34,104 bases of DNA. Source: Bernardetiaceae bacterium (GTDB lineage: Bacteria; Bacteroidota; Bacteroidia; Cytophagales; Thermoflexibacteraceae). A model generated the notes under the pieces. The model did not search any database, was not told the DNA's origin, and saw nothing but the letters and a program-made list of their open reading frames with translations. The stretch spans positions 1 through 34,104 of the forward strand of contig JALONO010000006.1 in assembly GCA_025454895.1 (NCBI GenBank), read 5' to 3'. How positions within the stretch are numbered: position 1 is the first letter of the stretch; each line of letters opens with the position of its first letter. The position numbers and the translations under genes are program-made. Shown here in pieces: positions 1 to 34,104 of the stretch.

Positions 1-22
1 CCTACCCCCGGTTTTTCTCACT

Positions 23-1174
23 ATGTTGCAACTGCGTTACCAAGCCCATACTTTACCCTTCAAATTTGAGGCGGGCACCAGCCGGGGGGTGCTCACCTAC
101 CACCGGGCTTTTTACCTGCGCCTGAGCCACGCCGCCGAGGGGCCGGCCAGCGAGGGTTGGGGCGAGGCAGCCCCCCTGCCCGGCCTCAGCCCGGACCACC
201 GGCCGGAGTTTGAGGCGCAGTTGGCGGCCTTGGTGCAAGCCTTTAACAACCAGCAGTTTAGTGCTGGTCAGTTGGCGGTTTACCCCAGTGGGCCGGGCGG
301 GTTTTCACCCTTGGCCGATTTTACCAACGCCCTTAGTAGCCCGGCGGGCCAGTGGCTGCGCCAGCAAACTGAAGCTCTCCCCAGCGTGCGGTTTGCCCTG
401 GAAACCGCCCTGCTCGATTGGCAGCACGGCGGCGAGCACATCCTCTCGGTCAACTCGGCCCCCGTGCGGGCGTTCACCAGCGGGCGGGCGGGCCTGCCCA
501 TCAACGGCCTGGTGTGGATGGGCCCCGAGGCCACCATGCGCCAACAAGCCGAGGAGAAAATAGCGGCGGGCTTTCGTTGCCTCAAATTCAAGATCGGGGC
601 GTTGGACTTTGCCACCGAACTGGCCCTGCTCACCGACCTGCGCCGTCGCTACCCCGCTAACCAACTTGAAATGAGGGTGGATGCCAATGGGGCCTTCACT
701 GCCGCCGAAGCTCCGGCCAAATTACGGGCCTTGGCCCCGCTGGGCCTGCATTCCATCGAGCAACCCATTAAGCCGGGCCAGCCCCAGGCCCTGGCCGAGT
801 TGTGCGCGGCCTCGCCCGTGCCCATCGCCCTGGACGAGGAGCTGATTGGCGTGCCCCCGGCCGCCCGGGCCGAGTTGTTGGCCAGCCTCCGCCCTCGGTT
901 CATCGTGCTCAAACCTACCTTGCTGGGCGGCCTGGCCGAAACCGCTCATTGGATCCAACTGGCTCAGCAGCAGGGCATTGGCTGGTGGATCACCTCCGCC
1001 CTGGAAAGCAACGTGGGCCTCAACGCCATTAGCCAGTTTGCCGCCGCCTGCCAGCCTAGCTTGCCCCAGGGCCTGGGCACGGGCCAGTTGTACCACCACA
1101 ACGTGGCCTCGCCATTGGTGGTGGACCAAGGCCAATTGTTTCACCGGCCGCTGCTGGGCTGGGGCAGCCTTTGA
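23..1174 (+). CDS. menC: o-succinylbenzoate synthase (enolase superfamily)
   Basis: This cytoplasmic enzyme of menaquinone synthesis dehydrates SHCHC to o-succinylbenzoate. The 383-residue protein has the MLE/OSBS pattern of the enolase superfamily. There is a KxK acid/base pair at K188/K190, and the Mg ligands fall at D220 (in DANGAF), E246 (in EQP) and D271 (in ALDEE). The second-face lysine is K297 (in VLKPTLLGG), followed by a SALES motif that is typical of MenC. All catalytic positions are present, so it should be active. The ATG at 23 fits the family N-terminus. Only 22 bases lie upstream, so operon partners such as menA or menE cannot be seen. Other enolase-superfamily racemases share the fold, but length and motifs favour MenC. 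Confidence 0.9.
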   Translation: MLQLRYQAHTLPFKFEAGTSRGVLTYHRAFYLRLSHAAEGPASEGWGEAAPLPGLSPDHRPEFEAQLAALVQAFNNQQFSAGQLAVYPSGPGGFSPLADFTNALSSPAGQWLRQQTEALPSVRFALETALLDWQHGGEHILSVNSAPVRAFTSGRAGLPINGLVWMGPEATMRQQAEEKIAAGFRCLKFKIGALDFATELALLTDLRRRYPANQLEMRVDANGAFTAAEAPAKLRALAPLGLHSIEQPIKPGQPQALAELCAASPVPIALDEELIGVPPAARAELLASLRPRFIVLKPTLLGGLAETAHWIQLAQQQGIGWWITSALESNVGLNAISQFAAACQPSLPQGLGTGQLYHHNVASPLVVDQGQLFHRPLLGWGSL

Positions 1175-1218
1175 GGCCATTGTTCGCGGCCGGGGCTGTT
1201 TATCCCAAACTTTGGCGG

Positions 1219-1239
1219 TAATTTTGGAGTTGTAAGTCC
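1219..1239 (+). promoter_or_regulatory. -7 box with overlapping 14-base palindrome
   Basis: TAATTTTG at 1219-1226 matches the Bacteroidota -7 consensus TAnnTTTG. A 14-base imperfect palindrome, GGAGTTGTAAGTCC, starts on the last G of the box (1226-1239). The GTG start of the ABC transporter lies 30 bases further on. The same geometry is seen before divIVA and before the porin gene. The operator role is inferred. Confidence 0.5.
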
Positions 1240-1268
1240 GTTTTGCCCTCTTGGCCGGGCACTTTTTC

Positions 1269-3059
1269 GTGAAAGAACTCGCCTACATCAACAAATACCT
1301 GCTCAAGTACAAGTGGCACCTCATTTGGGGCACGGTGTTTACCGCGCTGTCCAACGTGTTTGCCATTGCCCCGGCCCAATTGGTGCGTTATGCGTTTGAC
1401 CTGGTGGCGGATAACATCCACCTATATTGGCTTTTTAAAGATACCAATGCCGAGACGGCGGTGTTTGACGACCTGGCCCGCACCGTGCTGATCTACGGGG
1501 TGCTCATCGTGATCATGGCCTTGGTGCGCGGTTGGTTTTTGTACCTGATGCGGCAAACCATCATCGTCATGTCGCGGTTGGTGGAGTTTGACCTCAAAAA
1601 CGAGATTTACGCCCACTACCAAACTTTGCCCCTTAGTTTCTACCGCCGCAACAATACCGGCGACCTCATGGCCCGCATCTCGGAAGATGTGGGCAACGTG
1701 CGCATGTACCTTGGCCCGGCCATTATGTACGGGCTTAATATGCTGGTTACGTTTGTGTTAGTGATCGGGTACATGCTCACGGTGAACGTGGAGCTTACGG
1801 TTTGGTCGCTGTTGCCCCTGCCCGTGCTGTCGGTGAGTGTGTATTATGTCAATAATTTGGTGAACCGCTATTCCGAACAAATCCAGAAAAGCCTGTCTGG
1901 CTTGTCCACGTTCGTGCAAGAAGCGTTTTCGGGCATCCGGGTCATCAAATCGTTTGTGCGGGAGGGCGAGTCGGTGGCCAATTTTGCCAGCAAAAGCGAA
2001 GAGTACAAGCAAAAAGCCATGAAGCGGGCTTTGGTAGATGCGCTGTTCACCCCCGTTATTTTTACCCTCATTGGGCTAAGCACCATTTTGGCCGTGTACG
2101 TGGGCGGGCGCGAGGTGATCAATGGCACCATCACCGCCGGTAACATCGCGGAGTTTGTGATCTACATCAACATGCTTACCTGGCCAGTTACCTCGCTGGG
2201 CTGGATCACGAGCATTGTCCAACGGGCCGAAGCCTCCCAAGCCCGGCTCAACGAGTTCTTGAAAACCCAAACCGACCTGGTGTCGGAGCGTAACTTAGAC
2301 CGCGAGTTGCAAGGGTCGCTGCGGTTCGAGCAAGTGAGCTTTACCTACCCCGACTCGGGCATTGAAGCCTTGCACCAAGTGAGTTTTGGCCTCGAGCCGG
2401 GGCAATCGGTGGCTATTTTGGGCGGTACGGGCAGCGGTAAGTCCACTTTGGCCAACCTCATTTGCCGTCTGTACGATCCCACGCAGGGCCAGGTGCTCAT
2501 CGACGGGGAGCCAATTCGGGACTACCAACTGGCCAGCTTGCGCCGCCAAATTGGCTACGTGCCGCAAGATGTGTTCTTGTTTTCCGACACGATTGGCCGC
2601 AACATCGCTTTTGGGGTGCAAACCCACCTGAGCCAGGCCGCCATTGAACAAGCCGCCAAGGATGCTGACGTGTACGGCAACATCATCGAGTTTCCCAAAA
2701 AATTTGACACCGAAATTGGTGAACGGGGCATTACCCTCTCGGGTGGCCAGAAACAGCGGGTCTCGATTGCCCGGGCCATTGTGCGCGACCCCAAAATTTT
2801 GATTCTGGACGACTCGCTCTCCGCCGTGGACACCAAAACCGAGAACGCAATTTTGAACAACTTGCAACGCATCATGCGCGGGCGCACTACGGTTATCATC
2901 TCCCACCGAGTGTCGTCGGCTAAACTGGCCGACCTGATCCTGATCTTGGACGATGGCCGCATTGTGCAACGGGGTACCCACGTGGACCTGCTGGCCCAGC
3001 CCGGCCCCTACCGCGACCTCTACGAAAAACAGACCCAGACCGAGGAAGAGACCGCTTAA
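1269..3059 (+). CDS. ABC exporter half-transporter (TMD-NBD, MdlA-like)
   Basis: This is an inner-membrane type IV ABC exporter half. About six membrane helices (residues 15-320) are followed by one ATPase domain. From the GTG start, Walker A GGTGSGKST is near residues 385-393, the signature LSGGQ near 490-494, and Walker B ILILDD near 510-515, with a switch histidine in ISHR. The residue after the Walker B aspartate is Asp, not the usual catalytic Glu. This is typical of the degenerate half of heterodimeric exporters such as MdlA/MdlB, and no partner gene is adjacent. A TTG at 1251 is also in frame, but GTG at 1269 gives the family-like start MKELAYINKY and fits the -7 box at 1219. The substrate is unknown; lipid, drug or glycan export are all possible. 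Confidence 0.85.
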   Translation: MKELAYINKYLLKYKWHLIWGTVFTALSNVFAIAPAQLVRYAFDLVADNIHLYWLFKDTNAETAVFDDLARTVLIYGVLIVIMALVRGWFLYLMRQTIIVMSRLVEFDLKNEIYAHYQTLPLSFYRRNNTGDLMARISEDVGNVRMYLGPAIMYGLNMLVTFVLVIGYMLTVNVELTVWSLLPLPVLSVSVYYVNNLVNRYSEQIQKSLSGLSTFVQEAFSGIRVIKSFVREGESVANFASKSEEYKQKAMKRALVDALFTPVIFTLIGLSTILAVYVGGREVINGTITAGNIAEFVIYINMLTWPVTSLGWITSIVQRAEASQARLNEFLKTQTDLVSERNLDRELQGSLRFEQVSFTYPDSGIEALHQVSFGLEPGQSVAILGGTGSGKSTLANLICRLYDPTQGQVLIDGEPIRDYQLASLRRQIGYVPQDVFLFSDTIGRNIAFGVQTHLSQAAIEQAAKDADVYGNIIEFPKKFDTEIGERGITLSGGQKQRVSIARAIVRDPKILILDDSLSAVDTKTENAILNNLQRIMRGRTTVIISHRVSSAKLADLILILDDGRIVQRGTHVDLLAQPGPYRDLYEKQTQTEEETA

Positions 3060-3116
3060 ATGGCTTCTACTCACCAGAGCCAAGTTCACTGGGCAGTTCG
3101 GTTAGGCAAAAGCTAC

Positions 3117-3124
3117 TATTTTTG
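3117..3124 (+). promoter_or_regulatory. possible -7 box of the glycosyltransferase/AsnB-like pair
   Basis: TATTTTTG matches TAnnTTTG 20 bases upstream of the TTG start at 3145. No clear TTG -33 element is seen at the expected distance. Confidence 0.4.
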
Positions 3125-3144
3125 GCCCCTAACCCGTCGCCACT

Positions 3145-4266
3145 TTGCCCAATTTCTCGTTTATTGTGCCCTACCGCAACCGCGAGCCTGACCGGGTGGG
3201 CCGCTGCTTGGCCTCCTTGCAAGCCCAAACCAACCGCGATTTCGAGGTCATTTTCAGCGATTATGGCAGCGAACTAGGCCGCCAGGCCGAAATTGCGGCC
3301 TTGTGTGCCCAGTTTGAACGGGTACACTACCAGTATTACCCTACCCGAGGCCGGTTCTGGTCCCGCGCCCAGGCCCTGAACCTGGGCATTGCCCGCGCCA
3401 CGGGCCAGCACTTGGTCATGGTGGACATCGACCTCATCTACTCGCCTCTTTTTGTGGAGAAGTTAGCCGAGTTGACCCAGCCGGGGTCGTTTTTGCATTA
3501 CCAATGTTATTATATGCCAGAAGATTTCCGGGATTATGCCCGGCTTGAGTTTGATCGTACTTACCCTCATCCCACCAGTACGTTTGGGGGCAGCGGGGGG
3601 CTAGTAGTGCTGCCGAGGGCCGCGTTGGCCCAAGTTGGCCTTTACAACGAGTACTTCCGGGTGTGGGGCATGGAAGACATGGAGATGCTTACCCGATTGA
3701 AACGCGCTAATTATCAGCCAATTCGGGTGCCTGTGGCCACGGTGGCCAACTTTCACCAGTGGCACCCTGGCTCGCGCCAGCGCGACGCCATGCCCGAAAC
3801 TTGGTTACAGGTAATGGAACAGTATGCGGAAGCCCTGCCCCCTCATCACATGCCCCAGCCCCGGCCTGCCCCAACGGCCCGGCCCTTACTGGAGCAGCCC
3901 GGCCAGTGGCCGGTGCAGACCTTTGAGTTTGAATTTCCGTTTTTGCGGGCCACTGCCGCCTTTGCCCAACGGTTTAACGCGGCCCCGGCGGGCACGAGCC
4001 TGGCCGTGAACCAAACCGTGGAGGCCCTGCGCCCCAGCGTGCCTTCGCGCTGGAGCCGCTACAGCCAAAAAATCAACCGCTGGTTGGATGCCCGCCAGCT
4101 TTCATACCGGCTGGTGGAGGTGAACCGAGCCAACCAGGAGTTGCTTGACTACTACGCCGTGCGCGATTTCCTGTTTTACTTTATCGTGGAAAACGAGGCC
4201 GCCCTGGCCGACTACACGTTTAACTGCCAGTACCCCCGCCTGGATGTTCAATTGCTGAAAGCCTAA
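3145..4266 (+). CDS. GT2 glycosyltransferase with galactosyltransferase-like C-terminal part
   Basis: This is a predicted cytoplasmic, GT-A fold sugar transferase of 373 residues. The N-terminus (FSFIVPYRNR) opens a GT2 fold, a metal-binding DID motif sits at residues 94-96 in MVDIDLIY, and WGMEDME at 174-180 resembles the acceptor-side motif of galactosyltransferase (GT7 C-terminal) families. The last 150 residues are proline- and alanine-rich, then helical, and are not recognised. The start is TTG, because the GT2 beta-strand begins at once and there is no in-frame ATG nearby. Its TAA overlaps the ATG of the next gene by one base, so the two are probably translationally coupled. Donor and acceptor sugars cannot be told; a role in surface-glycan assembly is inferred from the neighbours. 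Confidence 0.8.
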   Translation: MPNFSFIVPYRNREPDRVGRCLASLQAQTNRDFEVIFSDYGSELGRQAEIAALCAQFERVHYQYYPTRGRFWSRAQALNLGIARATGQHLVMVDIDLIYSPLFVEKLAELTQPGSFLHYQCYYMPEDFRDYARLEFDRTYPHPTSTFGGSGGLVVLPRAALAQVGLYNEYFRVWGMEDMEMLTRLKRANYQPIRVPVATVANFHQWHPGSRQRDAMPETWLQVMEQYAEALPPHHMPQPRPAPTARPLLEQPGQWPVQTFEFEFPFLRATAAFAQRFNAAPAGTSLAVNQTVEALRPSVPSRWSRYSQKINRWLDARQLSYRLVEVNRANQELLDYYAVRDFLFYFIVENEAALADYTFNCQYPRLDVQLLKA

Positions 4267-5654
4267 TGCCCACCCTCCAAACCGATTGGCTGGCCACCGA
4301 AACCATTTTTTACCATGAACGCACCAGCCGGGCGGGAGGAAATATCTTGCAAGTAATTGATTATGAAAATTTTGATTGGGATTGGCCCGGCTTGCAAAAC
4401 TACCTGGCGTTTGGCTACTCGGTGTTTGGGCACACGCCCGTGCGCGGGGTGCGGTTCCTGCCTCCGGCCAGCCGGTTAACCATTGTTGGCGGCCAATTTG
4501 CCATTGCCAACCTCGCACCCGACCAGGGACTGCTAGATCAACTGGCCAGCCGCAGCACGCCCGACGAGGTGTTGGAAATGATCCGGCAACGCCTGGAACA
4601 GTGGCGGGCCGGGCTGGCAGGTAGGGAGGTGGTGCTTCCGCTCAGTGGTGGCCTCGACTCGCGGCTACTGCTGGCCCTGTGGCCCCAGCCCGCCGAACTG
4701 GCCGCGTTTACCTACGGCGTGTCGGACCCGCAGGCGGGCAGCGTGGAGGTGGTACATGCCCGCTTGCTGGCCCAGCGGTACGGCCTGCGCTGGTGGCCCA
4801 TCGAGCTGGCCACCCTGGGCCGCTACCTGCCCGACTGGTACGCCCTGTTTGGCCCTTCCACCCACGCGCATGGCATGTATCAACTAGAGTTTTACCACAA
4901 AATCGCGGCCTTGGGCTGGGGGCAAAGGCCGTTACTTTCCGGGGCCTTGGGCGATGCCTGGGCCGGTAAAATGGAAGTGCCGCCCGTTCGCTCGCCGAGT
5001 GAGGTGCGCCACCTCGCTTTTGCCCACGGCAAAAACGCCGAAGGCGCGCAATTACAAAAAACCGTGCCCCGCAACCCCATTTTAGAAGCGTATTTTGCGG
5101 AAAAAAGCACCGATTTGGCCGATCCGCGTTTCCGGGTGATTGAAGCCCTGCGCACTAAAATGATGCTGCTCAAATACTTGTGGCAGGTGCCCCGGGCCTT
5201 GGGCTACCAGCCGTTTGCCCCGCTGGCGGAACCGGAAATTGCCCTGGCCATGCTGCGGTTACCCCCCGAGCTGCGGGCCAACCGCCATTGGCAAACGGAG
5301 TTTTTTGCGCGGCACGAGCTGGACTTGGAACGGCTGACGCTGCCCCGCGACTACCGCAATTATCAACAACACCAGGCAGCCCTGGCCCAACCACTGCCCC
5401 CACTCAGCGAGGGGGTGCTGCGCGAGATTGTCAAGCCAGGCTATGTGCGCTGGGTGAACCGCAACTTGCTCAATACCTGGCACTCCCGGCTTGGGTATCG
5501 GCTGTTTAGGCGGTTCCGGGCCACCCGTGGCTTGTGGCGGCTGTTCCCCGACCGGGCCGACCGGGCCATTGCGGCTTACCTCACCCTGGCCCCGCTGGAG
5601 CGGCTCATCCGCGCGCGAGATGCGCATCTGCGCGGGCATGGCTCAACCGAGTAG
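4266..5654 (+). CDS. asparagine-synthetase-like ATP-dependent amide/ligase enzyme
   Basis: The 462-residue protein has the PP-loop of the asparagine synthase C-terminal domain (LPLSGGLDSR, residues 124-133), which adenylates a carboxylate, and a later LSGALGD segment that also fits the family. Residues 33-75 resemble the end of a class II glutaminase domain (LQNYLAFGY, then GVRFLPPASRL). However, the protein begins MPTLQ and has no Cys2 nucleophile, so glutamine hydrolysis is unlikely. Free ammonia or another amine may be the nucleophile. Related proteins occur in O-antigen and capsule loci, where some amidate uronic acids, and in peptide-cyclase systems. Coupling to the glycosyltransferase favours glycan modification. 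It is not the housekeeping AsnB, which is longer and keeps Cys2. Confidence 0.75.
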   Translation: MPTLQTDWLATETIFYHERTSRAGGNILQVIDYENFDWDWPGLQNYLAFGYSVFGHTPVRGVRFLPPASRLTIVGGQFAIANLAPDQGLLDQLASRSTPDEVLEMIRQRLEQWRAGLAGREVVLPLSGGLDSRLLLALWPQPAELAAFTYGVSDPQAGSVEVVHARLLAQRYGLRWWPIELATLGRYLPDWYALFGPSTHAHGMYQLEFYHKIAALGWGQRPLLSGALGDAWAGKMEVPPVRSPSEVRHLAFAHGKNAEGAQLQKTVPRNPILEAYFAEKSTDLADPRFRVIEALRTKMMLLKYLWQVPRALGYQPFAPLAEPEIALAMLRLPPELRANRHWQTEFFARHELDLERLTLPRDYRNYQQHQAALAQPLPPLSEGVLREIVKPGYVRWVNRNLLNTWHSRLGYRLFRRFRATRGLWRLFPDRADRAIAAYLTLAPLERLIRARDAHLRGHGSTE

Positions 5655-6019
5655 CGGTTTGGTTCGGGAGAACTGGACCAACCGCAAAAGCGCAAGGTTT
5701 TGCTTGGCCCGGTTGTGTAGTAGGTTTGTAGGGAAAACGGTGAGGCTTGTAACGAGAAACCTGGTTGCTTTAGGGATGGATCGTCGCGGATACAAAAGAT
5801 TGACGTTTTATTCAAAAAGTTCTTATTCTCTGATTATCAATTATTTAATAACGAAGAAGCGGATTGCCCGAGTTTAACCGTAGTATTGATAGCTTGAAAG
5901 TTTTCGTACCGAAGTAATACCAAAATCTAATAGCTATTTCGTGTTTTATATCTGTAAATGATTGATAATTAGGCGAAACAATCATTTAATCATGCAATCC
6001 TTTAAATAGCAAATAACCC
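5655..6019 (+). other. intergenic region, AT-rich in its second half
   Basis: There is no credible gene here. A hairpin with a one-base bulge (arms 5654-5663 and 5677-5685) follows the stop codon of the asparagine-synthetase-like gene, but it has no T-run. From about 5750 the base composition turns AT-rich. The motif TGATTATCAATTA is at 5831-5843 and the variant TGATTGATAATTA at 5959-5971. The promoter of the fusion gene at 6020 is probably here, but no clean TAnnTTTG was found. Confidence 0.6.
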
Positions 6020-7615
6020 ATGCCCGCGCCCATTGCGCTATTTGTGTACAAACGCCCCGCCCATACCCGCCGCACTTTGGAGGCATTGGCCCGCAACGAG
6101 CTGGCGGCCGCTTCCACGTTGTACGTATTTGCCGACGGGCCAAAAGCCTCGGCCACTGAGGCGGATCGGGCCGCGATTGCCGAGGTGCGCCGCCTGGTGG
6201 ACGAGCGGGCTTGGTGCGGCCAGGTGCAACTGGTGGAGCGTGCCCAAAACTTGGGGCTGGCCAACTCGATCATTAGCGGGGTAACCGAGCTGGTGCAAGC
6301 CCACGGCCGGGTGATTGTGCTGGAAGACGACCTGGTTACCTCCCCGCAGTTTTTGCGGTACCTGAACCAGGCCCTGGATTTTTATGCGGACGAAGAAAAA
6401 GTGGCAGCGGTACACGGCTACTGCTACCCGCTGCGGCCCTCGGCCGGGCAAAGGTTGCCGGGCACTTACTTCTCTAAAAACCCCGGCTGCTGGGGCTGGG
6501 CCACCTGGGCCAGGGCTTGGCGGTATTTTGAACCGGACGCGGCCAAGCTACTGGCCCAGATCGAGGGCAGCGGACGCAGCCAGGAGTTCGACTACGGGCA
6601 TTTCCCTTACACCAACATTTTGCGCGACCAGATCACGGGCGGGGTGGATGCCTGGGCCATCCGCTGGTACGCCTCGCTGTTTGTGAACCGCAAACTGACC
6701 CTTTGGCCGGGGGCTTCGCTGGTGCAGAACATCGGCAACGACAACACGGGCGTACACTCGGGAACCACCCACCGGTTTGATGTGGAACTGGCCGCCCAGG
6801 CCCCTCCGGTGCAGCCCCAGCCTCTGGCCGAGCACCGGGCCATGCGCGCCCTCACCAGCGAGTTTTACGCCGGATTTGGACAAGGGCGCAAGTATCTCAT
6901 TATTAAACGATTAAAAAAGATCAAACGCTGGCTGGTAGCCCAGCGGCGGGCCTGGGGCCAGGCTTGGAGCCGCCAATTGGCCGGACTGCGCCGCTTGCAG
7001 CCCCACACCCGCGACTTTGGGTTTAGCCAGGGCCAACCAGTGGACCGCTATTACATGGACCATTTTATGGCCCAGTACCGCGCCGACATCCGGGGCGTGG
7101 CCCTCGAGGTGGCCAGCAGCGAGTTCAGCGAGCAGTTTGGGGCGGGCCAAGTAACCCGCTACGAGGTGCTGCACGTGGATGCCCACGAGTATGCGGCCAC
7201 CCTCATCGGTCATTTGGACCAGCCCGAAACGCTGCCCGCCAACGTGGCCGACTGCTTCATCTGCACCCAAACCTTCCACGTAATTTACCGCTTGCGCGAA
7301 GCCATTGCCGGGGCGCACCGCCTGCTCAAACCCGGCGGGGTGTTGCTGGCCACCTTGCCGGGCATCACCCAGGTGTCCCGCTTCGATATGGACCGCTGGG
7401 GCGACTACTGGCGGCTCACCGACCGGGCCGCCCTCCAACTTTTCAGTGAGGTGTTCGGCCCTGGCCAGGTAACGGTAACCGCTTATGGCAACGTGCTGGC
7501 TGCCACGGCGTTGTTGCAAGGCCGCAGCCAGGAGCACTTTACCCGCCGCGAGTTGGACCACCGCGACCCCGACTACCCGGTGCTCATTGGGGTGCGGGCC
7601 GTCAAGTTAAGTTAG
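6020..7615 (+). CDS. GT2-like glycosyltransferase fused to a methyltransferase-like domain
   Basis: The 531-residue protein has two parts. Residues 1-290 form a sugar-transferase GT-A domain: ALFVYKRPAHT at the start, FADGPK near 37, the acidic metal site LEDD at 101-104, and GCWGWATW near 156-163. A basic linker (about 295-335) leads to a class I SAM-methyltransferase-like domain (about 340-531), marked by DRYYMDHFM, an ALEVASSEF segment at motif I, and RLLKPGGVLLATLPG as post-motif III. Motif I lacks the usual GxGxG, so SAM binding is uncertain. In surface-glycan loci these domains are usually separate proteins, so this enzyme may add and then cap or methylate a sugar. The stop codon overlaps that of bshA on the other strand. 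Confidence 0.8.
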   Translation: MPAPIALFVYKRPAHTRRTLEALARNELAAASTLYVFADGPKASATEADRAAIAEVRRLVDERAWCGQVQLVERAQNLGLANSIISGVTELVQAHGRVIVLEDDLVTSPQFLRYLNQALDFYADEEKVAAVHGYCYPLRPSAGQRLPGTYFSKNPGCWGWATWARAWRYFEPDAAKLLAQIEGSGRSQEFDYGHFPYTNILRDQITGGVDAWAIRWYASLFVNRKLTLWPGASLVQNIGNDNTGVHSGTTHRFDVELAAQAPPVQPQPLAEHRAMRALTSEFYAGFGQGRKYLIIKRLKKIKRWLVAQRRAWGQAWSRQLAGLRRLQPHTRDFGFSQGQPVDRYYMDHFMAQYRADIRGVALEVASSEFSEQFGAGQVTRYEVLHVDAHEYAATLIGHLDQPETLPANVADCFICTQTFHVIYRLREAIAGAHRLLKPGGVLLATLPGITQVSRFDMDRWGDYWRLTDRAALQLFSEVFGPGQVTVTAYGNVLAATALLQGRSQEHFTRRELDHRDPDYPVLIGVRAVKLS

Positions 7616-8760
7616 TGGGCCAGGGCCTCGGTGCGGTGCTGGGCCAGCACCCGCTCGTACACCCGCTCGTACATGGGCCGGATGTGGTCCACGTCGAACT
7701 CACGGGCGCGGGCCAGGGCGTTTTCTTTGAAACGGGGCAGGTTGGCCTCGTCCAACACCACGAGCGTGTTGCGCACCATGTCGTCGATATCGCCCACGTT
7801 GCTCAAAAACCCGGTAACGCCGTGGATGTTCAGTTCGGGCAGGCCGCCGGTGTTGCTCGAGATCACGGGCACCTCGCAGGCCATGGCCTCGAGGGCGGCC
7901 AGGCCAAAACTTTCTTTCTCGGAAGGCATTAAGAACACATCGGCCACGGAAAGCACCTCCTCGATAAGCTCCAATTTGCCCAGAAAGCGCACATCTTCAT
8001 GGATGTCCAATTCTTGACAAAGGGCCTCAATACGGCGGCGTTCGGGGCCGTCGCCCACCAGCAGCAGTTTGGCCGGGATGAGCTTGCGCAGGCGGCAAAA
8101 CACCTTGATCACGTCGTCGATCCGCTTTACTTTTCTAAAATTGGAGGTGTGGACGATCAGCCGCTCGCCGTTGGGGCAAATAGCGGTTTTAAAGTGCTCT
8201 TTCTTCTGCTTTTTAAAGCGGTTGAGGTCGATAAAGTTAGGGATCACATCGATTTCCTTATTGACCCTGAACTGGGCGTAAGTATCGTTTTTAAGGCTTT
8301 CCGACACGGCCGTTACCCCGTTCGACTGGTTGATGCTGAACGTTACCACGGGTTCGTAGGTTTCGTCTTTGCCCACTAGGGTAATGTCGGTACCGTGCAG
8401 GGTAGTTACAAACGGTACGAACACACCCTGGGAGCGCAAAATCTCGCGGGCCATAAACGCGGCCGAAGCGTGGGGGATGGCATAGTGCACGTGCAGTAAG
8501 TCCAGCGACTCGTACTTAACCACGTTCACCATTTTGCTGGCCAGGGCCAGTTCGTAAGGGGCGTACTCGAACAGCGGGTACGAGCGGATGTCAACTTTGT
8601 GGTAGAAAATGTTTTCGTTGAACAAGTCCACCAGCCGGGTGGGTTGCTCGTAGGTGATAAAATGGATTTGGTGCCCTTGGTCGGCTAGGGCTTTGCCTAG
8701 TTCGGTGGCCACTACGCCACTGCCGCCAAAGGTGGGGTAACACACGATCCCGATTTTCAT
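7612..8760 (-). CDS. bshA: N-acetyl-alpha-D-glucosaminyl L-malate synthase
   Basis: This enzyme makes the first committed step of bacillithiol synthesis, joining GlcNAc from UDP-GlcNAc to L-malate. The 382-residue GT4 protein begins [20 protein letters not shown], a sequence very characteristic of Bsh[10 protein letters not shown] lies near residue 95, and [15 protein letters not shown] near 280-295 carries the EX7E donor-binding motif of retaining GT4 enzymes, followed by SSNTGGLPE. Length is normal for the family. bshB and bshC are not in the window. The gene converges on the glycosyltransferase-methyltransferase gene with a 4-base overlap and no terminator between them. ATG at 8760 (on the minus strand) is well supported by the N-terminal match. 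Confidence 0.93.
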
Positions 8761-8787
8761 GTTGGCTCGAGTAAAAAATTAAATATC

Positions 8788-8824
8788 TGATTGTCAATTA
8801 GTTGAACACCTGCTAATTTCAACT
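8788..8824 (-). promoter_or_regulatory. bshA upstream region: TGATTGTCAATTA motif and inverted repeat
   Basis: TGATTGTCAATTA at 8788-8800 is a variant of a motif found in other intergenic regions here. It runs into an inverted repeat with 7-base arms AGTTGAA (8800-8806) and TTCAACT (8818-8824), about 40 bases upstream of bshA. No TAnnTTTG box was found. A regulatory role is a guess. Confidence 0.3.
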
Positions 8825-8972
8825 GGCAAGGGTAGGCAAAAAATGCGGGACGCACCCGCCTTCCATTTGACCCCCGCCGATTTGTTAACACCGAAAAACG
8901 CCAAAGAGTTGGCCTAATCGCCGGGCTGGGGGGCAAATCATCAAAAATTAACTTTTTCGTCATCTTAAAAAC

Positions 8973-8996
8973 AAGGCTGGCACTTGGGCCAGCCTT
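8973..8996 (-). terminator. Rho-independent terminator after the DivIVA-like gene
   Basis: A perfect 9-bp stem (aaggctggc / gccagcctt, 6-base loop) lies directly after the TGA at 8999. On the minus strand it is followed by GTTTTTAAG. Confidence 0.8.
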
Positions 8997-8998
8997 TG

Positions 8999-9733
8999 TC
9001 AAAGCGTATCGAAAAAGGAACCGAGCGAGGGCTTGGCCGCAGGCGGGTTAGGCAGGGGCTTGGCGGCCGGGGCACCTTGCTGGCTGCCATTAAGTGGGCG
9101 TGCCTCGGGTTGGGGCAACTGTTCCATCTCCCTAATTTCTTGGCGCACGGCCTCGTTGGCCTGCTGCATCATTTGGTTGGCCTTTTTGATTTCGTCTTCG
9201 TAGAAAACGGTGCGCTTGTGGGCCTCCACTTGCTCAATTTTGCCCACCGTTTCGTTGATGAACGTGCGCATTTCGTTGATGAGCACATCGCGCTGTTTTT
9301 CCAGCAAGCGGCACGAGTAGTCGAGTTTACGTAGCTCTTCGCGCATCTCGTTCAACGACTGGTAAATTTGCTGGTTGGCGTTGCGGATCAGGGTTTTGGC
9401 TTTGAGGCGGGCATCTTCTAGGGCTTGGTTGGCTTTCACGCGCGCGTCGAGCACGATGATCTCCGCTTCCTTTTTGGCGTTTTCGCGGGTGGAGTGGTTG
9501 TTGTCTTCCAGCAGGCGGATGGTGCGCAGCAGCGAGCCTTCCATTTCGCGCAGGCGGTTCAGTTCGGTAGTGGTGGCGGTCAGTTTGGTCTCCGTTTCGT
9601 TACTCCGCTGAAAAAGTTGCTCCCAGGCTTGCGATAAGGCCGACATGTAAGCATTTACATCGTCTTTATTGTAACCACCAAAAGTTACTTTCTCGAACTG
9701 TTTCTTACGGATGTCTAAGGGCGTAACTTTCAT
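8999..9733 (-). CDS. DivIVA-domain coiled-coil protein
   Basis: The 244-residue protein begins MKVTPLDIRKKQFEKVTFGG and continues with YNKDDVNAYM. This is the N-terminal lipid-binding DivIVA/GpsB signature (TPLDI, F..GYN..DV..F/YM). A long, charged coiled coil (about residues 30-190) follows, and the last 50 residues are proline- and alanine-rich and probably disordered. DivIVA proteins form membrane-associated scaffolds at poles and division sites. Partners in this group are not known to me. It is a single-gene unit with its own promoter (box at 9805) and terminator. The family name is well supported; a role in cell-shape or envelope growth is inferred. Confidence 0.85.
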   Translation of the reverse strand: MKVTPLDIRKKQFEKVTFGGYNKDDVNAYMSALSQAWEQLFQRSNETETKLTATTTELNRLREMEGSLLRTIRLLEDNNHSTRENAKKEAEIIVLDARVKANQALEDARLKAKTLIRNANQQIYQSLNEMREELRKLDYSCRLLEKQRDVLINEMRTFINETVGKIEQVEAHKRTVFYEDEIKKANQMMQQANEAVRQEIREMEQLPQPEARPLNGSQQGAPAAKPLPNPPAAKPSLGSFFDTL

Positions 9734-9791
9734 CGCAAAAGCAAAAACTGGGTTAAAAACAACGCAAAAAGTGGATCAGGGCCTTTTTTCA

Positions 9792-9812
9792 GGAACCTAA
9801 GTTCCAAAGTTA
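9792..9812 (-). promoter_or_regulatory. divIVA promoter: -7 box with overlapping palindrome
   Basis: On the minus strand TAACTTTG (9812-9805) matches TAnnTTTG. Its last G begins the near-perfect palindrome GGAACTTAGGTTCC (9805-9792), which lies over the expected transcription start. The leader to the ATG at 9733 is about 60-70 bases. Confidence 0.55.
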
Positions 9813-9905
9813 GGGGTTGCGGAGGGCAATTTATACATTTCGTCGGTTTTTGGCCAAAACCAGACGTTAATTTAGCCCTAAACCTGACCAATAGGGCAAT
9901 AAAAA

Positions 9906-9931
9906 GGGTGGCAGCCCAGCGGCTACCACCC
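9906..9931 (-). terminator. Rho-independent terminator after tig
   Basis: Arms 9906-9916 and 9921-9931 make an 11-bp stem with one G-U pair and a 4-base loop. On the minus strand TTTTTATTG follows. It lies 26 bases beyond the tig stop codon. Confidence 0.85.
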
Positions 9932-9956
9932 GATAATTTAAGCAGTGGCTCAAAAT

Positions 9957-11351
9957 TTATTTGGCCAGTTGGGCAAACTCTTCTTCGCTCAACGGATGCT
10001 CAACGATGGTTACTTGATCCTTGAGATGATCAAACAGTTTGTAGGCAAACGCACTATTCACGTGGCTCTCGTGGTTGCTCTGTTCGGAGCGGTCGTTGGC
10101 CATGCGCTGGGCAAATAGCTCTACTTGGGGCAACATGCTAAAGAACCCCATGTTGAAAATCTGCAAGTAACTGGTTTCCCGCAGGAAAGCGAGTAAATCT
10201 TCGTTGGTTACTTTCAGGCCCGTGCTCGTGGCTAACTTGTTGCGCAGCAGTTCCCATTTGAGCGAAGGCTCGTAGTCGTAATAGGCCGACTCGGCGTCGG
10301 CTTCGTTCAACTTGTCGTTGTTGGCCTGTAACCAGCGTTTGAGGAAGGTGGCGGGCAACTGAAAATCGTTGGCTTTTACCACGGCGTCCTGAAACTGGGT
10401 TACCAGCCGGTCTTTGGCCAAAATCTCGTTGCGGCGGGTGATAATCGCCTTCACCTTGGCCCGGAAATCGGCTTCGTCGGCCACGGTTTCGCCAGCACCC
10501 AGCACCCGCTCAAAAAACTCGGTATCTAGGTCAGGCATTTTTTTATCGCGGATGTCCTGCAAGGTGATTTTAAAGAGGCCCTTCAAATCGGTTAGCCGCT
10601 CGGCATCAAAACCGGTCAACTCTTCCACTTCCTTGTCGGTAGGGAAGGTGGTGCGCAGGTCAAAGGTAACTTCGCCGCCCGTGGTTTGGCCAATGAAGGG
10701 GACCCTCGCCTCGGCGGTGAGCTTGGCCAGGTCGATGACACCGTAGCCCTCGCTGCCCTTGCCAAACACTTTGCGCGGGTCTTTGCCCGGCTCTTCGGGG
10801 GCAATTTCGACGGGCACGTCGTCGGCGGTGCTTAGCCGGCCGTAAATGGTGGTTTCCTCACCGATTACCTCGGTGGGCTCGTAGCGGGTCAATTGCTTTT
10901 TCATCCCGTCGATTAACTTGTCAACGGCCTGGTCGTCCACCTGAATGAGGTAGTGGGTGAGCTGCATGCTTTTGTCCACTACGGTAGTAAACTGGGGGCG
11001 CAGGCCCACATCGTACTTGAACTCAAATTGTTGTTGGTTGTCCCAGTCGATATCGGCGGCGCTCTGGTCCAGGTTCATGAGCGGCCCGCCCAAAATATCG
11101 ATCTGCTGGGCGCGCAGGTACTCCATGAGCGAGTGGGCGGCCAGGTCGGTAATTTCGCCCACTTTCAACGACTTGCCGTACATTTTGCGGATCAGGCCCG
11201 GGGGCACTTTGCCCGGCCTAAATCCGTTTACTACCGCTTTGCGGGCATATTCTTTGATCCGTTGATCCACCTTGGGTTGGTAGTCGGCTTCCTCGAGCCG
11301 CACTTTAACCAAGGCGTTCAGGTCATCGGTTTTTTCTAAAGTGATTTCCAA
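9957..11351 (-). CDS. tig: trigger factor (ribosome-associated chaperone/PPIase)
   Basis: Trigger factor binds ribosomal protein L23 at the exit tunnel and helps nascent chains fold. The protein of 464 residues starts MEITLEKTDD from a TTG codon and carries the ribosome-binding signature GFRPGKVP at residues 43-50. A divergent FKBP-like segment follows in the middle, then a long helical C-terminal chaperone domain. The same frame stays open for 57 more codons upstream, but those codons run through the tRNA-Leu gene and its terminator and cannot belong to the protein. The usual neighbours clpP and clpX are absent; the gene ends in its own terminator, followed by divIVA. No TAnnTTTG box lies between the tRNA terminator and the start, so some transcription may read through from the tRNA promoter. 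Confidence 0.9.
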   Translation of the reverse strand: MEITLEKTDDLNALVKVRLEEADYQPKVDQRIKEYARKAVVNGFRPGKVPPGLIRKMYGKSLKVGEITDLAAHSLMEYLRAQQIDILGGPLMNLDQSAADIDWDNQQQFEFKYDVGLRPQFTTVVDKSMQLTHYLIQVDDQAVDKLIDGMKKQLTRYEPTEVIGEETTIYGRLSTADDVPVEIAPEEPGKDPRKVFGKGSEGYGVIDLAKLTAEARVPFIGQTTGGEVTFDLRTTFPTDKEVEELTGFDAERLTDLKGLFKITLQDIRDKKMPDLDTEFFERVLGAGETVADEADFRAKVKAIITRRNEILAKDRLVTQFQDAVVKANDFQLPATFLKRWLQANNDKLNEADAESAYYDYEPSLKWELLRNKLATSTGLKVTNEDLLAFLRETSYLQIFNMGFFSMLPQVELFAQRMANDRSEQSNHESHVNSAFAYKLFDHLKDQVTIVEHPLSEEEFAQLAK

Positions 11352-11383
11352 TTTGGTAAGAGATTTAAACGGAAAATAAAAAA

Positions 11384-11406
11384 CCTCAACCTGCCAAAAG
11401 CTGAGG
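11384..11406 (-). terminator. terminator between tRNA-Leu and tig
   Basis: Arms cctcaac (11384-11390) and gctgagg (11400-11406) pair over 7 bp with one G-U. On the minus strand TTTTTTATTTT follows. It lies about 40 bases after the tRNA and 33 bases before the tig start codon, so it could also attenuate tig. Confidence 0.6.
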
Positions 11407-11448
11407 TACTCAACTCGTAAGGTTGGCCGGGTGGCCAGCTTGCCTAAG

Positions 11449-11528
11449 TGCGGATGGAGGGACTCGAACCCCCAAGGTTGCCCACCAGATCCTAAGTCTG
11501 GCGCGTCTGCCAATTTCGCCACATCCGC
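11449..11528 (-). tRNA. tRNA-Leu (anticodon UAG)
   Basis: The 80-base gene folds as a cloverleaf. The acceptor arms GCGGATG and CATCCGC pair perfectly, and the anticodon stem CCAGA/TCTGG encloses loop CTTAGGA with anticodon TAG (11494-11492). The T-loop is TTCGAGT. The discriminator base is A, and CCA is not encoded. The variable arm is rather short for a leucine tRNA. It reads CUA and probably other CUN codons. It is divergent from the (p)ppGpp synthetase gene. Confidence 0.95.
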
Positions 11529-11538
11529 TTTGGGGTGG

Positions 11539-11546
11539 CAAAATTA
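11539..11546 (-). promoter_or_regulatory. -7 box of tRNA-Leu
   Basis: TAATTTTG on the minus strand matches TAnnTTTG. It ends 10 bases before the first tRNA base, which would give a leader of only a few bases. Confidence 0.5.
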
Positions 11547-11554
11547 AAGTTTTT

Positions 11555-11588
11555 TTTGTAAAACCTAAGTGGATTATTCGTATCTTTG
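11555..11588 (+). promoter_or_regulatory. promoter of the (p)ppGpp synthetase gene
   Basis: TTTG at 11555-11558 and TATCTTTG at 11581-11588 match the Bacteroidota -33/-7 pair TTTG and TAnnTTTG with a 22-base spacer. The ATG is 20 bases beyond the -7 box, so the leader is very short. This placement supports ATG at 11609 over an upstream start. Confidence 0.6.
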
Positions 11589-11608
11589 GTAACCAACCGT
11601 TTTTAAGT

Positions 11609-14017
11609 ATGAAGGACGATGCCATCCCATCTTCGCCCGATCCGGAAAACCAAGGCCAGTCGGCCAATTTGGGCAATGAGTCCGTGCCCGAGCCTAACCC
11701 TATCCCGCCTGAGCGCAAGCCTGAGGAGCCGAAAAGGGAAAACCCGACAAAAGTTAAACCGAGCCCTAAAAAAGGAACTAGCCCGCCCGTGGCCGTAACC
11801 CCGCCGGGGTCTGAACCGACCGACGAGGAACGGAAAAAAATCGTGTCGGCTTACCGCCGCATCTTGCGCTCGGCCGCCGAGGTGCTCAAGCCCGGCGATA
11901 TCCCGCAAATCAAAAAGGCTTTTGAGCTGGCCATGGCGGCCCACGGCGGGGTACGCCGCAAGTCGGGCGAGCTGTACATTTTCCACCCACTGGAGGTGGC
12001 GCGCATCTGCGTGGAGGAAATTGGCTTGGGGGCCACCTCCATCATCTGCGCCCTGCTGCACGACGTGGTGGAAGACACCGACTACAGCTTGGCCGATATC
12101 GAGGGCATGTTTGGGACCAAGGTGGCCAAAATCATCGATGGGCTTACCAAAATCCAGGTAAAGGCCATCAAACTGGGCGAACAGAACGCCTCCGAACAGG
12201 CCGAAAATTATAAAAAAATGCTGCTCACCATCTCGGAAGACATCCGGGTGGTGCTGGTCAAAATTGCGGACCGGTTGCACAATATGCGCACCCTCGACAG
12301 CATGACCCGCGAGAAGCAGTTGAAAATCAAGTCGGAAACGGAGTTTATTTACGCACCCCTGGCCCACCGGTTTGGGCTTTACAACATCAAGTCGGAATTG
12401 GAGGACTTGTGCCTCAAATTTTCTGACGAGGAGGCTTACAACACCATCGTCCAAAACATCAAAAAAACCGAGCACGCCCGCAAGCGGTTTGTCAAAGAAT
12501 TTGTGCGGCCCATCGAGGAAAAGCTGCTCAACCACGGTTTTAAGTTCACCATCAAACACCGGGTAAAAGCCGTACACTCGATTTACGCTAAAATGAAGAA
12601 ACAGAACATTTCGTTTGACGAAGTGTTCGACCTGTTCGCCATCCGCATTATCGTGGACGAGCCGGAGCCGGAAAAGGAGAAATCGGACTGTTGGTACATT
12701 TATTCGGTGATCACCGACTTTTACACCCCCAACCACACCCGCATGCGCGACTGGGTGAGCACACCCAAGTCGAACGGTTACGAGAGCCTGCACATTACCG
12801 TAATGGGCCCGGTGGGCCAGCAGGTAGAAGTGCAGATCCGCACCACCCGCATGGATGCCATTGCCGAGAAGGGGGTGGCCGCCCACTGGAAGTACAAACA
12901 GCGGCAAAGCGGCGGCACCATGGAACAGGGCATCGAGGAATGGCTGAAAAAGGTACGCGAAACCCTGGAGAGCAAAGACCTGAACGCCCTCGAGTTTGTC
13001 GATAACTTTAGGCGCGATTTGTTTGCCGACGAGGTGTTTGTGTTTACCCCCAAGGGCGACTTGCGCAAGTTCCCGGCCGGGGCTACGGTACTCGATTTTG
13101 CCTTTGACATCCACACCGAGGTGGGCATGCGTTGCGCCGGGGCCAAAGTAAACGGCCAAATGGTGCCGTTTAGCCAGGTATTGCGCAACGGCGACCAAGT
13201 AGAGATCATTACCAGCAACAAAGCCCGAGTGGGAGAGGCCTGGCTACGCTACGTAACCACTTCGCGCGCGCGGGCCAAAATCAAGGAATTTTTGCGCGAG
13301 GAAAGCCGCCGCCTCAACTTGGGCGCGGGCAAAGAGATCGTGCTGCGCAAACTGGCCCAACTTGGCCTGGAACCAACCCCCCAGGTGTACACCGAGCTGA
13401 TGCAGTACTTCGGCCTCAAAACCGAGGCTGACCTGTTGATCCAAATTGGCAAGGGCCAAATCGATCACACCGAAATAAAACGCGCGTTTGAGCCAAAGGC
13501 TAAAGCCGAGGTGAAAGAACCGATCCAGGAGGTAAAACCCCCGGCCCGGCCCGAGAAAAAGCCCAACAACGAAATCATCATCGGTGGCAAGGACGATCGA
13601 ATCCAGTACACCCTTTCCAGCTGTTGTAATCCCATCCCCGGCGATGAGATTTTCGGTATCACCTCCGTGAGCCGGGGCATCCGCATCCACCGGGCCAGTT
13701 GCCCCAACGCGGTCAACATCATGGCCCGCTACGGCAACCGCATTGTGCCCGTAAAATGGGCCAGTGCCACCGAGGTAGAGTTTGACGTGTCCATCCAGAT
13801 CATGGGCACCGACCGCATGGGCCTAGTGAGCGATGTTACTAAAGTGATTTCCAATTTATTGAAAATCAATATTATATCGCTTTCTTTTGATACTAAGGCA
13901 GGGGTTTTTGAAGGCAATATCACCCTGGCCGTGCGCGACTCGGCCCAGTTGGACAAGATGTTGGAGCAGTTGAACAGCATTGAGGGCGTGGTGCGGGTAA
14001 TCCGACAAAATTTGTAA
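11609..14017 (+). CDS. bifunctional (p)ppGpp synthetase/hydrolase (RSH)
   Basis: This is the Rel/SpoT stringent-response enzyme, 802 residues from ATG. Residues 1-75 are a proline- and lysine-rich disordered extension. The hydrolase HD domain follows, with HPLEV from H126, HDVVEDT at 151-157 and ADRLHN at 220-225. The synthetase domain contains HRVKAVHSIYAKM, FDLFAIR and VEVQIRT. A TGS domain spans about 475-537, then comes the conserved-cysteine segment SSCCNPIPGD...HRASCPN, and the protein ends in an ACT domain (about 720-800). Both active sites look intact, so it should both make and degrade (p)ppGpp. The frame is open back to 11423, but that part is a translation of the tRNA-Leu gene. It is probably the main or only long RSH of this genome. 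Confidence 0.93.
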   Translation: MKDDAIPSSPDPENQGQSANLGNESVPEPNPIPPERKPEEPKRENPTKVKPSPKKGTSPPVAVTPPGSEPTDEERKKIVSAYRRILRSAAEVLKPGDIPQIKKAFELAMAAHGGVRRKSGELYIFHPLEVARICVEEIGLGATSIICALLHDVVEDTDYSLADIEGMFGTKVAKIIDGLTKIQVKAIKLGEQNASEQAENYKKMLLTISEDIRVVLVKIADRLHNMRTLDSMTREKQLKIKSETEFIYAPLAHRFGLYNIKSELEDLCLKFSDEEAYNTIVQNIKKTEHARKRFVKEFVRPIEEKLLNHGFKFTIKHRVKAVHSIYAKMKKQNISFDEVFDLFAIRIIVDEPEPEKEKSDCWYIYSVITDFYTPNHTRMRDWVSTPKSNGYESLHITVMGPVGQQVEVQIRTTRMDAIAEKGVAAHWKYKQRQSGGTMEQGIEEWLKKVRETLESKDLNALEFVDNFRRDLFADEVFVFTPKGDLRKFPAGATVLDFAFDIHTEVGMRCAGAKVNGQMVPFSQVLRNGDQVEIITSNKARVGEAWLRYVTTSRARAKIKEFLREESRRLNLGAGKEIVLRKLAQLGLEPTPQVYTELMQYFGLKTEADLLIQIGKGQIDHTEIKRAFEPKAKAEVKEPIQEVKPPARPEKKPNNEIIIGGKDDRIQYTLSSCCNPIPGDEIFGITSVSRGIRIHRASCPNAVNIMARYGNRIVPVKWASATEVEFDVSIQIMGTDRMGLVSDVTKVISNLLKINIISLSFDTKAGVFEGNITLAVRDSAQLDKMLEQLNSIEGVVRVIRQNL

Positions 14018-14075
14018 GGCCAGGCCACCAAAGCGCGCTCAAAATGCCTAATTTGGCCCGCTTTATCATGGTTTT

Positions 14076-14573
14076 ATGAAGATTTGCTCCACCCTTTCCT
14101 GGTTTTGCCTACTGGGGGCACTTTTCGCGGGGGCGTTGCTGGGCCAAGGCTGCGGCGGCTCGGCTCAAACGCCGCCTGCCCAGGGCCAAACGCCGCCTGC
14201 CGAGGTAACCCAACCCCCGGAGGCCCCGCCCGCGCCCGCCGTGGACGCGGCGGTAATGGCCGCCGGCCAAACCTTGTACCAAGCCAACTGCCTGGCCTGC
14301 CACCAAGCCGACGGCCGGGGCGTGCCGGGCCTCAACCCGCCGCTGGCCAAAAGCGACTGGGTAGCGGGCGACCTGGCCCGTCTGGTGGGTGTGTTGCTCA
14401 ATGGCCAACAGGGGCCTATCACGGTCAATGGCGAGCGGTACAACGGCGTAATGCCCAAGCAGGCCCACCTCACCAACGAAGAACTGGCCCAACTGCTCAC
14501 CTACGTGCGCAACAGCTTCGGCAACCAACTGGGGCCGGTAAACCTTGAGCAAGTGCAAGCCCTGCGCAAGTAG
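14076..14573 (+). CDS. small membrane-anchored cytochrome c
   Basis: This 165-residue exported protein has an N-terminal hydrophobic segment (residues 5-25) ending in LLGQGC. That may be a lipoprotein signal, but the -3 residue is Gly, a poor lipobox. A Pro/Ala-rich tether follows (residues 30-58), encoded partly by a 15-base direct repeat (14166-14180 and 14187-14201). The class I cytochrome domain has the haem site CLACH at 72-76 and the likely axial ligand M126 in GVMPK. GRGVPGLNPPLAKSDW is typical of cytochrome domains linked to periplasmic oxidases or reductases. It should carry electrons in the periplasm, but its partner is not in the window. It lies 58 bases after the RSH gene and may be co-transcribed with it. 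Confidence 0.85.
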   Translation: MKICSTLSWFCLLGALFAGALLGQGCGGSAQTPPAQGQTPPAEVTQPPEAPPAPAVDAAVMAAGQTLYQANCLACHQADGRGVPGLNPPLAKSDWVAGDLARLVGVLLNGQQGPITVNGERYNGVMPKQAHLTNEELAQLLTYVRNSFGNQLGPVNLEQVQALRK

Positions 14574-14734
14574 CCACGGGTGTCCGCCGTGTTTTCTGCC
14601 ATAAAATTTACCGGAAAAGGATTGGCGGTTGCATATCTAAATGACTATTTTTTATTGTAAATTACTTAGTGAGCAGGCTCTGTTTGATTTTGGTGTAATT
14701 CTCCCATTAAGCAAAATACGTTGGCCATAAAAAA

Positions 14735-14757
14735 CCCCGGCGGTCGGGCCGCCGGGG
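14735..14757 (-). terminator. Rho-independent terminator after amt
   Basis: A perfect 9-bp GC stem (14735-14743 / 14749-14757, 5-base loop) is followed on the minus strand by TTTTTTATGG. It could also stop plus-strand transcripts from the cytochrome gene, but the T-run on that side is weaker. Confidence 0.85.
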
Positions 14758-14805
14758 TGGGAGTTTTTCATTTTCGGGCTTGGCCCGGTGTCAAGTTGAG
14801 GGTAA

Positions 14806-16182
14806 TTATTGATAAAGCTCGATTTTCTCGTTTTTATGCTTGCCGTTGGTGCTGGGGGCTATTTCTTCTTTGCCCTCGAAAAACACCAAAACGTCGTTTA
14901 CTTTCTCGTCGTGTTGGCTCACGTCCAGGCCCATTTCTTCAAACTCGGGTTTCACGCGCACCTTGATGAGCGCGCTAGTGAGCAGGTACAGTACGTATGC
15001 GCCCCCGAAGGTGAACGCGCCCACGATCAACAAGGCAAGCATGTGGTACATAAAAGTGCTGGTTTGGCCGTAGATGAGGCCCACGTCTTTGGCGAAAACC
15101 CCGGTGCAGATCATGCCCACAATGCCGCCCACGCCGTGGCAGGCAAACACGTCCAGCGTATCGTCCAGCTTGTTTTTGTTGCTGGTGAGCCGCACGGCCA
15201 TGTTGCTGATGATGGCCCCGATAACGCCGATGAAGAGGCTTTGCCCCACGGTTACAAAACCGGCCGCCGGAGTGATGGCTACTAAGCCTACCACGGCCCC
15301 AATGGCCGCGCCCATGGCCGAGGGTTTCTTGCCCATCACGCCGTCAAAGAACGCCCAGGTGAGCATGGCGGCGGCCGAAGCGGTGTTGGTGTTCATAAAG
15401 GCCGAAACAGCTAACTCGTTGGCAGCCAGGGCCGAACCAGCATTGAACCCAAACCAACCAAACCACAATAAGCCCGTGCCCAATAAGATGAAGGGCAAGT
15501 TGTGGGGATCGTGGCCGCTTACTTTACGGCGGCCCAGTACCAAAGCTCCGGCCAAAGCGGCAAACCCGGCCGAAATATGGACTACCGTGCCCCCGGCAAA
15601 GTCAAGCACGCCCCATTTGCGCAAAAAGCCTTCGGGGTGCCAGGTCCAGTGGGCCAGCGGCGCATAAATGAACACGCTAAACAGCACAATGAACAGCAAG
15701 AAAGCCGAAAAACGGATCCGCTCGGCAAAACCACCGGTAATGAGGGCCGGGGTGATAATAGCAAACTTGAGTTGGAACAACGCAAACAACGCCAGCGGAA
15801 TGGTGGGCGAAAGGGCCGCATTGGTGGCCACGCCTACATTTTTGAACATGAAAAAGGTAGCCGGGTTGCCAATGATGCCCCCGAGGCTATCGCCGAAGGC
15901 TAGGCTAAAACCTACCACTACCCACAAGATGCTGATCACGCCCAGGGCGATGAAACTCTGCAACATGGTGGACACCACGTTTTTAAACCGCACCATGCCC
16001 CCGTAAAAAAAGGCCAAGCCGGGGGTCATCAGCATCACCAAGGCCGAGGCGGTGAGCATCCAGGCCACATCGCCGGGGTTAATGGGGTGTTCGGCATCGG
16101 GCGCGGTGGTGGCCGTGGGCACTAACCCTAGTAGGGCTACTAGGGCGAGTATGCCAAAAGGAAGGGTCCACTTTTTCATCAT
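14806..16182 (-). CDS. amt: ammonium transporter (Amt/MEP/Rh)
   Basis: This inner-membrane channel for ammonium has 458 residues. A signal-like N-terminal helix is followed by a pore of about eleven helices. Key residues are present: LDFAGGTVVHISAG carries the recruitment-site aspartate and the first pore histidine, and CHGVGGIVG the second pore histidine. The region TPGLAFFYGGMVR is also diagnostic. The C-terminal cytoplasmic tail (about the last 60 residues) is charged and contains EFEEMGLDVSQHDE, a PII-interaction type motif. However, no glnB or glnK lies next to it. It is downstream of the porin gene on the same strand, 269 bases away, with its own possible -7 box at 16202. Confidence 0.93.
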   Translation of the reverse strand: MMKKWTLPFGILALVALLGLVPTATTAPDAEHPINPGDVAWMLTASALVMLMTPGLAFFYGGMVRFKNVVSTMLQSFIALGVISILWVVVGFSLAFGDSLGGIIGNPATFFMFKNVGVATNAALSPTIPLALFALFQLKFAIITPALITGGFAERIRFSAFLLFIVLFSVFIYAPLAHWTWHPEGFLRKWGVLDFAGGTVVHISAGFAALAGALVLGRRKVSGHDPHNLPFILLGTGLLWFGWFGFNAGSALAANELAVSAFMNTNTASAAAMLTWAFFDGVMGKKPSAMGAAIGAVVGLVAITPAAGFVTVGQSLFIGVIGAIISNMAVRLTSNKNKLDDTLDVFACHGVGGIVGMICTGVFAKDVGLIYGQTSTFMYHMLALLIVGAFTFGGAYVLYLLTSALIKVRVKPEFEEMGLDVSQHDEKVNDVLVFFEGKEEIAPSTNGKHKNEKIELYQ

Positions 16183-16201
16183 ACGAAAGTTTTTAGTGAG
16201 A

Positions 16202-16209
16202 CAAAATTA
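16202..16209 (-). promoter_or_regulatory. possible -7 box of amt
   Basis: TAATTTTG on the minus strand, 19 bases before the amt ATG. No good -33 element is seen. Between here and 16451 the DNA is AT-rich. The only other structure noted is a 7-base inverted repeat with a long loop (16391-16397 / 16430-16436). Confidence 0.4.
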
Positions 16210-16451
16210 TGAAATTTTTAATGAAAAGCGCATTGAATACGAAATACGTAATTGAACAGGCAAAAAATACTTTTTTCGTTTTTAAAGCCGATTTTGTTGA
16301 AAAATCTTCATAAAGCAGTCTGTTTAAGGAAGATTTATTAACAATTTAACAACTTAAAACCATGACTTTGGGAATATGAGGGTGAATTTAGGCCATCGTA
16401 TCAATCAAAAAGAAGGTTGAAGCGGCAAAGATGGCCACAAAATAACCCGGC

Positions 16452-17717
16452 TTAAAAGGAATAAATAGCCGCCATGCCAAAAGTAACCTGTGAGTTTTTG
16501 GTGAACTTGCCGTTGCTGTCCATGAACTGTTGGCTTTCCTTGTTGGCCGCGCCGTCCAGTTTGTTAAAAATGTCGGCCCGTAGCTCCGGCTTGAGCTGCA
16601 AATGCCCATCGGCTAGTTTAAAGGTGCCCGTGAGGGTGAAGGTGCGCACGTCGGCCCCCACGGCGGTGCCGGTATGGTCCACGTTGCGCAGGCCGCGTGC
16701 CCCTTGCAGGTTGCTGAAATACTCGCTGCGCAGGCCGAGGCTGAACACATCGGTAGCAAAATAGGTGAGGTAGAGGTTAAAGCCCTCCCAATGGTGCCAG
16801 CTAGTGAGGTCGCCGTCGGCCACGGCAAACGTGCCGGGGGCGTCCACTTGGCCTTTTTGGGCACCGAACATGGTCCAAAAGCCGATGTGGAGTTTTTCGC
16901 TGGCCTTCCACACCCCGTTCAGGTCTACCACCTGGAAAATGCCCGCCGGGGTCTTGCCCAGGCTATCGGTGTTGGCCTCGTTAGTGCGGATGTAGTTCAG
17001 GTAAGCACTGAACTTCTCGCTCGGCGACACGGCCAGTTGGCCAATAATGCCCTTCTTGCGGTTGTTGTCGTTCGCGAAATCGAACCCGTTGGTAACCCCC
17101 AGCATGGCCGTTACCTTGTCGCTGATTTTCAGCGTTGACTTAAGGCCCGTGTGGTAAAACGGCACCCCGGAGTTGAACGTGTGGTTAATCGAGTAGTGGT
17201 AGTTGAGCGGGGCATCGATGTACTCGTACCCGATGTGCGTGCCAAACTGCCCCGCCGTAAACGACAGCCGGTCAGTGGCGTGGAAAGTGAAAAACGCCTG
17301 TTTGATGATCAGGGCCGAAGCGGCATCGTTGAATACTGGCGTGCCGTAAAAGCTGGACCGGACGCCAAGCGAGGTGGGCACGTTGCCATAGTTACCGTAA
17401 ACGGCGTTTGGTCCGTAGGCCAGGTCGGCCACTAGCTCGCTTTTCTTGGTGGTGTATTTGAACACCGTTTGCACCATGCCCAGTTGAAACTGATCCACTC
17501 GGCGGTCGAAGCCCCGACCTACCCCGCTCTGGCCCATATTATCACGTGAGGCGGGGCGGTTGAAGTTGGTGAAATAGTAGGTGTCAAAGTAACCGTTGAT
17601 GGTTAGCTTGCCGGGTTCTTCTTCTTTTTTGGGCAACGAGGCGGAGTCGGGATCGGCGGCGAAGGCTGCTTGGAGGGCAAAGCAGTAGCACCCCACTATA
17701 AGGAGAGTTTTTTTCAT
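16452..17717 (-). CDS. outer-membrane beta-barrel porin, OmpL/BBP2-like
   Basis: The 421-residue protein has a clear signal peptide (MKKTLLIVGCYCFALQAAFA, cut near residue 20). The mature part has alternating aromatic and polar residues, as in beta-barrels: GYFDTYYFTNFNRP near 42, then repeated strands such as LSFTAGQFGTHIGYEYIDAP, and a terminal strand ending MAAIYSF with the C-terminal Phe of outer-membrane proteins. This matches the putative beta-barrel porin-2 family. Its position before amt suggests that it lets small nitrogen compounds cross the outer membrane, but that is inference from context. An AAGTTTTG box with a 14-base palindrome lies 120 bases upstream. Confidence 0.8.
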   Translation of the reverse strand: MKKTLLIVGCYCFALQAAFAADPDSASLPKKEEEPGKLTINGYFDTYYFTNFNRPASRDNMGQSGVGRGFDRRVDQFQLGMVQTVFKYTTKKSELVADLAYGPNAVYGNYGNVPTSLGVRSSFYGTPVFNDAASALIIKQAFFTFHATDRLSFTAGQFGTHIGYEYIDAPLNYHYSINHTFNSGVPFYHTGLKSTLKISDKVTAMLGVTNGFDFANDNNRKKGIIGQLAVSPSEKFSAYLNYIRTNEANTDSLGKTPAGIFQVVDLNGVWKASEKLHIGFWTMFGAQKGQVDAPGTFAVADGDLTSWHHWEGFNLYLTYFATDVFSLGLRSEYFSNLQGARGLRNVDHTGTAVGADVRTFTLTGTFKLADGHLQLKPELRADIFNKLDGAANKESQQFMDSNGKFTKNSQVTFGMAAIYSF

Positions 17718-17838
17718 TTTGAATTTGAAGAGGGTGTTAGTTTAAAAAAAGACCGTTAAAAAATGCTACCAGTTAAAAAAGTCGCAAAAAAAGTGACCTA
17801 CGTCATTACGGGCTAAAAAACACCCAAATATGGTGGCC

Positions 17839-17859
17839 GGAATTTAAATTCCAAAACTT
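17839..17859 (-). promoter_or_regulatory. perfect 14-base palindrome joined to a near -7 box
   Basis: GGAATTTAAATTCC (17839-17852) is a perfect palindrome. Its outer base is shared with AAGTTTTG (minus strand, 17859-17852), one mismatch from TAnnTTTG. The spacing is identical to the divIVA promoter, including the flanking CAACCCC. Confidence 0.45.
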
Positions 17860-18031
17860 TGGGGTTGTTTTTTTAACATAAACTTCACGCAAGCCGTATT
17901 TATTTTTTGAATTAGGCTTTAAAAGACAGGCTTCTTTGCGAAATCAGTAATTCAAATGAGCAAATCGGGCTAAAAACCCAACCTAGCCTAGGGGCCTTCC
18001 GTTAAGGTTAGGCAAACTTACGGCCACGGTG

Positions 18032-18039
18032 TATTTTTG
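18032..18039 (+). promoter_or_regulatory. -7 box of the permease/FN3K unit
   Basis: TATTTTTG matches TAnnTTTG and ends 35 bases before the ATG at 18075. Confidence 0.45.
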
Positions 18040-18074
18040 CTCAACGGGATACGCCCGGGGCCCCAACATCATTT

Positions 18075-19313
18075 ATGGATTATACTGAAAACGTAAAAGA
18101 GGCCCTTAAGGCCATCAAAGACAACCTGTTGCGCACCTCGCTCACGGCGGCCATTATCGCCATTGGCATTACGGCCTTGGTGGGCATCCTCACGGCCATT
18201 GACGGCATCAAAGCCTCGATCAGCACTGGCCTGGCCGATCTCGGGTCGAACAGCTTCGACCTGGCCGACAAGGCCCAGCAGCGGCGCAACATGCGCGGGG
18301 GCGTGAGCGTGCGGGTCAAGGACCCCATCACCTACGAGCAGATCAAGGAGTTCGCACAAAAGTTTGGGGGCTACGCCGATGTTTCCATCACCACCGATGT
18401 TTCGGGCATTGCCGAGATCAAACACGGCTCGAAAAAGACCAACCCTAACACCCAGGTGATCGGCGCCAACGAGCACTATTTGACCGCCAAGGGCATCAAT
18501 TTGGACAAAGGGCGTAATTTCTCCACCGTTGAACTGCGCAGTGGCACCTACGTGGCCGTCATCGGCAGCGAGATCGCCGAAAAACTTTTTGGCAAGGAAA
18601 ACCCGATCAACCAAGACATTAGCGCGTTAGGTAACCGCTATAATGTAATTGGGGTCATGAAAGAAAAATCCGGCTTTGGCGGGGGCGGCGGAGCCAACCG
18701 GCTCATTTTGGTGCCGCTGGAAAATGCCGTGATCCTTACTGCCGGGCAACGCACCTACTTTTCTACCACCTGCCTGGTGCGTAACCCTAGCCAACTCGAC
18801 TACCTCATCGGCGAGGCCACAGGGCTGATGCGCAAAATCCGCCGTGATGCCTTGGGGGAAGAAAACTCATTTGAACTCCAACGCAGCGAGTCGGTGGCCG
18901 AGGCCATTGAGGAAACCAGTGGGCTGCTGCGTATCGGCGGCTTGGGCATTGGCTTTATCACTTTGCTGGGGGCTTCCATCGGCCTCATGAACATCATGCT
19001 GGTATCGGTTACCGAGCGTACCAAGGAAATTGGGGTGCGCAAGGCCCTGGGGGCCACGCCTGCCCGCATCCGCCAGCAGTTTTTGATCGAGGCGGTGGTC
19101 ATTTGCCAGATCGGCGGGGCGATGGGCCTCATCCTGGGCATTCTTATTGGCAACCTAATGGCCAACTTAATCAATGCGGGCACTTTTATCGTGCCGTGGC
19201 TTTGGATGATCACCGCGCTGGTGGTATGCGTGGTGGTGGGGGTGGCCTCGGGCTACTACCCAGCTTCCCGGGCCGCCCGGTTGGACCCCATCGAGAGCCT
19301 CCGCTTTGAGTAA
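18075..19313 (+). CDS. MacB/FtsX-type ABC transporter permease
   Basis: This inner-membrane protein of 412 residues has the MacB layout: one helix at about residues 22-45 ([20 protein letters not shown]), a large periplasmic MacB_PCD-like domain (about 50-270), then three helices. The last part carries the FtsX signature [22 protein letters not shown] near 320 and ends with [19 protein letters not shown], the usual C-terminus of the family. Such permeases couple a LolD/MacB-type ATPase to lipoprotein, peptide or siderophore export, or to mechanotransmission. No ATPase or membrane-fusion gene is adjacent in the window. The stop codon is only 2 bases from the next ATG, so it shares a transcript with the kinase-like gene. 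Confidence 0.88.
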
Positions 19314-19315
19314 CC

Positions 19316-20197
19316 ATGTTCACCGCCGCCGACCAAGACCAGTTTTTTGCCCAAGTGTTGTTTATGGCTACAGGCCAGCCAGCGTCCGTGCGGCAAATGG
19401 AGTTTGTGAGCGGCGGGTGTATCAATTTAGCGGTTCGTTTGCAAACCTCCCACGGCGATTTTTTCCTCAAGTTTAACGAGCAGCCCCAAGCCCAGGCCAT
19501 GTTGGCCAGCGAGGCGCGTGGGTTAGCCCTGCTTGCCCAGGCTGGGGCCCGCGTGCCGGAAGTAGTGAGGCAGGGCCAGGTGGTGGGCCGGGCCTTTTTA
19601 TTGATGGAGTATTTGCCGCCTACCCCGTTGGGCCCTCGCTATTGGCAGCAGCTTGGGCACGAACTGGCCCAACTGCACCGCCAGCAAAGTACTACCTTCG
19701 GCCTGGACCACGATAACTTTATTGGTACGCTGCGGCAGGCTAACCCAGTTACTGCCGACGGTTTTGCCTTTTGGGCCGAACACCGCTTGCAAGCCCAGGC
19801 GGGCTTGGCGTATTACAACGGCCTGGCCCCCGCCACCCTGCTGCGGCAACTGGAGCGGCTGTATGCCAAACTGCCCCAGTGGTTGCCCGCCCAGCCCGCC
19901 AGCCTGCTCCACGGCGACCTTTGGAGCGGCAACCAACTGCCAAACGGTCAGGGCCAGCCCACCCTCATCGACCCGGCGGTGTACTATGGCTTCCGCGAGG
20001 CCGAACTGGCTTTTACCAAGCTTTTTGGCGGGTTTGAGGACGATTTTTACCACGCCTACCACGAAACTTACCCCCTGGAGCCAGGCTTTGAACAACGGGC
20101 GGATCTGTACAACCTCTATCCGTTACTGGTGCATACCAATCTGTTCGGGGCTTCGTACCTGGGCGCGGTGGAGCGCACCTTGGCCCGCTGGGTATGA
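19316..20197 (+). CDS. fructosamine kinase family protein
   Basis: The 293-residue protein has the FN3K/aminoglycoside-phosphotransferase fold. An N-lobe with the FLKF lysine (about residue 51) is followed by MEYLPP near the hinge, catalytic LHGDLWSGNQ near 199-208, and metal-binding LIDPAVYYG near 219-227. FREAELAFTKLFGGF is the family-specific sequence. FN3K enzymes phosphorylate ketosamines on glycated proteins and small molecules so that the sugar falls off, a form of protein repair. It lies 2 bases after the permease gene, so the two are almost certainly co-transcribed, although no common pathway is obvious. The next gene, hisIE, has its own -7 box. Confidence 0.88.
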   Translation: MFTAADQDQFFAQVLFMATGQPASVRQMEFVSGGCINLAVRLQTSHGDFFLKFNEQPQAQAMLASEARGLALLAQAGARVPEVVRQGQVVGRAFLLMEYLPPTPLGPRYWQQLGHELAQLHRQQSTTFGLDHDNFIGTLRQANPVTADGFAFWAEHRLQAQAGLAYYNGLAPATLLRQLERLYAKLPQWLPAQPASLLHGDLWSGNQLPNGQGQPTLIDPAVYYGFREAELAFTKLFGGFEDDFYHAYHETYPLEPGFEQRADLYNLYPLLVHTNLFGASYLGAVERTLARWV

Positions 20198-20240
20198 ACT
20201 GGCCGGATGGCCCCACGTTGCCAATGGCCGGGGCGTTGCG

Positions 20241-20248
20241 TAATTTTG
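20241..20248 (+). promoter_or_regulatory. -7 box of hisIE
   Basis: TAATTTTG matches TAnnTTTG 25 bases before ATG 20274. A TTG start at 20253 would lie at the transcription start itself, so ATG is preferred. Confidence 0.5.
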
Positions 20249-20273
20249 CCCTTTGTTCGAAAATTACCTGCCC

Positions 20274-20891
20274 ATGCAAGCTGCCCCCGACTCGTTGGCC
20301 CACCTCGATTTTGCCAAAGCGGGCGGGTTATTGCCCGCCGTGATCCAGGATGTGCACACCCGCCAGGTGCTGATGGTGGGCTTTATGAACGAGGCGGCCC
20401 TGGCCAAAACCCTGGCCGAGGGCGTGGTTACGTTTTACAGCCGCACCAAGCAGCGGCTTTGGACCAAGGGCGAAACCTCCGGGCACTTTTTGCGGGTACA
20501 CCAGGTCATCCCCGACTGTGACCAAGACACCCTGCTCATCAAGGCCGAGCCGCTGGGGCCGGTATGCCACACCGGGGCCGATACCTGTTTCGACGAAACC
20601 AACCAAGGCCGGGAGTATTTTTTAGGATACTTGCAACAAGTGATCCGCCAGCGCAAGGGCCAGGCCCCGGAAACTTCTTACACCGCCAAGCTACTGGGCC
20701 GGGGCATCAACAAAGTGGCCCAAAAAGTAGGGGAGGAGGCCGTAGAGCTGGTCATTGAGGCCAAGGACGATAACCGCGAGTTGTTCAAGAACGAAGCGGC
20801 CGACCTGTTGTTCCACTATTTGCTGTTGCTCGAGGCCAAGGCCGTACCCCTCGATGAGGTGATTGCGGTGCTCCAGGCCCGGCACAAGTAG
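20274..20891 (+). CDS. hisIE: phosphoribosyl-AMP cyclohydrolase / phosphoribosyl-ATP pyrophosphatase
   Basis: This bifunctional enzyme performs steps 2 and 3 of histidine synthesis. The protein of 205 residues has two parts. In HisI (about residues 1-115), MVGFMNEAAL and TKGETSGHF are typical, and the zinc and metal cysteines/aspartates lie in DCDQDT and CHTGADTCF. In HisE (about 120-205), RKGQAPETSYTAKL and KVGEEAVELVIEAKD carry the pyrophosphatase acidic residues. All motifs look intact. No other his genes are in the window, whereas in many bacteria hisIE closes the his operon. Confidence 0.93.
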   Translation: MQAAPDSLAHLDFAKAGGLLPAVIQDVHTRQVLMVGFMNEAALAKTLAEGVVTFYSRTKQRLWTKGETSGHFLRVHQVIPDCDQDTLLIKAEPLGPVCHTGADTCFDETNQGREYFLGYLQQVIRQRKGQAPETSYTAKLLGRGINKVAQKVGEEAVELVIEAKDDNRELFKNEAADLLFHYLLLLEAKAVPLDEVIAVLQARHK

Positions 20892-20959
20892 GCAAAAATA
20901 CCGAGTGTTGGTAGGGTAAACGTTTTTTGCTTGGTTGGACCTTCCCCCAGTAACACAAA

Positions 20960-20983
20960 AAGCCTTGCACTATGGCAAGGCTT
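20960..20983 (-). terminator. Rho-independent terminator after siaB-siaC
   Basis: A 9-bp perfect stem aagccttgc / gcaaggctt with a 6-base loop is followed on the minus strand by TTTTG. It is 55 bases past the siaC stop. It may also stop hisIE transcripts coming from the left. Confidence 0.75.
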
Positions 20984-21038
20984 GGGTAAAATCGTGGTGG
21001 CAAGATAAAAGACTTATATAAAGGAACTTACTAAGTGC

Positions 21039-21446
21039 TTAAACTTGGTGGATGTCGATGGGCACGCCCACGAACCGCACGTAGTCTTCCACTTCCTCCA
21101 GCATGTCGTAGTCGTCCTTGGGCACGAACCAGGAAATTTTTACCGGCCCACCCGCATCGTGGTGCTTTTTCATCACCTTGATGATATCGAGCAAATACTT
21201 AGACGAACTTGTGTTATAGTATTGAAGGTTAAAGGTGAAATTGAGTGGCTGGAGCCCTTGGGCAGTATATTGTTCCAACCATTGCACCACTGGGCGGTAG
21301 AAATCAAGGGTATCCTCGATGTAAGACTCGCCCGAAAGCTCGCACTCACCAGTTGCTGCATTCATGAACACTCGGGGAGTAAAAAACTCTCCCTTAGTGG
21401 CTTGAATGTCAATATTTTCCATTTGGTTAAGATGATTAAGTGACAT
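21039..21446 (-). CDS. siaC: SiaC-family regulatory phosphoprotein (DUF1987)
   Basis: In Pseudomonas, SiaC is a small partner-switch protein that binds and activates the diguanylate cyclase SiaD when unphosphorylated, and is phosphorylated by SiaB. This 135-residue protein matches the DUF1987 pattern: a TPRV segment near residue 23, FNLQYYNTSSSKYLLDI near 72-88, and a C-terminal DYDMLEEVEDY. NTSSSK (78-83) is the likely phosphorylation loop. A second ATG at 21422 (MENIDIQATKGEFFTPRV) is an equally good start. The ATG at 21446 is 12 bases after siaB, so they form one operon. No diguanylate cyclase is nearby, so the target is unknown. Confidence 0.85.
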   Translation of the reverse strand: MSLNHLNQMENIDIQATKGEFFTPRVFMNAATGECELSGESYIEDTLDFYRPVVQWLEQYTAQGLQPLNFTFNLQYYNTSSSKYLLDIIKVMKKHHDAGGPVKISWFVPKDDYDMLEEVEDYVRFVGVPIDIHQV

Positions 21447-21458
21447 AAATAGAATAGG

Positions 21459-22043
21459 TTAGGCGGCTTTTTTCTTTACGTTTACCGAGATTGCAAAAAA
21501 CGAAATTTGCTCGTTGATTTCGGCAACTTCCGCCTCCAGGGGTTCGGCCGAGGTGAGGGCGATGTGGATAAGGCCCACCCCAGCACCTTTGCTAAACTCA
21601 TTGGCAGCCCCGGTGCGATTCTTTTCCTCGAACTTAAGCCGACGCAAAGTTTCCCGGTCAGAATTATTGATAAGCTGGCATTTATCCACCAAAATAGGCA
21701 CGGCCCGCCGGGAAACCAAATTACCAGCGGTGATTGAGTAGGCATCTTCCGATTCGGTAACCACAATGGTACCAATACCCTCGTTGCGGATACCGAATTT
21801 GTTTACCTCGGCTGAATAGTTGAAAATGTTTTGGGCCAGTTCCATAAAAATGGAATAGACTTTTTTGCCCGCAACCAAATCCTTCACCAGGCGGTTCTGG
21901 ATTTCTTTGCTCATTTCGTACATAATGGTGCTCGAGAACGGCCCCTTGTACGACACGATCACATCCTCGTGGCTAAGGTTAATATAGTGGTGATAAAAAC
22001 TGAACTTCTTTTTTTCCATCAAGGACAATGCACTTTGGGTCAT
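21459..22043 (-). CDS. siaB: SiaB-family protein kinase (GHKL-type ATPase fold)
   Basis: The 194-residue protein resembles SiaB, a kinase with an anti-sigma-factor/GHKL fold that phosphorylates SiaC. The N-box is ELAQNIFNYS (68-77), with the Mg-binding Asn, and the glycine-rich lid is SKGAGVGLIHIA (about 151-162). No membrane segment or sensor domain is present, so input must come from elsewhere, for example a SiaA-type PP2C phosphatase that would oppose it. None is in the window. siaC follows directly. The upstream region has an AT-rich inverted repeat (22055-22069) but no clear TAnnTTTG. An ATG at residue 9 (MEKKKFSFYHHY) is an alternative start. Confidence 0.83.
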   Translation of the reverse strand: MTQSALSLMEKKKFSFYHHYINLSHEDVIVSYKGPFSSTIMYEMSKEIQNRLVKDLVAGKKVYSIFMELAQNIFNYSAEVNKFGIRNEGIGTIVVTESEDAYSITAGNLVSRRAVPILVDKCQLINNSDRETLRRLKFEEKNRTGAANEFSKGAGVGLIHIALTSAEPLEAEVAEINEQISFFAISVNVKKKAA

Positions 22044-22370
22044 TTGTGCGGTGCAATTTAATGTAAATTAACGCAATGCAAGTGTGCAATAAGGTTTACC
22101 CAACTGGTTGCACGGGGTAAAATTGAGAGCGAACTAGATCAAAACCAGCCAGTTTTAAACTTGGGGCATCATTCTTATTAGGCCGCACTCGGGGGCCAAC
22201 CTTGGTAGGAGGATGGTTAACAGTTGCCAAACCTGTCCAATTTTGGCTTTTCCTATTAATTTCAAAGGTTGGGCCAAAGTCATGGGGGAAATGCTACTAA
22301 ATGGGGATCAAAAAGCCCAATGTAAGTTTTAGCTCAGTTGAGTTGATTTACCGAGCACGCGGAGGGGCAA
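22044..22370 (-). other. intergenic region between siaB and the aminotransferase
   Basis: No gene is recognised. It contains an inverted repeat AATTTA-ATG-TAAATT (22055-22069) just upstream of siaB and a hairpin GCCAAA / TTTGGC (22226-22231 / 22242-22247). No consensus -7 box or strong terminator was found, although the siaB promoter and the end of the maf transcript should lie here. Confidence 0.5.
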
Positions 22371-23450
22371 CTAGCTGGCCAGCAGCAGGTCCGCCAGTTT
22401 CTCAAATACTTCTTTGGAGTGGGTGGGGAAATTGGCGATGCGCAACTGACTGTCTTTCAGGCTCCCATAACCGCTGCCCACTATTATTTGTTGCGCTTTG
22501 GCCAGGGCCAGCAGGTCAGCGGCGGGGCGGCCCAGCACGTTGGCCACCACCACCGTGCGCGAGCGGTGGGTAGGCTCACCCACGAAAGCACTGAGCTGGG
22601 GGTGTTGTTCCAAGGCATGGTACATCAACGAGGCCTTGTAGTCCGTTTCTTGCCTGATGGTTTTAATACCCCGGCGGTTCAGGTCTTCCGCTACTTTGCC
22701 CAGCAGGTAAATGCCCAGCATATTGGGGGTTTCGGGGGTCTCGTTTTTTTGCAGGTTGCTCAATAGCGAGGGAATGGTGTGGTAGGTACCCAGGCTATGC
22801 CCTTGAGCGGCCAGTTGCTCGGCTTTGGCCACGCAGCGGTCGTTAAACAGCCAAACGCCAAGGCCGGCGGGCAGGCCAAAGCACTTCTGCACGGAAAAAA
22901 ACAAGGTGTCGAATTGGGCGAAGTCGAAGGCAGGGTAGGGGGCCGACGATACGGCATCCACCGCGATGAGCAGGTGGGGGTACTTTTGGCGCAGTGTGGC
23001 CAGGTCGGCCAGGGGCATGGTCACCCCGGTGCTGGTTTCGTTCTGGGTCAGGCACAGCAGTTCGGTGCCTGCGGGCACGTCGATTTCGTGGGGCCAGAAA
23101 CCCTGCCCCAACGGTACTTCGTATTTGAGGGCCTTGCGTTGCAACTGCCGGGCAAAGTCGTAGAATTTTTTGGAGAAACTGCCGTTTACCAGGTGAAAAC
23201 TCGTTTCGGCGCACAAATTTTGCAAAATGCGCTCCCAAATTTCGGTGGCTGAACCAGTAAAGGCGATGTGAAAGTGGTCAGGTACGCCCATCAGCTCACG
23301 CAGTTGGGCGGTGGTGTGGGCCATGATTTGTTGAAACGCTTTGCTGCGGTGCGAAATTTCGCACACGTGCTCGCGAAGGGCCACCTTGAGGTGGTCGGCC
23401 ACGGTGTAATACAGTTCAGAAGGACCAGGGGTGAGGAACGAAGTTGCCAT
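22371..23450 (-). CDS. class V PLP-dependent aminotransferase (SerC/alanine-glyoxylate-like)
   Basis: The 359-residue fold-type I enzyme begins MATSFLTPGPSELYYTV, a start shared with alanine-glyoxylate and phosphoserine aminotransferases. AFTGSATEIWERIL carries the phosphate-binding loop, AVDAVSSAPY the aspartate that binds the pyridine nitrogen, and SVQKCFGLPAG the Schiff-base lysine. Near the end, RSRTVVVAN and SGYGSLKDSQLRIANFPTHS fit the substrate-binding C-terminal domain. It may act as the phosphoserine aminotransferase of this organism, but general amino-acid transamination cannot be excluded. ATG 23450 is preferred over 23468 because the family begins there. It lies 21 bases after maf and should share its transcript. 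Confidence 0.82.
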   Translation of the reverse strand: MATSFLTPGPSELYYTVADHLKVALREHVCEISHRSKAFQQIMAHTTAQLRELMGVPDHFHIAFTGSATEIWERILQNLCAETSFHLVNGSFSKKFYDFARQLQRKALKYEVPLGQGFWPHEIDVPAGTELLCLTQNETSTGVTMPLADLATLRQKYPHLLIAVDAVSSAPYPAFDFAQFDTLFFSVQKCFGLPAGLGVWLFNDRCVAKAEQLAAQGHSLGTYHTIPSLLSNLQKNETPETPNMLGIYLLGKVAEDLNRRGIKTIRQETDYKASLMYHALEQHPQLSAFVGEPTHRSRTVVVANVLGRPAADLLALAKAQQIIVGSGYGSLKDSQLRIANFPTHSKEVFEKLADLLLAS

Positions 23451-23471
23451 GAATAGCAGCGTGCACATGCA

Positions 23472-24056
23472 CTAACTGGCCACAAAATTAAGCAACATCT
23501 GGTACAGCAGGTGCGTGGGCAGGCCCATCACGTTAAAGTAGGAGCCTTCTAGCCGCTCGATGGCCACCATGCCCACCCAGTCTTGGGCACCGTAGGCCCC
23601 GGCTTTGTCAAACGGCTGGTAATGCTGGATGTAGAAATCGATTTCGGCTTGGGAAAGGGCCCGGAAGTGGACCCGCGTAAGGTCGCTTTGCACCAAGGTG
23701 CGGTGTTGGCTGTGCAGGCAAACGCCCGTGATCACCTCGTGGGCTTGGCCTGCCAGCAGGCTTAGCATTTGCCGGGCCTCGGCCGCATCGGCGGGTTTGC
23801 CCAGCAGTTGGCCTTGGCAAATCACTACCGTGTCGGCTGTGATCACCAACTCGTCCGGGGCGATTTGGCCCTCGAACGCGGCGGCTTTTTGGGCAGCTAG
23901 GTAACTGGCTGCGTCTAAGGCGGCCACGTGGGGCGGCACGATTTCGTCGATGGGCTTGATCCACTGGCGGTACGGCAGGCCAAGCTCGCGCAGCAGTTGC
24001 TGGCGGCGCGGCGAACCGGAGGCTAAAATCAAACGATAAGGGTAAGGTTGTAGCAT
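23472..24056 (-). CDS. maf: Maf-family nucleoside triphosphate pyrophosphatase
   Basis: Maf proteins hydrolyse dTTP, UTP and modified nucleotides, thereby keeping damaged bases out of nucleic acids. The protein of 194 residues starts MLQPYPYRLILASGSPRRQQ, containing the nucleotide-binding S-x-SPRR motif. The catalytic ADTVV lies near residue 70, with a LLGKP segment after it. GAYGAQDWVG and EGSYFNVMGLP near the C-terminus are also typical. The frame is open for 11 more codons upstream, but ATG 24056 gives the family start. The substrate class (YhdE-like, dTTP/UTP) is a tentative assignment. The aminotransferase gene follows on the same strand. Confidence 0.88.
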   Translation of the reverse strand: MLQPYPYRLILASGSPRRQQLLRELGLPYRQWIKPIDEIVPPHVAALDAASYLAAQKAAAFEGQIAPDELVITADTVVICQGQLLGKPADAAEARQMLSLLAGQAHEVITGVCLHSQHRTLVQSDLTRVHFRALSQAEIDFYIQHYQPFDKAGAYGAQDWVGMVAIERLEGSYFNVMGLPTHLLYQMLLNFVAS

Positions 24057-24123
24057 AAAAGGGCGTAAAACGGGGCAAAAATGCGCCAATGGGATTTGTC
24101 AAGACGAGTTAGTCATAAAAAAA

Positions 24124-24147
24124 GCGGAATGGCATCGGCCATTCCGC
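24124..24147 (-). terminator. Rho-independent terminator after tonB
   Basis: A perfect 10-bp stem (24124-24133 / 24138-24147) with a 4-base loop is followed on the minus strand by TTTTTTTAT. It lies 27 bases after the tonB stop codon. Confidence 0.9.
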
Positions 24148-24174
24148 AATCTTAAACTTATTCTATTGAATGAA

Positions 24175-24987
24175 TTAACCCAATTTGAAGGCAATGGGGA
24201 TCACGATTTTTTGCTTAACCGGACGGCCGCGCTGCTTGCCAGGCTTCCACTTGGGGGCTTCCTGGATTACGCGAACCGCTTCTTCGTCGCAACCAGCCCC
24301 AATCCCTTTCACCGATTTAACGTTGGTGATGGAGCCGTCTTTGTCGATAATAAACTCTACGTACACCTTGCCTTCTACCCCCATGCGGCGGGCCTGCGAG
24401 GGGTACTTCATGGTCTTGCCTACATACTTAAGGAATTCGGTCATGCCACCAGTAGGCTCAGCTGCTTCTTCTACGATGGTGAAAATTTGATCCACCTCTT
24501 CTTCTGCGACCGGGGCTTCTTCTTTCACCACCTGTACTTTGGGCTGTTGCTGCACCACGGTTTGTTGGTTCACTTCCACGTTCAAGTCCACTTCCATGTC
24601 TTCCACCACTTCTTCGTTAGGCACTTCCACAATCTCGGGCTGCACGATTTTGGGAGGTGGGGGAGTAGTTTGCTGAGTAGGAGGTATCTCGATCACCTCT
24701 TCCACGGCGGCATCGGCATTGTTCATATTCACCACGGCCACCTCGTCATAGGTTTTCCACTCGAAGGCCATGAGGGTAATGCCCAAACTGATTACCAAGC
24801 CGATGGCAGTGAACAATTTGCTGAACTTACTTAAATCCACGTCGGGGAATTTCTTGGTCAGCGCATCGTGCTCGGCCCCGTTGGCGAGGATTTTTGACGA
24901 ACTGTTGCTAATGATGCCCTTAAAGAGCTGCACCAACACGATGAGGAGCACAACAAAGGTGGCCGCACCAATCAGAAAATAAAACAT
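24175..24987 (-). CDS. tonB: energy transducer TonB with an extra N-terminal membrane helix
   Basis: TonB passes energy from ExbB/ExbD to outer-membrane receptors. The 270-residue protein has the usual Bacteroidota core: a DLSKFSKLFTAIGLVISLGI helix (residues 51-75) followed by AFEWKTYDE, a Pro/Glu/Val-rich periplasmic linker (about 95-175), and the TonB C-terminal domain with YPSQARRMGVEGKVYVEF and KWKPGKQRGRPVKQKIVIPI. Unusually, about 50 residues precede this, including another hydrophobic helix (MFYFLIGAATFVVLLIVLV). That places the N-terminus in the periplasm if both helices span. exbB and exbD are not adjacent. A TonB-dependent receptor lies about 7 kb away on the other strand. Confidence 0.87.
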   Translation of the reverse strand: MFYFLIGAATFVVLLIVLVQLFKGIISNSSSKILANGAEHDALTKKFPDVDLSKFSKLFTAIGLVISLGITLMAFEWKTYDEVAVVNMNNADAAVEEVIEIPPTQQTTPPPPKIVQPEIVEVPNEEVVEDMEVDLNVEVNQQTVVQQQPKVQVVKEEAPVAEEEVDQIFTIVEEAAEPTGGMTEFLKYVGKTMKYPSQARRMGVEGKVYVEFIIDKDGSITNVKSVKGIGAGCDEEAVRVIQEAPKWKPGKQRGRPVKQKIVIPIAFKLG

Positions 24988-25254
24988 AGGCTAAAAAGGA
25001 TTTGTGTTTTTGTAAATAGCTCAGTTACGGTGCGCACTGGGGCTTGAAGGATCCTCAATGCAAAGTCTTTCAAAAAACCGCCCAAATGTTGGGCGGGTTA
25101 ATAGTTTTCTTCAAAACTAGCCAAGGCCGGGTGAAGTTCAAAAAATTCCCGCAAAAAAAGTTTTTCCCCCATAAACCGGGGTAATAAAGCGGTCTTAAAG
25201 ATGCCTCAAGTCATTGATTTTAAGGGGAAGATGGCTATGACTAATGGTAGCGTT
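24988..25254 (-). other. intergenic region between the T9SS protein gene and tonB
   Basis: It holds the terminator of the T9SS gene (25078-25096) and, between that and 24987, the presumed tonB promoter. No exact TAnnTTTG box was found there. No coding potential is seen. Confidence 0.5.
25078..25096 (-). terminator. Rho-independent terminator after the T9SS-secreted protein gene
   Basis: An 8-bp stem ccgcccaa / ttgggcgg with a 3-base loop is followed on the minus strand by TTTTTTG. It lies about 160 bases past the stop codon. Confidence 0.75.
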
Positions 25255-27162
25255 CTATTTGACCACCGTTAAAATACCCTTGTTGGTGATGGCCCGGCCC
25301 TGGGTGTCTTGGCCGGTGATCACGTAGGCATACTCCCCGGCGGGCACCATTTTCCCGTTGAACTCACCGTTCCAGCGGGCGTTAAGGTCTTCTGAGAAAT
25401 AGATCAGCTCGCCCCAGCGGTTGAAAATTTGGATGCGGAAACTGGTGATGAACTGCCCCCGCACGCCAAAGGTATCGTTGAGGCCGTCGGCATTGGGGCT
25501 AAAGGCGTTGGGCAAAATAAACCGGGCAAATAGCCTAATGCGCACCGGGTTGGAATACAGGGTGATCAGCCCTTGGCCTGGCTGGTTTACCGTTACCCGC
25601 AGCCGGTAATTCACCAACTGGACGGGGATGTTGAGTTTGGTATCCTCAAAACTGTTAGGCCCGGTGGCGGGCAGGGTGCGGATCACGTTGCCTTGTTCGT
25701 CCAATAGTTCGATCACGGCGGTGGCTCCCTGGCCGGGTAGCGGGTCCCAGGTAAACTTCACGCTGTCGGGGGTGGACCGGTTGCGGAGCAAAATGGTGCA
25801 GTATTCGTTGCTGGGCTGGGCCTGGTTGCCGCAAGCATCTTCGTAAAACACTTTGTAGCAATAGCGGAACTCGCTCACATCTACCTGATTGTCGTTGTAA
25901 ATGAGGGGGTTGCCGGGCACGGGCGTGCGCGTGGGGGCCAGGGTGTCCACTTTGCGTTCCACAATGGTGCGGGCAATATTGGGGCGGCGGCCGCTGGGGC
26001 CGGGCAGGGGGGCCTGCCAGTTAAGCTGCACTTGGCCGTTTGCAATGTTGGCCAGCAGGTTGCGCACGGGCTGCGGGTCCGAGAGCGAGCCAGTGGTGGC
26101 GCACTGTTCTTGGGTAATGGAGCGGAGGTTATTGGCAAAGGCCACCTCCAGCCGGTAACAGTAGCGGGTGTTGCATTCTAGGTTGGGGTCTTCGTAGCTT
26201 AAATCATTGGGATTGTTGCTAGTAAACACCACTTGGTTGTTGCGGTACAAAGTGTACGATTGAAAACCCCCGTGGGGAGGCGAGTTCCATAGCAACCGAT
26301 TGCGGTCGCGGCTAGGGCCGAGCGTGAGGTTGAACGTGCCCAGGCGTTCAAAACCTACCTGCGGGGTGCTAGCACAGGGGTTGCGCACCGCCAGTCGGAA
26401 AATCCGTCGGTCGAACACCGTGGCCTCGTCGGGCGAGGTGAAACTGGTGGCCCCGGCGGGCAAATCGAACGTGCGGGTGGTGTTGGCGGCCGGGGTTTCT
26501 TGGATGAGTTGATGGCCACCGCTAGGAGGGAGGCTAAAGGTTACTTCGGGCCGCCCGTTAGGCCCCACGCGCACTTGTTGCAACACGCCGCGCGCCGCGC
26601 CCTGGGCGGGGGTAAAAGTTTGGGTGGCGTTGCCGCAGGCCACTTGGGCTTGGGCAAAATAGCCGCGCACGGTTATCGTCCGGGGTGTTTCGTCGGGGTA
26701 TTGGTAGATGACCGGCTCGGAAGCCTTGGCTAGCCGGGTGTTGCCGTCGCCAAAATCGATTTGAAAATCCGGGAAATTGTTGGGGGCGATGACGAGCCGC
26801 ACCTGACGGCTGTTGCAAGCCTCTAAAGTAAAGGTAGGGTTCACCGGCTCCAGCACTTCCACGGTCTGCTCGGCCGAAATGGCCCCGCCTTGGCCACCGG
26901 TGTTGATGATTTGCCGCACCTGGTAGCGCCCCGGCCGGTCGAAAGTGAAGTTGCCCGGCGGGCGAGGGTTGCCGCCTACGCCAAAGTCATAGAAAATGAG
27001 GTTGCTGGGCGCGCCCGAACAGTCTTGCGGCGTAACGGTGAGCGGTGCACAGCCAATGATCCGGTTCAAGGTGAAACAGGGAGTGGAGGGGTTTTGGGCC
27101 CAACTGGCCCCGGCCCCCCAGCCAATTAAAAATAGGATCCCTAAAATGCGGCGGATTTGCAT
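25255..27162 (-). CDS. large secreted protein with T9SS type B sorting domain
   Basis: The 635-residue protein has a signal peptide (MQIRRILGILFLIGWGAGASWA, cut before Q23). The first third holds PKD-like folds (FYDFGVGGNPRPPGNFTF and FQIDFGDGNTR are typical). The middle contains fibronectin-III-like repeats with paired cysteines (ECNTRYCYRLEV; SEFRYCYKVFYEDACGN). The end is the gliding-motility-associated CTD: LPNAFSPNADGLNDTFGVRG, then IQIFNRWGELIYFSED, then VPAGEYAYVITGQD. This CTD directs export by the type IX secretion system and attachment to the cell surface. No enzyme domain is recognised, so an adhesin or surface-structure role is likely. A -7 box lies 18 bases upstream of the ATG. 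Confidence 0.9.
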   Translation of the reverse strand: MQIRRILGILFLIGWGAGASWAQNPSTPCFTLNRIIGCAPLTVTPQDCSGAPSNLIFYDFGVGGNPRPPGNFTFDRPGRYQVRQIINTGGQGGAISAEQTVEVLEPVNPTFTLEACNSRQVRLVIAPNNFPDFQIDFGDGNTRLAKASEPVIYQYPDETPRTITVRGYFAQAQVACGNATQTFTPAQGAARGVLQQVRVGPNGRPEVTFSLPPSGGHQLIQETPAANTTRTFDLPAGATSFTSPDEATVFDRRIFRLAVRNPCASTPQVGFERLGTFNLTLGPSRDRNRLLWNSPPHGGFQSYTLYRNNQVVFTSNNPNDLSYEDPNLECNTRYCYRLEVAFANNLRSITQEQCATTGSLSDPQPVRNLLANIANGQVQLNWQAPLPGPSGRRPNIARTIVERKVDTLAPTRTPVPGNPLIYNDNQVDVSEFRYCYKVFYEDACGNQAQPSNEYCTILLRNRSTPDSVKFTWDPLPGQGATAVIELLDEQGNVIRTLPATGPNSFEDTKLNIPVQLVNYRLRVTVNQPGQGLITLYSNPVRIRLFARFILPNAFSPNADGLNDTFGVRGQFITSFRIQIFNRWGELIYFSEDLNARWNGEFNGKMVPAGEYAYVITGQDTQGRAITNKGILTVVK

Positions 27163-27180
27163 GTCTGGTAGTTAACTCGT

Positions 27181-27212
27181 CAAAATTACCGGGCTTGGGC
27201 TTAGCATAGCCC
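27181..27212 (-). promoter_or_regulatory. promoter of the T9SS protein gene with upstream inverted repeat
   Basis: TAATTTTG (minus strand, 27188-27181) matches TAnnTTTG. An inverted repeat GGGCT / AGCCC (27197-27201 / 27208-27212) lies where a -33 element would sit. Further out, GGCAAATTTGCC at 27289-27300 is a perfect 12-base palindrome. Confidence 0.45.
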
Positions 27213-27364
27213 GCCCGACGGCCAGGTGGGCATTTATAATTAGAACGTGCCTGGCCGCGAAACTGGTGGCGCAGATTGGCTAAATTAAGGCAAATTTGCC
27301 CGCACTTGCCCACGTGTCCGCCCACCGTTCCACAAAAATAACACCAAATCTCCCTAAACCTTAC

Positions 27365-28141
27365 ATGAACCCGCCCTTGGTGAGCATTGTTACAGTAACA
27401 TACAACGCTGCGGCCTACTTGGAAAAAACCTTGCGCAGCGTGGCCAGCCAAACCTATGGGCCGGTGGAACACCTGGTGATCGACGGCGGCTCGACCGACG
27501 GTACGTTGGAATTGGTCAAACGCGCGGGGGTAGCCCGCTGGCTCAGCGAACCGGACGGGGGCATTTACGATGCCATGAACAAGGGCCTGGCCTTGGCCCG
27601 GGGCCAGTGGGTCAATTTTATGAACGCGGGCGACGAGTTTTGTGCCCCCACTACCCTGGCCGAGGTGTTTGCCCAAGACCTGGCCCAGGCCCAAGTGGCT
27701 TATGGCCATTACCGCATTGTTTATCAAACTTTTGTGAAACCTAAACTCGCGCCTGATGACCTTTCGGGGTTTTGGCGGGGCATGGCTCTCAACCACCAGA
27801 GCGTGTTTGTGCGCACGGCCCTGGCCCAAGCCCATCCCTTCGATTTGCGCTATCCCTTGGCGGCCGACTTTGCCCAACTGTTAGGTTTGTACCAAGCGGG
27901 CCACCGTTTTACTCCCACGGGCGTGTGGGTGGCCAACTACGCCGACGGTGGGGCTTCGGCCGCCCGCAAGGTAGAGTATCTGCGCCAGTGCCTGGCCGTG
28001 GTGCAGGCCGCGCAGCCCCAAAACCAAGCCGCCGAAACCCATTATGCCCGGCTCATGGCCCAAACCCGACAGATCAGCCGCCTGCAAAGTTGGCTACCCA
28101 CCTGGCTATTTGAGGGGCTGATGCGGTTGAAGAACCGGTGA
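27365..28141 (+). CDS. GT2 glycosyltransferase, WcaE-like
   Basis: The 258-residue cytoplasmic sugar transferase begins MNPPLVSIVTVTYNAAAYLE. It has the GT-A motifs VIDGGSTDGT near residue 40 and SEPDGGIYDAMNKGLALARG near 62-81. The latter is characteristic of the WcaE/amylovoran-colanic branch. FMNAGDEF (about 87-94) takes the place of the DxD metal site, and LNHQSVFVR is also typical. The open frame reaches back to 27296, but that part shows no family similarity, so ATG 27365 is chosen. It stands alone, not in a polysaccharide locus. Donor and acceptor are unknown. It is divergent from the T9SS protein gene, and many T9SS cargoes are linked to surface glycolipid, but a link here is speculative. 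Confidence 0.85.
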   Translation: MNPPLVSIVTVTYNAAAYLEKTLRSVASQTYGPVEHLVIDGGSTDGTLELVKRAGVARWLSEPDGGIYDAMNKGLALARGQWVNFMNAGDEFCAPTTLAEVFAQDLAQAQVAYGHYRIVYQTFVKPKLAPDDLSGFWRGMALNHQSVFVRTALAQAHPFDLRYPLAADFAQLLGLYQAGHRFTPTGVWVANYADGGASAARKVEYLRQCLAVVQAAQPQNQAAETHYARLMAQTRQISRLQSWLPTWLFEGLMRLKNR

Positions 28142-28437
28142 TGGGCCTTCCCAATCGGTTGGCTAACCAATCCGATATCAATGGTAAGTCGAGGCTAGCC
28201 TTGCTTTTGGGTTGGTTATGCTCACCCTAAGCTAGGGGCCGATCATGAATTGACTTTTATATAACTAAATGATTATCAATTACATTGACTGCGCAATTGC
28301 CAAGTCGCTTTGATATAAATTTCATGGCGCGGGGACTCTTCTGTTTGTTTAATCAGTGATCACCAAACCAGAAAATCATTCGACTTGCCTGGCCAGAATA
28401 TGTAGCAAATGATTACATTTGGCAAAACCTTAGGCCG
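28142..28437 (+). other. intergenic region upstream of the Uma2 gene
   Basis: No gene is seen. A hairpin with a one-base bulge (28154-28176) lies just after the glycosyltransferase stop but has no T-run. The motif TGATTATCAATTA is at 28270-28282 in an AT-rich stretch. The Uma2 promoter is near 28406-28421. Confidence 0.55.
28406..28421 (+). promoter_or_regulatory. Uma2 promoter: -7 box inside a perfect inverted repeat
   Basis: TACATTTG (28414-28421) matches TAnnTTTG, 16 bases before the ATG. It forms the right arm of CAAATG-ATTA-CATTTG (28406-28421), a perfect 6-base-arm repeat. A protein bound there would block the promoter. Confidence 0.45.
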
Positions 28438-29112
28438 ATGATACTTACCCAAGTTACCCCCAAAACCTACACCGAGGCCGACTACGCCAAGCTGGTGGAG
28501 CGGCTCGAGCAAAAGGTGGAATTTGCCGACGGGCAGTTCGTACCCGCGCACGGGAGCGAGCCATTACCCCCCGAGGTGGTGGACTACATCCTGAGCGATG
28601 ACTTTGCCGAAAACGAACTGACCTACCCGTTCCCCATGGCCACTGAAAACCACGACGACATTATCTCTAATCTCTTTGCCTTACTGGTGGAGCTGGCCCG
28701 GCACAACCGCTCCTTCAAAGTTTATTCGCAAGGCACCCAAGTGTACATCCCTTTGACGGGCAAAACCCGCATCCCCGATGTGCTGGTGGTGGAAAAAAGC
28801 CGCCACCAACGCGACGAACTGCACCGGGTGTTGTCTCCTCAGGTGGTGGTGGAGGTGCTGTCCAAGTCCACCCAAGCCAAAGACAAGCTCGATAAGTTGG
28901 AAGAATACCAGAGCCTGCCCAGTTTACAACAATACGTGCTCATTTGGCAAGACCAGCCGTTGGCGGTCGTGCACACCCGCCTGGGCGAAGACCTGTGGCA
29001 GCAGCAAATCCTCAAAGGGTTGGACAAATTGATCGACCTCAATAGCCTGGATTTACGCCTACCTCTGGCCGAAGTTTATGAAGGAGTGGAGTTTGCCGAG
29101 GCGGAAAAGTAG
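28438..29112 (+). CDS. Uma2-family (DUF820) restriction-endonuclease-like protein
   Basis: The 224-residue protein has the PD-(D/E)XK nuclease-fold pattern of the Uma2 family. The N-terminus TYTEADYAKLVE is typical, ENHDDIISNLFALLVE is the usual helix, and RIPDVLVVEK (about 111-120) carries the catalytic aspartate. VVVEVLSKSTQAKDKLDKLEEYQ (about 137-159) has the glutamate and the lysine-rich helix, and YVLI closes the fold. Uma2 proteins are abundant in cyanobacteria and Cytophagales. Their function is not established; nuclease or mobile-element roles have been suggested from the fold. No transposon ends or partner genes are seen here. A weak terminator-like hairpin follows. Confidence 0.85.
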   Translation: MILTQVTPKTYTEADYAKLVERLEQKVEFADGQFVPAHGSEPLPPEVVDYILSDDFAENELTYPFPMATENHDDIISNLFALLVELARHNRSFKVYSQGTQVYIPLTGKTRIPDVLVVEKSRHQRDELHRVLSPQVVVEVLSKSTQAKDKLDKLEEYQSLPSLQQYVLIWQDQPLAVVHTRLGEDLWQQQILKGLDKLIDLNSLDLRLPLAEVYEGVEFAEAEK

Positions 29113-29481
29113 CCGCCTGGGCCATTTTCAACAAGTTTGTGGAGCTGACCAGGTTTTTTAAAGCCCCACTTCTCAAAAAAAACCTACCAAAAGTAAAAAG
29201 CCGCTTTTGGTCTGTTTTAGCGTCCGCCCTCGCACATTTTTAGCGTGCGGGCCGCAATCTGGGGTCGGCAAATTTGTTTTGTAATTATTTCTCGCCAACT
29301 TATCAGCCGGAAACGACGACTGGGGCGCAACTTGTGCTCCTAACTGTTGCCAACGGCCCCATGTTGGCCGATTTAGGAGAATAAATGGGGGTTAATTTTT
29401 TGATTATCAAGTGAGTAAAGAGTTAACCGACCGTCGGCATCAATTTGGAAAATTAATCAGGCAACGAAAAAACTTACCATC
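29113..29481 (+). other. intergenic region between Uma2 and the GCS2-CBS gene
   Basis: No gene is seen. It contains the hairpin at 29187-29210, an imperfect hairpin near 29230-29260 (CGCAC / GTGCG), a partial copy of the recurring motif (TGATTATCAA, 29401-29410), and CCGAC-C-GTCGG at 29427-29437. No exact -7 box was found; TCAATTTG near 29440 is one mismatch away. Confidence 0.5.
29187..29210 (+). terminator. possible weak terminator after the Uma2 gene
   Basis: Arms CCAAAAG (29187-29193) and CTTTTGG (29204-29210) with a 10-base loop are followed by TCTGTTTTAG. The stem is short and AT-rich. Confidence 0.35.
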
Positions 29482-31452
29482 ATGGGCGATCTGCGTGTCC
29501 GCTTAGTTAAAACCCACCACGATTTAAATCAATTTACCCGGTTCTTGCTGCGCGATATCGAGGCCCTGGACCGCATGTTGGCCGAAGGGTGGTTCGAGAC
29601 CGACCAAATCCGCATTGGGGCCGAACAAGAAATGTGCTTGGTGGACAGCCACGGCAAGCCCGCCCCGGTGAATATGCAACTGCTGGAACGGCTCAAAAAC
29701 CCCAACATTGTAACCGAACTGGCTAAGTTCAACATAGAAGCCAACGTGCCCCCGCTCAATTTCACGGGCACCTGTTTCTCAGACCTGGAGACCAACCTCA
29801 CCAGCATGTTGCAAAGCCTGCGCGAGGCCCTGCTGGAGCAAGATACCGGCGTGGTGCTCACGGGCATTTTGCCTACCATCCGTAAGTTCGACATCAACCT
29901 GGAAAACATTACGCCCGTGGAGCGGTACTACTCGCTGATGGAGGCGATTAGCATGTTGCGCGGCAACCGTTACGAGGTGCGCATCGAGGGGCTCGACGAA
30001 CTGAACGTGGTGGTCGACTCGGCCCTGATCGAAGCCTGCAACACCAGTTTCCAGGTCCATTTGCAGATCAAGCCCGACGAGTTTGTGCAGAAGTACAACA
30101 TCGCCCAGGCCATTGCCGCCCCGGTGCTGGCCATTGGCACCAACTCGCCGATGCTGTTTGGCAAGCGGCTCTGGAGCGAAACCCGCATCGCGCTGTTCCG
30201 CCAGTCGATCGATACGCGCATCGCCTCGGAGCACCTGCGCGAGCGCAGCCCCCGCGTAACCTTTGGCAGCCAATGGCTCAAAGGTTCCATTTTGGATATG
30301 TACAAAGAAGATGTGATGCGTTTCCGCGTCATTTTTATGGCCGATATTGAGGAAGATACGTTGGATAGTGTGAGCAAGGGCATCACGCCCCGCCTGCGCG
30401 CGCTCAACATCCACAACTCCACCGTGTACCGCTGGAACCGCGCCTGCTACGGCATTAGCCCCAACGGCAAGCCCCACCTGCGCATCGAGAACCGGGTGTT
30501 CCCCTCCGGCCCCTCGGTGGTGGACGAGGTGGCCAACGCCGCCTTCTGGATCGGGCTGATGAACGGCTTCGGCGACGAGTACGGCGACATTACCAAGCGC
30601 ATGGACTTCGACGATGCCAAGTCGAACTTCTTCGTGGCCTCGCGGGCCGGGCTAGGCTCCAAGTTCAACTGGGTGGACGGCAAAAAGATCATTGACATGG
30701 AACTGATCCGCAAGGAACTGGTGCCCCTGGCCAAACAGGGCCTGCAAAAAGCCGGGGTGGAACAAGCCGATATCGACAAGTACATCGGCATTATCGAGGC
30801 CCGTAACGAAAGCGGCATCAGCGGCTCACGCTGGATCCTCAACTCGTACTCCAAGCTCATTAAGGAAACCACCAAGGAGGAAGCCACCACGGCCATCACC
30901 AGTGCCATGATGAAGCACAACGAGGCCAATGTGCCCGTACACACCTGGCCCCTGGCCGACGTGGCCGACATTGCCGAGTACGAGCCTTCGGCGTTGTTGG
31001 TAGAGGAGTTTATGACCACCGACCTGTTCACCGTGAATAAAGACGACTTGCCCGAGCTAAGTGCCGATATTATTGACTGGCAAAAAATCCGGTACATGCC
31101 CGTGGAAGACAGCCAGGGCCAATTGATCGGGCTGGTGTCGTCGCGGGCCTTGCTCCGGCACTTTGTGTACCGCTGCCGCCACAGCCAGCACCAGGAGGTA
31201 AAAATCGAGGACTTGATGATCCGCGACCCGATCACCGTTACGCCGCAAACCAGCATCCGCGAGGCGATGGACCTAATGAGCAAAAACAAAGTGGGCTGCC
31301 TGCCGGTAGTCAACAAGGGCAGTTTGGTGGGCATCATCACCGAGTCGAACTATCTGGACATCACGGCCAGCTTACTCAAACGCCTAGCGGAAAAGCGGCG
31401 GAAAAAATCGGAAAAAAAAAGTAAAGGCAAAGAAAACGAGACGGTTTGGTAA
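29482..31452 (+). CDS. glutamate-cysteine-ligase-like (GCS2) protein with C-terminal CBS pair
   Basis: The 656-residue protein joins two modules. The first (about 1-430) is a GCS2-type carboxylate-amine ligase. GAEQEMCLVD near residue 47 carries the metal-binding glutamates, and NIEANVPPLNF, ACNTSFQVHLQI and PHLRIENRVFPSGP are further active-site segments, all apparently intact. The second (about 505-640) is a pair of CBS domains (EEFMTTDLFTVNKDD and DLMIRDPITVTPQTSIREAM), which usually bind adenine nucleotides. The last 20 residues are Lys-rich. Such a protein could make a gamma-glutamyl or similar amide bond under control of cell energy state. The true substrate is unknown; because bshA is present, glutathione may not be the product. 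A strong terminator follows. Confidence 0.85.
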   Translation: MGDLRVRLVKTHHDLNQFTRFLLRDIEALDRMLAEGWFETDQIRIGAEQEMCLVDSHGKPAPVNMQLLERLKNPNIVTELAKFNIEANVPPLNFTGTCFSDLETNLTSMLQSLREALLEQDTGVVLTGILPTIRKFDINLENITPVERYYSLMEAISMLRGNRYEVRIEGLDELNVVVDSALIEACNTSFQVHLQIKPDEFVQKYNIAQAIAAPVLAIGTNSPMLFGKRLWSETRIALFRQSIDTRIASEHLRERSPRVTFGSQWLKGSILDMYKEDVMRFRVIFMADIEEDTLDSVSKGITPRLRALNIHNSTVYRWNRACYGISPNGKPHLRIENRVFPSGPSVVDEVANAAFWIGLMNGFGDEYGDITKRMDFDDAKSNFFVASRAGLGSKFNWVDGKKIIDMELIRKELVPLAKQGLQKAGVEQADIDKYIGIIEARNESGISGSRWILNSYSKLIKETTKEEATTAITSAMMKHNEANVPVHTWPLADVADIAEYEPSALLVEEFMTTDLFTVNKDDLPELSADIIDWQKIRYMPVEDSQGQLIGLVSSRALLRHFVYRCRHSQHQEVKIEDLMIRDPITVTPQTSIREAMDLMSKNKVGCLPVVNKGSLVGIITESNYLDITASLLKRLAEKRRKKSEKKSKGKENETVW

Positions 31453-31475
31453 ACTGATTTTGGCTCGCGCAGCCT

Positions 31476-31511
31476 AAAAACCGCCCTGGTCTTTGCGCTA
31501 GGGCGGTTTTT
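31476..31511 (+). terminator. Rho-independent terminator after the GCS2-CBS gene
   Basis: A 12-bp stem (aaaaaccgccct / agggcggttttt, 12-base loop) ends in a T-run, 24 bases beyond the stop codon. It is symmetric, so it could also work on the other strand. Confidence 0.9.
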
Positions 31512-31716
31512 GATTCCATAACGACTTTTTTGCTCCCGTTCCTGTCCTTGAGAAACAGACTCTTAAGAAAATTGACCCAAAAGGAAAACTGCCCCACAGG
31601 CCATTGGAACCTTGGTGCCTTTCTCCCCCAATCCCACCAATTTCTTCCGTTTTTGGGTAGCCCCGGCCCGAACCTTGCGCGCGCGGGGTGGGCGGGGGCG
31701 GGCGGTTGGCCGCTTT

Positions 31717-31746
31717 CTTGCGCGCCCACACATGGGTGGGCGCAAG
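31717..31746 (+). promoter_or_regulatory. strong hairpin in the leader of the TonB-dependent receptor
   Basis: CTTGCG-CG-CCCAC (31717-31729) pairs with GTGGG-CGCAAG (31736-31746): an 11-bp stem with a 2-base bulge and a 6-base loop, and no T-run after it. It lies 54 bases before the ATG. A role in RNA stability or regulation is inferred. Confidence 0.35.
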
Positions 31747-31800
31747 CCCGCAACAATTTCTATTTGCTATTCTGCCCAGCTTTCGCTAATCCGTTTATTT

Positions 31801-34104
31801 ATGCGCCAAAAATACGTTTTGTGGATGGCCCTGGCCCTGTTGCCGGGCTGGCTGATGGCCCAAACGCCCGCGCCGGGGCAGCAACTGCCCGCCAACCAGT
31901 TCACCGCCGAGGACCTGCGGGCCTTGGAGGCCAAGGAGCGGCAAACGGTGGTATCGGCCAGCCGCTCGGCCAAAAACGCCGATCAGGTGCCCATTACCGT
32001 GCATGTGGTGTTTGGCGACGAAATCCGTAAAAATGGCTATATCAGCCTGACCGATGTGCTCAAGCACGTGCCCGGGTTCCGGGTGAGCCAGCCCGGCTCG
32101 GGCCGCAAGGGTGAGACCTTCCTCATGCGGGGCATGTTGGGCAACCGGTACGCCAAAATTCTGGTCAACGGCATCCCCATCCAGCCTTCGGTGCTGGACG
32201 GCATGCCCCTGGGCGAGCAACTGCCCATCCAACACGCCGAGCGCATTGAAATTATCTACGGCACAGCCTCAGCCATGTACGGGGCCGATGCCATGGCCGG
32301 GGTGATCAACATCATTTTGCCCCAAACCGAAAAATCGGCCTTTGCCCGGGCCAATGTTACCAGCCAGACCCTGGGCGGCTACATCCACGCCAACTTTACG
32401 GCCGGGGGCAAGCTGGGCAAAAACCAGAACATTTTGCGCTACTCGATTTACGGCAGCCAGAGCCGCCGCGACAACCAGCAACTGGCCCCGGACCGCCGCC
32501 AGGTTTTTGTGCCGCGCAGCTACCTCTCCACCCGCGACCTGATCCTGTGGAACCGCATCCGCAACGAAACCCTGCTTTATTTCGACGGCACGCTGGACGA
32601 AGTAACCGTGGGCAACCTGCCCCACGAGAGCCAACTAGTGGGCTGGCAAATGGAGTGGCGCAAGTGGCGGTTCTCCTACAACTTTATGCGCCGCCAGGAC
32701 CACAGCTCGCTGGGGCAATCGCCCGTTAGCTACGCCTACGGCCGGCCCAACAACTACCTGGGCGAGCGTACCCAGCGGGCCACCCTCAGCCGCGAGCACG
32801 CTACCGAGACCTTCTCATCGCTCACTAACCTGAGCTACACCCGCTACCGGATGGACAACGGCTCCTCGTTTGGCACCACCTACAACCTAGGGTCGGGCGG
32901 CAACACGGGCTACGTATTCTCTGCCTCCGACGACCTGTTTGCCGAGCACCTGTTCACTTTCCGTCCCGGCAAGGGGGCCTGGGAGTTTGTGGTGGGCGGC
33001 TCGGGCCAATATTCGGGCAACCTGCCCGAAACCAACTTTCTGCGCCGGCCTTTTGACGAGGGGCACTACCGTGCGTTCTCGACCCAGGCCATCCCCGAAA
33101 ACCCCGACTTTGCCCGTTACCAGATCGGTGATTTTGGCTTTAACCCCTTGACTTTCTACAACTTGGCCGGGTTTGCCCAAGTGTATTTCACTAAAAACAA
33201 GTTTACCTTTCTGGGCGGCGTGCGGGCCGATTACAACTCGCGCTACCGGGCCATCGTTTACCCCCGGTTGGCCCTGAGCTACCAGTTGCCCGACAAGTCG
33301 GCCCTGCGGGTGGCCCTTGGCTCGGCTTACCGGGCCCCGGCGACCAACCAGGCGTTTGCCTCGCAGGCCACTCTGGCCACGTTCCAACTCTCGGGCAACC
33401 GCACCGAAACCCGCCCCATGTTCGGGTTTGTGCCCAATCCCGACCTGCAGCCGGAGGGCCTTGGCTCGGTCGAGATCGGCTGGCGCAAGCGGGTGGCCAA
33501 CCGGTTCCTGATCGATGCCAACGCCTACGCGCACACCACCATGGGCATGATCGTGGCCGGCATTACCTCGGTGGGTTTTGGCAACCGCGCCCAAGACGTG
33601 CGCCAGTACCAAAACACGACCAACCAAGGCACCACCCTACTGGGCCTGCAAACCACCATCCGGGCCGACAACCTGGTGAAGCGGATCAAGCTGGGGGCCG
33701 AAGCCAGCCTGAGCTTTACCCACGGCGAAACCAGACTTTCGGACGAGACCACCCTGGTCGGCTACCGCTCCATGCCCGCTTTCCTGGGCCAGTGGCGGCT
33801 CCACGCCGAGCCGGTGCGGCGGCTCTACCTGGCCGTGGAGGGCCAAACCCTCGGGCGCGCCCTGCGGGCGTACCAGCAGCCCGACGATCCGTTTTGGTTC
33901 GAGGCCTACCGCCACACGCCCGGCTACACCAACCTGGACGTGCTGGCCCGCTACAACCTGAGCAAGCAACTGAGCGGCTACGTGCGGGTGAACAACCTGC
34001 TCAATGCCAGCTATGGCGGCATCGATGCCTCGGGCACCAACGCCGACCTGATCTACAACCTCCAGCGCGGCCGGATCATTTATTTCGGGATGAGCTTTTG
34101 GTTT
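31801..34104 (+). CDS. TonB-dependent outer-membrane receptor (runs to window end)
   Basis: The frame is open from ATG 31801 to the last base, 768 codons, with no stop. The protein has a signal peptide (MRQKYVLWMALALLPGWLMA), a TonB-box-like QTVVSASRS near residue 45, and a plug domain (about 55-180: LTDVLKHVPGFRVSQP, FLMRGMLGNRYAKILVNGIP, IEIIYGTASAMYGADAMAGVINII). A 22-strand-type barrel follows, with the typical late motifs NPDLQPEGLGSVEIGW and YVRVNNLLNASY. The last residues, YFGMSFWF, end in Phe as such barrels do, so the stop codon is probably immediately outside the window. It lacks the carboxypeptidase-like N-terminal domain of SusC proteins, so it is closer to siderophore/cobalamin/colicin-I receptor types. 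The ligand is unknown. Confidence 0.9.
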   Translation, partial: MRQKYVLWMALALLPGWLMAQTPAPGQQLPANQFTAEDLRALEAKERQTVVSASRSAKNADQVPITVHVVFGDEIRKNGYISLTDVLKHVPGFRVSQPGSGRKGETFLMRGMLGNRYAKILVNGIPIQPSVLDGMPLGEQLPIQHAERIEIIYGTASAMYGADAMAGVINIILPQTEKSAFARANVTSQTLGGYIHANFTAGGKLGKNQNILRYSIYGSQSRRDNQQLAPDRRQVFVPRSYLSTRDLILWNRIRNETLLYFDGTLDEVTVGNLPHESQLVGWQMEWRKWRFSYNFMRRQDHSSLGQSPVSYAYGRPNNYLGERTQRATLSREHATETFSSLTNLSYTRYRMDNGSSFGTTYNLGSGGNTGYVFSASDDLFAEHLFTFRPGKGAWEFVVGGSGQYSGNLPETNFLRRPFDEGHYRAFSTQAIPENPDFARYQIGDFGFNPLTFYNLAGFAQVYFTKNKFTFLGGVRADYNSRYRAIVYPRLALSYQLPDKSALRVALGSAYRAPATNQAFASQATLATFQLSGNRTETRPMFGFVPNPDLQPEGLGSVEIGWRKRVANRFLIDANAYAHTTMGMIVAGITSVGFGNRAQDVRQYQNTTNQGTTLLGLQTTIRADNLVKRIKLGAEASLSFTHGETRLSDETTLVGYRSMPAFLGQWRLHAEPVRRLYLAVEGQTLGRALRAYQQPDDPFWFEAYRHTPGYTNLDVLARYNLSKQLSGYVRVNNLLNASYGGIDASGTNADLIYNLQRGRIIYFGMSFWF

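Follow-up and report, generated by a model that had tools for sequence, protein, structure and literature searches.

The SiaB–SiaC pair is best known from a biofilm circuit of Pseudomonas, where SiaC has been studied as the activator of a c-di-GMP enzyme. In the crystal structure of SiaC with SiaD, T68 of SiaC bonds S82 and Q86 of the SiaD stalk helix, and a second SiaC site on SiaD involves S50 and Q54 (PMC8457831); the authors of that eLife study proposed modulation of neighboring proteins as a general role of the DUF1987 family. We analyzed a siaB–siaC pair within a 34,104-nt stretch of a Bernardetiaceae bacterium contig (hereafter, the window). Judging from its genes and motifs, the pair is probably a working SiaABC-type Ser/Thr partner switch whose output is something other than c-di-GMP.

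The siaB–siaC pair and its surroundings

The siaB product matched PF19788 (DUF6272; E 1.3e-31) and scored 137.7 bits against the NCBIfam SiaB_fam_kinase model (NF038262; cut-off 85), which places it in the SiaB kinase family; its 90.8 bits lay below the Pseudomonas equivalog cut-off of 225 (NCBIfam pair of models NF038264/NF038265). P. aeruginosa SiaB (6kko_A) was matched both by sequence (E 9e-17) and by fold (E 6e-11). For the AlphaFold model (pLDDT 86.5), 6kko SiaB was the best match among all PDB chains, and the next nearest folds include the GHKL kinases UsfX and SpoIIAB. Within the N-box, E68 and N72 are invariant and Q71 is conserved at ≥90% in 36 SiaBs, and all three residues are invariant in a 15-sequence set. 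The sequence-only reading had held that loss of ATP binding by SiaB would argue against a switch; the conserved N-box and glycine motifs (Table 1) give no sign of such a loss.

The siaC product matched PF09345 (E 2.1e-36; 124.6 bits against a curated cut-off of 24.5) and is thus a member of the SiaC family, with a score of 76.2 bits against the Pseudomonas equivalog cut-off of 150 (same pair of models). Its sequence match in the PDB was P. aeruginosa SiaC (6kko/6k4f; E 7e-16), and by sequence the P. aeruginosa proteins are the sole convincing PDB relatives of both SiaC and SiaB. The AlphaFold model of SiaC (pLDDT 90.8) had 6kko_D SiaC as its best match among all PDB chains (E 6e-10), and SpoIIAA was a weak structural match. 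SiaC and DUF6272 were the only significant Pfam matches of the pair, with no match that would assign either protein to STAS or HATPase_c_2.

The NTSSSK loop, earlier read as a retained phosphorylation loop, is present in the window SiaC. Based on a gap-free alignment to 6kko_C, T79 corresponds to P. aeruginosa T68; it is invariant across 106 Bacteroidota SiaCs, and in the predicted structure the helix spanning residues 79–97 starts at T79, so that an N-T/S-S loop with a phosphorylatable residue is in place. Beyond the N-T-S core, residues that contact SiaD in P. aeruginosa are changed (D79 to K90 and R103 to D114). We dropped a reading of these changes as loss of SiaD binding, because GGDEF-linked SiaCs diverge equally at these positions and the comparison therefore does not discriminate.

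The two genes lie 12 bases apart, as the sequence-only reading had it, and this close arrangement is typical of adjacent SiaB–SiaC pairs in relatives (median gap <20 bp, n=92). That reading also assigned the pair its own terminator; a hairpin does lie 56 nt downstream of siaC, but terminator-like sites in the region barely exceed chance (4 found vs 2.0 ± 1.8 expected). The promoter of siaB presumably lies in the intergenic region upstream of the gene. A scan found no sigma-70-like site there on the minus strand, which is not unexpected because Bacteroidota promoters differ from the sigma-70-like consensus.

The pair is surrounded by hisIE, an aminotransferase-like gene, and Maf. In agreement with the earlier claim that neither SiaA nor SiaD is adjacent, no PP2C gene was found in the 34-kb window, and no GGDEF, sigma, or anti-sigma gene was found near the pair. 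Elsewhere in the window, an ammonium-transporter-like gene (14806–16182, minus strand) and a gene for a porin-like beta-barrel protein (16452–17717, minus strand) were recognized by eye.

Table 1. Features of the window (positions only) and of related loci (locus:positions)
Feature	Location	Strand	Description or basis
siaC	21039..21446	-	SiaC/DUF1987 regulatory phosphoprotein, STAS-like fold, 135 aa
siaB	21459..22043	-	GHKL-fold SiaB-family serine/threonine protein kinase, 194 aa
siaB–siaC gap	21447..21458	-	12 bp; close same-strand arrangement kept in relatives
T79 codon of siaC	21210..21212	-	predicted phosphorylation site at start of helix alpha-2; alignment to 6kko_C T68
SiaB N-box E68-L-A-Q71-N72	21828..21842	-	ATP/Mg binding in GHKL kinases; two SiaB alignments
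SiaB G107-N108	21720..21725	-	at place of GHKL G1 box; (near-)invariant in both SiaB alignments
SiaB G157	21573..21575	-	G2-box glycine; invariant in both SiaB alignments
Terminator-like hairpin after siaC	20960..20983	-	9 bp stem, 6 nt loop, T-rich tail; consensus scan
Intergenic region upstream of siaB	22044..22370	.	327 bp; ORF map
CheR-CheB-GAF-[dCache/HAMP/GAF/PAS-PP2C]-SiaB-SiaC-ABC/ABC2	L027:1666-14209		conserved Bacteroidia operon, then a protein without known family
148-aa protein gene	L064:6950-7396	+	conserved, directly upstream of siaB; equivalents in L060, L062, L063, L065
PP2C(-SiaB)-SiaC operons with small helical stalk protein	L146:1-3963; L148:1179-4361; L147:4003-4302		stalk protein (77–99 aa) comes after SiaC
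Stalk genes with two hydrophobic segments	L049:922-1416; L195:3334-3933; L244:3757-4251; L248:4572-5189	-; -; -; +	right after SiaB-SiaC
SiaC–stalk fusion	L222:4152-5126	+	stalk and membrane helices joined to SiaC in one protein
SiaB–SiaC fusion	L153:3774-4739	-	stalk protein comes after
SiaB–PP2C fusion	L145:4662-6539	-	

Paralogues, PP2C genes, and GGDEF proteins

We searched the whole genome assembly (4.58 Mb, 389 contigs, 95.6% complete) and found exactly six genes for SiaC and as many for SiaB, every one side by side with its partner, with paralogues sharing 30–56% (SiaC) and 22–43% (SiaB) aa identity. The same search returned 26 SpoIIE/PP2C matches, corresponding to about 25 genes. Because the genome has only three genes for STAS proteins and two for short RsbW-type HATPase_c_2 proteins, all outside the window's contig, the SiaCs are the main candidate substrates of these PP2Cs. 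One paralogous pair, on contig C281, lies in an operon of CheR, CheB, a GAF protein, a dCache/HAMP/GAF/PAS-PP2C protein, SiaB, SiaC, and an ABC/ABC-2 transporter; the PP2C protein is a SiaA in everything except its name. This operon also occurs in other Bacteroidia (L131, L134, L138, L139, and L152). The window pair and the four other pairs have no adjoining PP2C or recognized effector. The earlier statement that the pair has no known partner nearby therefore stands for adjacent genes but does not extend to the genome: with six pairs, abundant PP2Cs, and the complete C281 operon, the window pair belongs to an expanded network, within which it is an orphan, and is not a lone system.

PP2C genes accompany SiaC more widely. 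A SpoIIE/PP2C gene lies within four genes of SiaC at 43 of the 84 loci nearest to the window's, and PP2C-SiaB-SiaC-PP2C-SiaC is a frequent gene order. Across 39 genomes sampled from the order, SiaC and PP2C copy numbers rise together (Spearman rho 0.90; 0.89 when the window's family is left out; PP2C counts near 62 per genome are lower bounds); SiaC copy number does not track genome size, and genomes without SiaC carry 0–3 PP2Cs. PP2C is very probably the input of the SiaBC switch. SiaB and SiaC distances correlate over 92 pairs (r = 0.85; permutation maximum 0.16), so the two genes travel together, a co-divergence also expected from plain linkage and common descent.

A search for GGDEF domains gave no match in the window organism's genome (about 4% of which is missing from the assembly), nor in the 39-genome sample of the order; SiaC is present in 32 of these 39, at up to 18 copies each. 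The same search did match GGDEF domains in 8 of 14 control genomes and, across the phylum, in 108 of 198 sampled genomes, and canonical PP2C-SiaB-SiaC-GGDEF operons in two genomes of another class of the phylum (L140 and L141) served as a positive control. The output of the window pair is not c-di-GMP, as the sequence-only reading had surmised. That reading had also named a siaA–siaD pair elsewhere in the genome as grounds for a split form of the known system; there is none, because the genome has no GGDEF. In this order, whose sampled genomes gave no GGDEF protein, SiaBC seems to be the principal Ser/Thr partner switch.

Phylogenetic analysis placed the window pair in a clade (SH-aLRT 99) of eight rows from several families, including the pairs of Thermonema, Raineya, and other Cytophagales, all of which keep SiaB–SiaC intact. 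No member of the clade has a PP2C gene in the same gene run or a stalk gene beside the pair, which argues that the orphan state is old and not a recent loss. Our examination of the 34-kb window and of about 25% of the genome identified no effector or dedicated phosphatase for the window pair. The 148-aa protein upstream of siaB in several of the nearest relatives (cluster c6, five loci) was considered as a partner and set aside; neither Pfam nor NCBIfam matched it, and no homologue was detected in the window organism's genome, the empty genome search being weak evidence. The collection was scanned with a narrower alignment, the multi-paralogue alignment being too diverse.

A SiaC-docking stalk in relatives

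Loci from other Bacteroidota and from one Acidobacteriota have, directly 3′ of SiaC, a gene whose product carries a look-alike of the SiaD stalk (...LLKQAxKITRISDSTQxKL...). The carriers comprise a histidine kinase (L142), a Ser/Thr kinase (L128), a PP2C (L144), two-helix membrane proteins (L145 and L153), and small helical proteins (L146, L147, and L148); in L146 and L148, a multi-AAA ATPase gene comes directly after the small stalk protein. We built a stalk profile from eight non-GGDEF proteins only, and it matched the stalks of both GGDEF proteins (E 6e-22 and 1e-17). Against 177,635 PDB sequences, P. aeruginosa SiaD (7e6g_A) ranked first (E 0.003; next 0.1), and the profile aligned to SiaD residues 22–56 and 64–99, which are its two crystallographic SiaC sites. 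Because a profile made without GGDEF proteins finds SiaD first, and at these sites, the analysis identifies the SiaC-binding helix of SiaD as a putative portable SiaC-docking stalk.

Within the window's order and family, a recurrent gene right after SiaC encodes a protein of 160–205 aa with an N-terminal stalk (ITKVSDRLQNKL), a coiled coil, and two hydrophobic segments that we read by eye as transmembrane helices (hereafter, stalk+2TM; loci L049, L050, L051, L052, L058, L047, L057, L043, L195, L244, and L248). This family has no Pfam or NCBIfam name, and the NCBIfam SiaD model weakly touches its stalk (E 0.003–0.06). Based on tree and synteny, the C119 pair of the window organism belongs to the stalk+2TM clade (its transglutaminase-like neighbor is 49–57% identical); this locus (L028:8707-10641) has a 150-nt gap where genomes of the same family hold the stalk+2TM gene between SiaC and the transglutaminase-like gene. 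No docking stalk was found in the window or in the 1.16 Mb (25%) of the genome that we read. The C281 ABC protein, checked as a possible stalk carrier, gave no convincing stalk match.

Among 197 distinct SiaC genes, 21 have an adjoining or fused stalk protein, 17 an ABC protein, and 17 a PP2C downstream. All 25 stalk matches among the 1,835 proteins of SiaC neighborhoods touch a SiaC gene, in a set that consists of SiaC loci by design and in which some of the matches trained the profile. On the SiaB+SiaC tree, pairs with the same output context tend to group together (19 changes vs 45 in shuffles). Two further arrangements were seen: SiaC is directly followed by a PAS-histidine kinase gene without a recognizable stalk at L087:8522-10069 and L088:1138-2613 (both plus strand), and a primary-type sigma-70 gene lies directly upstream of SiaB–SiaC at three Bacteroidales loci of one clade (L081, L096, and L106).

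Proteins with the stalk are recognizable from their sequence, and the question of what SiaC does without c-di-GMP thereby becomes concretely testable by binding to SiaC. The literature that we searched, with few subscription journals and preprints within reach, did not describe a docking stalk outside SiaD or an expansion of SiaC in Bacteroidota.

Proposed mechanism, alternatives, and comparison with known systems

In the mechanism we propose, SiaB would phosphorylate SiaC at T79 with ATP, and one or more SpoIIE/PP2C sensor phosphatases encoded elsewhere in the genome would act in trans to dephosphorylate SiaC upon a signal. Unphosphorylated SiaC may then bind a helical segment of a non-GGDEF effector and alter the activity of that effector.

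We consider it unlikely that the window SiaC serves the effector of another paralogue (e.g., the C281 ABC transporter), with the six pairs forming one network. Five of the six pairs have no adjacent PP2C or recognized effector, and about 25 PP2Cs stand against only six SiaCs; however, the paralogues are only distantly similar to each other, output context follows clade, and contact-site residues vary between clades. Action of SiaC in the manner of the STAS anti-anti-sigma factors that share its fold, lifting the inhibition of a sigma factor or of another regulator, is improbable. Such a role would fit the resemblance of SiaB to SpoIIAB and UsfX, the weak match of SiaC to SpoIIAA, and the sigma-70 gene just upstream of SiaB in the three related Bacteroidales loci, but those loci represent a single clade, the window pair has no sigma or anti-sigma neighbor, and the SiaC targets that can be recognized in relatives all carry a stalk and include no sigma or anti-sigma factor.

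The window pair could also be a leftover after loss of its phosphatase and effector genes, in keeping with the absence of partner genes nearby and with the paralogous C119 locus, which lacks the stalk+2TM gene held by relatives. We regard decay as quite improbable, since neither reading frame is broken and every catalytic and phospho-site residue is kept, and the orphan arrangement has persisted, as shown by its presence in all eight rows of the clade across several families. Least credible is a split SiaABCD system with SiaA and SiaD encoded elsewhere and c-di-GMP still the output. SiaA-like PP2Cs are indeed encoded elsewhere in the genome, and canonical SiaABCD operons occur elsewhere in the phylum; with GGDEF proteins absent from the 95.6%-complete genome and from the order sample and present in 8 of 14 controls, we rejected this explanation for GGDEF-type cyclases. 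A partner switch of the SiaABC type with another output is the reading we retain for the window pair. More generally, it is likely that SiaABC is an output-agnostic partner switch, with a helical stalk, first seen on SiaD, that is portable onto histidine kinases, Ser/Thr kinases, PP2Cs, small helical partners of AAA ATPases, and a new family of two-helix membrane proteins; that an order in which no GGDEF was found expanded this switch to up to 18 copies per genome; and that the window pair is a conserved orphan branch.

Compared with SiaABCD of P. aeruginosa (PDB 6kko, 6kkp, and 7e6g; PMC7647112, PMC8457831), the window locus has the same adjacent SiaB and SiaC genes, folds, and N-T-S phospho-loop, and PP2C phosphatases are encoded in its genome; unlike that system, it has no adjoining SiaA or SiaD, its genome has six paralogous pairs and no GGDEF, and both of its proteins fall under the NCBIfam equivalog cut-offs. 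It is not a SiaABCD system, because a PP2C neighbor and a GGDEF output were both tested and are both absent. The SiaB-SiaC-stalk+2TM loci (L049, L050, L051, L052, L058, L195, L244, and L248) share paralogous SiaBC and the lack of GGDEF, whereas the SiaD-like-stalk membrane protein that follows SiaC there has no counterpart after the window pair. The C281-type operons hold paralogous SiaBC in the same phylum, with the C281 SiaC only 38% identical to the window SiaC, and differ in having their own PP2C sensor and an ABC/ABC-2 transporter as the likely output. SpoIIAB/SpoIIAA and RsbW/RsbV, with SpoIIE/RsbU, share with the window pair a GHKL kinase, a STAS-like phosphoprotein, a SpoIIE-type phosphatase, and the switching logic, whereas the window pair consists of DUF6272 and DUF1987 proteins, not HATPase_c_2 and STAS, and as far as seen involves no sigma factor. 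Overall, SiaABC resembles a portable partner switch whose outputs can be exchanged.
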